A stretch of 64,000 nt of DNA, from contig NZ_CP121464.1 of assembly GCF_029690045.1 (NCBI RefSeq), forward strand, positions 1,364,001 to 1,428,000, read 5' to 3'. A model generated the notes under the pieces. That model ran no database searches. It was not told the origin of the DNA and was given only the letters and a program-made list of their open reading frames with translations. Origin of the DNA: Janthinobacterium rivuli (GTDB lineage: Bacteria > Pseudomonadota > Gammaproteobacteria > Burkholderiales > Burkholderiaceae_D). This document shows positions 1 to 64,000 of this stretch, piece after piece. The position numbers and the translations under genes were made by a program. The first letter of the stretch is position 1. Each line of letters begins with the position of its first letter.

Positions 1-2019
1 ACCATCCGCGAAACGCGCGATATCGACCTGCCGCTGGCCGCGCGCCATTTTTATCACCACGCTGGCTGGGCGCAGCTGCAGTCGGAAGAATTCGCCGACT
101 ACCGCGCCGTGGGCGTGGTGGGCCAGATCGTGCCATGGAATTTCCCCCTGCTGATGCTGTCGTGGAAAATCGCTCCGGCCCTGGCGGCCGGTAACACGGT
201 GGTCTTCAAGCCGGCCGAATTCACGTCGCTGACGGCCATGCTGTTCGCCGAATTGTGCGTGCAGGCGGGCGTGCCGGCTGGCGTCGTCAACATCGTCACC
301 GGCGACGGCAGAGTGGGCTCGGCCATCGTCAACCATCCTGGCGTCGACAAGATCGCGTTTACGGGCTCCACGGAAGTGGGCCGCCTGATTCGCGAAGCGA
401 CGGCCGGCAGCGGCAAGAAGCTGTCCCTCGAATTGGGTGGCAAGTCGCCGTTCATCGTCTTTGAAGACGCGGACCTGGATGGCGCCGTGGAAGGCCTGGT
501 CGATTCGATCTGGTTCAACCAGGGCCAGGTGTGCTGCGCCGGTTCGCGCCTGCTGGTGCAGGAATCCATCCAGGAGCGCTTCCTGAACAAGGTGCGCGCC
601 CGCATGGAAAACCTGCGCCTCGGCTCGCCGCTGGACAAATCGATGGACGTGGGCGCGCTGGTCGATCCGGTGCAGCGCCAGCGCATCGCCGCGCTCGTCG
701 ATTCTGCCCGCGCCGAAGGCTGCGACGTGTGGCAGCCGGCGTGCGAATTGCCGGCTGACGGCTCGTGGTTCCCGCCGACCCTGATCACGGGCGCGTCGAC
801 CTCGGCCGCCGTGGCACAGGCTGAAATCTTCGGTCCCGTGCTGGTGGCCATGAGCTTCCGCACGCCGCCTGAAGCGGTGCAGCTGGCGAACAACACGGTG
901 TACGGCCTGGCCGCCAGCGTGTGGACCGAGTCGATCAGCCTGGCGCTCGATATCGCTCCCGCCATCAAGGCTGGCGTGGTGTGGATCAACAGCGCCAACC
1001 AGTTCGACGCGGCGTGCGGTTTCGGCGGCTACCGCGAATCGGGCTTCGGCCGCGAAGGCGGCCGCGAAGGCATGCTGGAATACATGACGGCCCTGGCCGA
1101 AGATGCGCGCCCGGCCTTGCCCGTGGTGGAAGCGAAAGCCAAGGGCAACGTGAAGCCGGCGCCAGCCGATCCGTTCACCATTGACCGCACGGCCAAGATG
1201 TACATCGGCGGCAAGCAGGCGCGCCCTGACAGCGCCTACAGCACCCCGGTGTTTGGCGCGAACGGCGCCTTGCTGGCCGAAGTGGGCGTGGGCAGCCGCA
1301 AGGATATCCGCAACGCCGTCGAGGCAGCCCATAAAGCGTCCGGCTGGACCGGCGCCACGGCGCACAACCGCGCGCAAGTGCTGTACTACATCGCCGAAAA
1401 CCTGGCCGCGCGCGCCGACGAATTCGCCGCCCGCATCGCCGCCATGACGGGCAATAAAAACCCCGAGAAGGAAGTGCAGGCATCGATCGAACGCCTGTTC
1501 TACTACGCCGCCTGGGCCGACAAGTACGACGGCCTTGCGCACCAGCCGCCCACCAAGGGCATCACCGTGGCGCTGAATGAAGCGGTCGGCGTGATCGGCA
1601 TCGTCTGCCCGAACGAAGCGCCTTTGCTGGGCTTCATTTCGCTCGTCGCCCCGGCCATCGCGCTGGGCAACCGCGTGGTGGTGGTGCCATCGGAAGCGCA
1701 TCCGCTTTCCGCGCTGGACCTGTACCAGGTCTTCGACACGTCCGACTTGCCGGGTGGCGTCGTCAACATCATCAGCGGCAACGCGGATGAACTGGCGCGC
1801 ACCCTGGCCACGCACGCCGACATCGACGCCGTCTGGCGCCATGACGGTTCCGCTGAAGGTTGCGCGGAAGTCGAGCGCCTGTCGGCCGGTACCCTGAAGC
1901 GCACCTGGGTCGGTGGCGCCAAGGGCCGCGACTGGTACAGCGCCGCCCAAAGCGGTGGCCGCGCCGTGCTGGCGCATGCGTCGCAAGTGAAAAACGTGTG
2001 GATTCCTTACGGCGTCTGA
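1..2019 (+). CDS. Two-domain aldehyde dehydrogenase (ALDH16-like), 5' partial
   Basis: The reading frame is open from base 1, so the start lies outside the window. The first ALDH domain shows a PWNFPLLM cofactor-site motif, FTGSTEVGR, ELGGKSP and the nucleophile motif GQVCCAGSR (Cys codons about 532-537). After about base 1180 a second ALDH-like domain begins (MYIGGKQARP, later GIVCPNEAPLLGF). It ends before any recognisable catalytic Cys segment. A catalytic domain followed by a shortened, Cys-less repeat is the architecture of the ALDH16 family. The next genes are deoA and cdd, so the likely role is NAD-dependent oxidation of acetaldehyde produced from deoxyribose 5-phosphate; the aldolase gene deoC may lie upstream. 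The family call is firm. The substrate is inferred from context. Confidence 0.88.
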   Translation, partial: TIRETRDIDLPLAARHFYHHAGWAQLQSEEFADYRAVGVVGQIVPWNFPLLMLSWKIAPALAAGNTVVFKPAEFTSLTAMLFAELCVQAGVPAGVVNIVTGDGRVGSAIVNHPGVDKIAFTGSTEVGRLIREATAGSGKKLSLELGGKSPFIVFEDADLDGAVEGLVDSIWFNQGQVCCAGSRLLVQESIQERFLNKVRARMENLRLGSPLDKSMDVGALVDPVQRQRIAALVDSARAEGCDVWQPACELPADGSWFPPTLITGASTSAAVAQAEIFGPVLVAMSFRTPPEAVQLANNTVYGLAASVWTESISLALDIAPAIKAGVVWINSANQFDAACGFGGYRESGFGREGGREGMLEYMTALAEDARPALPVVEAKAKGNVKPAPADPFTIDRTAKMYIGGKQARPDSAYSTPVFGANGALLAEVGVGSRKDIRNAVEAAHKASGWTGATAHNRAQVLYYIAENLAARADEFAARIAAMTGNKNPEKEVQASIERLFYYAAWADKYDGLAHQPPTKGITVALNEAVGVIGIVCPNEAPLLGFISLVAPAIALGNRVVVVPSEAHPLSALDLYQVFDTSDLPGGVVNIISGNADELARTLATHADIDAVWRHDGSAEGCAEVERLSAGTLKRTWVGGAKGRDWYSAAQSGGRAVLAHASQVKNVWIPYGV

Positions 2020-2041
2020 TAAGCAACTAGCGTTGCAAAGC

Positions 2042-2070
2042 TGGGGTCAGAACCGTAGGGACTGACCCCA
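2042..2070. repeat. GGGGTC-type intergenic hairpin, copy 1
   Basis: An inverted repeat with arms TGGGGTCAG and CTGACCCCA (9 bp) surrounds an 11-nt loop. It lies in the gap between the aldehyde dehydrogenase gene and deoA. Related hairpins occur at 3441-3467 and 11582-11608. It is not followed by a T-run, so a simple terminator is unlikely. Confidence 0.7.
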
Positions 2071-2095
2071 AATTTATTATGATCGGAGTTAAACC

Positions 2096-3418
2096 ATGTT
2101 TTTAACCCAGGAAATCATCCGCAAGAAGCGCGACAAGGGCGTATTGAGCGCCGAGGAAATCCAGTTTTTCGTGCGTGGCATCACTGACGGCAGCGTCAGC
2201 GAAGGCCAGATCGCGGCGCTGGGCATGGCCGTCTATTTCAACGACATGAACATGGACGAGCGCGTGGCGTTCACCCTGGCCATGCGCGATTCCGGCCAGG
2301 TGCTGGACTGGCGTTCGCTGAACCTGCCTGGCCCCATCGTCGACAAGCATTCGACGGGCGGCGTGGGCGACGTCGTCTCCCTGCTGCTGGGTCCCATGGT
2401 CGCCGCGTGCGGCGGTTACGTGCCGATGATCTCGGGCCGTGGCCTGGGCCACACGGGCGGCACGCTGGACAAGTTCGACGCCATCCCCGGCTACTGCACG
2501 GTGCCGGACAATGCACTGTTCCGCAAGGTGGTGCAGGAGATCGGCGTGGCCATCATCGGCCAGACGGCGCAGCTGGCGCCGGCCGACAAACGTTTCTACA
2601 GCATCCGCGACGTCACCGCCACGGTGGAATCGGTGGCCATGATCACCGGCTCCATCCTGTCGAAGAAACTGTCGGCCGGCCTGGACGCGCTGGTGATGGA
2701 CGTGAAAGTGGGTTCGGGCGCCTTCATGCCGACCTATGACAAGTCGGTGGAACTGGCCGAGAGCATCGTCGCCGTCGGCAATGGCGCGGGCATGCAGACG
2801 TCGGCGATTCTGACGGACATGAACGAATCGCTGGCGCCGTACGCCGGCAATGCGCTGGAAGTGCGCGGCGCCATGGATTACCTGACGGGCCGTTCGCGTC
2901 CCGCGCGCCTGCACGAAGTCACCCTGGCGCTGTGCGCCGAGATGCTGGTGCTGGGCGGCCTGGCCGCCACCGAGGAAGAAGCGCGCGCCAAGCTGGTGGC
3001 GGCCCTCGATTCCGGCGCAGCGGCCGAACGCTTCTCGCGCATGGTGTCGGCCCTGGGTGGCCCGGCGGATATCGTCGAACATCCGGACAAGCACCTGGAA
3101 ACAGCGCCATTCATCGTGCCGGCGCCAGCGCTGTCAGCCGGCTTTGCCAACGTGCGCGATTGCCGCGCCATCGGCCTGGCCGTGGTGGCCCTGGGCGGTG
3201 GCCGCCGCCGTCCGACCGACAGCATCGATTTCGCCGTCGGCCTGACGGACCTCGTGAGCCTGGGCGAGCAAGTCGCTGTTGGCCAGCCGCTGGCCATGGT
3301 GCACGCGCGCACGGAAGCGGCGGCGCAGCAAGCCGTCAGGGAAATCCAGCAAGCGTATGCCATCAGCGCGGTGGCGTTGACGGGCAATCCGGTGATTTAC
3401 CGTACGATACGACCTTAA
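2096..3418 (+). CDS. deoA: Thymidine phosphorylase
   Basis: A 440-residue protein of the usual family length. It phosphorolyses thymidine and deoxyuridine to the base and 2-deoxyribose 1-phosphate in the cytoplasm. The glycosyltransferase-family-3 signature [10 protein letters not shown] is present near residue 82, followed by [14 protein letters not shown] and the phosphate-site residues in [11 protein letters not shown] ribosome site (GGAG) precedes the ATG by about 7 nt. It lies between the aldehyde dehydrogenase and cdd genes in the same direction, forming a deoxynucleoside degradation operon. The symbol is supported by full-length similarity to the well-known family. Confidence 0.95.
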
Positions 3419-3440
3419 ACTAAACCCAGAAGCAAAGTCT

Positions 3441-3467
3441 GGGGTCGTACCCTCAGGGTACGACCCC
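3441..3467. repeat. GGGGTC-type intergenic hairpin, copy 2
   Basis: A perfect 12-bp inverted repeat (GGGGTCGTACCC, loop TCA, GGGTACGACCCC) lies 22 nt after the deoA stop and before cdd. It shares the GGGGTC/GACCCC ends with copies at 2042 and 11582, but its inner stem differs. Its position inside an operon argues against strong termination. Confidence 0.75.
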
Positions 3468-3488
3468 GGCATCTGCTGCTGGGGTTGA

Positions 3489-6290
<2,802 letters not shown>

Positions 6291-6301
6291 TGTTCTCCGT
6301 T

Positions 6302-6724
6302 TTACCATGGATCGTAGGTGCCCAGGCTCCAGATGTGGCCTTCCGGGTCGCGGCAGGTAAAGCCCCGTCCGCCGTAATCTTCATCCTTGATGTCGAGCAC
6401 GATCTCGGCGCCGGCTTCACGCGCGCTGCGGTAGACGGCATCGGCATCGCTGACGACCAGGTAGCAGTTTTGCGTGTTGGCGCCGCCGATGTCGGCGGGC
6501 AGTTTCATCAGGCGGCCATAGTCGCTGTCGATGGCTGGCGCCACCATGACCATGCCATTGCCAAAGCTCAGTTGCGCATGGGCAACGCCACCGTTACCGT
6601 CCGGCACGATCAATTGTTTTTCAAAGCCGAGCGCCTTGCACAGCCATTCGATGGCGGCGGGCGCGTCGCGGTAGCGCAGGCAGGGGATGGTCGTCGCTGC
6701 TGTCGCTTTTGCTGTCGTGGTCAT
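6302..6724 (-). CDS. VOC (glyoxalase/bleomycin-resistance-like) family protein
   Basis: A 140-residue protein with two vicinal-oxygen-chelate repeats. The N-terminal half contains TIPCLRYRDAPAAIEWL and ALGFEKQL. The C-terminal half has GADAVY-like spacing (SDADAVYRSAREAGAE) and ends in the conserved FTCRDPEGHIWSLG. This is the PhnB-like subgroup, whose members often have no known reaction. It is 11 nt upstream of the dipeptidase gene and probably co-transcribed. Function is unassigned. Confidence 0.82.
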   Translation of the reverse strand: MTTTAKATAATTIPCLRYRDAPAAIEWLCKALGFEKQLIVPDGNGGVAHAQLSFGNGMVMVAPAIDSDYGRLMKLPADIGGANTQNCYLVVSDADAVYRSAREAGAEIVLDIKDEDYGGRGFTCRDPEGHIWSLGTYDPW

Positions 6725-6884
6725 CAGAAAACTCCTATGGCTGTGGGGGAGTAGCTTCGATCATGGATACTGTCTGGCGTTCCATATCCATACCAACCAT
6801 CGGGATAGGGTTGATGCCCGTCAGTGCTACGTCCCGCCATAGTGCCATAGAACAATCCTTGCACTCTTGCCACAACGCAAATTT

Positions 6885-7154
6885 TTATTGCGGTGACTGC
6901 GACGAGTTCGCTGCCTTCGTGTCCGTGTCCGTGTCGTCGCCGTTGCTTGCCCATCTGAGCAGCATCACAAGCGCAAACAACATGATGGCCAGCGGCAAGA
7001 TGGTGATCAGGAACGCCATGCCCAGGCAGCATGCCAGCAGCATGGGCCAGGACATGGCGCGCAAGGCGGCCAAGCCCTGGCGCGTGTAGGCGCACAGCTC
7101 GTTCCAGAAAGCGCTGAAGGAAGTGCTGCCCGGTGCCGCATTGAGGTCTTTCAT
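6885..7154 (-). CDS. Small membrane protein of unknown function
   Basis: An 89-residue protein with a central hydrophobic stretch (WPMLLACCLGMAFLITILP and beyond) long enough for one or two helices, and an acidic tail with TDTDTK. The start at 7154 is chosen for the AGGAGA ribosome site 5 nt upstream; longer in-frame starts lack one. I do not recognise the family. The 160 nt between it and the VOC gene show no gene I can support. Confidence 0.6.
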   Translation of the reverse strand: MKDLNAAPGSTSFSAFWNELCAYTRQGLAALRAMSWPMLLACCLGMAFLITILPLAIMLFALVMLLRWASNGDDTDTDTKAANSSQSPQ

Positions 7155-7296
7155 GCCGTTCTCCTGTCGTGTGGATGCCGCTGCCGTATGCATGCTGGCA
7201 ATGAAGCCACTATAGGCAAAACCTTGCTGCCGGGCATCGCGTATGCGACGAATGGCAGGAATGGTGGACCGAACTGCGACAAACCGGGACAAGCGG

Positions 7297-7812
7297 TTAT
7301 TCAAACACCTTGAGTTTCAGCTGGAAACTGAGGGCGCCATACAGGCGGTCCTTGTAGGACGGCACGATGGCGATATTCACGCCCACGCGCTGGTATTCAT
7401 AGCTGATGGTGGGCACCAGGGCCGGGAACCAGCCGCCATCGCGCATCTTCGGATAGCCGCTGAAGCCGCCAACGACGGCGCCGACGCGCAGCGGGCCTAC
7501 CTTGATCGGCTGGTAGTACACGCCCAGGTAGTTCGAGTAGGCGCGGTCGCTATTGTAGAAGCGGCCAGCCGTGACCGAGGCGACCGTGGAAAAGCGGTAT
7601 TCGGCGCCCAGGCCCGGATTGCTGTCGTTCAGGTTCTTGTCGCGCTGAAAGTGATACGAATAAAAGCCCGCGTTGAGCCAGGTTTCGCTCAGCGGCTGAT
7701 TTTCTATCATGCCGACTGTCTGCGCCTGTGCCGCGCCCGCCACTGCCAGCAGCGCCGCGCAGGCAGCTTTGCCCAGCAATGACGCGGTGCGCGCCGATGA
7801 CCATTGTTTCAT
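7297..7812 (-). CDS. Predicted small outer-membrane beta-barrel protein
   Basis: A 171-residue protein. A signal peptide with a basic start (MKQWSSARTASLLGK) and an AQA-type cleavage site is followed by alternating-pattern strands such as WLNAGFYSYHFQR, GLGAEYRFS and GALSFQLKLKVFE, ending in an aromatic/acidic tail. The composition and length fit an eight-stranded barrel. A PagP/PagL-like or surface-lipid role is possible, but no catalytic motif is certain. The start at 7812 is supported by AAGGA upstream; an in-frame ATG at 7869 would add residues before the signal peptide. Confidence 0.6.
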   Translation of the reverse strand: MKQWSSARTASLLGKAACAALLAVAGAAQAQTVGMIENQPLSETWLNAGFYSYHFQRDKNLNDSNPGLGAEYRFSTVASVTAGRFYNSDRAYSNYLGVYYQPIKVGPLRVGAVVGGFSGYPKMRDGGWFPALVPTISYEYQRVGVNIAIVPSYKDRLYGALSFQLKLKVFE

Positions 7813-7903
7813 GCCTGTTCCTTGTCCTGTCGATATGGCGCCGCCAATGCAAGCGCTCCAGCGCGCCATGCTATCACTGCCAGATTGTTCATTGGAAATT
7901 TCA

Positions 7904-8581
7904 TCACGTGCCCGGCGCAGCGCCAGGCAGGGCGATGGCCGCCTGCACCATGTGCGTGAGCAGGATTTCCGCGTCCTCGTAGTCCTTGCGCGTGAGCTGC
8001 TTGCGCTCCAGCACCAGGGTCATCTGCGCTGAAAAATCCGCATACGATTGCGTCATGGCCCAGATGGCGAACATCAGGTGAGTGGCGTTGACGGGCGCGA
8101 TCCTGCCGGCGGCGATCCACGCTTCGAAGACGGCGATATCCTTGCGCAGCAGGGGCACGACTCTTTCTCGTATCTGCGCGCCGTACAGGGGCGCGCCATT
8201 GATCACCTCCAGCGCATACACGCGCGAAGCCCACGGCTGTTCGCGCGAAAAACGCAGCTTGGCGCCGATGTACGCGCGCAGCACGTCGCGCGGCTCGTCG
8301 TGTTCATTGGCCAGCATATCCATGCGTGCCAGCCAGTCGTCGAGCACATCGTCGAGCACGCGCTGGTACAGCAGCTGCTTGGACGGGAAGTAATACATCA
8401 GGTTTTGCTTCGACAGGCCGGCCCGCTCGGCGATGGTGGCGATCGACGCGCCTTCATAGCCGCTTTCCGCAAATACGCGCACGGCTTGTGCCAGGATGTC
8501 CGCTTCCAGGCGGTCGCGGTTTTGCAGGCGCCGGCCGCCGGCATTTTTCACGGGAAGGGCAGGGGATTTGTCGCTGGCCAT
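7904..8581 (-). CDS. TetR-family regulator, RutR-like
   Basis: A 225-residue repressor. The N-terminal helix-turn-helix contains GASIATIAERAGLSKQNLMYYFPSKQ, as two adjacent halves of the TetR signature. The C-terminal half resembles the YcdC/RutR ligand domain (REQPWASRVYALEVINGAP). RutR senses uracil and thymine in E. coli. The gene sits 10 nt downstream of the mocR-type gene and next to a complete pyrimidine-degradation cluster, so a pyrimidine-responsive role is likely. This role is inferred from family and context; no RutR consensus palindrome was found upstream. Confidence 0.8.
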   Translation of the reverse strand: MASDKSPALPVKNAGGRRLQNRDRLEADILAQAVRVFAESGYEGASIATIAERAGLSKQNLMYYFPSKQLLYQRVLDDVLDDWLARMDMLANEHDEPRDVLRAYIGAKLRFSREQPWASRVYALEVINGAPLYGAQIRERVVPLLRKDIAVFEAWIAAGRIAPVNATHLMFAIWAMTQSYADFSAQMTLVLERKQLTRKDYEDAEILLTHMVQAAIALPGAAPGT

Positions 8582-8591
8582 GGCGGGTTCT

Positions 8592-10049
8592 TTAGCGTGG
8601 GCGGATCGATTGCAGGAATGCCTGCAGCACGGGGGTATCGGTGTAGGCCACGTTGAAGCGGAACCACACCGTCTCGGGCGCGCGCAGCATGAAAAATTCG
8701 TTCGGCGACAGCAGGATGCCCGCCTTCAAGGCCATGTCGGCGATGATCTTGCCATTCCATTCCGGCGTCTGGATAGTGGGCCAGCCGGCGCTGACGAACA
8801 TGCCGCCGCGGGGACGCGCCACGGGCGCCATGCCCGCCTGCGTCAGGCAGTCGATACTGCGCTCGCGGGCTGCATCGAGCTGCGCCACCAGCCGTTCCAC
8901 CATGCGCTTGTAGGGCCGCGCGGACACGGCGTGGTAGACGGCGCGCTCGTTGATTTCCGACGTCGTCAGTCCCGCCAGCATTTTCACGCGCACCAGTTCA
9001 GCCACCAGCGACGGCGAGGCGCAAATCGAGCCCACGCGCAGCACGGGCGACAGGGTCTTGGAAAAACTGCCCACGCGGATCACGCGGCGCAAGCCGTCCA
9101 TGGCCGCCAGCGATGCTTCGCCGCGCGCCGCCAGTTCGCGGTAGATATCGTCTTCCACCAGCCAGAAATCGAATTGCTCGGCCAGTGCCAGCAGGCGGTG
9201 CGTTTGCGCCTGGCTCAGCGATGTTCCCAGCGGATTTTGCAGCACCGTGTTGACGAACATCAGCTTCGGCTGCGTGCGCGCCGCTTCAACGGCCAGCGCA
9301 TCGAGATCGAGGCCCGCCTCGCCGCGCGCAATGCCCACGGGGATGCAGCCGTGATGGCGGATCAGCGACTGCAGATTGCTGTAGCCGGGGTCTTCCACCA
9401 GCACCGTGTCGCCGGGCTTGGTCAGGCTGCGCAAGATCAAGTCAAAAGCATGCGTGGCGCCGTGCGTCAGCAAGACCTGGTCCGGCTCCACCTGGAACAG
9501 CTCTTCCGACAGGCTGGTGGCCAGGTGCTGGCGCAGCGAGGGAAAGCCGAGAGGATGGCCATAGCCGCGCAATCGGCTGGCGGGAATGCGCATGGCCTGA
9601 CGCACGGCATCGAGCACGGTCGCTTCGCCATACATCTCGGGCGGCAGCCACCCGGCGCCCACGGGCAGGGCGTCGGACACGCCCGAGTACAGGTCCGGCG
9701 TGAGGGCGTCGATGGCGGTCGGACTCGCGTGTACGGCGGCCTGCGGCGAGGCGGCGATATCGTGGCGCGCGACGAAGTAGCCGGAACCACGGCGCGACGA
9801 CAGCAGGCCGAGGTTGACCAGGCGGTCGTACGATTCGACGACGGTAAACGTCGACACGCCATTGCAGCGGGCGAACTGGCGCACGGACGGCATGCGCGTG
9901 CCGATGCGCAGAGCGCGGCTGCCCACCATGACGCTGATGGCGATGACGATCTGCTCGACGAGGCCGCCCTTCTTCTGGCGGTCGATGTCCAGCACGGGCC
10001 AGCCGCTTGCTTGCTCGGGGGCATCGTCTGTGCTGTCGCTGTGCTTCAC
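8592..10049 (-). CDS. MocR-type regulator (GntR wHTH fused to aminotransferase fold)
   Basis: A 485-residue protein. An N-terminal GntR winged helix (RIGTRMPSVRQFARC, GVSTFTVVESYDRL) is followed by a fold-type-I aminotransferase domain with the PLP-lysine motif SFSKTLSPVLRVG. The start is GTG with an AAGGAG site 5 nt upstream. It is divergent from the beta-alanine transaminase gene across a 201-nt gap. MocR proteins usually control the adjacent divergent genes and sense an amino compound bound as a PLP adduct. Beta-alanine would be the logical effector here, but that is inference. Confidence 0.88.
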   Translation of the reverse strand: MKHSDSTDDAPEQASGWPVLDIDRQKKGGLVEQIVIAISVMVGSRALRIGTRMPSVRQFARCNGVSTFTVVESYDRLVNLGLLSSRRGSGYFVARHDIAASPQAAVHASPTAIDALTPDLYSGVSDALPVGAGWLPPEMYGEATVLDAVRQAMRIPASRLRGYGHPLGFPSLRQHLATSLSEELFQVEPDQVLLTHGATHAFDLILRSLTKPGDTVLVEDPGYSNLQSLIRHHGCIPVGIARGEAGLDLDALAVEAARTQPKLMFVNTVLQNPLGTSLSQAQTHRLLALAEQFDFWLVEDDIYRELAARGEASLAAMDGLRRVIRVGSFSKTLSPVLRVGSICASPSLVAELVRVKMLAGLTTSEINERAVYHAVSARPYKRMVERLVAQLDAARERSIDCLTQAGMAPVARPRGGMFVSAGWPTIQTPEWNGKIIADMALKAGILLSPNEFFMLRAPETVWFRFNVAYTDTPVLQAFLQSIRPR

Positions 10050-10250
10050 GGTGGCTCCTTATGCTGCCTTGCACAAAACTGTAGTGGTTTTTTGACCTGT
10101 ACGGTTGGGGTACTTTGCCGTTTGTGTATCTGTGCCATTGGGGATGGCCTGTCTATTATTACATCAGCTTTTTGCCAACTGGTAAATTATTTTACGCTTC
10201 GTCAAAAACGATCCTGGCCCCGCGCCAGCCCCCATCCCAAGGAGAAGGTC
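10050..10250. promoter_or_regulatory. Divergent control region, mocR-type gene / pyrimidine operon
   Basis: A 201-nt gap between divergent genes, noticeably richer in A+T than its flanks. It contains the palindrome GTAAA-TTAT-TTTAC (10182-10195) and a GTAC-rich segment around 10100. No sigma-70 pair with good match and spacing was identified. It most likely carries the operators of the MocR-type and perhaps RutR-like regulators. The individual sites are not assigned. Confidence 0.5.
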
Positions 10251-11567
10251 ATGAACGAAACAAGGCCGGAATCGATGTCGGCATTCTGGATGCCGTTTAC
10301 GAACAACCGTGATTTCAAGGCCAACCCGCGCCTGCTGGTGTCGGCCGAAGGCATGTACTACAAGGACGTCGATGGCAACGCCATCCTCGATGGCACGGCG
10401 GGACTGTGGTGCGTGCCGTGCGGCCATGCGCAGCCGAAAATCGTCGGCGCCATCCGCGAGATGGTGGGCCAGCTGGACTTCGCGCCCACCTTCCAGATGG
10501 GCCATCCGGCCGCCTTCGAGCTGGCGGAAAAACTGATGGATTACACGGGGCATAAATTCGGCCACGTCTTCTACACCAATTCCGGTTCCGAGGCCGTCGA
10601 CACGGCCTTGAAGATCGCGCTGGCCTACCACCGGGCGCGCGGCGAGGGCGCACGCACGCGCCTGATCGGCCGCGAACGCGGCTACCACGGCGTGGGCTTT
10701 GGCGGCATTTCCGTGGGCGGCATCGGCGGCAACCGCAAAACCTTCGGCCCCTTGCTGCCGGGCGTGGACCACCTGCCGCACACGCACAACCTGGACAAGA
10801 ATGCCTACACGGTGGGCGAGCCGGAATACGGCACCCACCTGGCCGATGAACTGGAACGCATCGTCGCCCTGCACGACGCCTCGACGATTGCCGCCGTCAT
10901 CGTCGAACCGGTGGCCGGCTCCACGGGCGTGCTGATCCCGCCGAAAGGCTATCTGAAACGCTTGCGCGAACTGTGCACCAAGCACGGCATCCTCTTGATC
11001 TTCGATGAAGTCATCACGGGTTTCGGCCGCATGACGACGCCATTTGCAGCCGACTATTTCGACGTCGAGCCGGATCTGATGACGACGGCCAAGGGCCTGA
11101 CCAACGGCATGGTGCCGATGGGCGCCGTGTTCAGCAAAAAGTATATCCACGACGCTTTCATGGATGCGCCACCCGGCATTGAACTGTTCCACGGCTACAC
11201 GTATTCCGGCCACCCGCTCGCGTGCGCCGCCTCGCTGGCGACCCTGCAAGTGTTCGAGGAACAGGACATCCTCGGTCACGCCAAAGCGATGCAGGCGTAT
11301 TGGAGCGACGCCGTGCATTCGCTGAAAGGCCTGCCGCACGTGATCGACTTGCGCAGCATCGGGCTGATCGCCGGCATCGAACTCGACCCCATCGCCGGCA
11401 AGCCCGGTACGCGCGCCTTCAACGCCTTCAAGCAAGCCTTCGCCGACGGCGTGCTGATACGCACGACGGGCGACATCATCGCCCTGTCGCCGCCGCTGGT
11501 GCTGGAAAAACAGCATGTCGACGAGCTGTTTGGCAAGCTGGCCAAGGTACTCAAAAATCTCGATTGA
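10251..11567 (+). CDS. Class III aminotransferase, probable beta-alanine:pyruvate transaminase
   Basis: A 438-residue PLP enzyme of the omega-aminotransferase class. The N-terminal FWMPFTNNRDFK is typical of beta-alanine:pyruvate transaminases. The PLP lysine lies in TTAKGLTNGMVPMGAV, and IFDEVITGFGR carries the cofactor Asp. The ATG follows GGAGAAGGTC. It would convert beta-alanine to malonate semialdehyde, which is the substrate of the next gene product. Its place as first gene of a uracil-degradation cluster supports this over other omega-amino acids. Confidence 0.9.
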   Translation: MNETRPESMSAFWMPFTNNRDFKANPRLLVSAEGMYYKDVDGNAILDGTAGLWCVPCGHAQPKIVGAIREMVGQLDFAPTFQMGHPAAFELAEKLMDYTGHKFGHVFYTNSGSEAVDTALKIALAYHRARGEGARTRLIGRERGYHGVGFGGISVGGIGGNRKTFGPLLPGVDHLPHTHNLDKNAYTVGEPEYGTHLADELERIVALHDASTIAAVIVEPVAGSTGVLIPPKGYLKRLRELCTKHGILLIFDEVITGFGRMTTPFAADYFDVEPDLMTTAKGLTNGMVPMGAVFSKKYIHDAFMDAPPGIELFHGYTYSGHPLACAASLATLQVFEEQDILGHAKAMQAYWSDAVHSLKGLPHVIDLRSIGLIAGIELDPIAGKPGTRAFNAFKQAFADGVLIRTTGDIIALSPPLVLEKQHVDELFGKLAKVLKNLD

Positions 11568-11581
11568 GACGGCGTCAACCC

Positions 11582-11608
11582 GGGGTCAGACCCGTTGGGT
11601 CTGACCCC
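11582..11608. repeat. GGGGTC-type intergenic hairpin, copy 3
   Basis: A perfect 12-bp inverted repeat (GGGGTCAGACCC, loop GTT, GGGTCTGACCCC) lies 14 nt after the transaminase stop. It is followed by CAGCATTTTTT, so this copy could also attenuate transcription before the mmsA-like gene. It belongs to the same family as the hairpins at 2042 and 3441. Confidence 0.75.
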
Positions 11609-11640
11609 AGCATTTTTTGGGTTTATAAAGAGGAATACCA

Positions 11641-13143
11641 ATGACTGATCTCGACACGATTACCCACTTCATCAACGGCGCTAAAGTCGACACCCACAGT
11701 GGCCGCTACGGCGATGTCTACAACCCCGCCCTGGGCGAGCCCGTCGCCCGGGTGGCGCTGGGCACCGTGGAAGACGTCGACGCGGCCGTGCAGGCGGCGG
11801 CCGCCGCCTTTCCTTCCTGGTCGGCCACGCCGCCCCTGACGCGCGCCCGTGTCCTGTTCCGTTACCTGCAGCTGTGCCAGCAGCACACGGACGAATTTGC
11901 CGCCATGCTCACGCGCGAGCATGGCAAGACCTTTGCCGACGCGCAGGGCGAAGTGGCGCGCGGCATCGAGATGGTGGAGTTTGCCGTCGGCATTCCGCAG
12001 TTGCTGAAGGGCGAATTCACGGACCAGATTTCTCGCGGCATCGACGCCTGGTCCATGCGCCAGGCGCTCGGTGTGGTGGCCGGCATCACGCCTTTCAACT
12101 TCCCCGTGATGGTGCCGATGTGGATGTTCCCCGTCGCTATCGCCTGCGGCAATACCTTTGTATTAAAGCCGTCCGAGCGCGATCCGTCGGCGTCCCTGCT
12201 GCACGCCAAACTTCTCAAAGATGCGGGCTTGCCCGACGGCGTCTTCAACGTGGTGCAGGGAGATAAAGTGACGGTCGACGCCTTGCTCGACCACCCCGTC
12301 GTGCAGGCGATCAGCTTTGTCGGCTCCACGCCGATCGCCGAATATATCTATGCGCGCGGCAGCGCCAGCGGCAAGCGCGTACAAGCCTTGGGCGGCGCGA
12401 AAAACCACATGGTGGTGATGCCCGATGCGGACATGGACATGACGGTCGACGCCCTGATCGGCGCTGCCTACGGATCGGCGGGCGAGCGCTGCATGGCCAT
12501 CTCCGTGGTGGTGGCCGTGGGCGACGCGGGCGACAAGTTGATTGATGCACTGGCAACGCGCACGGCCGCACTGAAAGTGCGCGACGGCATGGAAGATGGT
12601 GCGGAAATGGGACCGGTCGTGTCCTTGGCGGCCAAGCAGCGCATCGAAAAACTCATCGCCTCCGGCGTGGAGCAGGGCGCGACGTTGGTGGTCGATGGCC
12701 GCAATCACGTGGTGCCGGGCCGCGAGAACGGCTTCTTTGTCGGCGGCACCTTGTTCGACCACGTCACGCGCGACATGAGCATCTACAAGGAAGAGATTTT
12801 CGGCCCCGTGCTGTGCGTGCTCCGGTGTCCTGACGTGGTGCATGCGGTGGAACTGATCAACGCCAACGAGTATGGCAACGGCGTGGCCATCTACACGCGC
12901 GACGGCGGTGTGGCGCGCGAATTCGTGCGCCAGATTCAGGTCGGCATGGTGGGCGTCAACATCCCCTTGCCCGTGCCGATGGCCTTCAACAGTTTCGGTG
13001 GCTGGAAGCGCAGCATGTTCGGCGATCACCACGCCTATGGCCCCGAAGGCGTGCGTTTCTACACGCGCCACAAGGCCGTGATGCAGCGCTGGCCGAACAC
13101 GGCAAGCGCTGGTGTGGAATTTGCTTTTCCCCAGATGAAGTAA
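11641..13143 (+). CDS. mmsA: CoA-acylating (methyl)malonate-semialdehyde dehydrogenase
   Basis: A 500-residue aldehyde dehydrogenase of the CoA-dependent class. The motifs [15 protein letters not shown] and [13 protein letters not shown] (catalytic Cys) are diagnostic of methylmalonate/malonate-semialdehyde dehydrogenases. It converts malonate semialdehyde plus CoA and NAD to acetyl-CoA, or the methyl homologue from thymine to propionyl-CoA. A strong ribosome site (AGAGGA) precedes the ATG. It links the transaminase to central metabolism and closes the pathway. Confidence 0.92.
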
Positions 13144-13189
13144 AGGTTTCAAATCACAAGCCGGCCGCACATAACAAGAGGAATACGCG

Positions 13190-14557
13190 ATGATCGAGTC
13201 TTTGAACTATTTGCCGCATCCCACCCTGCCCAACGAGGAACTGGCGGGCCACTTCACGGATCTGGCGCCACCGCTCACGGCGCGCCAGGCCGCTATCGAA
13301 AGCGCCCGCTGCCTATATTGCTACGACGCGCCGTGCAGCCGCATCTGTCCGTCGGAAATCGACGTGGCCAGCTTCATCCGCAACATCCACGACAAGAACA
13401 TCAACGGCGCCGCCGCTGGCATCCTGAAACAGAATATCCTGGGCGGCAGTTGCGCCAGGGTCTGCCCGACGGAAATCCTCTGCGAAGACGTCTGCGTGCG
13501 CAACCACGACGCGGAAGGCCAGCCCGTCAAGATCGGCCTCTTGCAGCGCTACGCCGTCGACCACATGCATTTTGCACAGCACCCGTTCAAGCGGGCGGCA
13601 AGCACGGGCAAGACGATTGCCATCGTTGGCGCAGGGCCGGCCGGCCTGTCGTGCGCGCACCGCCTGGCCATGCTGGGCCACGACGTGGTGATCTTCGAGA
13701 AGGAAGGCAAGGCGGGCGGCTTGAATGAATACGGCATCGCCAAATACAAGCTGACGGACGACTTCGCGCAAAAGGAAATCGACTTCCTGCTCGATATCGG
13801 CGGCATCGAGATCCGATGTCGCCAGGCGCTGGGCGAGAACCTGCAGCTGCGCGACTTGCACGCGCACTACGACGCCGTGTTCCTGGGGCTGGGCCTGGGC
13901 GTCAGCCGCAAGCTGGGCTTGACGGGCGAGGAGGCGCCGGGACTCCTGGCCGCCGTCGATTACATCAGCGCGCTGCGCCAGGCGGACGACCTTGCCGCGC
14001 TGCCCGTGCCGAAACGGGTGATTGTGATTGGCGCCGGCAATACGGCCATCGACATGGCCGTGCAAATCCAAAGGCTCGGTGCCGAGGAAGTCACCCTCGT
14101 CTACCGGCGCGGTTTCGACGCCATGACGGCCACCCACCATGAACAGGAGATCGCCAAGGCGAACCAGGTGCGCATGCTGACGTGGGCCCAGCCGCAGCAG
14201 GTGCTGCTCGACGCGGCTGGCAAGGTGGCGGGCATGCGTTTCGAAAAAACGGCCATGCAGGGCACGCGTCTGGCGGGAACGGGGGAAACGTTCGACGTGG
14301 CGGCCGGCGCCATCTTCAAGGCCATCGGCCAGAGCCTCGACACCGAGGTGCTGCATGATCCGATGGCCTCGCTGCTGAAACGCGAAGGCGACAAGATCGC
14401 CGTCGATGGGGGCTTTCGCACGGTGCTGCCGGGGATCTATGCGGGCGGCGATTGCGTGGCGCCGGGGCAGGACTTGACGGTGCAAGCCGTCCAGCATGGC
14501 AAGCTGGCCGCACTGGCCATCCATTCCGATTTGATCAATAAAGTGGAGGCTGCATAA
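13190..14557 (+). CDS. preT: Dihydropyrimidine dehydrogenase, flavin/NAD subunit
   Basis: A 455-residue glutamate-synthase-small-subunit-like protein. The N-terminal Cys-rich segment (CLYCYDAPCSRICP and CARVCPTEILCEDVC) should bind two Fe-S clusters. GAGPAGLSCAHR is the FAD-binding motif and VIGAGNTAIDMAV the NAD(P)-binding motif. Together with PreA it reduces uracil and thymine to dihydro forms using NADH. It overlaps preA by one base (TAATG), indicating translational coupling and a stoichiometric complex. Confidence 0.92.
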   Translation: MIESLNYLPHPTLPNEELAGHFTDLAPPLTARQAAIESARCLYCYDAPCSRICPSEIDVASFIRNIHDKNINGAAAGILKQNILGGSCARVCPTEILCEDVCVRNHDAEGQPVKIGLLQRYAVDHMHFAQHPFKRAASTGKTIAIVGAGPAGLSCAHRLAMLGHDVVIFEKEGKAGGLNEYGIAKYKLTDDFAQKEIDFLLDIGGIEIRCRQALGENLQLRDLHAHYDAVFLGLGLGVSRKLGLTGEEAPGLLAAVDYISALRQADDLAALPVPKRVIVIGAGNTAIDMAVQIQRLGAEEVTLVYRRGFDAMTATHHEQEIAKANQVRMLTWAQPQQVLLDAAGKVAGMRFEKTAMQGTRLAGTGETFDVAAGAIFKAIGQSLDTEVLHDPMASLLKREGDKIAVDGGFRTVLPGIYAGGDCVAPGQDLTVQAVQHGKLAALAIHSDLINKVEAA

Positions 14558-15837
14558 TGGCTGATCTCAGTATCGAATTTTGCGGCATCAAGGCGCCGAA
14601 TCCCTTCTGGCTGGCGTCCGCACCGCCGACCGACAAGGCCTACAACGTGGTGCGCGCGTTCGAGGCGGGGTGGGGCGGCGTCGTGTGGAAAACCCTGGGG
14701 GAAGACCCGGCCGCCGTCAACGTCTCGTCGCGCTATTCCGCCCTGTATGGCAAGAACCGCGAAGTGGTGGGCTTCAACAACATTGAACTGATCACCGACC
14801 GCTCACTGGAGATCAATCTGCGCGAAATCACGCAGGTGAAAAAGGACTGGCCCGACCGCGCCATGATCGTCTCCCTGATGCTGCCGTGCGAAGAGCACTA
14901 CTGGGCCGACATCCTGCCCAAGGTCGAGGCGACGGGAGCGGATGGCATCGAACTCAATTTCGGCTGCCCGCACGGCATGCCGGAGCGGGGCATGGGAGCG
15001 GCCGTGGGCCAGGTGCCCGAGTACGTGCAGATGGTCACCGCCTGGTGCAAGAAGCATAGCCGCTTGCCCGTCATCGTCAAGCTCACGCCCAACATCACGG
15101 ACGTGCGCATGCCGGCGCGCGCGGCCAAGGCGGGCGGCGCGGACGCCGTCTCGCTGATCAACACCATCAACTCGATCACCTCGCTGGACCTGGACCGCAT
15201 GGTGGCCTTGCCCATCGTCGGCGGCGCCAGCACGCACGGCGGCTATTGCGGGTCTGCCGTCAAACCGATCGCCCTGAACATGGTGGCCGAAATCGCCCGC
15301 GATCCGCAGACGCGCGGTTTGCCCATTTCCGGCATCGGCGGCATCGGCAACTGGCGCGACGCGGCCGAATTTCTCGCCCTGGGCGCCGGCTGCGTGCAGG
15401 TGTGCACGGCCGCCATGCTGCATGGCTTTCGCATCGTCGACGAGATGAAGGATGGCCTGTCGCGCTGGATGGACGAGAAGGGCTATGCACGCATCAGCGA
15501 TTTTTCCGGCAAGGCCGTGGCCAACACGACGGACTGGAAATACCTGGACATGAATTACCAGGTCATCGCGCAGATCAACCAGGACGACTGCATCAAATGC
15601 GGCAAGTGCTATGTGGCCTGCGAAGACACCTCGCACCAGTCGATTGCGCAGCTGATCGACGCCGCCGGCACGCGCACCTATGAAGTGATCAAGGACGAAT
15701 GCGTGGGCTGCAATCTGTGCGAAATCACCTGTCCGGTGCAGGGTTGCATCACGATGGTGCCGCAGACGACAGGCAAGCCGTACATGAACTGGACGCAGGA
15801 TCCGCGCAACCCTCGGGCATTGGCGGAGTCGGCATAG
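14557..15837 (+). CDS. preA: Dihydropyrimidine dehydrogenase, catalytic subunit
   Basis: A 426-residue protein. A dihydroorotate-dehydrogenase-like FMN barrel (IEFCGIKAPNPFWLASAPPT, ELNFGCPHGMPERGMG, GIGGIGNWRDAAEFL) is followed by a C-terminal ferredoxin domain with CIKCGKCYVAC and CVGCNLCEITCP, two 4Fe-4S clusters. It is the pyrimidine-reducing subunit, cytoplasmic, working with the preceding PreT subunit. The length and domain order match the E. coli-type NAD-dependent enzyme. Confidence 0.94.
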   Translation: MADLSIEFCGIKAPNPFWLASAPPTDKAYNVVRAFEAGWGGVVWKTLGEDPAAVNVSSRYSALYGKNREVVGFNNIELITDRSLEINLREITQVKKDWPDRAMIVSLMLPCEEHYWADILPKVEATGADGIELNFGCPHGMPERGMGAAVGQVPEYVQMVTAWCKKHSRLPVIVKLTPNITDVRMPARAAKAGGADAVSLINTINSITSLDLDRMVALPIVGGASTHGGYCGSAVKPIALNMVAEIARDPQTRGLPISGIGGIGNWRDAAEFLALGAGCVQVCTAAMLHGFRIVDEMKDGLSRWMDEKGYARISDFSGKAVANTTDWKYLDMNYQVIAQINQDDCIKCGKCYVACEDTSHQSIAQLIDAAGTRTYEVIKDECVGCNLCEITCPVQGCITMVPQTTGKPYMNWTQDPRNPRALAESA

Positions 15838-15897
15838 GGCACGGTTATTGCGTGCGTTTTATTTGTAAACAGCGGCCGGCCTTTGCGGTAAGCTAGA

Positions 15898-15927
15898 TTG
15901 ACTTAAAGGTCGCGCCGTTTCTATAAA
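15898..15927 (+). promoter_or_regulatory. Candidate sigma-70 promoter for the NCS1-hydA-hyuC unit
   Basis: TTGACT (15898-15903) and TATAAA (15922-15927) are separated by 18 nt, 33 nt upstream of the GTG start of the permease gene. This suggests the last three pyrimidine genes can be transcribed independently of the preTA part. The match is good but it is unproven. Confidence 0.55.
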
Positions 15928-15959
15928 ACCGATCCCCTCCCAACCGATGGAGCATACCT

Positions 15960-18853
<2,894 letters not shown>

Positions 18854-18863
18854 GGAGTTGATG

Positions 18864-20099
18864 ATGGATGCATTGCGTATCAATGGCGAACGACTGTGGG
18901 CGGCCCTGATGGAGCTGGCGCAGATCGGCGCGACAGCGAAGGGCGGCGTGAAACGCCTGGCCCTGACGGATCTCGATAAACAGGGCCGCGACCTGGTGGT
19001 GGGCTGGGGCCGCGAAGCGGGCATGAGCATCACGATCGACCAGATCGGCAACGTCTTCATGCGCCGCGACGGCACGGACAATACGCTGCCGCCCGTGATG
19101 ACGGGCAGCCATATCGACACGCAGCCCACGGGCGGCAAGTTCGATGGCAATTACGGCGTGCTGGCGGGACTGGAAGTGGTGCGCACCCTGAACGATTTGC
19201 ACATCAAGACGCGGGCGCCCATCGAGGTGGCTTTCTGGACCAACGAGGAAGGCTCGCGCTTCGTGCCCGTGATGATGGGGTCCGGCGTGTTCTGCGGCGC
19301 CTTCTCGCTGGAGACGGCGTATGCGGCCAAGGACACGGAAGGCAAGACCGTGGGCGAGGAGCTGGCGCGCATCGGATACAAGGGCGAGCAGGTACCGGGC
19401 GACCACCCGATCGGCGCCTACTTTGAAACGCATATCGAGCAGGGCCCCGTGCTGGAAGACGCCGATAAAGTCATCGGCGTCGTGCCTGCCGTGATGGGGT
19501 TGTCGTGGTACGACTGCGTGGTGACGGGCATGGAAGCGCATGCGGGACCCACGCCCATGGGCTTGCGCAAGGATGCGCTGCAAGTGGCCACGACCATCAT
19601 GCAGGAAGTCGTCGCCATTGCCAACCGCTACCCGCCGTATGGGCGCGGCACGGTGGGCATGGTGCAAGTCTTCCCGAACAGCCGCAACGTGATTCCCGGC
19701 GAAGTCACATTCAGCATCGACCTGCGCAATGTGAACGATGAACTGCTCAACACCATGCATGGGGAGATCACGGCCTTCATCGACGCCACGCGCGACAGGA
19801 CGGGCCTGGGCATTTCACTGGAACGGGTGTCCTACTACCCGCCATGCCCGTTCCACCCCGACTGTGTGGGTGCCGTGCGCAACGCCACGGAAAAACTGGG
19901 CTATTCCGTGATGGACGTGGTCTCCGGCGCCGGCCACGACGCCATCTACGCGGCCCGGCTGGCGCCGGCCGGCATGATCTTCGTGCCGTGCAAGGACGGC
20001 ATCAGCCACAATGAAATCGAAGACGCCAAGCCCGAGCACCTGGAAGCGGGCTGCAACGTGCTGCTGCACGCGATGCTGGAGCGGGCCGTGGCGGTATAA
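18864..20099 (+). CDS. N-carbamoyl-beta-alanine amidohydrolase (beta-ureidopropionase), Zn-dependent M20 type
   Basis: A 411-residue member of the M20 hydantoinase/carbamoylase subgroup. It has GSHIDTQPTGGKFDGNYG (metal His and bridging Asp), TNEEGSRF and HIEQGPVLE. It releases beta-alanine, CO2 and ammonia from the ring-opened product. Three start codons in a row are possible (TTG 18858, ATG 18861, ATG 18864); 18864 is chosen because it gives 6 nt from AAGGAG. It ends 13 nt from the convergent uraD-allC fusion gene. Confidence 0.9.
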   Translation: MDALRINGERLWAALMELAQIGATAKGGVKRLALTDLDKQGRDLVVGWGREAGMSITIDQIGNVFMRRDGTDNTLPPVMTGSHIDTQPTGGKFDGNYGVLAGLEVVRTLNDLHIKTRAPIEVAFWTNEEGSRFVPVMMGSGVFCGAFSLETAYAAKDTEGKTVGEELARIGYKGEQVPGDHPIGAYFETHIEQGPVLEDADKVIGVVPAVMGLSWYDCVVTGMEAHAGPTPMGLRKDALQVATTIMQEVVAIANRYPPYGRGTVGMVQVFPNSRNVIPGEVTFSIDLRNVNDELLNTMHGEITAFIDATRDRTGLGISLERVSYYPPCPFHPDCVGAVRNATEKLGYSVMDVVSGAGHDAIYAARLAPAGMIFVPCKDGISHNEIEDAKPEHLEAGCNVLLHAMLERAVAV

Positions 20100-20111
20100 G
20101 CTTTGGGCAGC

Positions 20112-21866
20112 TTACGGCTTCGGCTGGAAGCTGCGCAAGAACGCCAGCAGCGCGCGCGCCGCGATGTCGGCGTCGTCCGCCGTCATGGTTTCCAGCGGGT
20201 TGTGGCTGATGCCGCCGTTGCCGCAGCGGGTAAACAGCATGGCCACATCGGTGATGGCGGCCATGGCCATGGCGTCGTGGCCGGCTCCCGACAGCAGCGC
20301 ATACGGTGCGATGCCGACGGATTCCACGGCCTGCGCCAGCTGCGCCATCAGCCACGGCGCGCAAGGCGCCGCGCTGATCGACAGCAGCAGTTCAAGCTGA
20401 TAATCGATCTGGCGCCGCGCGCAGATGGCGGCGATGCCATCGAGAATATCGTCGACGGCCGCCTGGCGTACCGCGTCGCTGGCCGCGCGGATATCCAGCG
20501 ACAGGGTGCAGGCGCCGGCGATCACGTTGACGGAGCCATTCGGTACCTGCAGCTGCCCCACGGTGCCCACCAGCGCCTCGCCCTGGTTGCAGCGCTGTTC
20601 CACCAGCAGGATGATTTCGGCGGCCGCGCTGGCGGCGTCCTTGCGCATGGTCATGGGCGTGGTGCCCGCGTGGCTGGCCACGCCGCCAAGATTGACCAGG
20701 TAGCGCGAGCTGCCGGCAATCGCCGTGACGATCCCCAGCGGCAGGTCGCGCTCGAGCAGCACGGGACCCTGCTCGATGTGCACTTCCACATAGCCGAGCA
20801 AATCCGCCGGATCGCGCGCGATGGCGCCGATGGCGCTCGCCTCGTGGCCGGCGGCGGCCAGCGCGTCGCGCATGCTCACGCCATCCGCGTCTAACTGCTC
20901 CAGCAGCGACACGTCGAACTTGCCCGTGATGGCCGTGCTGCCCAGGAACGTGCTCTTGAAGCGCACGCCTTCTTCCTCGGCGAAGCCGACGACCTCGAAG
21001 TGGAAAGGCAGCTTTTCGCCCCGTTCGTGCAGGTGGCGCACGACGGCGATCGGCAGCACGATGCCCAGCCGGCCGTCGTACTTGCCGCCGTTGCGCACCG
21101 TGTCGTAATGGGATCCCGTCATCAGGGTCTTCGCGCCGGGGATATCGGACAGATAGCGGCCGACCACATTGCCGACGGCGTCGATGTGCACCTGCATGCC
21201 GGCGTCCCGCATCCAGTCGGCCAGCTGCGCGGTCGTTCTCTGGTGCGCCGGCGTCAGGTAGGCGCAGGTCAGGTTGTAATCGCTGTCGCTCCAGCCGGCC
21301 AAGGTTTCCGCGTGCTGCATGATGGCCGGACCGAAGTCCAGGCGCACGTCGAACAGGTCGTTCAGGCGCAGCTCGGCGATGCGCTTGATCTGCCGCAGCG
21401 ATTCGGCCAGTTCATCGGCGCGCCGGTTCTTCAGGCGCCGGGCAAATGTGGCGATGATGTCCTGGCGCGTCAAGCCTTCGCCCGTCGGGCCCTTGACGGC
21501 CAGGATGAAGGGAAAGCCGAATTTGGCGTTGTATTCACTGTTGAGGCGCTGCAGGGTGGCAAATTCGTCGGCGCTGCACAGGTTCAGGCCGGACTTGGCC
21601 TGTTCGCGCGTCGATTCCGCCGTCAGCTGGCCCGCGATGGCTGCCTTGCCGGCCAGTTCCGGGTGGGCGCGTATCAGCCCCAGTTGCTCTTCGGGCGAGG
21701 CGTGCGCCAGCACGCGCTGCAGCTCCGTCTTGAGCGCCGTCAGGCTGGCAAACGGCCGGGCGGCGGCCGCGCGCTGGGCGATCCAGGGCGAATGTTCATA
21801 GATGCCATGCAGCCGTGCGATAAAGTCTGCCGGGCTGCCGGCGTTCAGGTCTGAAAGGGTGGTCAT
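20112..21866 (-). CDS. Fused OHCU decarboxylase and allantoate amidohydrolase
   Basis: A 584-residue bifunctional protein. Residues about 1-170 are a UraD domain: HPELAGKAAIAG has the catalytic His, followed by STREQAKSGL and FGFPFILAVKG. It decarboxylates OHCU to (S)-allantoin. From about residue 175 an M20 allantoate amidohydrolase (AllC) follows, with GSHYDTVRNGGKYDGRLG, FAEEEGVRF and HIEQGPVLLE. The start at 21866 is where the UraD domain begins; a longer reading frame adds 17 unsupported residues. One protein thus covers two non-adjacent steps of urate degradation. Confidence 0.92.
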   Translation of the reverse strand: MTTLSDLNAGSPADFIARLHGIYEHSPWIAQRAAAARPFASLTALKTELQRVLAHASPEEQLGLIRAHPELAGKAAIAGQLTAESTREQAKSGLNLCSADEFATLQRLNSEYNAKFGFPFILAVKGPTGEGLTRQDIIATFARRLKNRRADELAESLRQIKRIAELRLNDLFDVRLDFGPAIMQHAETLAGWSDSDYNLTCAYLTPAHQRTTAQLADWMRDAGMQVHIDAVGNVVGRYLSDIPGAKTLMTGSHYDTVRNGGKYDGRLGIVLPIAVVRHLHERGEKLPFHFEVVGFAEEEGVRFKSTFLGSTAITGKFDVSLLEQLDADGVSMRDALAAAGHEASAIGAIARDPADLLGYVEVHIEQGPVLLERDLPLGIVTAIAGSSRYLVNLGGVASHAGTTPMTMRKDAASAAAEIILLVEQRCNQGEALVGTVGQLQVPNGSVNVIAGACTLSLDIRAASDAVRQAAVDDILDGIAAICARRQIDYQLELLLSISAAPCAPWLMAQLAQAVESVGIAPYALLSGAGHDAMAMAAITDVAMLFTRCGNGGISHNPLETMTADDADIAARALLAFLRSFQPKP

Positions 21867-21939
21867 GGTTTTCCGATCATGCAAGCGGTGATGATAGCGC
21901 CCCGTTCCTGCGTCCATTATATGCGCGTGCTGATAGCGG

Positions 21940-22878
21940 CTATCGCTGCACCAGCGCCTTGGCGGCCGCGCTGACCTGGTCGCGCAGCCATTTGTGCTCG
22001 GGCGCCTGGTGCACGCGCTGGTGCCACAGCTGGTAAAAGCGCATGGGCGGAAATTTCAAGGGCACGGTATACGTTTTCAGCGGCAGGGTCTTTTCATAGA
22101 AACGCATGAATTGCCGGCCCGTGGTCAGCACCAGGTCCGTCTGCGTCAGCATGTAGGGGATCAGGCCGAAATACGCGGATTCCACCACCACGTTGCGCTG
22201 CAGGTTTTGCCGTTCGAGGAAGGAATCGATCACGCCGTGGTAGCCGGGCATCATCTGCGACGGCGCCACGTGGGGCAGGCTCAGATAATCGTCGAGGGTC
22301 ATGGCGTCGCTGGCCGTGCGCCGCGCATAGGCGTTTTCCGCATGCATGGCGCAGATGATGGGGTCTTCGAACAGCTTCGAGATGTGCAGGTGCGCGGGCG
22401 GCTCGTCCCAGTTGGCGATGACCAGGTCCAGGCCACCATCGGAGAGCTGGCGGATATGGTCGATGCCCGGTCCCAGGCTGTGCAGCACGACGCGGCTTTT
22501 CGGCGAGCCGCGGCGCAGCAGCGCCACCACGTTGGGCAGGAACTGGCTGTCCAGGTAGTCGGGCGCGGCGATATGAAAGGTGCGCGCCTCTTCCTGCGCC
22601 ACGAACGGCGTCTTCTTGACGAACAGGCTCTCCGTCTGATCGAGGATGCGCTTGGCCGGATTGAGCAGGCTTTCGCCATGCTGGGTCGGCACCATGCCGC
22701 GCGCGCCGCGCACCAGCAGCGGGTCGCCCGTCAATTCTCTAAGCTTGCGCAAGGAGGCGGAAATCGAGGGCTGCGGCTGATTGAGCTTCAATGCCACGCG
22801 CGAGACGTTCTTTTCCACCAGCAGCAGGTAAAGGATGCGGATCAGGTGCAGGTCAAGGTGTTGCGGCAGGCTGGACAT
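21940..22878 (-). CDS. LysR-family transcriptional regulator
   Basis: A 312-residue regulator. The helix-turn-helix is in NVSRVALKLNQPQPSISASL near residue 25, and an effector domain follows (AAPDYLDSQFLPNVVALL). It resembles the NodD/DntR-like branch rather than the catabolic BenM branch. It lies between the uraD-allC fusion and puuD and is divergent from puuD, so control of urate and allantoate degradation is likely. A LysR-type box lies in its upstream gap at 22904-22920. Confidence 0.85.
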   Translation of the reverse strand: MSSLPQHLDLHLIRILYLLLVEKNVSRVALKLNQPQPSISASLRKLRELTGDPLLVRGARGMVPTQHGESLLNPAKRILDQTESLFVKKTPFVAQEEARTFHIAAPDYLDSQFLPNVVALLRRGSPKSRVVLHSLGPGIDHIRQLSDGGLDLVIANWDEPPAHLHISKLFEDPIICAMHAENAYARRTASDAMTLDDYLSLPHVAPSQMMPGYHGVIDSFLERQNLQRNVVVESAYFGLIPYMLTQTDLVLTTGRQFMRFYEKTLPLKTYTVPLKFPPMRFYQLWHQRVHQAPEHKWLRDQVSAAAKALVQR

Positions 22879-22903
22879 GTGGCGGCGCCTCTGTTGTATA
22901 TCG

Positions 22904-22920
22904 ATTTGAATATGTCAAAT
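22904..22920. promoter_or_regulatory. LysR-type operator, divergent LysR gene / puuD
   Basis: The palindrome ATTTGA-N5-TCAAAT fits the T-N11-A LysR box. It is enclosed by a second inverted repeat, TATATCG (22897-22903) and CGATATA (22924-22930). It lies 84 to 106 nt upstream of the puuD start and just upstream of the LysR gene, as expected for a shared activation and autoregulation site. Confidence 0.6.
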
Positions 22921-23009
22921 ATACGATATATTTCATGTGATGGGCGGTAAATCCGTTTATCTTGTGTAGATTGGCACGAATATTGGTTCGGTCTGACTAG
23001 AGGAAATTT

Positions 23010-24242
23010 ATGGAAGTATTCGCCTACCTGATCCCGTACGGCCTTGAGTGGCTGAACCTGATCGTCCGCTGGCTGCACGTCATCACGGGCATCGCCTGGA
23101 TCGGTGCTTCCTTTTATTTCGTCTGGCTCGATAACTCGATCCGCCCGCCCGCACCGGGCTCCGAGCTGGCGAAGAAGGGCGTGTCGGGAGAACTGTGGGC
23201 CGTGCATGGCGGCGGTTTCTACAACCCGCAAAAATACCTGGTGGCGCCGGCCGAATTGCCGAAGGAACTGCACTGGTTCAAGTGGGAAGCGTATTCCACG
23301 TGGCTGTCCGGTTTCGCGCTGCTGACCATCGCGTATTACTTCAATGCCCAGGCCATGATGATCGACAAGGCCGTGGCGGACATCTCCAGCGGCCAGGCCG
23401 TCGGCATCGGCATCGCCACCCTCGTCATCGGCTGGACCGTGTACGACCTGCTGTGCCGCTCGAAGCTGGCGCAATATGAACTGTGGTTCGGCGTGACGGT
23501 GTTCGCGCTGATCGTCGGCGCCGCCTACGTGCTCACGCATTTGCTCAGCGGGCGCGCCGCCTACATTCACGTGGGCGCCATGATCGGCACCATCATGGTG
23601 GCCAATGTGCTGATGCTGATCATCCCCGGCCAGCGCAAGATGGTCGAAGCCATGGCCGCCGGCAAGCTGCCCGACCCCAAGCACGGCTTGAAGGCCAAGC
23701 AGCGCAGCGTGCATAACAATTATTTTACGTTACCGGTGCTGTTCATCATGATCAGCAACCACTATGCGATGACTTACCGTAACGATCACGCGTGGTTGGT
23801 GCTGGCCCTGATCATGGCGGCCGGCGTCTTCATTCGCCACTTCTTCAACCTGCGCCACAAGGGACGTGTCGAGTGGCGCTATCCGGCCATCGGCGTGGCT
23901 TTGCTGCTGGCCGTGGCTATCGCCATCGCGCCGAAAGCACCGGTGGCCGTGGCGGCCGCGCCGGCGGTGGATCCGGCCGCGCAGTTCAAGAGCGTGCATG
24001 CCATCATCGCCCAGCGCTGCGCCACCTGCCATTCGGCCCAGCCCACGCAAGCCGGTTTCGCCACGGCGCCGGCTGGCATGATGCTGGATAATGAAACGCA
24101 AATTCGCCAGCACGCGGCGCAAATTTACAAGCAGGCCATCGAGCTGAAAGCCATGCCGATCGGGAACCTGACGAATATGACGGAGGCCGAGCGCAGCGAA
24201 TTGGGCGCCTGGCTGCAACAGACCATGCAAGGAGCAAAATGA
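23010..24242 (+). CDS. puuD: Membrane-bound urate oxidase with C-terminal cytochrome c domain
   Basis: A 410-residue protein. The N-terminal urate hydroxylase (PuuD) region has about eight membrane helices and conserved His (WLHVITGIAWIGASFYFVW at residues 20-40). The C-terminal domain has a CATCH heme motif at residues 337-341 and a later Met in the KAMPIGNLTNMT region. It oxidises urate to 5-hydroxyisourate and passes electrons to the respiratory chain, so no peroxide is formed. It overlaps the next gene by 4 nt. No hydroxyisourate hydrolase or allantoinase gene is in the window. Confidence 0.92.
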   Translation: MEVFAYLIPYGLEWLNLIVRWLHVITGIAWIGASFYFVWLDNSIRPPAPGSELAKKGVSGELWAVHGGGFYNPQKYLVAPAELPKELHWFKWEAYSTWLSGFALLTIAYYFNAQAMMIDKAVADISSGQAVGIGIATLVIGWTVYDLLCRSKLAQYELWFGVTVFALIVGAAYVLTHLLSGRAAYIHVGAMIGTIMVANVLMLIIPGQRKMVEAMAAGKLPDPKHGLKAKQRSVHNNYFTLPVLFIMISNHYAMTYRNDHAWLVLALIMAAGVFIRHFFNLRHKGRVEWRYPAIGVALLLAVAIAIAPKAPVAVAAAPAVDPAAQFKSVHAIIAQRCATCHSAQPTQAGFATAPAGMMLDNETQIRQHAAQIYKQAIELKAMPIGNLTNMTEAERSELGAWLQQTMQGAK

Positions 24243-25471
24243 CGACGCACGCAGAAAAAATCACGGCCTGGATCGACGACCACTTCGACGAGGAAGTCGC
24301 CTTTTTACAGCAGGTGGTGCAGCAGCCGACGGATACGCCGCCCGGCAACAACGCGCCCCATGCGGAGCTGGTGGCCCAATTGCTGCAGGCATATGGCTGG
24401 CACGCCGAAAAACACGCGGTCCCTGCCGACCAGGTGGAAGCGTACGGCATGCAGAGCATCACCAATTTGATCGTGCGCCGCCCCTACGGCGCAGGCGGGC
24501 CGACCGTGGCACTGAATGCGCATGGCGACGTGGTGCCGCCCGGCGACAACTGGACGTATCCGCCATATGGCGGCCAGATCGACGGCGGCTATATGTATGG
24601 CCGCGCGACGGCCGTCTCAAAAGGCGATTTCGCCACCTATCTGTTTGCCGCGCGCGCGCTCGAAGCCCTGGGCATTCCGCTCAAAGGCCAGCTGGAACTG
24701 CATTTTACGTACGACGAGGAATTCGGCGGCTTGCTGGGGCCGGGCTGGCTGCTGGAACAGCAACTGACGAAGCCCGATTTCGTCATCGCCGCCGGTTTCA
24801 GCTACGGCATCGTCACGGCGCACAACGCCTGCCTGCAGCTGGAAATCACCGTGCACGGCAAGTCGGGCCACGGCTCCATGCCGGAGACGGGGCACGATGC
24901 GCTGCAGGCGGCCAACAAGATCCTCAACGCCATCTATGGCCAGTTGCCGGAGCTGAAAAAGATCAAGTCCAAAGTGGCCGGCATCGACTCGCCCACCATG
25001 CTCGTGGGCCGTATTGACGGCGGCACGAATACCAATGTGGTGCCGGGCAAGGTCGTCATGAAGATGGACCGCCGCATGATCCCGGAAGAAGACCCGGTGG
25101 CGGTGGAGGCGCAGGTGCGCGCGCTGATCGAGAATGCCGTGCGCGGCGAACCTGGCATCCGCATCGAGATCCGCCGCCTGCTGCTGTCGCATGCGCTGCG
25201 CCCCTTGCCTGGTTCCGAGCAGCTGGTTGGCAGCTTGCAGAAAAACGCGCAAGCGATTCTGGGCGAGACGATTCCCGCCGTCGGCACGCCGCTGTATGCC
25301 GATGCGCGCCTGTATGGCGAGCGGGGCATCCCCGCCGTGCTGTATGGCGCCGGCCCGCGCACGGTGCCCGAATCGAATGCGAAGAAGGCCGACGAGCGCC
25401 TGGCGCTCGACGATTTGCGCAAGGCCAGCAAGATCGTTGCCCTGACCCTGCTCGACTTCCTGGGCGCTTGA
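24239..25471 (+). CDS. M20-family metallohydrolase
   Basis: A 410-residue zinc hydrolase of the ArgE/DapE/ACY1 group. LNAHGDVVPPGDNW gives His95 and Asp97; YDEEFGG gives the catalytic Glu pair. The segment GRATAVSKGD (121-130) replaces the usual GRG-x-x-D-x-K-G, leaving Val126 where the metal-bridging Asp is expected. Its ATG overlaps the puuD stop, so it is translationally coupled to purine degradation. An allantoate- or ureidoglycine-related amidohydrolase role is conceivable; the substrate is unknown. Confidence 0.82.
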   Translation: MTTHAEKITAWIDDHFDEEVAFLQQVVQQPTDTPPGNNAPHAELVAQLLQAYGWHAEKHAVPADQVEAYGMQSITNLIVRRPYGAGGPTVALNAHGDVVPPGDNWTYPPYGGQIDGGYMYGRATAVSKGDFATYLFAARALEALGIPLKGQLELHFTYDEEFGGLLGPGWLLEQQLTKPDFVIAAGFSYGIVTAHNACLQLEITVHGKSGHGSMPETGHDALQAANKILNAIYGQLPELKKIKSKVAGIDSPTMLVGRIDGGTNTNVVPGKVVMKMDRRMIPEEDPVAVEAQVRALIENAVRGEPGIRIEIRRLLLSHALRPLPGSEQLVGSLQKNAQAILGETIPAVGTPLYADARLYGERGIPAVLYGAGPRTVPESNAKKADERLALDDLRKASKIVALTLLDFLGA

Positions 25472-25534
25472 CAGGGCGGCGACTATGCCGCATGCATCCG
25501 GTAAGATGCATGCCTGGACAATCGCGGAGGCAGC

Positions 25535-26896
25535 ATGGATGTGACTGGCAAGAGGACGATAAGGGAACTGGCGGCCGACCTGGCCGCTGGCCGCATCACC
25601 AGCGTGGCATTGACACAGCAGATGCTGATGCGCGCCGAGGCGCACCGGGCGCAGGGCGGCCATGCGTATGTCAGCCTCGATGGCGAACAGGCGCTGATGG
25701 AAGCGCGGGCCAGCGATGCGGCGCGCGCCGCCGGCATCGTTGCCTCGCCCTTGGCCGGCGTGCCCATTTCCATCAAGGACCTGTTCGACGTCAAAGGGCA
25801 AACCAGCAGCGCCGCCTCGCTGGCGCTGGCCGACGTGCCGCCCGCCGTGGCCGATGCGCTTGCCGTGGCGCGCCTGCGCGCGGCCGGCGCCGTCCTGCTG
25901 GGCCGCACCAACATGAGCGAATTCGCGTTTTCCGGCCTGGGCCTCAATCCCCATTACGGCACGCCGCGCAATCCGCTGGACCATGAACGTGTGGCGGGCG
26001 GCTCCACCTCGGGCGGCGCCGTGACAGTGGCGCTGGACATGGCGGCCGGCGCGCTGGGCACGGACACGGGCGGCTCGATCCGCATTCCGTCCGCCTTTTG
26101 CGGCTTGACGGGCTTCAAGCCGACGGCCGCTTCCGTGCCGCTGGCTGGCACAGTGCCCCTGTCGCGCTCCCTCGATTCGGCCGGCCCCATCGCCCACAGC
26201 GTCGACTGCTGCGCGGTGCTGTACGCGGCGCTGTCGGGCCGCAAGCTTGCCGATGGTACGCCAGCGTTGAAAGGACTGCGTTTCGGCTTTACCCTGGACT
26301 ACGTGGGTACCCATGTCGAGCCGCAGGTACAGCAGGCATTCGACCGTGCGCTGGACAAGCTGCGCGCGGCCGGTGCCCTGGTCGAGCAGTTCGACTTCCC
26401 GGAATTGCTGGAGCTACCGACGATCAATGGCGGTGGCGGCCTGGTGGCGGCGGAAGCCTGGCACTGGCACAGGGCGCTGCTGGAAGAGACGGGTGCGCAA
26501 TACGACCAGCGCGTGGCGGCGCGCATCCGCCGCGGCCAGCAGCAGGGTGCAGCGGACTACATCGATTTGCTCGATGCGCGTGCGCGCCTGATCGCCATCG
26601 CGAAGCAGCGCCTGGCGCCATTCGACGCCTGGCTGATGCCCAGCGTAGCCGTACTCGCGCCGCAGGTCGCGCCGCTGGAAGCGGATGATGCCACCTTCTT
26701 TGCCACGAACGGTCTGGTGCTGCGCAACGCCAGCGTGATCAACTTCCTCGATGGCTGCGCGCTGTCCTTGCCATGCCATGCAGAGGGTGAGCTGCCCGTG
26801 GGGCTGGGCATTTGCGGCCTGGCCGGCGCCGACGATCAGGTGCTGCAAATCGGCCGCGCCGTGGAGGCGCTGTTGCGGGGGAGTGGAAAAGAGTAA
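25535..26896 (+). CDS. Amidase-signature family hydrolase
   Basis: A 453-residue amidase. The Ser-cisSer-Lys triad is visible as SIKDLFDVKG (Lys), GGSTSGGAV (cis-Ser) and GTDTGGSIRIPSAFCG (nucleophile Ser). GLTGFKPT follows as usual. It is 63 nt downstream of the M20 gene. An allophanate or ureidoglycolate-type amidase fits a nitrogen-scavenging cluster, but the sequence alone does not distinguish it from a general amidase. Confidence 0.88.
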   Translation: MDVTGKRTIRELAADLAAGRITSVALTQQMLMRAEAHRAQGGHAYVSLDGEQALMEARASDAARAAGIVASPLAGVPISIKDLFDVKGQTSSAASLALADVPPAVADALAVARLRAAGAVLLGRTNMSEFAFSGLGLNPHYGTPRNPLDHERVAGGSTSGGAVTVALDMAAGALGTDTGGSIRIPSAFCGLTGFKPTAASVPLAGTVPLSRSLDSAGPIAHSVDCCAVLYAALSGRKLADGTPALKGLRFGFTLDYVGTHVEPQVQQAFDRALDKLRAAGALVEQFDFPELLELPTINGGGGLVAAEAWHWHRALLEETGAQYDQRVAARIRRGQQQGAADYIDLLDARARLIAIAKQRLAPFDAWLMPSVAVLAPQVAPLEADDATFFATNGLVLRNASVINFLDGCALSLPCHAEGELPVGLGICGLAGADDQVLQIGRAVEALLRGSGKE

Positions 26897-26985
26897 TACC
26901 GTAGTGCAGGAAAATGCCAACTCTGTCATGATGGCTGGCATTAACATGGGAAAGTCGCGCTTCAGGCGCCGGCAAACTTCACACT

Positions 26986-28317
26986 GTGCACCGATACGAC
27001 CTGATTAGCTGTCATGACTGCGGCGTGTTGTACCGCAAACGTCCGCTGCGTCCACGCGAAAAGGCGCGCTGCATCCGTTGCCGCTCGGTGTTGTATCGCG
27101 GCGCCCACGCGCGCGGCGCATCGGCCGAATTGAGCAAGGTGGTGGCGCTCACCCTGGGCGCCGCCTTCGTCTTCCTGATCGCCCAGTTTTTCCCCATCGT
27201 CGAACTCGACGTCAATGGCCTGACCTCCAGCGCCACCCTGCTCGGTTCCATCCGCGTGCTGTGGTCCGAGCAAATGCACATCGTGGCGACGATGGTCTTC
27301 CTGTTTACCATACTCTTTCCCGCCATCGAACTCGGTTCGCTGCTGTATGTGGCGCTGGGCTTGCGCGGCGGCGTCAAGGTGCCGGGCTTTAACCGCGTGC
27401 TGCGCGCCGTGCAGACGGCGCGCGAATGGGGCATGACGGAGGTGCTGATGATCGGCATCCTGATCACCGTCGTCAAGATGACCAGCCTGGCCACGGTGCT
27501 GCCGCAACCGGGGCTGTTCGCGTTTGGCGCGCTGACCCTGATGCTGGCCATCGTCGTCTCGTTCGACCCCAAGGCCCTGTGGAACCTGGGCGACGACCTG
27601 ACCCGCCAGGCGCTGCCCGGCATCCGCTACAAGGCCTTCGCACCGGGCGAGAAGGTCTTGCCCTGCCATGCCTGCGGCCTGGTGGCGCCGCCGCTGGGCA
27701 AGGGCAAACACCTGGCGTGCGTGCGCTGCGGCACGGCCCTGCACGTGCGCAAGCCGGACAGCATCAACCGCACCTGGGCCTTGCTGATCGCCGCCATGAT
27801 CCTCTACATTCCCGCCAACCTGCTGCCCGTGATGGTGACGCAATCGCTGTTCGGCGCGCAGGACGACACCATCATGAGCGGCGTCGTGCTGTTCTGGACC
27901 AGCGGCTCGAAGGGCCTGGCCATCATCATTTTCATCGCCAGCGTGGTCGTGCCGATGCTGAAGCTGGGCGTGCTGGCGCTGCTGGCGTTCACGGCGCAGC
28001 GGCGTTCGCGCTGGCGGCCGCGCCAGCGCACCATTTTGTACCGCATGGTCGAATTCATCGGCCGCTGGTCCATGCTCGACATCTTTGTCGTCACCCTGAC
28101 GGTGGCGCTGGTGCGCTTCAAGTCGCTGGCCGTGATCACGGCCGGACCCGGCGCGCTGGCCTTTGGCGCCGTGGTGGTGCTGACCATGCTGGCGGCGATG
28201 CAGTTCGACCCGCGCCTGATCTGGGACCCCGTCGACGACAAGGCGGCCGAGGATGAAAAACGCAGCAGCGCAGAAAATACCGGAGACAATACAGTGATTG
28301 GAGAACAGCATGGCTGA
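26986..28317 (+). CDS. pqiA: PqiA family inner-membrane protein
   Basis: A 443-residue protein with two similar halves, each a Cys4 zinc-like motif followed by four membrane helices. The first has CHDC (9-12) and CIRC (29-32); the second has CHAC and CVRC. PqiA anchors the PqiB lipid-transport tube in the inner membrane. The start is GTG. It overlaps pqiB by 8 nt, giving a coupled pqiABC operon. Confidence 0.9.
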   Translation: MHRYDLISCHDCGVLYRKRPLRPREKARCIRCRSVLYRGAHARGASAELSKVVALTLGAAFVFLIAQFFPIVELDVNGLTSSATLLGSIRVLWSEQMHIVATMVFLFTILFPAIELGSLLYVALGLRGGVKVPGFNRVLRAVQTAREWGMTEVLMIGILITVVKMTSLATVLPQPGLFAFGALTLMLAIVVSFDPKALWNLGDDLTRQALPGIRYKAFAPGEKVLPCHACGLVAPPLGKGKHLACVRCGTALHVRKPDSINRTWALLIAAMILYIPANLLPVMVTQSLFGAQDDTIMSGVVLFWTSGSKGLAIIIFIASVVVPMLKLGVLALLAFTAQRRSRWRPRQRTILYRMVEFIGRWSMLDIFVVTLTVALVRFKSLAVITAGPGALAFGAVVVLTMLAAMQFDPRLIWDPVDDKAAEDEKRSSAENTGDNTVIGEQHG

Positions 28318-29941
28318 CAACGAAACGGGCGACCTTGCCGAAACCGGCGCGCGGCCTCTGCCCGAACCCGACGTGGATCCGGCCAGCCGCTGGCTGCCGT
28401 CGCTGGTGTGGCTCATTCCGCTGCTGGCCGCGCTGATCGGCGCCGGCCTGGCCGCCAAGTCCATCCTCGACCAGGGACCCACGGTGACGGTCAGCTTCAA
28501 GAGTGCCGAAGGCCTGGAGCCGGGCAAGACCAAGGTCAAGTACAAGGATGTCGATATCGGCCAGGTGCGCGCCATCACCCTGGGCGAGGACTTGAGCAAG
28601 GTGCTGGTGACGATCGACATGAGCAAGGAAGCGCGCCGCTTCGCCACCGCCGATTCGCGCTTCTGGGTAGTGCGCCCGCAGATCGGCGCCAGCGGCGTGA
28701 CGGGACTGGGCACCTTGCTGTCGGGCGCCTACATCGGAGTCGATACGGGCAAGTCGGAAGCCAAAAAGGAAAACTTCATCGGCATGGAGAGCCCGCCCGC
28801 CGTGGCCGGTGACCAGAAGGGCAAGCTGTACACCCTGCATGCGGACAGCCTCGGTTCCGTCGACGTGGGTTCGCCCCTGTTCTTCCATCGCCTGCGCGTG
28901 GGTAAGGTGGTCAGCTTCGCGCTGGACAAGGATGGCAACGGCATCACCATGTCCGTTTTCGTGAATGCGCCGTACGACCAGTTCGTCGGCAAGAACGCGC
29001 GCTGGTGGCATGCCAGCGGCGTCGACGTGCGCTTGGATTCCAACGGCTTCAAACTGAATACGCAATCGCTGGCCGCCATGCTGGTGGGCGGCATCGCCTT
29101 CGAGGCGGAAAATGGCCGCAAGCCCGAAGAGCCGGCGCCGGCCAATACCAATTTCCGCCTGGCGGCCGACGAGGCCAGCGCCATGCGCGAACCCGATGGC
29201 GAGGCGATCACCACCGTATTCTATTTCGACCAGTCGCTGCGCGGCTTGCAGCCTGGCGCCACGGTGGACTTCCGCGGCATCGTGCTGGGCGAGGTGCGTT
29301 CGGTCGGCATCGAGTTCGATCCCGTGAAGAAGAACTTCCGCATGCCCGTCACCGTCAACCTGTACCCGGCCCGTCTGGGCATGCGCTTCAAGGCCGCCGT
29401 CGACGATGAGGAAGGCTCGGCCGGGCACCAGCTGCTCGAACGCATGGTCAGCCGCGGCTTGCGCGCGCAGCTACGCACGGGCAACTTGCTCACCAGCCAG
29501 CTGTACATCGCGCTCGACTTCTTCCCGAAAGCGCCGAAGGTGGCGCTCGATCCGAACAGGTATCCGCTGGAAGTGCCTACCGTGCCCAATACCCTCGATG
29601 AACTGCAGACGCAGATCGCCAGCATCGCCCGCAAGCTCGATCAGGTGCCGTATGCGGAGATCGGCAACAACCTGAATGCCACCATCAAGCAGGCCAATAC
29701 CCTGTTCAAGCAGCTCGATGGCCAGGTGGTGCCGGAAATGCGCGATACCCTGACGGCGGCGAAACAGACCTTCGGTTCGGCCGAACAGGTGCTGCAGAAG
29801 GATTCGCCGCTGCAGTCGGACGTGCGCCAGGCCTTGCAGCAGCTGACGCAAACCCTGCAATCGCTCAATGCCTTGTCGGATTACCTGGAACGTCATCCCG
29901 AGTCCCTGATCCGCGGTAAAAAAGGAGATGAAAAAAAATGA
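28310..29941 (+). CDS. pqiB: PqiB family MCE-domain lipid transport protein
   Basis: A 543-residue protein with one N-terminal membrane anchor (WLPSLVWLIPLLAALIGAG) and three MlaD/MCE repeats: TVSFKSAEGLEPGKTKVKY, LHADSLGSVDVGSPLFF and a third starting YFDQSLRGLQPGA. A C-terminal coiled-coil-like region (about 420-540) follows. It forms a periplasm-spanning tunnel for lipids. The ATG at 28310 has GGAG 7 nt upstream. It overlaps pqiC by 4 nt. Confidence 0.92.
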   Translation: MADNETGDLAETGARPLPEPDVDPASRWLPSLVWLIPLLAALIGAGLAAKSILDQGPTVTVSFKSAEGLEPGKTKVKYKDVDIGQVRAITLGEDLSKVLVTIDMSKEARRFATADSRFWVVRPQIGASGVTGLGTLLSGAYIGVDTGKSEAKKENFIGMESPPAVAGDQKGKLYTLHADSLGSVDVGSPLFFHRLRVGKVVSFALDKDGNGITMSVFVNAPYDQFVGKNARWWHASGVDVRLDSNGFKLNTQSLAAMLVGGIAFEAENGRKPEEPAPANTNFRLAADEASAMREPDGEAITTVFYFDQSLRGLQPGATVDFRGIVLGEVRSVGIEFDPVKKNFRMPVTVNLYPARLGMRFKAAVDDEEGSAGHQLLERMVSRGLRAQLRTGNLLTSQLYIALDFFPKAPKVALDPNRYPLEVPTVPNTLDELQTQIASIARKLDQVPYAEIGNNLNATIKQANTLFKQLDGQVVPEMRDTLTAAKQTFGSAEQVLQKDSPLQSDVRQALQQLTQTLQSLNALSDYLERHPESLIRGKKGDEKK

Positions 29942-30534
29942 TGAAACCAATTTTTTCCGCGCTGCTGGCGGCCAGCCTGCTGGGCGCCTGCTCCACGCCC
30001 CAGCCCGAGCATTTCTATACGCTCAGCGGCGGCGCCGATGCGCAGCCGGCCAAGCCCGTCAAATACTATGTCGAGGTGCTGGCCGTCAGCGTGCCGCAGC
30101 AGGTGAGCCGCAACCAGTTTGTTGTGACGGCGCCGTCGGGCCGCATCGAATTGCTGGAGCAGCAGCGCTGGGCCGGGCCGCTGGCCGGCGAAATCGGCCA
30201 GGCCCTGTCGACGGCCGTGACGAACGACCTGGGCGCCATCGATGTGTTCCGCACGCCGCATCCGGACAACTTGCCCGTGTACCGCATCAGCACCAATGTG
30301 CAGCGTTTCGAGTCGGTGATGGGCCAGTATGCGCTGATCGACGCCGTGTGGAGCGTGCGCCAGCTGGCCACCAGCAAGGTGGTGACGTGCCGCACGATCG
30401 CCAATGAAAAGGTGGGCGCCGGCTACGATGAACTGGTGCTTGGCCATCGCCGCGCCGTGAACCGCATCGCCGCCGATGCGGCAAGTGTCGTGCGCGCTTT
30501 TGACAACGGCAACGCCGCCTGCCCGGCCGCCTGA
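29938..30534 (+). CDS. pqiC: PqiC family outer-membrane lipoprotein
   Basis: A 198-residue lipoprotein. The signal peptide ends in the lipobox LLGAC, followed by STPQPEHFYTLSGG, typical of ABC-type transport auxiliary lipoproteins. It should be the outer-membrane partner of PqiB. The start ATGA overlaps the pqiB stop, and GGAG precedes it. Confidence 0.88.
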   Translation: MMKPIFSALLAASLLGACSTPQPEHFYTLSGGADAQPAKPVKYYVEVLAVSVPQQVSRNQFVVTAPSGRIELLEQQRWAGPLAGEIGQALSTAVTNDLGAIDVFRTPHPDNLPVYRISTNVQRFESVMGQYALIDAVWSVRQLATSKVVTCRTIANEKVGAGYDELVLGHRRAVNRIAADAASVVRAFDNGNAACPAA

Positions 30535-30581
30535 GCGGCATTGCGCTACCCAGTCCCGGCGGCCGCTGGTAAAATGCGGCC

Positions 30582-30992
30582 ATGGGAATGACCTTGTTCA
30601 CGCGCCGCTTCGCCGCCTGGATCGCCTGTTTCGCGATCCTGCTGGCGGCGCTCGCGCCATCGATTTCCCAGGCCGTCGCCAACGCCAAGCAGGAGTCCGG
30701 CTCCGGCTGGGCCGAAATCTGCTCGGTGGCCGGCATCCGCTTCGTCCAGCTTGTGCAGGCCGATGATGACGGCGCTGCCGACGAAAAATCCGGCGGCAAG
30801 GCCATGCAGATGGAGCATTGCGCCTTCTGTTCCACGCATGCGGGTTCCGTCGGCCTGCCGCCGACGAACCCCGTGCTGCCGCTGCCTGTGGCCAGCGGCA
30901 CGGCCATTTTCCCGGCCCTGTACTACCAGTCCCCATCCCCGCTGTTCATCTGGTCCACCGCGCAATCGCGCGCGCCGCCCGCCCTCGTTTAA
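30582..30992 (+). CDS. DUF2946-type small exported protein
   Basis: A 136-residue protein with an N-terminal membrane or signal segment (FAAWIACFAILLAALAPSIS) and the Cys/His motif MEHCAFCSTHAG near residue 85, typical of DUF2946 proteins. These often lie beside TonB-dependent metal receptors. Here the receptor gene follows 77 nt downstream. The motif could bind copper or another metal; the biochemical role is not known. Confidence 0.75.
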   Translation: MGMTLFTRRFAAWIACFAILLAALAPSISQAVANAKQESGSGWAEICSVAGIRFVQLVQADDDGAADEKSGGKAMQMEHCAFCSTHAGSVGLPPTNPVLPLPVASGTAIFPALYYQSPSPLFIWSTAQSRAPPALV

Positions 30993-31069
30993 GTTTTTGC
31001 CTTTCCAATGCTGGCGCTGTCCACCTTGCGGTGTGACGCGCCGCATCCGCACACTTATACGAGAATCAC

Positions 31070-33193
31070 ATGAACAAGACATTATTGGTGTTGGCCGTCG
31101 TCATCACCGTGGCTTACCCTTGCGCGCAGGCGCAGCAACCTGAGCAAACCGACCACGCCATCGACACCGTCGTCGTTTCCGGCTCGCGCGCGCAATCATG
31201 GCTGTCCGAGACGCCGCAGGCCATCGGTGTCGTCAACGCCAAAACCCTGGAGCGTGACAAGCCCAAGACCATGGGCGATATCCTCAACCGCATCGCCGGC
31301 GTGTACTGGAATGACCTGGGCAACGAGCAGCACAGCATGAGCATCCGCCAGCCCATCGGCACGAATGCCGTCTACCAGTACCTGGAAGACGGCATCCCCA
31401 TCCGTCCGCTGGGCGTCTTTAACCATAACTCGCTCAATGAAATGAACATGGCGGGGGCCAGCGGTGTGGAAGTGGTGAAGGGCGCCGCTTCTTCGCTGTA
31501 TGGCAGCAATGCGGTGGGCGGCGCCGTCAATTTCCTGACGGCCGGCGCCAGCGCCACGCCGACGGCCAAGGTGGGCGTGCGGCGCGACGGCGTGGCTGGC
31601 TTTACCCGCTACGATACGTCCGCCAGCGATACCTGGGGCCCGCTGGGACTGCGCTTTTCTCATTATAGTTCGCGCCGTTCGCGCGACAACTGGCAAGAGT
31701 ACAGCTATGGCGACAAGGATTCGTTCTCGCTGCGCGCCGACTATGCGCTCAGTCCCACGTCGCAGCTGCGCGCCACCATCGTCCACACGGATCTCGATGC
31801 GGCCATGACGGGCAGCCTGTTCGAAAACGATTACCGCAATAATCGCGGCAAGAGCCTGAACACGTTCACCTACCGCAAGGACAAGACGACGCGCATGAAT
31901 CTGGCGTGGGAGGGCGCGACGACGGCCAATGGCACGAGCACCGTCACCGTGTTTACGCGCAAGAACGACCATGGGCAGATTCCCGCGTATTCCATAGGCA
32001 GTTGCGCGGGCATGCTGTGCAAGGGCGTCATCAACAACAACCACGTCGATTCGCTGGGGCTGGACGTGAAGCACCAGCAGGAATTCGCGTGGCTGCGTTC
32101 GCGCCTGATCGCCGGTGTTTATGTGGACAAGAGCGACAATCCCTTCGTCAGCGACAACCTGTCCATCGTGCGCGATGCGGCCACAGGCCGCTACCTGCGC
32201 TATTCGCTGGCCAATGCCAGCAATCCGCAGGGCGTGCGCGACTACCAGACGGACATCCTCAACACGGCCGTCTTCGCGCAATGGGAGTTCTCTCCGCTGC
32301 CTGGCACGCGCGTGGTGCTGGGCGGCCGCTCGGACGCCATCCGCTACGACTACCATAATCATCTGGCGCCGGGCGGCAGCGTCAATTACGGCGCGCCCGA
32401 CGAGTCGCGCAGCTTTTCGCATGTGAGCCCGAAGCTGGGCGCCACCTACGCCATCGGTCCTGCGGGTAGCGCGTATGCAAACGTCAGCCAGGGCTTTACG
32501 CCGCCCGAAGTGAGCCAGCTGTATGGCAAGACGGGCATCGCCGACCTGCAGCCGTCCGTCTACAACAACTATGAGCTGGGCTTGCGCTGGGCTTTCCTGC
32601 AGGGTCGTTTGAAACTCGACACGGCCCTGTACCGGCTTGACGGGCGCGACACCATCGTCAGCTATACGGTCTCGCCAGGCAACAGCGAAAACCGCAATGC
32701 GGGCCGCACGCGCAGCGAAGGGCTGGAGCTGGGCCTGAACTACGACAGCGGCCCGTTCGACGCGCGCTTCGCCACGGCCATTGCGCGCCACCGCTACCTG
32801 CGCTACCAGGTATCTGCCACTCTCGATTACAGCGGCCGCGCCATGCCGCAGGCGCCGCGCGACATCACGTCGATCGAGATCGGCTACAAGCCCGTGGCCG
32901 GCGCGCGTATCGCACTTGAAGCCGTGCACCAGGGCCGCTACTGGATGAACAACGCCAACACGGTGGAATACAAGGGCCATGCACTGCTGAATGTGCGCGC
33001 CAGCTACCAGCTCGCGCGCGGGCTGGAAGCGTGGGCGCAGGTGCGCAACCTGGCAGATAAACGCTATGCCGATTCGGCCAGCAGCAGTTACGCGGGCACG
33101 GGCAGCTACGCGGCCAATACGCAGAACCAGTACACGCCCGGCGCGCCGCGCAGCGTGATGCTGGGCCTGGGCTATACCTTCAACGCACTGTGA
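31070..33193 (+). CDS. TonB-dependent outer-membrane receptor
   Basis: A 707-residue receptor. A signal peptide ending in AQAQ is followed by the TonB-box-like IDTVVVSGSR, a plug domain (MGDILNRIAGVYW, VEVVKGAASSLYGSNAVGG) and a barrel ending in YTFNAL. Its partners, a DUF2946 protein before it and a PepSY protein after it, suggest uptake of a metal complex such as a siderophore or copper chelate. The PepSY reading begins at or overlaps its stop. Confidence 0.9.
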   Translation: MNKTLLVLAVVITVAYPCAQAQQPEQTDHAIDTVVVSGSRAQSWLSETPQAIGVVNAKTLERDKPKTMGDILNRIAGVYWNDLGNEQHSMSIRQPIGTNAVYQYLEDGIPIRPLGVFNHNSLNEMNMAGASGVEVVKGAASSLYGSNAVGGAVNFLTAGASATPTAKVGVRRDGVAGFTRYDTSASDTWGPLGLRFSHYSSRRSRDNWQEYSYGDKDSFSLRADYALSPTSQLRATIVHTDLDAAMTGSLFENDYRNNRGKSLNTFTYRKDKTTRMNLAWEGATTANGTSTVTVFTRKNDHGQIPAYSIGSCAGMLCKGVINNNHVDSLGLDVKHQQEFAWLRSRLIAGVYVDKSDNPFVSDNLSIVRDAATGRYLRYSLANASNPQGVRDYQTDILNTAVFAQWEFSPLPGTRVVLGGRSDAIRYDYHNHLAPGGSVNYGAPDESRSFSHVSPKLGATYAIGPAGSAYANVSQGFTPPEVSQLYGKTGIADLQPSVYNNYELGLRWAFLQGRLKLDTALYRLDGRDTIVSYTVSPGNSENRNAGRTRSEGLELGLNYDSGPFDARFATAIARHRYLRYQVSATLDYSGRAMPQAPRDITSIEIGYKPVAGARIALEAVHQGRYWMNNANTVEYKGHALLNVRASYQLARGLEAWAQVRNLADKRYADSASSSYAGTGSYAANTQNQYTPGAPRSVMLGLGYTFNAL

Positions 33194-33201
33194 GGATGGC
33201 C

Positions 33202-34542
33202 ATGGACGATTTCACCTTTCTCATCGCGCGGCGTAAAAGCCTGTACTGGCGCATCCACTTCTGGGCCGCGCTGATCGCCTCGCCGTTTGCCCTGGTGGCC
33301 ACCCTGACGGGCATGTTGTATGTGTTCACGCCGCAGATCGAGGCCAGGCTGTACCAGCACCTCGATCATGTGGCGCCGCAGGACTCGATGCTGCCGCTGG
33401 ACGCCGCCGTGACGGCGGCCGAACGGGCCGCGTCGCGCGGCTGGACGGTGCAGCACGTGGTGCCGCCGTTTCAACCGGATGACGCGGTGCAGGTGGCTTT
33501 TGCGCCGCCCGGCGGCGCGCAGGATGAACATGCGGGCCATGGCGGACATGCCGCGCCGGCCAAGCCGAAGTTTGGCCTGCCCGCGCAAGCCATCATCGTG
33601 TATGTGAATCCGTATGACGCGCGCGTGCTGGGCAGCCTGGCCAGCAGCGAGCGCTTTGGCAACTGGGCGAAAAAGCTGCATTCGCGCCTGCTGCAGAATG
33701 ATGGCTGGCGCTGGATGATCGAGCTGGCGGCCAGCTGGCTGATGGTGATGCTGGTGACGGGTGTGGCCCTGTGGTGGCCGCGCGGCGCGCAATCGGGCTT
33801 GCCGAAGCGGGGCGCGCGGGGCCGCAATGGCTGGCGCCAGTGGCATGCTTTTCTTGGCGTGGCGCTCGGCATCGTCAGCGCCGTGATCCTGACGACAGGG
33901 CTGACGTGGAGCCAGCAGGCGGGCGGGCGCATCCGCGCGCTGCGCGATGTCAGCGGCCAGGCGCCGCCGCCCGTGCCGCGCAGCCTGCATTCGACCGAGG
34001 CGGGTGCTCCGCTCGACTGGCAGGATGCGTGGCAGGTGGCGCGCAGCCATGCGCCCGCCATCGCCGTGCAATTGACGGCGCCGGCCAGCCAGGACGATGT
34101 GTGGCGCGTCACCATGGCCGACCGCAGCCAGCCCACCTTGCGCTTTGATCTGCAATTCGATGCCTACAGCGGCAAGCCTTTGTACTATGCGGGCTGGGAA
34201 GCGCAGACGGCGTTCGGCAAGGCCACGGCCATCGGCATTCCATTTCACCGCGGCGAATTCGGCTGGTGGAACCAGGCCTTGCTGCTGCTGTTCGGCGCCA
34301 GCGTGCTGTTCTCGCTGGTGTCGGGCTGGGTGATGTTTTTCAAGCGGCGCTTGCCAGGCTCGCTGGGTTTGCCCAGGCTGCTGCCGGGCGCCTGGAGCTC
34401 GCCTTCCGCGCTGGCCTGGCTGGCGGCGGCCGTCATGTGTGCGCTGATGCCGCTGCTGCTCGTTTCCGGCGCCATGCTGTTGTTGCTGGAGCTGCTCCTG
34501 GCGAAATGCGGTGCGCGTATCGGCAGGATGCGACTGCGCTAG
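33202..34542 (+). CDS. PepSY-associated membrane protein with His-rich loop
   Basis: A 446-residue protein with four main membrane segments and two PepSY-like periplasmic parts. The first helix is in WRIHFWAALIASPFALVAT. Around residues 112-125 is a short His-rich loop (DEHAGHGGHAA). PepSY membrane proteins of this kind accompany siderophore receptors and may reduce or release metal. The start at 33202 is 6 nt from GAGG; two earlier in-frame codons are too close to it. Confidence 0.82.
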   Translation: MDDFTFLIARRKSLYWRIHFWAALIASPFALVATLTGMLYVFTPQIEARLYQHLDHVAPQDSMLPLDAAVTAAERAASRGWTVQHVVPPFQPDDAVQVAFAPPGGAQDEHAGHGGHAAPAKPKFGLPAQAIIVYVNPYDARVLGSLASSERFGNWAKKLHSRLLQNDGWRWMIELAASWLMVMLVTGVALWWPRGAQSGLPKRGARGRNGWRQWHAFLGVALGIVSAVILTTGLTWSQQAGGRIRALRDVSGQAPPPVPRSLHSTEAGAPLDWQDAWQVARSHAPAIAVQLTAPASQDDVWRVTMADRSQPTLRFDLQFDAYSGKPLYYAGWEAQTAFGKATAIGIPFHRGEFGWWNQALLLLFGASVLFSLVSGWVMFFKRRLPGSLGLPRLLPGAWSSPSALAWLAAAVMCALMPLLLVSGAMLLLLELLLAKCGARIGRMRLR

Positions 34543-34598
34543 AATAAGGGGTGCGGCCAGGCTCGTTGCCATGGGCCGCCCCCTTGTAACGGCTGAAC

Positions 34599-34982
34599 AT
34601 GGTATTCATCGACTTTCCCGCCTTGTCCGCACTGGCCGCCGCGTCGGCGCTGGTGACCAAAAAATGCAGCTGCTGCGCCGTCCCGCTGGATGCATGGCAG
34701 CGCCTTCCCACTTCGCTGGAGCTGGACCGCTTTGAAGAAATCGGCACCTTGCGCGAAGACCCGTACGAAGAACCGACGTTTGCCGAATACCACCCGCATG
34801 GCACGCGCTATGACAGCGTGGACGCGCCCATCGCTCCGCGCTACTATCCCGCGAACCTGAGTCAGGTGGCCCGCTGCCTGAACTGCGGCCGCCACTACCT
34901 GCGCTACAACGAAGCGGGCGGCTATTTCACGGAACTGCGCATTCGTGCGCTGCGCCCGGCATTGCTGGCCGACGCCGCGTAG
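34599..34982 (+). CDS. Unknown protein with CxCC and CxxC motifs
   Basis: A 127-residue protein of no family I recognise. CSCC (about 23-26) and CLNC (about 94-97) are spaced like a zinc- or iron-binding pair. Between them lies an acidic, aromatic segment (LREDPYEEPTFAEYHPHG). There is no signal peptide. It stands alone between the PepSY gene and the convergent LysR gene. Confidence 0.6.
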   Translation: MVFIDFPALSALAAASALVTKKCSCCAVPLDAWQRLPTSLELDRFEEIGTLREDPYEEPTFAEYHPHGTRYDSVDAPIAPRYYPANLSQVARCLNCGRHYLRYNEAGGYFTELRIRALRPALLADAA

Positions 34983-34988
34983 TGACGG

Positions 34989-35903
34989 CTACAGGCTTTC
35001 CTTGACGTGCGCGATGCCGTGTTCATCGTAGATCGAGTACACGGCAGCGAGGAGGTTTTCCAGTTCGGGCGAGCGGTCCATATGCCGCATGCTGAATAAA
35101 ATGGGCGAGAACGCGTGCTTGTCGTCCAGCTTGCGGTACACGACGTTCCGGTGATGCATGGCCTGCACGCTTTCCGGCACGATGGAGATGCCCTGGCCGG
35201 CCGCCACCAGTCCCATGGAAATCTGCAGCTCACGCACTTCCGTGACGGGGCCGGGCGTGACATTGCCTTCGCTGAACATGGCCAGCACCTGGTCGGCAAA
35301 GCTGGGGCGGGGCGCTTTCGGATACACGAGCAGGGTTTCGTGGACCAGGTCAGTCAGGCGCAATCCGCCTTCCCCCTTGGCCAGCCGGTGGCCCGGCGGC
35401 AGGGCCACCACCAAGCGCTCTTCGCGCAGCAGGATGCGGCGGATGCTGGGGTCCTCGCTTTTCAATCGTCCGAATCCCACGTCGATGCGGCCTTCCTTCA
35501 GGGCCTTCAACTGCTGCACCGTCGTCATTTCATGCAGGCTCACGTCGACCTCGGGATGACGTTCGCAAAAGCGGTGCACGATGTCGGGCAATTCCCCATA
35601 CAGGGTCGAGGCGACAAAGCCGATCGACAGCGTGCGTTCCAGCTTGCCGACACGCTGCGTCATCGCCTGCAGGTCGCGCACCTGGTCGAGCAGTGGCCGC
35701 GCATGGGCGAGGAAAAACTCGCCCGCTTCCGTCAGCCGCAAGGGCCGTGACCCTTTTTCGATCAGTGCCACGCCCAGGATTTCTTCCAGCTGCTGCATCT
35801 GCCGGCTCAGCGGCGGCTGCGCGATGTGTAGGCGCGCGGCGGCCCGCGTGAAGTTCCTTTCCTCTGCGACCGCAACGAAGTAGCGCAAGTGCCGTAATTC
35901 CAT
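34989..35903 (-). CDS. LysR regulator of the cat genes (CatR/BenM-like)
   Basis: A 304-residue regulator. It begins MELRHLRYFVAVAEERNF and has the helix-turn-helix RAAARLHIAQPPLSRQMQQLE, characteristic of the BenM/CatM/CatR branch. It is divergent from catB and should respond to cis,cis-muconate. Start 35903 is chosen for AAAGG 7 nt upstream; an ATG at 35909 is also possible. The start region overlaps one of two BenM-type operators, consistent with autorepression. Confidence 0.88.
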   Translation of the reverse strand: MELRHLRYFVAVAEERNFTRAAARLHIAQPPLSRQMQQLEEILGVALIEKGSRPLRLTEAGEFFLAHARPLLDQVRDLQAMTQRVGKLERTLSIGFVASTLYGELPDIVHRFCERHPEVDVSLHEMTTVQQLKALKEGRIDVGFGRLKSEDPSIRRILLREERLVVALPPGHRLAKGEGGLRLTDLVHETLLVYPKAPRPSFADQVLAMFSEGNVTPGPVTEVRELQISMGLVAAGQGISIVPESVQAMHHRNVVYRKLDDKHAFSPILFSMRHMDRSPELENLLAAVYSIYDEHGIAHVKESL

Positions 35904-35907
35904 CTTC

Positions 35908-35944
35908 ATACCTTTCAGGTATAGGTTTGATACCAACTCGGTGT
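35908..35944. promoter_or_regulatory. Pair of BenM/CatM-type operators
   Basis: Site 1 is a perfect ATAC-N7-GTAT (35908-35922). Site 2 is ATAC-N7-GTGT (35930-35944), one base off consensus. Their starts are 22 bp apart, about two helical turns, so a LysR tetramer could bind one face. Site 1 touches the regulator's start; site 2 lies toward catB. Confidence 0.65.
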
Positions 35945-36005
35945 TGGACGTGGGGAGATTCGGGGCATATCGTGTCACCACTCCACAGAATTATACGGAA
36001 TAAAT

Positions 36006-37115
36006 ATGATTCAAAATATCGAGACCTACCTGGTCGATGTGCCAACCATTCGCCCGCACCGCATGTCCGTCGCCACCATGAATACGCAAACCCTGGTGCT
36101 GGTGCGCCTGCGCTGCGCCGACGGCATCACGGGCTGGGGCGAGGCGACCACCATCGGCGGCTTGGGCTACGGCGGCGAAAGCCCGGAAAGCATCAAGACG
36201 AATATCGACACCTATATCGCGCCGCTGCTGGTCGGCATGGAAGCGAGCGAGGTGGCCAAGGCCATGGCCAGGGTGCGCAAGGTCATCCAGGGCAACCGCT
36301 TCGCCAAGTGCGCGATCGAAACGGCCCTGCTGGACGCGCAGGCGCGCCGCCTGAACGTGCCGCTGTCGGAATTGCTGGGCGGGCGCGTGCGCGATGCGCT
36401 GCCCGTGGCCTGGGTGCTGGCCAGCGGCGACACGGCGCGCGATATCGCCGAAGGCGAAAAAATGCTGGAACTGCGCCGTCACCGCATCTTCAAGCTGAAG
36501 ATCGGCCTGCGCGACGTGATGGATGACGTGGCCCATGTGCTGGAGATCAAGCGTGCGCTGGGCGAACGGGCCAGCGTGCGCGTCGACGTCAACCAGGCCT
36601 GGAGCGAGACGGACGCCGTGCGCGGCATCGCCGCGCTGGAAGCGGGCGGCATCGACCTGATCGAACAACCAGTCAAGGCGGGCAACCGCGCCGCGCTGGC
36701 GCGCCTGAAGCAGCGCTTCGACGTGGCCATCATGGCCGATGAAGCCTTGCATGGCCCCGCCGATGCGCTGGCGCTGGCGCAGGCCGATGCGGCCGACGTG
36801 TTTGCCGTGAAAATCACCCAGTCGGGCGGCTTGCTGCCGGCGCTGGAAGTAGCCACCGTGGCGCGCCTGGCGGGCGTGGGCCTGTACGGCGGCACCATGC
36901 TCGAAGGCGGCGTCGGCACGGCCGCCACGGCCCACGTGTGCTCCACGTTCGCGGAACTGGCCTGGGGCACGGAGCTGTTCGGGCCACTGCTGCTGACGCA
37001 GGAAGTCTTGCGCGAGCCGCTCGTGTACCGCGACTTCATGCTGCAGGTGCCGACAGGGCCGGGCCTGGGCGTCGAGATCGATATGGACAAGCTACGCGCC
37101 ATGCAGCGCGTCTGA
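36006..37115 (+). CDS. catB: Muconate cycloisomerase
   Basis: A 369-residue enolase-superfamily enzyme. The acid-base Lys motif is FKLKIG, and the metal ligands are in VDVNQAW, IEQPV and MADEA. The N-terminal VDVPTIRPHRMSVATM is typical of CatB rather than mandelate racemase. It converts cis,cis-muconate to muconolactone in catechol degradation. No catA, nor genes for the later 3-oxoadipate steps, occur in the window. Confidence 0.93.
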   Translation: MIQNIETYLVDVPTIRPHRMSVATMNTQTLVLVRLRCADGITGWGEATTIGGLGYGGESPESIKTNIDTYIAPLLVGMEASEVAKAMARVRKVIQGNRFAKCAIETALLDAQARRLNVPLSELLGGRVRDALPVAWVLASGDTARDIAEGEKMLELRRHRIFKLKIGLRDVMDDVAHVLEIKRALGERASVRVDVNQAWSETDAVRGIAALEAGGIDLIEQPVKAGNRAALARLKQRFDVAIMADEALHGPADALALAQADAADVFAVKITQSGGLLPALEVATVARLAGVGLYGGTMLEGGVGTAATAHVCSTFAELAWGTELFGPLLLTQEVLREPLVYRDFMLQVPTGPGLGVEIDMDKLRAMQRV

Positions 37116-37119
37116 GGAC

Positions 37120-37233
37120 GCCTATCAAAACCTACTGCGCGTCGTGATTTACGGTCTGCGATGCTCACTGTACCTTCGTACAGTTGCGCTTCTCGACCGC
37201 AACTCTCTTCCGCTCGCTACGGTTTTGTTAGGC
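37120..37233. mobile_element. MITE-like 114-bp element
   Basis: Terminal inverted repeats of 13 bp with one mismatch (GCCTATCAAAACC and GGTTTTGTTAGGC) enclose about 88 bp. Inside is the palindrome CTGTAC-CTTC-GTACAG. It has no coding potential and lies in the gap between catB and catC. No target duplication is evident. It has the form of a small non-autonomous element or a transcribed hairpin repeat. Confidence 0.65.
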
Positions 37234-37268
37234 GTTGTAAGTGCCTATAAAAATCTTAAGGAGAAACC

Positions 37269-37559
37269 ATGTTATTCCATGTACGCATGAACGTGAACCT
37301 GCCATTGAGCATGCCCGCCGAGCAGGCGGCGCAGCTCAAGCAAACGGAAAAGGCACTGGCGCAGCGCCTGCAGCACGAGGGCAAGTGGCGCCACCTGTGG
37401 CGCATCGCCGGTCAGTACGCCAACGTCAGCGTCTTCGACATGGACAGCGTGGACGAGCTGCACAACTTGCTCACTTCCCTGCCTTTGTTCCCCTACATGC
37501 AGATCGACGTGATGCCGCTGTGCCGCCATCCCTCGTCCGTGCGCGACGACGATTCCTGA
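37269..37559 (+). CDS. catC: Muconolactone delta-isomerase
   Basis: A 96-residue protein, the standard CatC length. It begins MLFHVRMNVNLP and has EGKWRHLWRIAGQYANVSVFD, close to the family pattern. It isomerises muconolactone to 3-oxoadipate enol-lactone, forming a decamer. AAGGAG lies before the ATG. catD follows 11 nt downstream. Confidence 0.95.
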   Translation: MLFHVRMNVNLPLSMPAEQAAQLKQTEKALAQRLQHEGKWRHLWRIAGQYANVSVFDMDSVDELHNLLTSLPLFPYMQIDVMPLCRHPSSVRDDDS

Positions 37560-37570
37560 GGAGACATCTA

Positions 37571-38374
37571 ATGACGCAGATAGGCAACGACACTGTCGGG
37601 AAAACGTGCGCGGTGGACGGTATTCGCTTGCATTACCGCACGGATGGCGAGCGCCGCAAGCCTTGCCTGGTCCTGTCGAATTCCCTCGGCACGGACCTGT
37701 CCATGTGGGAGGCGCAGGCGGCCGCGCTGAGCGACGACTTTTTTGTCGTGCGCTACGATACACGCGGCCATGGCCAGTCGGCCAGCGGCGGCGCGCCGTT
37801 CGGCATCGAGCGGCTGGGGCAGGATGTGGTGGCGCTGCTCGACCATCTCGATATCGAACGCGCCGCCTTCTGCGGCATTTCCATGGGCGGCTTGACGGGC
37901 CAGTGGCTGGGCATACACCAGCCGCGGCGCTTGACGCACCTTGTGCTGGCGAATACGGCGGCGCGCATCGGCGGCGCCGCGCCGTGGCAGTTGCGGGCGG
38001 AGCAGGTGCGCCGCGACGGCATGGCTGCGGTGGCCGAGAGCGCGGCCGCGCGCTGGTTCACGCCACAGTTCATCGAACGCGAAGCGTACACGGTGGCGCG
38101 CCTGGCCGGCATTTTGCTGAGTCAGGATGCCGGCGGCTATGCAGCCTGCTGCGACGTGCTGGCCCAGACGGACTTGCACGACGCCGTCGGCACGATCGCC
38201 GTGCCGACCCTGATCATCGCGGGCGAGTACGATCCCGTGACCACCATCGACGACGGGCGCTGGCTGCAGCAGCAGATCGCAGGTTCCCGCCTGGCCAGCC
38301 TGCCCGCTTCGCATATCTCGAATATCGAAGCGGCGGACTTGTTTACAGAACAGTTGCGGACTTTTTTAGTGTGA
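37571..38374 (+). CDS. catD: 3-Oxoadipate enol-lactonase
   Basis: A 267-residue alpha/beta hydrolase. The nucleophile elbow GISMGGLTG carries Ser, followed by Asp in GEYDPVT and a late His in PASHIS. It hydrolyses the enol-lactone to 3-oxoadipate. It is the last recognised gene of the cat unit. catD and pcaD products are equivalent; the symbol follows the catB-catC context. Confidence 0.9.
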   Translation: MTQIGNDTVGKTCAVDGIRLHYRTDGERRKPCLVLSNSLGTDLSMWEAQAAALSDDFFVVRYDTRGHGQSASGGAPFGIERLGQDVVALLDHLDIERAAFCGISMGGLTGQWLGIHQPRRLTHLVLANTAARIGGAAPWQLRAEQVRRDGMAAVAESAAARWFTPQFIEREAYTVARLAGILLSQDAGGYAACCDVLAQTDLHDAVGTIAVPTLIIAGEYDPVTTIDDGRWLQQQIAGSRLASLPASHISNIEAADLFTEQLRTFLV

Positions 38375-38382
38375 GGCTTGCT

Positions 38383-38397
38383 GTACCGTATCGGTAC
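38383..38397. repeat. Palindrome after catD
   Basis: The perfect palindrome GTACCG-TAT-CGGTAC lies 9 nt after the catD stop. It is not followed by a clear T-run, so it may be a weak terminator, an mRNA-stabilising hairpin or an operator for the symporter gene. Confidence 0.45.
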
Positions 38398-38512
38398 GGC
38401 GGGAATGTGGTTTTCCTCTGAGCAGCGTCGCCGGCAAGACTGGCATGCGGCATGCGGCAGGGGAAGCTTTCTTGAAAAATAATAATAAGAAAAGCAGACT
38501 TGGAGTAGACGG

Positions 38513-39910
38513 ATGGAAAACAGATTGATCATCATCGCCGCGGTCACGGTGGGCTATTTCGCCCTCATGTCGTACATTACCTATAGCGTGCGCAAGCATG
38601 CCAACAGTGCCGAGGGCATGACGGCGGGCGGGCGCAATTATCCCGCCTTCCTGATCGGCGCCTTGCTGCTGTCGGAATTCATCGGCAGTTCCGTCAGCAT
38701 CGGCACGGCCCAGAAGGGCTATGAACTGGGCATTTCCGCCGCCTGGAATCTGGTGGCGCTGTCGCTGGGCTTTTTCCTGCTGGCCATCGTGCTGGTGAAA
38801 AAATACAAGGAAAGCGGGCAGTCGACGATTTCCGGTATCCTCGCGCAAACGTATGGCGAGCCCGTGCGCTATGCGGCGTCCATCCTTACCATCGTCGCGC
38901 TGAGCATCGTTGCCGTGGCCCTGTATGCGAGCGGCGGCGCCGTGCTGGCGGCCGTGCTGCACATCAACAAGACGGTCGCCATTTTGCTGGTCGGCGCCAT
39001 CACCGTGATCTATGTCAGCCTGGGCGGCATGCGCTCGGTCGTGTACACCAATTTCGCCCACTCCATCGTCAAATACCTGGGCGTGATCCTGGCGCTGGCG
39101 TATGCGCTGGAAGCAACGGGCGGCATCGGCGCGTTGCAGGCGCAGCTGCCGGCCAAGATGTTCAACTGGGTCGAGATCGGCTGGGGCCAGATCATCGCCT
39201 GGATGATCGGCGGCATCGGTTCCATCTTCGCCACGCAATACGTGATCCAGGCGCTGGTCAGCACGGACAATCCGGCCGTGGCCAAGCGCGCCTGCTATTA
39301 CGTGTCGTCGCTGATGATCCCGTTCGGCCTGATGGCGGCCCTGATCGGCATGTGCAGCGCCGTGCTGTATCCGGGCATGAAGTCGATCGACGCGTTTCCC
39401 ACGATGATCGCCCACATGCCGGCATTTTCCGCCAGCATCATGATCGTCGGCCTGGCCGGCGCCCTGTTCGGCGGTATTTCCGCCACCACCCTGGCATCGG
39501 CCACCCTGGCCATGAAGGATTTTTATGATCCCTGGTATAACAAGGCGAAGAACGACGCGAAATCGCTGATGTTCCTGCGCATCGCCATCGTCGTGGCCGG
39601 CCTGCTGCCGCTGGTGCTGGCGCTGTATGCGGAAAAACTGCTGATGATCGCCTTCCTGGGCAAGGCCCTGCGCGCCACCCTGGCCGTGCTGGTGCTGATG
39701 GCCTTCTATGCGCCGAAATTCGGCACGCCGCGCGGCGCCTTTGTCGGCGTGATCGTCTCGGTGATCGCCACGATTGGCTGGTTCCTGGCTGGCAATCCGT
39801 ACGGCGTGGACAGTTCCTACCTGGCGCTGGCCGGTCCGCTGCTGACCATGGGCATCAGCCACCTGTTCAAGCCGGCGCAGACGACAGGCGCCGCGCCGGC
39901 CGTGAAATAA
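38513..39910 (+). CDS. Sodium:solute symporter (SSS family)
   Basis: A 465-residue protein with about 13 membrane helices. It begins with a helix at LIIIAAVTVGYFALMSYIT and has GGRNYPAFLIGALLLSEF, characteristic of the SSS family core. GGAG precedes the ATG. Position 138 nt after catD suggests import of an aromatic or organic acid, but SSS substrates cannot be read from sequence. It converges on the Na/Pi cotransporter gene with 2 nt between stops. Confidence 0.85.
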   Translation: MENRLIIIAAVTVGYFALMSYITYSVRKHANSAEGMTAGGRNYPAFLIGALLLSEFIGSSVSIGTAQKGYELGISAAWNLVALSLGFFLLAIVLVKKYKESGQSTISGILAQTYGEPVRYAASILTIVALSIVAVALYASGGAVLAAVLHINKTVAILLVGAITVIYVSLGGMRSVVYTNFAHSIVKYLGVILALAYALEATGGIGALQAQLPAKMFNWVEIGWGQIIAWMIGGIGSIFATQYVIQALVSTDNPAVAKRACYYVSSLMIPFGLMAALIGMCSAVLYPGMKSIDAFPTMIAHMPAFSASIMIVGLAGALFGGISATTLASATLAMKDFYDPWYNKAKNDAKSLMFLRIAIVVAGLLPLVLALYAEKLLMIAFLGKALRATLAVLVLMAFYAPKFGTPRGAFVGVIVSVIATIGWFLAGNPYGVDSSYLALAGPLLTMGISHLFKPAQTTGAAPAVK

Positions 39911-39912
39911 GC

Positions 39913-40836
39913 TCAGGCCGGTGCCGCCTTCAGCCAGCGCATCAGGCGCGGCTGGAGGTAAGGCAGGAACACGAGGAAACACAGGCCCACGCACAGGTTG
40001 AAAATCAGGTGGGCGGCCGCCACGGCCGTGCCGGCCAGCGGCAGCAAGGCGTCCGACAGGGCGGGGATGAAGGGGAAGAAGGCCAGCGCGCCGGCCAGGT
40101 TGAAGAGGAAATTGGCCTTGGCCGTGGCTTGCGCGTTGGCGCTCATCTGCAGGCTCGACAGCAGCGCCGTCGAGGTGGAACCGACGTTGGCGCCCACGAC
40201 GATGGCGATTGCCGCCTCGGCCGGGATCAGCTGGTGCTGCGTCAGCACGATGGCCAGGCCGGTGGAGACGCTGCTCGATTGCACCAGCGCCGTAAATAGC
40301 GCGCCCATCAGCAAGGCGATCCACGGTTCGCGCGCCTGCGCCAGGGTATCGACGAACCACGGCTGCGCCTGCAGCGGCTTGAGTTCGCTCGAAATCAGGT
40401 CCAGCGCGAAAAAGATCAAGCCAAAGTAAAACGCCGCCTTGCCCAGCGCCTGTATCTTGCTGGGCAGGCTGGAGACGAGGGCGCCGGCGATGATGAACAG
40501 GGGGCCGATGCCCGTCAGCTTCATCGACACCAGCCAGGCCGTGGCCGTCGTGCCGACATTCGCCCCCAAGAGGATTGCCAGGCTGCCCGCAAAGCTGATC
40601 ACTTGCGCATCGACGAGGGCGACGGCCAGCGCCGTCGTGGCGCTGCTCGACTGCACCAGCGCCGTGGCGATGGCGCCGACGAGAAAGCCATACCAGCGGT
40701 TGGTGGTGACCCTGGCCAGCCAGGCTTGCATGCCCGCGCCGCCCATCGCTTGCAGTTCACGGCTGAAAGCTTGCAAGCTGTACAAAAACAGCACCACGGC
40801 CGAGACCGCAGCGATCAATACCTGGAAATGATTCAT
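39913..40836 (-). CDS. Na+/phosphate cotransporter family protein
   Basis: A 307-residue membrane protein. The two inverted halves each have a QSSS motif (VQSSSATTALAVALVD and VQSSSVSTGLAIVL), the signature of the NptA/PNaS family. GANVGTTATA and GANVGSTSTA follow in each half. It lacks the C-terminal PhoU-like domain found in longer relatives. The probable role is sodium-driven phosphate movement. Confidence 0.87.
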   Translation of the reverse strand: MNHFQVLIAAVSAVVLFLYSLQAFSRELQAMGGAGMQAWLARVTTNRWYGFLVGAIATALVQSSSATTALAVALVDAQVISFAGSLAILLGANVGTTATAWLVSMKLTGIGPLFIIAGALVSSLPSKIQALGKAAFYFGLIFFALDLISSELKPLQAQPWFVDTLAQAREPWIALLMGALFTALVQSSSVSTGLAIVLTQHQLIPAEAAIAIVVGANVGSTSTALLSSLQMSANAQATAKANFLFNLAGALAFFPFIPALSDALLPLAGTAVAAAHLIFNLCVGLCFLVFLPYLQPRLMRWLKAAPA

Positions 40837-40870
40837 GGAGCGGTGCGAGTGAGCGTCGGGGAAGACGCGA

Positions 40871-42265
40871 TCATACCAGCCCTGTCAGGTAGTAAATACC
40901 GATTACTAAAAACACGGCTACCGTCTTGATGACGGTGATGCCGAAAATGTCGCGGTAGGACTGGCGGTGCGTGAGGCCCGTGACGGCCAGCAGGGTGATC
41001 ACGGCGCCATTGTGCGGCAAGGTATCCATGCCGCCGCTGGCCATGGCCACCACGCGGTGCATGACTTCGAGCGGAATATGCGCCTGCTGCGCGGCCTGGA
41101 TAAAACTGTCCGACATGGCGGCCAGCGCGATGCTCATGCCGCCCGAGGCCGAGCCCGTGATGCCGGCCAGGGTCGTGACGGACACGGCCGCGTTGACGAG
41201 CGGATCGGGCACGCTGCGCAAGGTGTTGCTGACGGCAAGAAAGCCGGGCAGGGCCGCGATGACGCCGCCGAAGCCATATTCGGACGCCGTATTCATGGCA
41301 GCCAGCAAGGCGCCGCCCACGGCCGCCTTGGTGCCCTCGGCAAAGGCGGCGCGGATGCGCCCGAAGGCGGTAATGCAGACGAGCAAAATTCCCAGCAACA
41401 AGGCGCCTTCCACGGCCCAGATACCGGTCACGGAGGCTATCGACGTCGACACGGGCGCATGCAAGCCGGGCAGGGCTTCGGCGGTGAGCACGTAGCTGTC
41501 GCCATACCATTGGGGAATCAGTTTGGTCAGCGCAAAGTTGGCCACACCGACCAGCACCAGAGGCGCCACCGACAGCAGCGGATGGGGCAAGTCGCCCACG
41601 TCGGCCGTGGCCTTGTCGGTCTCGGCCCCATAACCTTCGCCCGTCGCCATGACGGAGCGCCTGCGCCATTCGAGGAAGGCCAGTCCCATGATCACCGTCA
41701 GCACGGCGCCAATAGTGCCCAGCCACGGCGCGGCCCAGCCGGTGGTGTTGAAAAAGGTGGTGGGGATGATGTTCTGGATCTGTGGCGTGCCTGGTAAAGT
41801 GTCCATGGTGAACGAGAACGCGCCCAGGGCGATGGCGCCCGGCATCAGCCGCTTGGGAATATTGCTCTGGCGGTACAGCTCGGCTGCGAACGGGTAAACG
41901 GCAAACACCACCACGAACAGCGACACGCCGCCGTAAGTCAGCGCCGCGCACACGGCCACGATGACGGCATTCGCGCGCGCACTGCCGATATAGCGAATGG
42001 CGGCCACGACGATGGACTGTGAAAAGCCGGACAGTTCAATTAGTTTACCGAACACGGCGCCGAGCAAAAAGACGGGGAAATACAGCTTGATAAATCCCAC
42101 CATCTTTTCCATGAAGATGCCGCTGAAGACGGCCGGCACGGCGGACGGATCGGTGAGCAGCACGGCACCGAGCGCGGCGACGGGCGCAAACAGGATCACG
42201 CTATAGCCGCGGTAGGCGGCCAGCATCAGGAAGGCCAGTGCGGCCAGAACTATCAGGAAAGACAT
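40871..42265 (-). CDS. GntP-family permease
   Basis: A 464-residue protein with about 12 membrane helices. KLYFPVFLLGAVFGKLIE, TYGGVSLFVVVFAVYPFA and FTMDTLPGTPQIQN are typical GntP-family segments. Relatives move gluconate, hydroxybutyrate or other organic acids. An AT-rich palindrome lies directly upstream. The substrate is not determined. Confidence 0.85.
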   Translation of the reverse strand: MSFLIVLAALAFLMLAAYRGYSVILFAPVAALGAVLLTDPSAVPAVFSGIFMEKMVGFIKLYFPVFLLGAVFGKLIELSGFSQSIVVAAIRYIGSARANAVIVAVCAALTYGGVSLFVVVFAVYPFAAELYRQSNIPKRLMPGAIALGAFSFTMDTLPGTPQIQNIIPTTFFNTTGWAAPWLGTIGAVLTVIMGLAFLEWRRRSVMATGEGYGAETDKATADVGDLPHPLLSVAPLVLVGVANFALTKLIPQWYGDSYVLTAEALPGLHAPVSTSIASVTGIWAVEGALLLGILLVCITAFGRIRAAFAEGTKAAVGGALLAAMNTASEYGFGGVIAALPGFLAVSNTLRSVPDPLVNAAVSVTTLAGITGSASGGMSIALAAMSDSFIQAAQQAHIPLEVMHRVVAMASGGMDTLPHNGAVITLLAVTGLTHRQSYRDIFGITVIKTVAVFLVIGIYYLTGLV

Positions 42266-42285
42266 CGGTCAGGCCTTTGCGCGAG

Positions 42286-42325
42286 AAGTGTTTAATTAAT
42301 CAACTATTTAATTAATATCACACTT
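42286..42325. promoter_or_regulatory. AT-rich palindromic operator upstream of the GntP gene
   Basis: Outer arms AAGTGT (42286-42291) and ACACTT (42320-42325) enclose two copies of TTTAATTAAT (42291-42300 and 42307-42316), 16 bp apart. It is 21-60 nt upstream of the GntP start. In this GC-rich genome it stands out strongly and is likely a regulator-binding site or promoter element. Confidence 0.55.
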
Positions 42326-42473
42326 CGCGGGCGCACGCTAACGCGCGGGTAAAGGTGCCTGAAGATTGCGCAGACAAGGAGACAAGAAGACAATGTGGCT
42401 TTGGATAAAAGTATTCGAATTCCCTTCTGCCTGTCTTAAGCCTGCTTTGGCTGGTGGACTTCCTTCGAATTAA

Positions 42474-42833
42474 TTACCAAGCCATGCCTCTCAATGCTTC
42501 CCCTAGCTGATGCATAAAAATCAAGAACCGCACCACGACAATGAGTGTTGCAATAAAAAGCAATCCATACTGTTCGCCTATAGTTATTCTTCCTGATTTC
42601 CCCAGCTTGACCCATGCCAAAATAAACAGGCCCAGAGCGAGGCATGCAAGTGGGATTTTCAGCGGCCGGTCATTGAAATCAGGCACGCTGATACCGGTGA
42701 ATATCCCAATCAACTCAGTCGGGTGATCGATCAGGAGCAGGAAAAAGGCGAGGATCGGGAGAAATCCGATGAGCAGTCCAAGGAGATAGGCTTTCTTCTT
42801 GCTTGCCGCTTGCTCCGGCGGATGGTTCATCAT
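42474..42833 (-). CDS. Small membrane protein of unknown function
   Basis: A 119-residue protein with three or four predicted helices (YLLGLLIGFLPILAFFLLLI, ACLALGLFILAWVKL, GLLFIATLIVVVRFLIF). Codon use and base composition are more A+T-rich than its neighbours. The family is not recognised. Two ATG codons are possible at the start. It sits at the outer edge of the island described below. Confidence 0.55.
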   Translation of the reverse strand: MMNHPPEQAASKKKAYLLGLLIGFLPILAFFLLLIDHPTELIGIFTGISVPDFNDRPLKIPLACLALGLFILAWVKLGKSGRITIGEQYGLLFIATLIVVVRFLIFMHQLGEALRGMAW

Positions 42834-43104
42834 GGCTTGGACGTCTTCTCAGAAATTTATATCAACCAGCGACGCAGACTTGTCACGCGAATTCAGATAA
42901 GGAAGGATGCCGATGGCATTTCAGGATGCTGGTCGGGGTGGGAGGATTCGAACTTGCTTATACGTTGAAAAGCAAAGAAAATCCGATACGCCGACATGGT
43001 CGGGCCGCGGCAATTCCACTTGGCGCGACTCCACCGTCAGGGTATTCAAAATTAAATCAACGCTTAGCTCAGACATTGATCGTGTTCGAATGCAAAGCAT
43101 GCGG
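42834..43104. other. Gap with tRNA 3'-end fragment
   Basis: 271 nt without a supportable gene. It is relatively A+T-rich and contains the truncated tRNA-Pro 3' end described at 42930-42953. I see no other structure in it. Confidence 0.5.
42930..42953 (-). repeat. Truncated tRNA-Pro 3' end, candidate distal attachment site
   Basis: A 24-nt copy, with one mismatch, of the 3' end of the tRNA-Pro gene at 48730-48753. It includes the CCA end, acceptor strand and part of the T-arm. It has the same orientation, exactly 5,800 nt away. There is no tRNA body beside it, so it is a fragment, as left by site-specific integration. Confidence 0.65.
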
Positions 43105-44025
43105 TCAGTGTTCAGCAATTTGCTTGAGTTGGCTGACGTCTCTCAGCACCTGTCCATACGATCGATACAAGTTGGCCGCCGGCAGGCGGCCTTGTTGCGC
43201 CATTAGCGCATGCACCTGCTGCAGGCGATAGAAGGGTACGTGTGGATATTCATGATGCTCGATATGGTAATGGATACGATGCGGTCCGACGAAAAAAGTT
43301 TGCCAGCTGCGCCGTACGACGGTACGCGCACTGAATCGCTGATCTTCCGACGCCCGGTAGCCCGCGTGCTCGGTGATCGCGCGTATGCGCCCGAACAGCG
43401 GTAGCAAGGTCAGCGCTGGTAAGATCCAAAGCCCGAAATACAGCGCTGCATGTCCCGCTGCCGCGAGCAGGCCGATCATCACGCCCTGTACCGCAACGAT
43501 GCTGGCGATTGCGTAGAACCTCTTGCTGTGGCCGGCAGCCTTATGCGGATTGCGGCCACGCAGCCTGGCGCGCACCAGATTGCGCGCGCTGAGGAAGTAT
43601 CCAATGCCGGTGGCATCTTTGAACAAACGCCACACCAATTCCCTACGCGTCACGGGGTAGTCGTCGATGCCGAATATGGTGGCGACCGGATCGTCGGCTA
43701 CCATCGGTGCACGGTGATGCTGCAAGTGGCCGCTGCGATAAAAATCCATCACCAGCAGAAGTGGCGCTGCCGCGAACAGTTGGCCTGCGATGTCGTTCAG
43801 GCGCCGATGCGACAGCAGGGTACCGTGAGCGCTTTCATGCATCAGAACGGCTAGCGCGAGCTGGGTGCGGGCGACCAGGACCGCGCTTAGCACGAACACC
43901 AGCGGATAGGGAAAGCGGATAGCCGCGGCGAAGCAGGCAGCAATCAGCGCCCAGTCAAGCGCGACGGCGAGTAGTGCGCGCGGATTGCTGATCGTTGTGA
44001 GATGCGCCGGTAATGGGGGCCTCAT
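43105..44025 (-). CDS. Membrane fatty-acid desaturase
   Basis: A 306-residue integral-membrane di-iron enzyme. The three His boxes are HESAH (63-67), HLQHH (100-104) and HIEHH (254-258), with hydrophobic segments between them. It introduces a double bond or hydroxyl into an acyl chain or related lipid. It is the last gene of the five-gene operon, 10 nt after the GT-B gene. The specific substrate is not known. Confidence 0.87.
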   Translation of the reverse strand: MRPPLPAHLTTISNPRALLAVALDWALIAACFAAAIRFPYPLVFVLSAVLVARTQLALAVLMHESAHGTLLSHRRLNDIAGQLFAAAPLLLVMDFYRSGHLQHHRAPMVADDPVATIFGIDDYPVTRRELVWRLFKDATGIGYFLSARNLVRARLRGRNPHKAAGHSKRFYAIASIVAVQGVMIGLLAAAGHAALYFGLWILPALTLLPLFGRIRAITEHAGYRASEDQRFSARTVVRRSWQTFFVGPHRIHYHIEHHEYPHVPFYRLQQVHALMAQQGRLPAANLYRSYGQVLRDVSQLKQIAEH

Positions 44026-44035
44026 GATGGACGCC

Positions 44036-45154
44036 TCATCGGTGGACAGACCGCGCGGCCAGCTCGTACAGCACCGCTACCCAGCTCTGCAGGCGTGCGC
44101 CGGCTACCGCGCGGCCGTCCGGCGCAGGCAAGGTGGGGGCGCTTTGTAGCAGATCGGCGCACGCGCTGCACAGGTCTTGGGCGAACGTTGGCGCGTCGCC
44201 GCGCCAGACGACGATGCGATGCGCCAGCCCCAGCGCCGCCGCGCGCGCTGCGTTGATTTTCTGCTCCGGCTGCTCGGTTAGCACCAGAACGATGGGCCGA
44301 CCGTAGACCAGCGCCACCGACAACGCCGCCATGCCGGGCGCCGAGACGATCAGGTTGCTGGCGGCAGCTTGCCGCACCCAGTCGGCGTCCTGCGCCTTCC
44401 ATCGCGCGCGTCCGGCATAGCCCTCGCCGACCAGCGTTGCGTGCATGCCGGCGAGGAGCAAGCCGGTTTCGATCCCATCGGCCAGGCAGGGGTCTCGGAA
44501 ATGGGGATTGAGGTAGACGGCTGCGCATGCCTGCACGCGCGGCACTGCGGCGTCAAACAGCGCGGCCACAACGACCGGAGTCGGCAGGCGGAATGTGGCG
44601 CCGTCGCAAGTCGCCTCGTAGCTGAAGTCGTGCTCAATGCGCGCTAAGCTGGCGTTGATCTGCCATCCGACGATGCGATGGAACAGGCGTGAGAGGATAG
44701 CTGGTAGTCGCCCGGAAAAATTGTTTTGAACCGCCTGCCGCAAGCTGGTGCCGTAGATGTGTACCACCTTGCCCCGCCATGCCGGCATGCAGCCCATGAA
44801 CAGCAATGCCGGGTGAAATGAGTCGTTGATGATTAAGTCTGCGCTGCGCAGAGCGATGCGTAGTTGCATCATGTCGCGGCACATCCGCGACGGTCGAAAC
44901 AGATAGTTGGCGATATTTGCGTCGGTTTCTGCGGACAGCATGTTTTGCCGGGTGTCAAACTGGACTGCGTAGTGGCGCGACAGCACTTGCGCAGTGATGC
45001 CGAATCCGGCCAGGAAAGCGACGCCTTCGTCCGATGTGGTCAGTACATCGACATCGGCGCCGTATTCGCGTAACGCATGCGTGAGTAGTTGCGCGCGCAT
45101 CAGGTGACCGCGGGCGTCGGCCGTTGCCAGATAGGTCACCTTGATGGTGTTCAT
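44036..45154 (-). CDS. GT-B-fold glycosyltransferase (MurG/UGT-like)
   Basis: A 372-residue protein. It begins MNTIKVTYLATADARGHLMRA, resembling the N-terminal nucleotide-sugar-transferase fold, with the donor region near SAPGMAALSVALVYGRPIVLVL and EQKINAARAAALG. It has no membrane anchor. The ATGA start overlaps the stop of the di-iron gene. It probably transfers a sugar to a lipid or small molecule; donor and acceptor are unknown. Confidence 0.75.
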   Translation of the reverse strand: MNTIKVTYLATADARGHLMRAQLLTHALREYGADVDVLTTSDEGVAFLAGFGITAQVLSRHYAVQFDTRQNMLSAETDANIANYLFRPSRMCRDMMQLRIALRSADLIINDSFHPALLFMGCMPAWRGKVVHIYGTSLRQAVQNNFSGRLPAILSRLFHRIVGWQINASLARIEHDFSYEATCDGATFRLPTPVVVAALFDAAVPRVQACAAVYLNPHFRDPCLADGIETGLLLAGMHATLVGEGYAGRARWKAQDADWVRQAAASNLIVSAPGMAALSVALVYGRPIVLVLTEQPEQKINAARAAALGLAHRIVVWRGDAPTFAQDLCSACADLLQSAPTLPAPDGRAVAGARLQSWVAVLYELAARSVHR

Positions 45155-45882
45155 GGACGTGCGGGCCACAGCCGCAACGCGGCGCCGGCCAGATACATGA
45201 TGAGCGCGCTGGAGACGCCCCAGGCACGATCGATGGCGCGAATCTCATCGAGCAGCGATGCCAGGCTCCCGTGTTCGGACGGCAGCACCAGACGTGCCAG
45301 CGTATGCTGGCACAAGCGAACGTGGCGGTCTTCATCGCTCAGCACACCAACCAACAGGGGATATAGCGGATGAACTGTGCCAATCAGCGCGCAATGGCGC
45401 CGCAGAACGCGGGTGAACGTCTGTTCGGCGCACAAGCCGATAGCGAACGCCGGGATGAGGTGGCCTGCGGAAAAGCTGCTACTGTAGCGATGCGCGAGTG
45501 TGCGCCATTGCGCGATCTTGCGTAGGGTGAGCGCATCGGGGCGCGCGGACAAAGGCACCGGCGCTATCCCGCCCCGCGCCGTTAGCGCAGCCGCAAACAG
45601 CGAAGCATGACGCCGTTCGTCCGCCAGGTGCTTTTCCATTTGTCGCGCCAGCCAAGCCGGCGGCTGGCCCAGCAGGTCAGACTGCAGCGCGATTTCGCTG
45701 GCCTCCTCGCCTATCAGGTAGATACGCAACAGCAGCCGTTCACCGGCCACGCTGGCATGCAGTTGGCGCAGGGCGGCACGCTTGATGTGGTCGACCCAGC
45801 GCGCCTGCATGGCCGGCAAGCCGCATAGTGGCGGCGCTGCCAAGCGGGCCGGCAGCGGCCATCCATCAGCGTGCAAGCGCAT
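45151..45882 (-). CDS. Ferritin-like di-iron protein
   Basis: A 243-residue mostly helical protein. The ligand pattern is complete and symmetrical: Glu59/60 then ExxH at 89-92, and Glu153 then ExxH at 184-187. This is the four-helix-bundle di-iron arrangement of ferritin-like oxygenases. Start 45882 overlaps the upstream gene by 17 nt; a longer reading frame would overlap it by about 100 nt. It could hydroxylate, desaturate or cleave an intermediate. The exact reaction is unknown. Confidence 0.7.
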   Translation of the reverse strand: MRLHADGWPLPARLAAPPLCGLPAMQARWVDHIKRAALRQLHASVAGERLLLRIYLIGEEASEIALQSDLLGQPPAWLARQMEKHLADERRHASLFAAALTARGGIAPVPLSARPDALTLRKIAQWRTLAHRYSSSFSAGHLIPAFAIGLCAEQTFTRVLRRHCALIGTVHPLYPLLVGVLSDEDRHVRLCQHTLARLVLPSEHGSLASLLDEIRAIDRAWGVSSALIMYLAGAALRLWPARP

Positions 45883-46858
45883 CGCCCGCCGCCAGCTGAT
45901 TGCCCAGCACGAGCCCGATAAAGCTTTGCTGCAGGAAAGCCGCCGCCGCATTGCCGGCCCCGGCAAAGGCCTGTTGCTGGTCGCCGTAACGCAGGTAGCC
46001 CTGGCCGTGCACGGCGCCGATGGTCAGCTTGTCGCGCGCGGCGAAGCCACGCTTCATCAGCGGCTTGAGCAGCGGGTGGTCGCTCAGGCCGTACAGGAAC
46101 AGTTCGCGCTGGACCACTTGGTTGGGGATTTTGCCGGTCAGCGCTTCGAGCTCGAATGACCAAGTGCCGTGCGCCAGCAGGGCGCCGGCGTTGCCGGCGC
46201 TTGGCGGATCGCTGTGCAGCCGTGCGCGCATCACAGGCTTGGCTACCTTACCTGCACCGAGCGTGATGGTGATGTCGGGATCGCCCGGCTTCGCGCCGCG
46301 GTTGTCACGTACCTGTACCAGGTGGCTGGACAGGCGCGCGGCCAGGGCGGGATCGGACACCAGCTTTGTGGCTTGCTCGAACGATACCAGCACACGTCGG
46401 CCACTTGCTGCCGGCACGTCCACCAGATAGGGGTCGATACGTACCGCGCTGAATGCCCCCTTGACCGGTGTATGCGCATGGCTGCTGACTGACCAACTGT
46501 CTCCGGATTTGCTCAGTATCAGGTGGACGCTGACCGGTACGCGGCGGCCCGCTTCGTCCAGTGCCGAGCCTTGCAACAGCACGTCGCCGACGATGGTCTT
46601 TTTGCCATAACTGCGGGCGTTGTTGAAGTGAATCTGGTACGAGCTGGTGTCGACAGCTGCCGTGGTGGCCTGGTCGTCGAGGCCGATGCGGTTACACATC
46701 TCGGCATGCGTGTTCACCTCGGGAAGCGGGCAGCCGCTGGCTGATGCAAAATAATGAACGCCACGCCCCTCCAAGTCGGTGGCGCGGGCGCTACCGGTCA
46801 GCGCCAGCAAACTCAGGGCTGCCCATTGCAAAGTGGTGTAGGAACGGTGCAAGGTCAT
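45866..46858 (-). CDS. Exported protein of unknown family
   Basis: A 330-residue protein. A signal peptide (LQWAALSLLALTGSARA) is followed by a soluble region with two or more conserved-looking Cys (SGCPLPEVNTHAEMCNRIG) near residues 42-56. It has no domain I recognise. It is the second gene of the operon, 17 nt after the GT2 gene, and overlaps the di-iron gene. Its export suggests that part of the pathway, or its product, acts in the envelope. Confidence 0.7.
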   Translation of the reverse strand: MTLHRSYTTLQWAALSLLALTGSARATDLEGRGVHYFASASGCPLPEVNTHAEMCNRIGLDDQATTAAVDTSSYQIHFNNARSYGKKTIVGDVLLQGSALDEAGRRVPVSVHLILSKSGDSWSVSSHAHTPVKGAFSAVRIDPYLVDVPAASGRRVLVSFEQATKLVSDPALAARLSSHLVQVRDNRGAKPGDPDITITLGAGKVAKPVMRARLHSDPPSAGNAGALLAHGTWSFELEALTGKIPNQVVQRELFLYGLSDHPLLKPLMKRGFAARDKLTIGAVHGQGYLRYGDQQQAFAGAGNAAAAFLQQSFIGLVLGNQLAAGDALAR

Positions 46859-46875
46859 GGTAGGGTTTCCCGTGG

Positions 46876-47910
46876 TTAGCGTTCATGGTAGGACAGCGAT
46901 TGTGCGTCGGCGCCCTCGGCGGCAGCGCTGCGGATGCCGAGGCCCCGGCACAGTGCGCCAAGCATGTCCAGCCCGGAAAAAAACCCGATCAGAACGACGG
47001 CCGACACCCAGCGCAGGCCGCGCACCGGCGTTGCATCCTGATGGTTGAGTGCGTGCAGGCTGTACCACAGCCGCGCCGTCAGCACACAGAGCGGTCCGAC
47101 AGGGCCGCTATTTGCCAGCCATTGCATGGACCGTGGCAGATAGGTGCGCACCAGGTGGGGCGTCAAGCCGAGCGTGTCCTGTCCGCGCATCCAGCGTAAT
47201 TTGAACAGCTCGAAGCGGGTATCGGGCAGCTTGTGCACGGTGTGCGCCCGCACGGCGTAGTGCAGAGCCACGCCTGCGGCTTGGAGACGCAGGGCCAGCA
47301 CCTGACAGTGCGCGCGATACACGCCGTCGAGTGGCTGATAGCGGTGCTGCGCGAACAGCTCGCGCAAGAACACCACGTTGTTGGCGTAGAAGTTGCGCGT
47401 CGCGCGAGCTAGCAGCTGGCTGGGGAAGTACATGAAGTCAATCGTGGTTAGGGCGGTGCCTGCCACAGTGGCAGCGTAGCTGGTGCGGCCGGCCACCACT
47501 GCCGGTGGCGCTGCGTCCGTCAGCGGCGCGATCAGCTGTTCAAGCCAGTCTTGTTCGGGCTTGCAGTCGGCGTCGGCGAAGCAGACGTAGTCGCAGCGGT
47601 CGGCATGGACGGCGTCGAAACCGTCGTTCTTGGCCTGGTAGTAGCCGGTGCTGGCATGGATCCGCACGAAGTCGATGTCGCGGCCCGCCAGGCGCTCCGC
47701 GCTTGTGCGAATGCGCTCGCACAAGCCGTCGTGCGTGACGATCACTTGCGCGAGTGCGCTTAGTGCGACGCTCTGTTGCGCCAGCAGGCCGATCACATGC
47801 AGCAGGCTGGCGCCGGCCGCATCCAGGCCGGCGCCGCCGCGCAGGTTATTCGTCTCCAATACCAGGGCGGTACGCGCGGCAACATGTTCATGCGGCATAT
47901 TGTTTTCCAT
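46876..47910 (-). CDS. Family-2 glycosyltransferase with C-terminal membrane segment
   Basis: A 344-residue protein. The nucleotide-sugar motif is DAD at 113-115 (YVCFADADCKPEQDWLE), and a basic region (KLRWMRGQDTLG) resembles a GT2 acceptor-side motif. Hydrophobic C-terminal stretches (WVSAVVLIGFFSGLDMLGAL) would anchor it to the inner membrane. It is first in the operon. Start 47910 is tentative, since a second ATG four codons on has GGAAA upstream. Confidence 0.8.
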   Translation of the reverse strand: MENNMPHEHVAARTALVLETNNLRGGAGLDAAGASLLHVIGLLAQQSVALSALAQVIVTHDGLCERIRTSAERLAGRDIDFVRIHASTGYYQAKNDGFDAVHADRCDYVCFADADCKPEQDWLEQLIAPLTDAAPPAVVAGRTSYAATVAGTALTTIDFMYFPSQLLARATRNFYANNVVFLRELFAQHRYQPLDGVYRAHCQVLALRLQAAGVALHYAVRAHTVHKLPDTRFELFKLRWMRGQDTLGLTPHLVRTYLPRSMQWLANSGPVGPLCVLTARLWYSLHALNHQDATPVRGLRWVSAVVLIGFFSGLDMLGALCRGLGIRSAAAEGADAQSLSYHER

Positions 47911-48729
47911 TGCCCAAACAAGACGAGGGCCGTTAATTGGTCAAATCGGCGCACCGTTACGCGGCCAGCCTCTCAACTCTGCCCGGATGAGGCTGCTAAC
48001 CAAGCCAAGCTGCAGACGTACGGATTGTCTATTCCGAGATACCATTTTGCTTTGATAGTTCCGAACCCATCTTGTTTTTGGACAATATCATCATTAGTTT
48101 CTTCGGGGTATTTAGGGGATCAGCTTACTTCCGTCATGCTGGCGAACGGCGGGCGAGGTGAATCATGGAACACCTGTCCTCACGGCTGTATTCTGGTTCG
48201 AGCAGGCTGATGCAGTGCTGTTGACCTGGCAATGTTTGCCTCTACGACTATCAGTCGAAGCCGGCCGATTGGCGCTGGGTGCGATTCCGGCCAGACCGAG
48301 CCTGGGGATTCCAGTTGAGATTGTTTATGCGTTGTGTCGCGCTGCTGACGAACCTGTTGGGCTCGTTCGAGTGGACGGTCAGAGCTCTGTGTCAAACTAC
48401 TATGAAACAACTTCATCATGCCAATTCAGGAAATTGTACGTAAGTGCGCTACTTACTCCCATTTTTCATTGCTGATCATTTGGCATCCAGAATCGGCCTC
48501 CATCAATTCAAGGAGTCAGAACCATGCAAGAGGGCGAAACGAGCCTCGTGCTCGACGCGACGAACATGCCGCCTCGGGCCAGCCAATCTGCCGTTTGTCG
48601 GCGGCCACGGCGAACCGATACTAGAAGTGGAACACCGAACAGCTACGCTAATTTGCCACTAACGGACTAAAAATGACAAAGCCCAGTAGCTGTGGCTTTT
48701 CTAAGTTCTTGATTTGCAAAAAAGAAATT
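47911..48729. other. Gene-poor stretch between the island operon and tRNA-Pro
   Basis: An 819-nt stretch with lower GC than its surroundings, especially 48050-48700. No reading frame here looks like a real protein. The promoter of the five-gene operon must lie near 47911-48050; a TTGACC hexamer is present on the minus strand, but no convincing -10 was found. I could not recognise a decayed recombinase, although that would be the expected occupant. Confidence 0.5.
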
Positions 48730-48806
48730 TGGTCGGGGTGAGAGGATTCGAACCTCCGGCCTCTGCGTCCCGAACGCAGCGCTCTACCAGGCTGAGCCAC
48801 ACCCCG
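48730..48806 (-). tRNA. tRNA-Pro (anticodon CGG)
   Basis: A 77-nt gene with encoded CCA. The acceptor stem CGGGGTG pairs with CACCCCG, the anticodon loop reads TTCGGGA, and the T-loop TTCGAAT is present. It reads proline codon CCG. Its 3' end faces the island and is repeated at 42930. Confidence 0.95.
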
Positions 48807-48860
48807 CTTTTCTTTATTACAGCAGATGGCGGGGCGGGTTTCAAGCGGCTGCATCAACCT

Positions 48861-50954
48861 CTATTTCTTTTCCTGCTGCGCCTTCTTGATCTCCGCTTCG
48901 CTGACTTTTTTTGCTGGCGCATTCGTCGCCGGCGAAGTCGGGGCCTTGCGGGTGGCGTTGGCTTGCGCCATGACGGCGGCGCAGTCCGTGTCGGGGGCTT
49001 TGTCGACGTTGACCAGCGGCAGCAGGGCGGCCAGTGGCGTGACGACGGTGGCCAGGGCTACGGCGGCGCCCGCTTTCAGGGCCAGCGGACCTTTTTGCGG
49101 GCCGACGGCCGGGTTCTTGAACGTGCCTTTCGCGTACAGCGGCGTGCGCAGGGTGATGATGCGGGCGCCCTTGGTGCGGGGGCGCACGTCGAGGTCCAGG
49201 GTTTCGGTGGCCAGGTTGACGTTTCCCGTGACATTCACGACGGCCGTGTCCGTATCGAGCACGAAGCGGCGCACGTCGGCCTGGCCATTCGTGACGGCGA
49301 AATCGCTGGCCAGGCAGTTCAGGTGGACTTGTTTGTCGCCAAAGATTTTCACGAAGACGGCGTTGGCCAGGTTCAGGCCGGCCAGTTCCAGCATGAACTG
49401 GCTGACGGAGCCTTCGCTGACGGTGGCCGCCAGTTCGCCATTCGCGCTGGCCAGCATGGCCGAGACGGAATTGCCGTGGCCCGTCAGCGCCGCGTCGCCA
49501 TATACTTCGCCGAAGCTCGCTTGCATCGATTGCAGCTTGGGAAACAGTTCGCGAATTTTGAGGTGGCGCGCCGCCACCTTGGCTTGCGCGGCGATGGTCT
49601 TTTGACGGCCATCGAGCGTGATGTTCGAGGTGATGTTGCCGCCGGCCATGCCGAAGTTGAGCGGCGTCAAACTCAGCACCTTGTCTTTCATGTGGATGTT
49701 GGCAACGACATTGTTGAGCGGGATATCGTGCGTGCGCACCAGTTTCTTGCCCGTGAATTTCACGTCGGCGTCGAGCGCATTCCATTTGGCCGTGTTGAAC
49801 TGTTCCACGGGCAAGGCTTTGTTATCGGGTTGCACGGGCGCCTTGCCGCGCGCCTGTTTCCGCGCATTGCTGTCGGCGCCGATGGTGGGGCCCAAGTCTT
49901 CCAGGCGCAGTTGCTGCGACGTCACTTCGCCGCGCAGCAGGGGGCGCGGCTGGCGCGGCAAATATTGCAGGGTGCCAGCCAGGTCGCTCTGGCCCACCGT
50001 GCCCTTGAAGTTTTGATAGGTCCAGTTCCAGCTGGCGCCGTCCTTCTTGCCCAGCAGGCGGCCCTTGGTCGCGTAGTCCGGCGTTTCCGGCAGCAGTACG
50101 CCCGTCAGCGGATACAGGTCGGCCATGCTGGCGCCGGCCAGGCTCAGCTGCAAATCGATGCCCGACAATGAGCGTGGATCCGTCAAGGTGCCGTCGATGC
50201 TGGCCTTGTTCTTGCCCAGCACGGCATGCGCCTGCACGGGATACACGGTGTTGTTGTCGGTCAAGGACAGCACCGCGCCGGCCTTGCCGCCGCCCGTCAC
50301 GGGTGCCTTGCGGTAGCTGCCGCCCAAGGTGAAGGCGATGCCGTATTTCTGCACGGGAGCGTTGCCTGGCGCATCGCCGGGCGTGGCGTCGGGCGCCGTC
50401 GAGCTGACCTTGGCGTGCACGTCGAGGGCGATGCCTTCGTCGAGGTAGCGGATGACGCCGTCGCCGAAGGCCATGCGCTGGATTTCCACGTCCCATGCCG
50501 AAGGGCCGTTGTCTTTCAAGGTCCAGCTGTTGCTGCCATCGGCGCGCCGCTGCAGGGCAATGTTGGGAGAGGCTAGCGCCAGGTCCGTCAGCACCACGCG
50601 ATGCTGCAACAGGGGCAAGGGATGGATGGCCACGTCGATGCGTTTCGCGCTGGCCAGTTGCGGGCCGGCCGTCGCCCAGTCCGGGTTGCTCATGCGCACG
50701 TCCTGCGCGCTGATGACGGGGCGCGGCACGTAGCGGCGCCAGCCCGGTTCCGTTTTCAGGCCTTGCTGCCATTTCACCTGCAGATCGCCGCCGATGACGA
50801 AGGTACGGCCCGTGCTTTCCGACACCTTCTCGTTGATGTAGGGGCGGGCGCGGTTCCAGTCGAAGGTCAGCACGAAGATGGCCACGATGGCGATCAGGGC
50901 CAGCAGGGCGGCCAAGCTCCAGCCGAGGATTTTGAGCGGGGTTGAGCGTGTCAT
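48861..50954 (-). CDS. AsmA-family protein
   Basis: A 697-residue protein. It has one N-terminal membrane helix (ILGWSLAALLALIAIVAIFVL), the AsmA start DWNRARPYINEKVSESTGRTF and a long repetitive beta-rich periplasmic region ending in the conserved AsmA-2 domain. AsmA-like proteins move phospholipid between the membranes. It has a positively charged, Ala/Lys-rich C-terminus. Confidence 0.88.
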   Translation of the reverse strand: MTRSTPLKILGWSLAALLALIAIVAIFVLTFDWNRARPYINEKVSESTGRTFVIGGDLQVKWQQGLKTEPGWRRYVPRPVISAQDVRMSNPDWATAGPQLASAKRIDVAIHPLPLLQHRVVLTDLALASPNIALQRRADGSNSWTLKDNGPSAWDVEIQRMAFGDGVIRYLDEGIALDVHAKVSSTAPDATPGDAPGNAPVQKYGIAFTLGGSYRKAPVTGGGKAGAVLSLTDNNTVYPVQAHAVLGKNKASIDGTLTDPRSLSGIDLQLSLAGASMADLYPLTGVLLPETPDYATKGRLLGKKDGASWNWTYQNFKGTVGQSDLAGTLQYLPRQPRPLLRGEVTSQQLRLEDLGPTIGADSNARKQARGKAPVQPDNKALPVEQFNTAKWNALDADVKFTGKKLVRTHDIPLNNVVANIHMKDKVLSLTPLNFGMAGGNITSNITLDGRQKTIAAQAKVAARHLKIRELFPKLQSMQASFGEVYGDAALTGHGNSVSAMLASANGELAATVSEGSVSQFMLELAGLNLANAVFVKIFGDKQVHLNCLASDFAVTNGQADVRRFVLDTDTAVVNVTGNVNLATETLDLDVRPRTKGARIITLRTPLYAKGTFKNPAVGPQKGPLALKAGAAVALATVVTPLAALLPLVNVDKAPDTDCAAVMAQANATRKAPTSPATNAPAKKVSEAEIKKAQQEKK

Positions 50955-51049
50955 GGGGATGCCAATCGCAGTGATTTTTTCTTCAAGATAGACCGATAGA
51001 CCATGACAGTCGGTGCGCTGGGTTACGTAAGAGGTGTCGCTTGAAACGA

Positions 51050-51073
51050 TTCAATAATTCGACTATTATTGAA
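51050..51073. promoter_or_regulatory. ArsR-type operator
   Basis: The inverted repeat TTCAATAAT-N6-ATTATTGAA ends 2 nt before the arsR-like start codon. A/T-rich dyads of this form at the start of arsR genes are the usual repressor sites, so autorepression released by arsenite is expected. Confidence 0.65.
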
Positions 51074-51075
51074 AT

Positions 51076-51429
51076 ATGGAAAATGAAAAGACAATCGCAA
51101 CGCAAACTGCGCCATTGACGAGTGCGGCCGCCATCGCAGCCCTGGCTGCGCTGGCACAAGAATCGCGGCTGGCCGTGTTCCGCCTGCTGGTGCAAGCGGG
51201 GCCGGAAGGCATGGCGGCGACGAAAATCGCCGAAGCGCTGGCAATCGCGCCCTCGTCGCTGTCGTTTCACCTGAAAGAACTGGCGCACGCCAATCTGGTG
51301 ACGGCAAGCAAGGCAGGGCGCTCCATCATCTATGCCGCCAATTATGCGGGCATGAACGGCTTGCTGGCTTTCTTGACCGAGAACTGCTGCGCTGGCGCGC
51401 CTTGTTGCGTCAGCGAACCCACTAACTGA
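51076..51429 (+). CDS. arsR: ArsR-family repressor
   Basis: A 117-residue winged-helix regulator. LAQESRLAVFRLLVQAGPEG and APSSLSFHLKELAHANLV form the recognition region. The usual helix-3 Cys-Val-Cys metal site is absent. Two Cys pairs instead lie near the C-terminus (NCCAGAPCC), a placement known in some arsenite sensors. arsC follows after 13 nt. Confidence 0.87.
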   Translation: MENEKTIATQTAPLTSAAAIAALAALAQESRLAVFRLLVQAGPEGMAATKIAEALAIAPSSLSFHLKELAHANLVTASKAGRSIIYAANYAGMNGLLAFLTENCCAGAPCCVSEPTN

Positions 51430-51442
51430 AGGACATCACGAC

Positions 51443-51865
51443 ATGACGATCACGATTTACCACAACACGGCCTGCGGCACCTCGCGCAATACCCTGGCCC
51501 TGATCCGCAACACGGGCGTCGAGCCCGTCATCATCGATTACGTCAAGCACCCGCCTTCGCGTGAAGAGTTGGTCGACCTGATCGCACGCGCGGGTTTGTC
51601 CGTGCGCGCGGCGATGCGTGACAAGGGTGCCCTGTACGACGAACTGGGCCTGGCCAATCCTGAGCTCAGCGATGTGGTCCTGCTGGACGCCATGCAAGCC
51701 CATCCTATCTTGATCAACCGCCCCATCGTCGTCACGCAACTGGGCGTGCGCCTGTGCCGGCCGTCGGAAAAAGTGCTGGAGATATTGCCGCTGCCGCAGC
51801 AAGGCGCGTTTGCCAAGGAAGACGGCCAGGCCGTGGTCGGCGCCGATGGCAAGCCTGTGAAATAA
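51443..51865 (+). CDS. arsC: Arsenate reductase, glutaredoxin-dependent
   Basis: A 140-residue ArsC. The nucleophile Cys is in HNTACGTSRNTLA near residue 11, followed by the basic residues expected for arsenate binding (RPIVVTQLGVRLCRP). It reduces arsenate to arsenite. No arsenite exporter is encoded nearby, so export must be provided elsewhere. Confidence 0.92.
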   Translation: MTITIYHNTACGTSRNTLALIRNTGVEPVIIDYVKHPPSREELVDLIARAGLSVRAAMRDKGALYDELGLANPELSDVVLLDAMQAHPILINRPIVVTQLGVRLCRPSEKVLEILPLPQQGAFAKEDGQAVVGADGKPVK

Positions 51866-51870
51866 AAAAA

Positions 51871-51891
51871 CGGCGCCAGTGGCGCCGTTTT
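51871..51891. terminator. Rho-independent terminator between arsC and ispB
   Basis: The stem CGGCGCC-AGT-GGCGCCG is flanked by an A7 run on the left and TTTT on the right. It can therefore terminate arsC and the convergent ispB transcript. Confidence 0.85.
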
Positions 51892-51914
51892 GTATTGTTG
51901 ACAGTGAAGCGCGA

Positions 51915-52904
51915 TCAGTGATTGCGGTCCACGGCAAACGAGCACAGTTGCAGCATCGATTGCTTGTAGACGCTGTCCGGCCAGCCGGCGATGGCGTCGG
52001 CGGCGCGCTGGCCGGCGATTTCCGCCTGCTTGCGCGTGTAGTCGAGGGCGCCACTATTGGTGATGGCGGCCAGGACGGTATCGAAATGCTGTTCGTCGCC
52101 TTGCTCGATGCAGCTGCGCACCAGTTCGCGCTGTTCCGGCGTACCGTTTTCCATCAGCCAGATCAGCGGCATGGTCGGTTTGCCTTCGCGCAAATCGTCG
52201 CCCACATTCTTGCCGATCTCGGCGGCGTCGCCTGCATAGTCGAGCACGTCGTCGATCAGCTGGAAGGCCGTGCCCAGCGAGCGGCCGTATTCGGCAGCCG
52301 CTTCGATGTCGTCTTCGCTGGCGCCGGCGATCAGGGCGCCCAGTTGCGCCGATGCTTCGAACAGCTTGGCCGTCTTCGAGCGGATGACGTTCAAATAGCT
52401 TTCTTGCGTCACGTCCGGATCGTGCATGTTCAGCAACTGCAGCACTTCGCCTTCGGCGATCACGTTGGTGGCGTCGGAGAGGATTTGCATGACGCGCATA
52501 TTGTTCAGCGACACCATCAACTGGAACGAGCGCGAGTGCAGGAAGTCGCCCACCAGCACCGAAGCGGCATTGCCGAACAGGGCATTGGCCGTCTGGCGTC
52601 CGCGGCGCATCGACGATTCGTCGACGACGTCGTCGTGCAGCAGGGTGGCGGTGTGGATGAATTCGACCACGGCGGCCAGTTCATGGTGCGCCGTGCCGCG
52701 ATAGGCGTGGGCATTGGCCACCAGCAAAATCAGCACGGGACGGATGCGTTTGCCGCCTGCGCTGATGATGTATTCAGCGATCTGGTTGATCAGAATCACA
52801 TCGGAGTGCAACTTTTGGCGGATCACCGTATTGACTGCGTCCATATCGGCGGCAATCGTTTGCACGATGGTGTTTTGGTTAACGTGTTTGTTAGCGTCAG
52901 ACAA
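51915..52904 (-). CDS. ispB: Polyprenyl diphosphate synthase (octaprenyl type)
   Basis: A 329-residue trans-prenyltransferase. The first Asp-rich motif is LLHDDVVDESSMRRG and the second QLIDDVLDYAGD. It makes the ubiquinone side chain. The start is TTG with AGG 6 nt upstream. On the minus strand TATAAT at 52936-52941 could be its -10. It is divergent from rplU, the usual arrangement in proteobacteria. Confidence 0.92.
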   Translation of the reverse strand: MSDANKHVNQNTIVQTIAADMDAVNTVIRQKLHSDVILINQIAEYIISAGGKRIRPVLILLVANAHAYRGTAHHELAAVVEFIHTATLLHDDVVDESSMRRGRQTANALFGNAASVLVGDFLHSRSFQLMVSLNNMRVMQILSDATNVIAEGEVLQLLNMHDPDVTQESYLNVIRSKTAKLFEASAQLGALIAGASEDDIEAAAEYGRSLGTAFQLIDDVLDYAGDAAEIGKNVGDDLREGKPTMPLIWLMENGTPEQRELVRSCIEQGDEQHFDTVLAAITNSGALDYTRKQAEIAGQRAADAIAGWPDSVYKQSMLQLCSFAVDRNH

Positions 52905-53208
52905 GGCGAACCTGCATTAGATTGTGGGTGCCGCGATTATACGACAAGGCTTGCGCGTGCGTGACGTTTGCCTATGACTGTAGAGCAATTGATTGACCTT
53001 GTTGGCACTGGCGCGCGTTTTGCTGTCCGCCTGGCGCAAGCCTGACATGATGGTCAGGTTGTCGACATACCACGATCGTCAAGCTTTGTGAATAGTTTTT
53101 GACGCAATTTCTCAGTCCGTGTATAATCGCTGGTTCCCCCTGTTGTGCACGGCTTGCTTTTCATGGCAGTGGGACAAATTCTTTCAACATTTGATGAGGT
53201 TTCAAATC
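52905..53208. other. ispB-rplU divergent control region
   Basis: 304 nt. It contains the ispB -10 candidate (52936-52941, minus), the dyad CCTGAC-N6-GTCAGG (53041-53058) and the rplU promoter given separately. No gene is seen. Confidence 0.6.
53099..53127 (+). promoter_or_regulatory. Sigma-70 promoter of rplU-rpmA-obgE
   Basis: TTGACG (53099-53104) and a perfect TATAAT (53122-53127) lie 17 nt apart, 81 nt upstream of the rplU start. This is the best promoter in the window, as expected for ribosomal protein genes. Confidence 0.8.
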
Positions 53209-53520
53209 ATGTACGCGGTCATAAAAACCGGTGGCAAACAATACAAAGTTGTCGCTGGCGAAAAACTTAAAGTAGAACAGATACCGGCAGACATTGGTTC
53301 CGAAATCACCATCGATCAAGTTCTCGCAGTAGGCGCGGGCGACAGCATCAAGTTTGGTGCTCCATTGGTCGAAGGTGCAACGGTACTGGTTACGGTTGTG
53401 GCGCATGGTCGCCATGATAAGGTCAAAATTTTCAAGATGCGTCGTCGTAAGCACTACCAAAAGCATCAAGGCCATCGCCAGAATTTTACCGAAATCCAAA
53501 TCGTTTCGATCAACGGCTAA
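53209..53520 (+). CDS. rplU: 50S ribosomal protein L21
   Basis: A 103-residue protein beginning [14 protein letters not shown], with the conserved C-terminal [26 protein letters not shown] region split by normal spacing. The ATG at 53209 follows GAGG. An extended reading frame upstream is not part of the protein. It is first gene of the classic rplU-rpmA-obgE operon. Confidence 0.97.
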
Positions 53521-53573
53521 TCGCCGCTGTTTGACGCAGTTTGTCTACATAATCAGCTATCAAGGAGTCTTAA

Positions 53574-53846
53574 ATGGCACATAAAAAAGGCGGCGGCACA
53601 ACGCGAAACGGCCGTGATTCAGAATCAAAACGTCTGGGCGTTAAAGTCTACGGCGGCCAAGCTATCAATGCTGGCGGCATCATCATTCGTCAACGCGGCA
53701 CGCCAGTGCGCGCCGGCGAAGGCGTAGGCATGGGCAAAGACCACACGTTGTTCGCGTTGATCGCGGGCAAAGTGAAGTTCGTTGTCAAAGGTGCTGGCTC
53801 GAAGCAATTCGTGACCGTTGTACCTAACGCAGCAGTACCAGCGTAA
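53574..53846 (+). CDS. rpmA: 50S ribosomal protein L27
   Basis: A 90-residue protein beginning [16 protein letters not shown], with [20 protein letters not shown]. The N-terminus reaches the peptidyl-transferase centre. It does not carry the cleaved leader found in Firmicutes. AAGGAG precedes the ATG. Confidence 0.97.
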
Positions 53847-53910
53847 TTCATCGCGGAGCGCCAGTTCGCTCCGCAATGATCGCATGATGTAAGGCGCAAG
53901 CCTTCAATCG

Positions 53911-53940
53911 AAAGGCTCTGCCCAAGGTAGAGCCTTTTTA
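53911..53940 (+). terminator. Terminator or attenuator between rpmA and obgE
   Basis: The stem AAGGCTCT (53912-53919), a 9-nt loop and AGAGCCTT are followed by TTT. It lies 19 nt before obgE, so it likely lowers obgE expression relative to the ribosomal proteins. Confidence 0.75.
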
Positions 53941-53941
53941 G

Positions 53942-55069
<1,128 letters not shown>

Positions 55070-55081
55070 GGCTTTACCCTG

Positions 55082-55492
55082 ATGTCGGTACAGACGGCCG
55101 CTGCCGCGCCAGCGCGCAAGCAAGCGTGGCAGCGCCGTGTATTGCATCTGATCGCGTATGCTTACGGGCTGAGCGCGGTCGCCTGCCTGCTGTTCGCCGA
55201 TGAAATGGCGGCCGGCATGGGCATCTTCCTCAATGGCGTCAACGGCTACAGCCAGTTCTACGCTACTCATGTCGGTGTCTGGGGCGCTACCGCGCTCCTG
55301 GCGCTGTTCGCGGCACGGCAGGGCGAACCGCCTGTCCTCGGCGATATCACTGCAATGTTGGTCCTGGCGCAGCCCGCCGGCCGTCTGTTCGCGGCCATCA
55401 GCTTCGGCTTGCCCCAGGGTTTTGTGTTGTTCATGTGCGCAATGGAGCTGACGGCGGGGCTGGCCTTGCTGCTGCTGCGTCCTGCGCGCTGA
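55082..55492 (+). CDS. Small four-helix membrane protein (DUF4345-like)
   Basis: A 136-residue protein with four hydrophobic helices (LIAYAYGLSAVACLLFADE, THVGVWGATALLALFAA, AAISFGLPQGFVLFMCA, LTAGLALLLLRPAR). It begins 12 nt after obgE and is probably co-transcribed. No function is assigned. Confidence 0.65.
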   Translation: MSVQTAAAAPARKQAWQRRVLHLIAYAYGLSAVACLLFADEMAAGMGIFLNGVNGYSQFYATHVGVWGATALLALFAARQGEPPVLGDITAMLVLAQPAGRLFAAISFGLPQGFVLFMCAMELTAGLALLLLRPAR

Positions 55493-55519
55493 CGTCTATT
55501 AAGTGAAGAGCGCCGCCCC

Positions 55520-56638
55520 ATGGATTCCGTGATTCAAAAAGCTACCCGCATCATCATCAAAGTCGGCTCTTCGCTGGTTACCAACGATGGCCGCGGACTC
55601 GACCATGCCGCCATCGCGCGCTGGGCCGCGCAGATTTCCGGCTTGCGCGCCCTGGGCAAGGAAGTCGTGCTGGTGAGCTCCGGCGCCATCGCCGAAGGCA
55701 TGCTGCGCCTCGGTTTCGAGCAACGCCCCACCGATATCCACGAATTGCAGGCTTGCGCCGCCGTCGGCCAGATGGGCCTGGCGCAAATCTATGAAAGCAG
55801 CTTCCGCGCCCACAGCCTCGGCACGGCGCAAGTGCTGCTCACGCACGCCGACCTGGCCGACCGCGAACGCTACCTCAATGCCCGCTCCACCCTGACGACC
55901 CTGCTGCGTCTGGGTGTGGTGCCGATCATCAACGAAAACGACACGGTCGTCACCGATGAAATCAAGTTCGGCGACAACGACACCCTGGGCGCCCTGGTCG
56001 CCAACCTGATCGAAGCCGATGCGCTCGTCATCTTGACGGACCAGCACGGCCTGTTCTCGGCCGACCCGCGCAAGGATCCGAACGCTTATCTGATCACGCA
56101 AGGCATCGCTGGCGACCCTGCCCTGGAAGCGATGGCCGGCGGCGCCGGCAGCAGCCTGGGGCGTGGCGGCATGCTGACGAAAATCCTCGCCGCCAAGCGC
56201 GCTGCCAAGTCCGGCGCCCATACCATCATCGCCTGGGGCCGCGACAGCGACGTGCTCAGCCGCCTCGCCCAGGGCGAAGCGATCGGCACGGAGTTGCGGG
56301 CGCAAACGGGGCAGTTGACGGCGCGCAAGCAGTGGATGGCCGATCATCTGCATACGGCCGGTGCCGTCGTACTGGACGCGGGCGCCGCGCAAAAGCTGCG
56401 CCAGGAAGGCAAATCGCTGTTGCCGATCGGCGTGACGGGCGTGAATGGCGAATTTGGCCGCGGCGCCGTGATCACCTGCGTCGACGCGGATGGCGTGCCC
56501 GTGGCGCGCGGCTTGTCCAACTACACGAGCGGAGAAGCGCGCCGCATCATGCGCAAGCCGTCCACCGAGATCGAGTCCATCCTCGGCTACATGGAAGGCC
56601 ATGAGCTGATCCATCGCGACAATATGGTCTTGCTGTAG
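55520..56638 (+). CDS. proB: Glutamate 5-kinase
   Basis: A 372-residue enzyme: an amino-acid-kinase domain ([48 protein letters not shown]) and a C-terminal PUA domain from about residue 280. It starts proline synthesis. The regulation expected from the family is proline feedback inhibition. It lies after obgE, a common arrangement in Burkholderiales. Confidence 0.95.
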
Positions 56639-56725
56639 GTCGGATTAGCGGAGCGTAATCCGACAATATTGTTGGCACGGACCGTGGTGTTGTCGGGTTA
56701 CGCCCTGTGGGCTAACCCGACCTAC
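56637..56725. repeat. REP-like paired inverted repeat after proB
   Basis: The arms GTAGGTCGG and CCGACCTAC enclose two smaller imperfect hairpins (CGGATTA...TAATCCG and CGGGTTA...TAACCCG). The structure starts at or just after the proB stop codon. The paired layout resembles repetitive extragenic elements found many times in some proteobacterial genomes; copy number here is unknown. Confidence 0.65.
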
Positions 56726-56738
56726 GACGCAACGACAT

Positions 56739-56761
56739 CGGCCCATTCGGGCCGTTTTTTT
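56739..56761 (+). terminator. Rho-independent terminator of proB
   Basis: The stem CGGCCC-ATTC-GGGCCG is followed by seven T. It ends 2 nt before the stop codon of the convergent nth gene. Confidence 0.85.
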
Positions 56762-56763
56762 GA

Positions 56764-57411
56764 CTACACCACGGCCGGCATCGGCGACTTGTCCTTGTAG
56801 TCGCACAGGTCGGCAATCATGCAGTTCCAGCATTGCGGCTTGCGCGCCGTACACGTGTAGCGGCCGTGCAGGATGAGCCAGTGGTGGGCGTCGTGCAGGA
56901 ATTCTTTCGGTACGAATTTCAGCAGTTTTTGCTCGACGATATCGACATTCTTGCCTGGCGCGATGCCGGTGCGGTTCGAAACGCGGAAGATATGCGTGTC
57001 GACGGCCATCGTCGGTTCGCCAAACGCCGTGTTCATGACCACATTCGCCGTCTTGCGGCCCACGCCGGGCAAGGCTTCCAGCGAGGCGCGGTCGCGCGGC
57101 ACTTCGCCGCCGTGCTGCTCCAGCAGGATCTGGCAGGTGGCGATGACGTTCTTCGCCTTGGTGCGGAACAGGCCGATGGTGCGGATGTAGCTGGCCAGCT
57201 CGTCGACGCCCAGCGCCAGTATCTTGGCCGGCGTATTGGCGACCGGATACAGCAAGCGGGTCGCCTTGTTGACGGACACGTCCGTCGCCTGCGCCGACAG
57301 CAGCACGGCGATCAGCAGCTCGAACGGTGTCGTGTATTCGAGTTCCGTCTTCGGGGAGGGGTTGGCTGCGCGAAAGCGCGTAAAGATTTCCAGGCGTTTG
57401 GCGGCGTTCAT
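56764..57411 (-). CDS. nth: Endonuclease III
   Basis: A 215-residue DNA glycosylase/AP lyase. The helix-hairpin-helix [15 protein letters not shown] is followed by the catalytic Asp in [12 protein letters not shown]. The iron-sulfur loop C-x6-C-x2-C-x5-C is seen in [17 protein letters not shown]. It removes oxidised pyrimidines. Its ATGA start overlaps the stop of rsxB, so the two are coupled. Confidence 0.95.
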
Positions 57412-58136
57412 GCGTCTTTTTTCGGGGTGGTGGGGGCTGGCTGGGGGGTATCCGTGCTGGCGGCGGCCTTGGCGCGCGCGCGCTCCATGGCGGCGGCGAT
57501 GATGGCGCGCTTGCGCTCCTTCTCTGCCTGTTCGTCGGGCGTAACGGGTACTTCCTGCGTTACTTCGCGCATCTTGGCGACGGCCTTGGCGGCCAGGCGC
57601 GCTTCGTTTTCCTCTGTTTCGCGGCGCAGGCGCTGCGTGCGGAAATCGTGGCGCGCGCGCGCGTCGTCCGCCTCGGCCTGGCTCCAGGCATCCCAGCCCG
57701 TGGCGTCGCCGCTGACCGGGTACATGACGATGCAGTCGACGGGGCAGGGCGCCACGCACAGGTCGCAGCCCGTGCACAGATCGGTGACCACCGTATGCAT
57801 CTGCTTGGCGGCGCCGACGATGGCGTCGACGGGACAGGCCTGGATGCACAGGGTACAGCCGATACACAGCGATTCATCGATATAGGCGACAGATCGCGGA
57901 CGTTCGAGGCCGTTGACGGGATTGAGCGGAATGACTTTTTTGCCCAGCAAGCCGGCCAGGCGCGCGATGCCTTGCACGCCGCCCGGTGGGCACTGGTTGA
58001 TGTCGGCGCTGCCGGCGGCTATCGCTTCCGCATATGGGCGGCAGCCGTTGTAGCCGCATTTGGTGCATTGCGTTTGCGGCAGCAAGTCTTCGATCTGGTC
58101 GGCAAGTGAGGGAGGGGCAGGGTGCGGCACGGTCAT
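57408..58136 (-). CDS. rsxB: Electron transport complex subunit RsxB/RnfB
   Basis: A 242-residue iron-sulfur protein. The N-terminal part has CTKCGYNGC with NQCPPGG, binding one cluster. Two ferredoxin-type motifs follow: [12 protein letters not shown] and [13 protein letters not shown] charged coiled-coil tail of about 90 residues follows. No other rsx/rnf gene is present in the window. The start at 58136 is uncertain; GGAAG abuts it, and an ATG at 58166 is also possible. In enterobacteria the rsx operon also ends at nth. Confidence 0.85.
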
Positions 58137-58413
58137 CTTCCACGGTAAAACGCCATTATCGGCCATCCGGCGCGCGCACAAGTAAAAACCTGTTTTGCAA
58201 GAGGGGATAGCACGCGCCATGGCGGGTCTGTTGCAGGCGCGCCGCAATCGGATTTTATTTCCGATGGGAATGTCAAAGTGCAAATAAACAACTTTGCAAT
58301 TCCTTTTTTTTGTGGGAGCATGATTTTTATCAAGCTCGTTATTAAAAAAAACCGACCGCCAGTCCTGTTGCCACGCCTGTATTGCCAGGTGCGCCAGGCC
58401 ATAGGAGCCAAAC
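58137..58413. other. Divergent rsxB / binding-protein gap
   Basis: 277 nt, A+T-rich from 58250. It contains the inverted repeat TGCAAA-N8-TTTGCA (58279-58298), a possible operator for the binding-protein gene. No gene is seen. Confidence 0.45.
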
Positions 58414-59241
58414 ATGCGTTTCCTCCGGACAGTTGGTTTGCCCTTCTGTTTGTTCATGCACTCTACACTTGCCCTTGCATACGGGCAGGCTGCTGCTCCC
58501 ATGGCGGCGCCGGGCGCTGCCAGCTCGCGCATCGTCCGCTTCGCGGCGGAAGACTGGCCGCCCTTCATTTCCCGCAGCCTGCCGGCCGATGGCATGTCGG
58601 GCGCCATGGTCAGCGCCGTCTTCGAGCGTCTCGGCTATGCGGTCAGATATGAATATTTCCCATGGAAGCGCGCCATGCAGTTTGGCCTGGCCAGTTCCCG
58701 CTATGCCGGGCTGCTGGCCGTCTGGCGCACGCCCGAACGGGAAAAACTCTGCCACTTTTCTGTGCCGGTTGGTAACACGCAGGGTGTGCTGGCCTACCTG
58801 AAAGAGGATGGCGTGCCCGGCGCCAGCCTGATGGAACTGGGCAAGCTGCGCATCGGCACCGTGGCCGGCTACTCGAATGGGGAACAGTTCGATGGCATGG
58901 TGGCGCGCGGCGAGTTGAATACGGAAGAGGGCTTGAACGACGCGACGAACCTGAAGAAACTGCTGATCAAGCGTTACCGCGTGATCGTCATCGAGCGCCA
59001 TGTCCTGCAGCACCTGCTGATGGGACGCAACTTCAGCAAGGCCGAGCGGGAGCGCATCGCCATCATCGATACCGTCTTCAAGGAGCGCCCCGTCTACGTG
59101 TGCTTCCAGCGCGATGCGGAAGGGGCGGCGCGGCAAAAACGCTTCAACGAGGCGGCGCGCGACATCGATACGGCCCGGCTGGAACGCGATTACTGGAAGC
59201 GGCTCGATCAGAGCCTGGCGACCGCCCCCGCCACTCCCTGA
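58414..59241 (+). CDS. Periplasmic solute-binding protein (SBP family 3-like)
   Basis: A 275-residue protein. A signal peptide ([22 protein letters not shown]) is followed by a small-ligand-binding fold: [11 protein letters not shown] near residue 40 and [28 protein letters not shown]. No permease or ATPase gene is adjacent. Similar lone proteins sometimes serve as sensors. The ligand is unknown. Confidence 0.82.
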
Positions 59242-59367
59242 CACGGCGCGCCGCTGTTGTTAGTTGCCAAAACGAAATATCTAAACACGAAAGCATTCGT
59301 TCTTGTTTGTTTGTCCATCCTTTAGTCTGCAGCCACTGTGTTGACGACTTTGAAAGGATGTTTTCGT

Positions 59368-61899
59368 ATGCTGGAACTGATTCACAAGCAAGACCCCGCT
59401 CCCCGTTTGCGGCAACTGGCGCACGCCGTCTCGGCGGCCGTGCTCGTGCTGGGGGCGCCTGGCGTGGCGTATTCACAAGCTTCTCTCGACACCGTCATCG
59501 TCACGGGCGCGCGCGGCACGGGCCGCACGGTGGCCAACAGCGCCGCCCCGATCGACGTGATCAGCGCGCAGCAATTGCAGGCGACGGGCAAGTTGAACTT
59601 GCTCGATGCGCTCGATACGGCCTTGCCATCCTTCAACTTGCCGGCCCGCGTGCAGCCCGACCTGGGCAGCATCGTGCGCGCGGGGCAGCTGCGCAACCTC
59701 GACCCCTCGCATACCCTGGTGCTGGTCAATGGCAAGCGCCGGCATACGACGGCCATCGTCAATGAGGATGGCTTTCCCGGTTCCGTCGCCACGGACCTGG
59801 CCCTGATTCCCACGGGCGCCATTGCCCGCGTGGAAATCCTGCGCGACGGCGCTTCGGCCATCTACGGTTCCGACGCCATTGCCGGCGTCATCAACATCAT
59901 CCTGAAGGCGGATGACAAGGGCAGCTTCAGCACGCAACTCGGTTCCACCTACGCGGGTGACGGCACGAACGGTTCCGCGCGCATCGATGGCGGCACGCGC
60001 CTGGGCGAACACGGCTTTGTCCACTTCGGCGCCGAAGTCCAGCGCCAGGGCATCGCCGTGCGCAATTTCGGGCTGAATCCCGGATATCTGTCGTACCCGG
60101 CCGTGCGCAACAGCGATGGCCAGCTGGTCAAATTGGGACCGAACAACAGTTTGCCGGCCGGCGCTACGCCGAACCCGGCCGAAGCGACCCGCAACAGCAA
60201 TCCATGGCGCAATACGGGCGTGCCGCAAAGCACGACCGCCTCGCTCAGCGCCAATCTCGGCTATGACTTGTCGAACGAGGTGCAACTGTACGGTTTCGGC
60301 ACGTATGCGCACCGCAATGCCCGCTCGGCGCAGAATTTCCGCCTGCCCAATACCATTTTCAATAACAATAAAGGCTTGCTGGCCGTGTATCCGGACGGCT
60401 TCACGCCGTATGAAACGACGAGCGAAAACGACTTTTCGCTGACAGGCGGCATCAAGGGCGAGACGGCCGGCTGGACCTGGGACCTGAGCACGACGTATGG
60501 CCGCGACGATATCGACGTGGGCGTGGAGCACTCGGCCAATTACTCGCTGACCTATCCGGGCGGCAAGACGGATTTTGACATCGGCAATCAACGCTACAGC
60601 CGCTCGACCACCAATGCCGACGTGCGCCGTCCCGTGCAGCTGGGCTTGAGCGAGCCGGCCGACCTGAGCCTGGGCCTCGAGTATTCGCATGAAACGCAGC
60701 AGCGCAGCCCGGGCGAGCCCGCTTCCTGGCAGGGCAGCGGCTCGTCGGCACTGGCCGGCTACCTGCCCGTCGATGCATCCGACACGGCGCGCCACAGCTA
60801 TGCGGCGTACATTGGCCTGGGCGCGAAACTGACGCCGCAGTTGCTGCTCGACACGGCACTGCGCGCCGAGAAATATTCCGATTTCGGCAGCAAGACGACG
60901 GGCCGTTTGTCCGCTCGCTATGACGTCACGCCCACGGTCGCCGTGCGCGGCACCGTCAGCAATGGTTTTCATGCACCGAGCCTGGTGACGCAATCATATT
61001 CGAACACGTCCGACCATGCGGGCGTGCAGTATACCCTGGCGCAGCCGAACTCGGCCGCTGCGCGGGCACTGGGCGCGCAAGCCTTAAAGCCGGAAAAATC
61101 GACGAATCTGTCGGCCGGGCTGACCTTCAATCCTACGCCCACTCTGCGTCTGGCCGTTGACGCGTATCAAATCAAGGTCAGCGACCGCCTGGGCGTGTCG
61201 TCGAACATCGGTATCGACCGCAGCTCGGGCGTGGCGCTCGACGGTAGTGGCCGGCCGCTGACGGGGGCGCAAGCCACCGTCATTGAAAACCTGCTGCGCT
61301 CGGCGGGGCTGACGGTAGGCAATGGCCTCGTTGCGCATTACTTTGCCAACGTGGGCGACACGCGCACGCGCGGCATCGATTTCACCGCCGAGGATGTCTT
61401 GCGCGTGGCCGATAGCAAGCTGCGCTGGACGGCGGCCGCCAATTTCAACCACACGAGCCTGGTCGGCAAGACGGCCTTGCCGGCCGTGCTGCAAGGCTTG
61501 CCGAACATCGGCACCCTGAGCAAGTCGGCCGAGTACGACTTGCTGTACCGGGCCCCGCGCGACAAGGAAATCCTTACCCTGGCGTATGAAAAAGCCGGCT
61601 GGACGTTCAACCTGCGCGAGACGCGCTACGGCAAGCTCAAGCGCCTGAACGCCATCACGGGCGGCGACTACCAGCTGAAAGCCGCCTTCGTGACGGATGT
61701 CAGCATCGGCTACGACGTCAGCAAGCGCATCAACGTGACGGTGGGCGCCAACAATGTCTTCGACCAGAAACCGGGCCAGCTGCCGCGCGCAGCGCGCAGC
61801 GCCGCGAATCTGGCGCAGTACACGGGCGCCTACGATAACTCGGGACCGCTTGGCGTGCTCGGCGCTTATTACTACGCGCGCGCCACGGTGCATTTTTGA
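59368..61899 (+). CDS. TonB-dependent receptor
   Basis: An 843-residue receptor. The signal region ends in YSQA and is followed by LDTVIVTGARG (TonB box), a plug domain (LNLLDALDTALPSFN, VEILRDGASAIYGSDAIAGVINI) and a long barrel ending in RATVHF. The ATG at 59368 has AAAGGA 10 nt upstream, better than the GTG further out. It precedes the exported dioxygenase-like gene by 42 nt, and the pair is likely co-transcribed. Confidence 0.9.
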   Translation: MLELIHKQDPAPRLRQLAHAVSAAVLVLGAPGVAYSQASLDTVIVTGARGTGRTVANSAAPIDVISAQQLQATGKLNLLDALDTALPSFNLPARVQPDLGSIVRAGQLRNLDPSHTLVLVNGKRRHTTAIVNEDGFPGSVATDLALIPTGAIARVEILRDGASAIYGSDAIAGVINIILKADDKGSFSTQLGSTYAGDGTNGSARIDGGTRLGEHGFVHFGAEVQRQGIAVRNFGLNPGYLSYPAVRNSDGQLVKLGPNNSLPAGATPNPAEATRNSNPWRNTGVPQSTTASLSANLGYDLSNEVQLYGFGTYAHRNARSAQNFRLPNTIFNNNKGLLAVYPDGFTPYETTSENDFSLTGGIKGETAGWTWDLSTTYGRDDIDVGVEHSANYSLTYPGGKTDFDIGNQRYSRSTTNADVRRPVQLGLSEPADLSLGLEYSHETQQRSPGEPASWQGSGSSALAGYLPVDASDTARHSYAAYIGLGAKLTPQLLLDTALRAEKYSDFGSKTTGRLSARYDVTPTVAVRGTVSNGFHAPSLVTQSYSNTSDHAGVQYTLAQPNSAAARALGAQALKPEKSTNLSAGLTFNPTPTLRLAVDAYQIKVSDRLGVSSNIGIDRSSGVALDGSGRPLTGAQATVIENLLRSAGLTVGNGLVAHYFANVGDTRTRGIDFTAEDVLRVADSKLRWTAAANFNHTSLVGKTALPAVLQGLPNIGTLSKSAEYDLLYRAPRDKEILTLAYEKAGWTFNLRETRYGKLKRLNAITGGDYQLKAAFVTDVSIGYDVSKRINVTVGANNVFDQKPGQLPRAARSAANLAQYTGAYDNSGPLGVLGAYYYARATVHF

Positions 61900-61941
61900 T
61901 CCGCCTTCTCTTCATACTTATCATCAAGAACAGGAAATACC

Positions 61942-62625
61942 ATGTCTGACAACAATCAACACGCGGCCATCGATCTGGAATGGGCCAATCTCCTCTCGCC
62001 GCAGCGCCGCACGGTCTTGCGCGGCGGCGGCCTGGTGGCGGCATTGGCCGCTTCCGGCCTGGCGGGGACGGCCCTGGCGCAGGATGGCGCAGTCAAGCGC
62101 GCGAAACCAGCACTTGGCAAGAGTCCGTGGGGCGAGCATACGGACAAGGCGCCCACGCCGCGCCCCGTCAGCGTGCGGCCCGGCGAGGAAACCTTGCCGT
62201 CAACACCGCGCGCCTACACAGATATCGAGAGCTATCACGCGCATATCTATTTTGACGAAGACAGTTACCAGAAGGCGGCGCTGATACGTCGCTGGGCGGC
62301 CGAGCGCTTCCAGATCGAACTGGGCGACTGGAACCTGGAGCCGCGCGGCCCGCACGTGACGCCGTCGTTCTATTTCGGCTTTACCAATGATTTATTGCCC
62401 GTGATCGTGCCGTGGCTGCAGCTCAATAGCCTGGGCCTGACGATACTGATCCACCCGAACACGGAAGACCCGCGCGCCGACCATTTGTATTACGCGCTGT
62501 GGGTGAACCGGTCGCAGCCCGTGAATGGCTATGCGATGAAGAAGCCGGGACCGGGCGAGCCGCGGGTCGAGCAGATTTTTGTCAATACGCGTCCGACGGT
62601 GAAAATCGAAACGTTGCGCGCATGA
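61942..62625 (+). CDS. Tat-exported DOPA 4,5-dioxygenase-like protein
   Basis: A 227-residue protein. Residues 1-46 are a twin-arginine signal (Arg22-Arg23 in SPQRRTVLRGG, cleavage after LA). From residue 92 on it matches the DOPA 4,5-dioxygenase family, with YHAHIYFDE (His99, His101), RGPHVTPSF and ILIHPNTEDPRADH as metal-site regions. Known family members are short, cytoplasmic, extradiol catechol dioxygenases. Export and the receptor upstream suggest attack on an imported catechol or aromatic in the periplasm; this is inference. Confidence 0.78.
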   Translation: MSDNNQHAAIDLEWANLLSPQRRTVLRGGGLVAALAASGLAGTALAQDGAVKRAKPALGKSPWGEHTDKAPTPRPVSVRPGEETLPSTPRAYTDIESYHAHIYFDEDSYQKAALIRRWAAERFQIELGDWNLEPRGPHVTPSFYFGFTNDLLPVIVPWLQLNSLGLTILIHPNTEDPRADHLYYALWVNRSQPVNGYAMKKPGPGEPRVEQIFVNTRPTVKIETLRA

Positions 62626-62641
62626 ACTGGGCATAAAAAAA

Positions 62642-63702
62642 GGCTCTGTCATCGGCAACTAGGGGAAATTCTGGAATCTTCCCTGGACTGTGCTGTCTGA
62701 CTCTGCATATCAATCACGTAGGGAGCAGATCATGCGGCCAGCCGAATGGATCACCTTGATTGCGCAGTTTGCTCAGTTGAGCCAGCGTCAGCGGCAAGCA
62801 AGCATTGCCCTGCTGTGTGGCAGCGCGCCACACGACGCGACCGTCGCGCTGCTGGAAAGTGTGGTCCAGCCGCGATTGGCCTGTCACGCTTGCCATTCAG
62901 AGCACCTGCATCGGCACGGTCATGCGCACGGCTTGCAGCGCTACCGCTGCGTGCCTTGCGGACGCACCTTCAATGCGCTCACCGGCACGCCGTTGGCCCG
63001 CTTGCGCCATAAATCGCTGTGGCTCGATTACGCCGATTGTCTGCTGGCATCGGATTCCGTACGCAAGGCGGCTAGCCAACTGGGCGTGCACCGCAACACC
63101 ACGTTTCGCTGGCGCCACAGGTTTTTATCGCTGGCAAAGACGGACCGGCCGCATGGCCTGCATGGCATCGCCGAGGCCGACGAGTTATATCTACTGGAGT
63201 CGGAAAAGGGATCGCGGCATCTGACGCGTCCGGCCCGCCGCCGGGGCGGCCATGCCCACAAACGCGGCATATCGAGTGAGCAGGTCTGCATCCTGATAGC
63301 GCGCGACCGCACGGGCCAGACCCTGGACTTCGTCACAGGCAAAGGGGCATTGACGAAAGCGCAGCTGCATCATTGCCTGTTACCCGTTATCGACAAGGAC
63401 GTCTTGTTGGTCACCGATGGCCATGCCGCCTATCGGGCTTTTTCCAGGGAAGCGGGCATCAGTCATCAGGCCGTCAACTTGCGCGCCGGCATTCGCGTGC
63501 AGGGTGCCGCCCATGTGCAGAACGTCAATGCCTATCACAGCCGATTGCGGCAATGGCTGGGGCCGTTTCACGGCGTGGCGACGCGCTATCTGCCGAACTA
63601 CCTGGGATGGCGGTGGATACTCGACGCCAGGCGTATCCGTTCACCGGAAGCGTTATTGAAAGCAACGCTGGGTGCATTCCCACATTTGACGGTGACATAG
63701 CC
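62642..63702 (+). mobile_element. IS1595-family insertion sequence, complete
   Basis: A 1,061-bp element. The imperfect terminal inverted repeats begin GGCTCTGTCATCG on the left and GGCTATGTCACCG when the right end is read inward. An exact 8-bp direct repeat, TAAAAAAA, flanks both ends (62634-62641 and 63703-63710). It carries one transposase gene. Confidence 0.9.
62732..63700 (+). CDS. IS1595-family transposase
   Basis: A 322-residue transposase. An N-terminal zinc ribbon (CHACHSEH and CVPCGRTF) is followed by an IS1595 DDE domain with EADELYLLES, VTDGHAAYR and HVQNVNAYHSRLRQWL. The start at 62732 has GGGAG upstream. Its frame is intact, so the element may still be active. Confidence 0.9.
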   Translation: MRPAEWITLIAQFAQLSQRQRQASIALLCGSAPHDATVALLESVVQPRLACHACHSEHLHRHGHAHGLQRYRCVPCGRTFNALTGTPLARLRHKSLWLDYADCLLASDSVRKAASQLGVHRNTTFRWRHRFLSLAKTDRPHGLHGIAEADELYLLESEKGSRHLTRPARRRGGHAHKRGISSEQVCILIARDRTGQTLDFVTGKGALTKAQLHHCLLPVIDKDVLLVTDGHAAYRAFSREAGISHQAVNLRAGIRVQGAAHVQNVNAYHSRLRQWLGPFHGVATRYLPNYLGWRWILDARRIRSPEALLKATLGAFPHLTVT

Positions 63703-63709
63703 TAAAAAA

Positions 63710-63742
63710 ACGCCACGCCAGTGTGAGCTGGCGTGGCGTTTT
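63710..63742. terminator. Bidirectional terminator, insertion target of the IS
   Basis: The stem ACGCCACGCCAG, loop TGTGAG and CTGGCGTGGCGT are followed by TTT. Its left A-tract is the duplicated target of the IS1595 element. It serves the dioxygenase-like gene on the plus strand (now cut off by the IS) and phaZ on the minus strand. Confidence 0.8.
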
Positions 63743-63759
63743 GACGGAAATGCCGTGTA

Positions 63760-64000
63760 TTAGCCGTGTTTCTGGATGAATTCGCCGATTTTCGGGCAAA
63801 TGATCTCGCGCCAGCGGCGGCCCGAGAAGATGCCGTAGTGGCCGCATTTCGGCGCCACGAAGTCTTGTTGCATCTCGGCAGGAATGCCGGAACACAAGTC
63901 ATGCGCCGCCTGCGTCTGGCCGGCGCCGGAAATGTCGTCCAGCTCGCCTTCGACCGTGAACAGCGCCACGTTCGTGATGTCTTGCGGACGCACCAGCTGG
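63760..64000 (-). CDS. phaZ: Intracellular PHB depolymerase, C-terminal part
   Basis: The frame is open to the end of the window, so only about the last 80 residues are visible. They match the C-terminus of intracellular poly(3-hydroxybutyrate) depolymerases: LFTVEGELDDISGAGQTQ, QQDFVAPKCGHYGIFSGRRW and EFIQKHG. It mobilises stored polyhydroxybutyrate, a common trait of Burkholderiales. Confidence 0.88.
   Translation of the reverse strand, partial: QLVRPQDITNVALFTVEGELDDISGAGQTQAAHDLCSGIPAEMQQDFVAPKCGHYGIFSGRRWREIICPKIGEFIQKHG

Follow-up and report, generated by a model that had tools for sequence, protein, structure and literature searches.

Gene layout and islet borders

The window is a 64,000-nt stretch (contig positions 1364001-1428000) of the Janthinobacterium rivuli genome (6.33 Mb, one contig), and five adjacent genes in it lie on the minus strand. 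They encode, in order, a family 2 glycosyltransferase (GT2; 46876..47910, 344 aa, with a hydrophobic stretch at residues 302-320 in the hydropathy profile), an exported protein (45866..46858, 330 aa), a ferritin-like di-iron protein that is probably an oxygenase (45151..45882, 243 aa), a GT-B-like glycosyltransferase (44036..45169, 377 aa, GTG start) and a membrane protein of the fatty-acid desaturase/hydroxylase family (43105..44025, 306 aa). The open reading frames recovered between 43105 and 47910 bear out the initial annotation, which had described five genes on one strand with gaps or overlaps of -17 to +17 nt. From GT2 to desaturase, the coordinates give spacings of +17, -17, -4 and +10 nt, the -4 applying to an alternative ATG start of the GT-B gene at 45154, which produces an ATGA overlap with the di-iron gene. 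For the di-iron gene we chose the ATG at 45882 over the TTG further upstream at which the ORF list begins, since its counterparts in Serratia (L076) and several Pseudomonas loci begin where the exported-protein gene stops. The single direction, the short gaps and a gene order kept across loci mark the unit as a predicted operon. A scan of 42300-48800 found no sigma-70-like promoter (0 versus a shuffle mean of 2.0), a terminator scan did no better than shuffles (7 versus 6.1), and the Rfam search for regulatory RNA returned the tRNA alone.

The operon lies on a tRNA-Pro islet, which the initial annotation had not noticed. The insertion site is a tRNA-Pro (CGG) gene on the minus strand (48730..48806; Rfam tRNA, 67 bits). 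The 3' end of this gene forms the proximal repeat copy (48730..48753, plus strand), and an att-like distal copy lies at 42930..42953 (plus strand). The two copies run in the same direction and are identical at 23 of 24 positions; such a match occurred in 0 of 100 shuffles. Between them, the islet spans 42954..48729, and the starts of the two repeats are 5800 bp apart.

Relatives carry the corresponding empty site. We searched 40 genomes of the genus and fetched 30 loci around the tRNA-Pro gene. In 13 of these (L092-L096, L098, L100, L101, L103-L105, L109 and L112) the site is empty, and 3-99 bp separate the far flank (ending at 42295-42359) from the tRNA match. Six loci, including that of the window itself, have the operon end at tRNA-Pro (L091, L099, L102, L114, L118 and L120). 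In L106, a stretch like 42675-42953 (86% identical) is joined to 48730 over a single repeat copy, which is the product expected from two repeats. L108 has 129 nt of the islet at tRNA-Pro, and the nine remaining loci show other content or a contig end. Eight of nine close copies of the operon are on the tRNA-Pro contig, within ~12 kb; the ninth, in G198, is not.

The islet thus has the 3'-end repeat at its far border and the empty site in relatives that mark a tRNA islet, but no integrase (PF00589) of its own. The genome holds nine PF00589 matches, the nearest ~118 kb away, and the islet, if still mobile, would therefore need outside help. A fall in GC content (to 0.51-0.57) is confined to the vicinity of its ends, so base composition would have missed the islet.

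A four-gene core and its patchy distribution

Loci were collected by scanning contigs for the exported protein, using a 26-row alignment and two short peptide patterns, which gave at least 79. The 79 listed loci are thus conditioned on the exported-protein gene; the remaining genes were located by tblastn (E <= 1e-10), whose matches do not prove intact genes (L052 has a stop within its GT2 match). All four of GT2, exported protein, di-iron protein and GT-B were matched in 76 of the 79 listed loci. As far as these matches tell, the unit recurs more often than by chance, given that the exported protein fetched the other three genes with it in 76 cases. The remaining loci are L073, a 3.4-kb contig with GT2 and the exported protein only, and L088 and L089, which hold a distant exported protein alone. 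The same gene order had been proposed as something to look for in other genomes, and we found it in 75 of the 79 listed loci; the exception among four-gene loci is L086 from Myxococcales (di-iron, GT-B, GT2, exported protein).

All five genes occur together in 44 of the 79 listed loci, and the other four without the desaturase in 32. The unit described as five genes is therefore conserved in other genomes as a core of four, to which the desaturase is accessory. Twelve genomes without a neighbouring desaturase were sampled; six have a weaker homolog elsewhere and six have none at E <= 1e-10. Other accessory genes accompany the core. A PAP2-family gene lies between GT-B and desaturase in 30 of the 44 desaturase-bearing loci, from Pseudomonas, Burkholderia, Paraburkholderia and Serratia (PAP2_3, E 3.6e-15, in the one member L076). 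It is absent from that position in 12 Oxalobacteraceae loci (L012-L023), L049 and L065; no PAP2 gene turned up in 49 of the 79 listed loci, nor in the window. A protein fusing PAP2 and FA_desaturase adjoins the L065 cluster and has 108 relatives (E <= 1e-10), of which many contain the two domains together; it only hints at a shared chemistry, because its desaturase part is just 29-30% identical to that of the window. L086 has a FadL-type gene upstream, and L020, L022 and L023 have one extra glycosyltransferase-like gene directly upstream (by Pfam in L020).

The core is inherited together. The pairwise distances of its four proteins correlate with r of 0.93-0.96 across 68 loci, although related loci inflate r; from 77 four-gene loci, nine (among them L011) had been removed for a stop inside or near the end of the tblastn range. 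dN/dS was 0.13-0.34 in 15 of 15 comparisons with L019 (Janthinobacterium sp. LM6), L012 and L018.

Other genomes share the operon. Its bearers include Janthinobacterium, Duganella, Variovorax, Pseudomonas, Burkholderia and Serratia and are scattered among soil and plant bacteria; candidate relatives from Xanthomonas and Amphritea fall outside the 79 listed loci. Within the genus, the GT-B gene is present in 12 of 40 genomes (nine at 93-100% identity, three at 64-69%). For the di-iron gene, the family sample gave 3 of 195 genomes, the source genome included, and the class sample 1 of 369, the source genome alone. In a quick tree built from 44 of the 68 loci after manual removal of 24, mostly near-duplicates, Pseudomonas is split into a P. 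alcaligenes group (six rows, SH-aLRT 99) and a second group (11 rows, SH-aLRT 100) that adjoins Paraburkholderia and includes Serratia L076, the placement of which is unsure (its row is long, of unusual composition and attached below an unresolved fork). The patchy spread and the division of Pseudomonas argue for lateral transfer. Searches of plasmid and phage collections for the exported protein by tblastn returned nothing.

Surveyed in 49 of the 79 listed loci, tRNA genes near the operon are not a general rule. tRNA-Pro is near it in L012, L014, L015, L018 (Pseudoduganella, 1 kb away) and L019, and tRNA-Lys lies within 5 kb in six Burkholderia loci, at ~160 bp in L072; tRNA-Gly is farther away in L061 and L071. 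In 33 of the 49, including Janthinobacterium L013, L016 and L017, the fetched stretch contains no tRNA.

Properties of the encoded proteins

The core proteins scored above no specific family cut-off in Pfam, NCBIfam or the sequences of solved structures, and cut-offs were reached only for the broad families PF00535 and PF00487. The first places GT2 in family 2 (37.3 bits, cut-off 23.3). Its F-x-D-x-D-C motif (F111, D113, D115, C116) does not vary among 21 chosen orthologs. In NCBIfam, the top model for GT2, matched by 21 of 21 orthologs, is the mycofactocin glycosyltransferase MftF (TIGR03965), yet the score is far below the curated cut-off (44.8 bits versus 280) and covers ~90 of 467 positions. 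The GT-B assignment is weaker. Of 24 orthologs, 23 match TIGR00661 (MJ1255/VC2487 glycosyltransferase) with E <= 0.01, and the window protein falls short of its cut-off (25.5 bits versus 195.9). In Pfam at E <= 0.1, 17 of the 24 orthologs match Glyco_transf_4 and seven Glyco_transf_28; the window protein has no match at that threshold.

The desaturase is a member of PF00487 (FA_desaturase; 122.6 bits, cut-off 29.7), and its histidine boxes HxxxH, HxxHH and HxxHH are invariant in 17 chosen orthologs. Its best NCBIfam model, however, is an amino-acid hydroxylase, GntB (NF041365), the L-arginine hydroxylase of guanitoxin; all 17 orthologs match this model, and the window protein scores well under its cut-off (104.5 bits versus 380).

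The di-iron protein has a predicted ferritin-like fold, with a ligand set that is invariant in an alignment of 28 chosen orthologs. Its Pfam matches to AurF (PF11583; 23.0 bits versus 29.6) and Ferritin are both below cut-off; AurF matches 27 of the 28 orthologs at E <= 0.1, and a number of orthologs carry a precomputed PF11583 label. The structure model is nearest to MiaE and aldehyde-deformylating oxygenase (ADO), both by modest margins: helical models commonly obtain best scores of ~14 in this comparison, many other proteins reach 12-15, and a functionally uncharacterised ferritin-like protein reaches 16.0. MiaE and ADO are single-domain ferritin-like di-iron oxygenases, and the modelled protein likewise appears ferritin-like with a complete ligand set, but its identity to them is 11-15%. 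The Pfam models of MiaE and ADO are not among the ten families matched by the 28 orthologs (E <= 0.1), and Foldseek gave no match for the model at E <= 0.001.

The exported protein begins with a signal-peptide-like N terminus, read by eye as SARA before TD. A putative beta-rich N domain is followed by a C-terminal domain (~188-330) that is modelled as a chalcone-isomerase (CHI)/fatty-acid-binding fold. For this domain the top Foldseek hit has an E value of 0.019, and none reaches 0.001. When its profile was compared with Chalcone_3 relatives, 105 collinear columns aligned (probability 1.6%, E 0.03), a score no better than that of a YceI control (1.4%, E 0.036) that aligned 15 columns, and there is no meaningful Pfam match among 26 orthologs. 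The predicted fold would be shared with plant fatty-acid-binding proteins and the chalcone-isomerase superfold at 4-10% identity, but the window protein is bacterial and secreted, has an extra N-terminal beta domain and lacks a clear match to the superfold at the sequence level. YceI as the N domain was not supported (hhalign against 15 YceI relatives, probability 0.4%).

These assignments support the earlier view of a unit with two glycosyltransferases, two distinct types of di-iron enzyme and a secreted protein. The claim that no such cluster had been described also held, as no named one was met in the family, structure or literature searches. In the literature, no title or abstract opening describes the gene set, a weak absence given that most subscription papers lie outside the search scope; the searched passages of PMC5080296 have 0 occurrences each of "desaturase" and "ferritin". 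We class the locus as a lateral islet that bears an orphan operon of probable biosynthetic function; it is unusual in pairing a protein modelled as MiaE/ADO-like with a secreted protein of predicted chalcone-isomerase fold.

Proposed product and alternative readings

Our preferred reading, which we hold tentatively and at somewhat less than an even chance, is that the five genes form one operon on the 5.8-kb tRNA-Pro islet and make an oxidised, twice-glycosylated membrane lipid. The core contains no chain-building or amino-acid-activating gene, so the substrate would be a molecule that the host already has. The soluble di-iron enzyme would oxidise, and probably hydroxylate, a lipid or prenyl chain from the ordinary cell pool; because its gene belongs to the core and the desaturase does not, this is the likely obligate step, and it perhaps creates the hydroxyl that would then be glycosylated. 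GT2 and GT-B would attach the sugars in the cytoplasm. The desaturase, joined in other lineages by the PAP2 phosphatase, may tailor or dephosphorylate the lipid, and the secreted protein could bind or carry the product in the periplasm via its modelled fatty-acid-binding-like domain.

In the glycoglycerolipid pathway, a phosphatidate phosphatase is followed by two glycosyltransferases. PAP2, two glycosyltransferases and a desaturase occur together in 30 of the 79 listed loci, in likeness to that pathway. The unit differs from it in the additional soluble di-iron enzyme and secreted, putatively CHI-fold protein of its core, and in that PAP2 is missing from the window operon and from 49 of the 79 loci.

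The initial annotation had left the product as a glycosylated lipid or metabolite. A lipid is the likelier of the two, given the predicted CHI/fatty-acid-binding fold, PAP2 in 30 of 44 loci, the L065 fusion, the FadL-type gene of L086 and MiaE and ADO as nearest folds, although the evidence for this choice is indirect. Against a lipid stand the weak di-iron and CHI fold matches, the 32 of 79 loci without a neighbouring desaturase, the GntB model and the non-universal PAP2.

The main alternative is a small diffusible natural product derived from an amino acid or amine: an AurF-like enzyme would oxidise nitrogen, a membrane enzyme resembling GntB would hydroxylate carbon, the compound would receive two sugars, and the role of the secreted protein would be self-protection or transport of the compound. 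The GntB matches of 17 of 17 desaturase orthologs, the AurF matches of 27 of 28 di-iron orthologs and a patchy spread that suits a secondary metabolite all point this way. However, both window proteins score below the curated cut-offs, the conserved unit has no amino-acid activating, transport or regulatory gene, and PAP2 and a fatty-acid-binding-like fold would better suit a lipid. We consider this alternative unlikely.

Another alternative, in our view improbable, is that the target of the operon is a glycan of the cell surface or a sugar linked to lipid (LPS, lipid A or a polyprenyl-phosphate-linked glycan), with effects on how phages, hosts or competitors recognise the cell. GT2 is weakly like the exopolysaccharide protein EpsD (20 of 21 orthologs) and the dolichyl-linked AglG (14 of 21; E <= 0.001), some PAP2 enzymes are polyprenyl-phosphate phosphatases, and surface variation typically involves patchy islets. 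Yet the window unit has no flippase, polymerase, ligase or sugar-nucleotide gene, two oxygenase-type enzymes with a fatty-acid-binding-like protein would be unusual in such a role, and none of the five proteins matched a PADLOC model (E <= 0.01). PADLOC covers anti-phage systems, and on this result we also rejected a known anti-phage defence system.

Very improbably, the secreted protein is itself the object, being modified, or having a bound compound modified, by the other enzymes and acting outside the cell: it belongs to the core of 76 of 79 loci (which it served to fetch) and stands without the other genes in L088 and L089, but cytoplasmic glycosyltransferases and oxygenases would need to act on it before export.

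If the membrane-lipid reading is true, a compact four-gene core common to several genera makes a lipid described by no source searched. A more specific version, that of a horizontally spread new pathway in which a MiaE/ADO-like enzyme hydroxylates a membrane lipid, two glycosyltransferases act on it and a CHI-type protein carries it in the periplasm, is doubtful as a whole; it would give the CHI-type fold, to our knowledge, its first role in bacterial glycolipid handling. The patchy spread on a tRNA islet may mean that the trait is selected locally, for example in surface chemistry, in competition or in contact with plants or fungi. Within the genus, members that bear the operon can be paired with members whose site is cleanly empty, which offers a natural comparison of lipid extracts.

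The tRNA-Pro integration site

A minus-strand gene for a membrane protein of 119 aa (42474-42833) lies in the interval that separates the distal repeat from the chromosomal flank. A stretch similar to the region of this gene was observed at the tRNA in another locus of the genus, L106 (1098-1524), from which the operon is absent. Thus, two or more units appear to be stacked at the tRNA-Pro site. Furthermore, copies of the tRNA-Pro 3' end (45-48 nt, 92-100% identical) were found in five genomes of the same genus (G168, G196, G202, G210 and G216), on the same contig as the main match and roughly 2 to 15 kb away from it. These additional copies suggest that the site is a hot spot with varied cargo.

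In Burkholderia, tRNA-Lys(TTT) lies less than 5 kb from the operon in loci L063, L069, L072, L075, L079 and L083, and in L072 only about 160 bp separate it from the operon end. This neighboring tRNA differs from the tRNA-Pro observed in Janthinobacterium.

Additional genes adjoining the cluster

Directly upstream of the cluster, locus L065 encodes a PAP2-desaturase fusion protein (7295-8755). Two-domain relatives of this protein are common in Pseudomonas and Burkholderia and often bear only the name 'fatty acid desaturase'. In three Oxalobacteraceae loci, a further gene was located just before the GT2 gene (L020:7551-8858, L022:7395-8876 and L023:7405-8658); the Pfam assignment as UGT/GT28-like was made for the L020 gene only.

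Distant and possibly damaged relatives

Distant relatives of the exported protein, with 28-31% identity, were identified in Polyangium and in a deltaproteobacterial MAG (L088:9920-10942 and L089:9911-10957), and tblastn gave no match to the other four genes of the operon in these two loci. In locus L052, the tblastn match to the GT2 glycosyltransferase (774-1805) contains a stop, and this copy may therefore be broken or misassembled. The di-iron protein has a relative in Xanthomonas campestris (P0130), with 58% identity and 120 member sequences.
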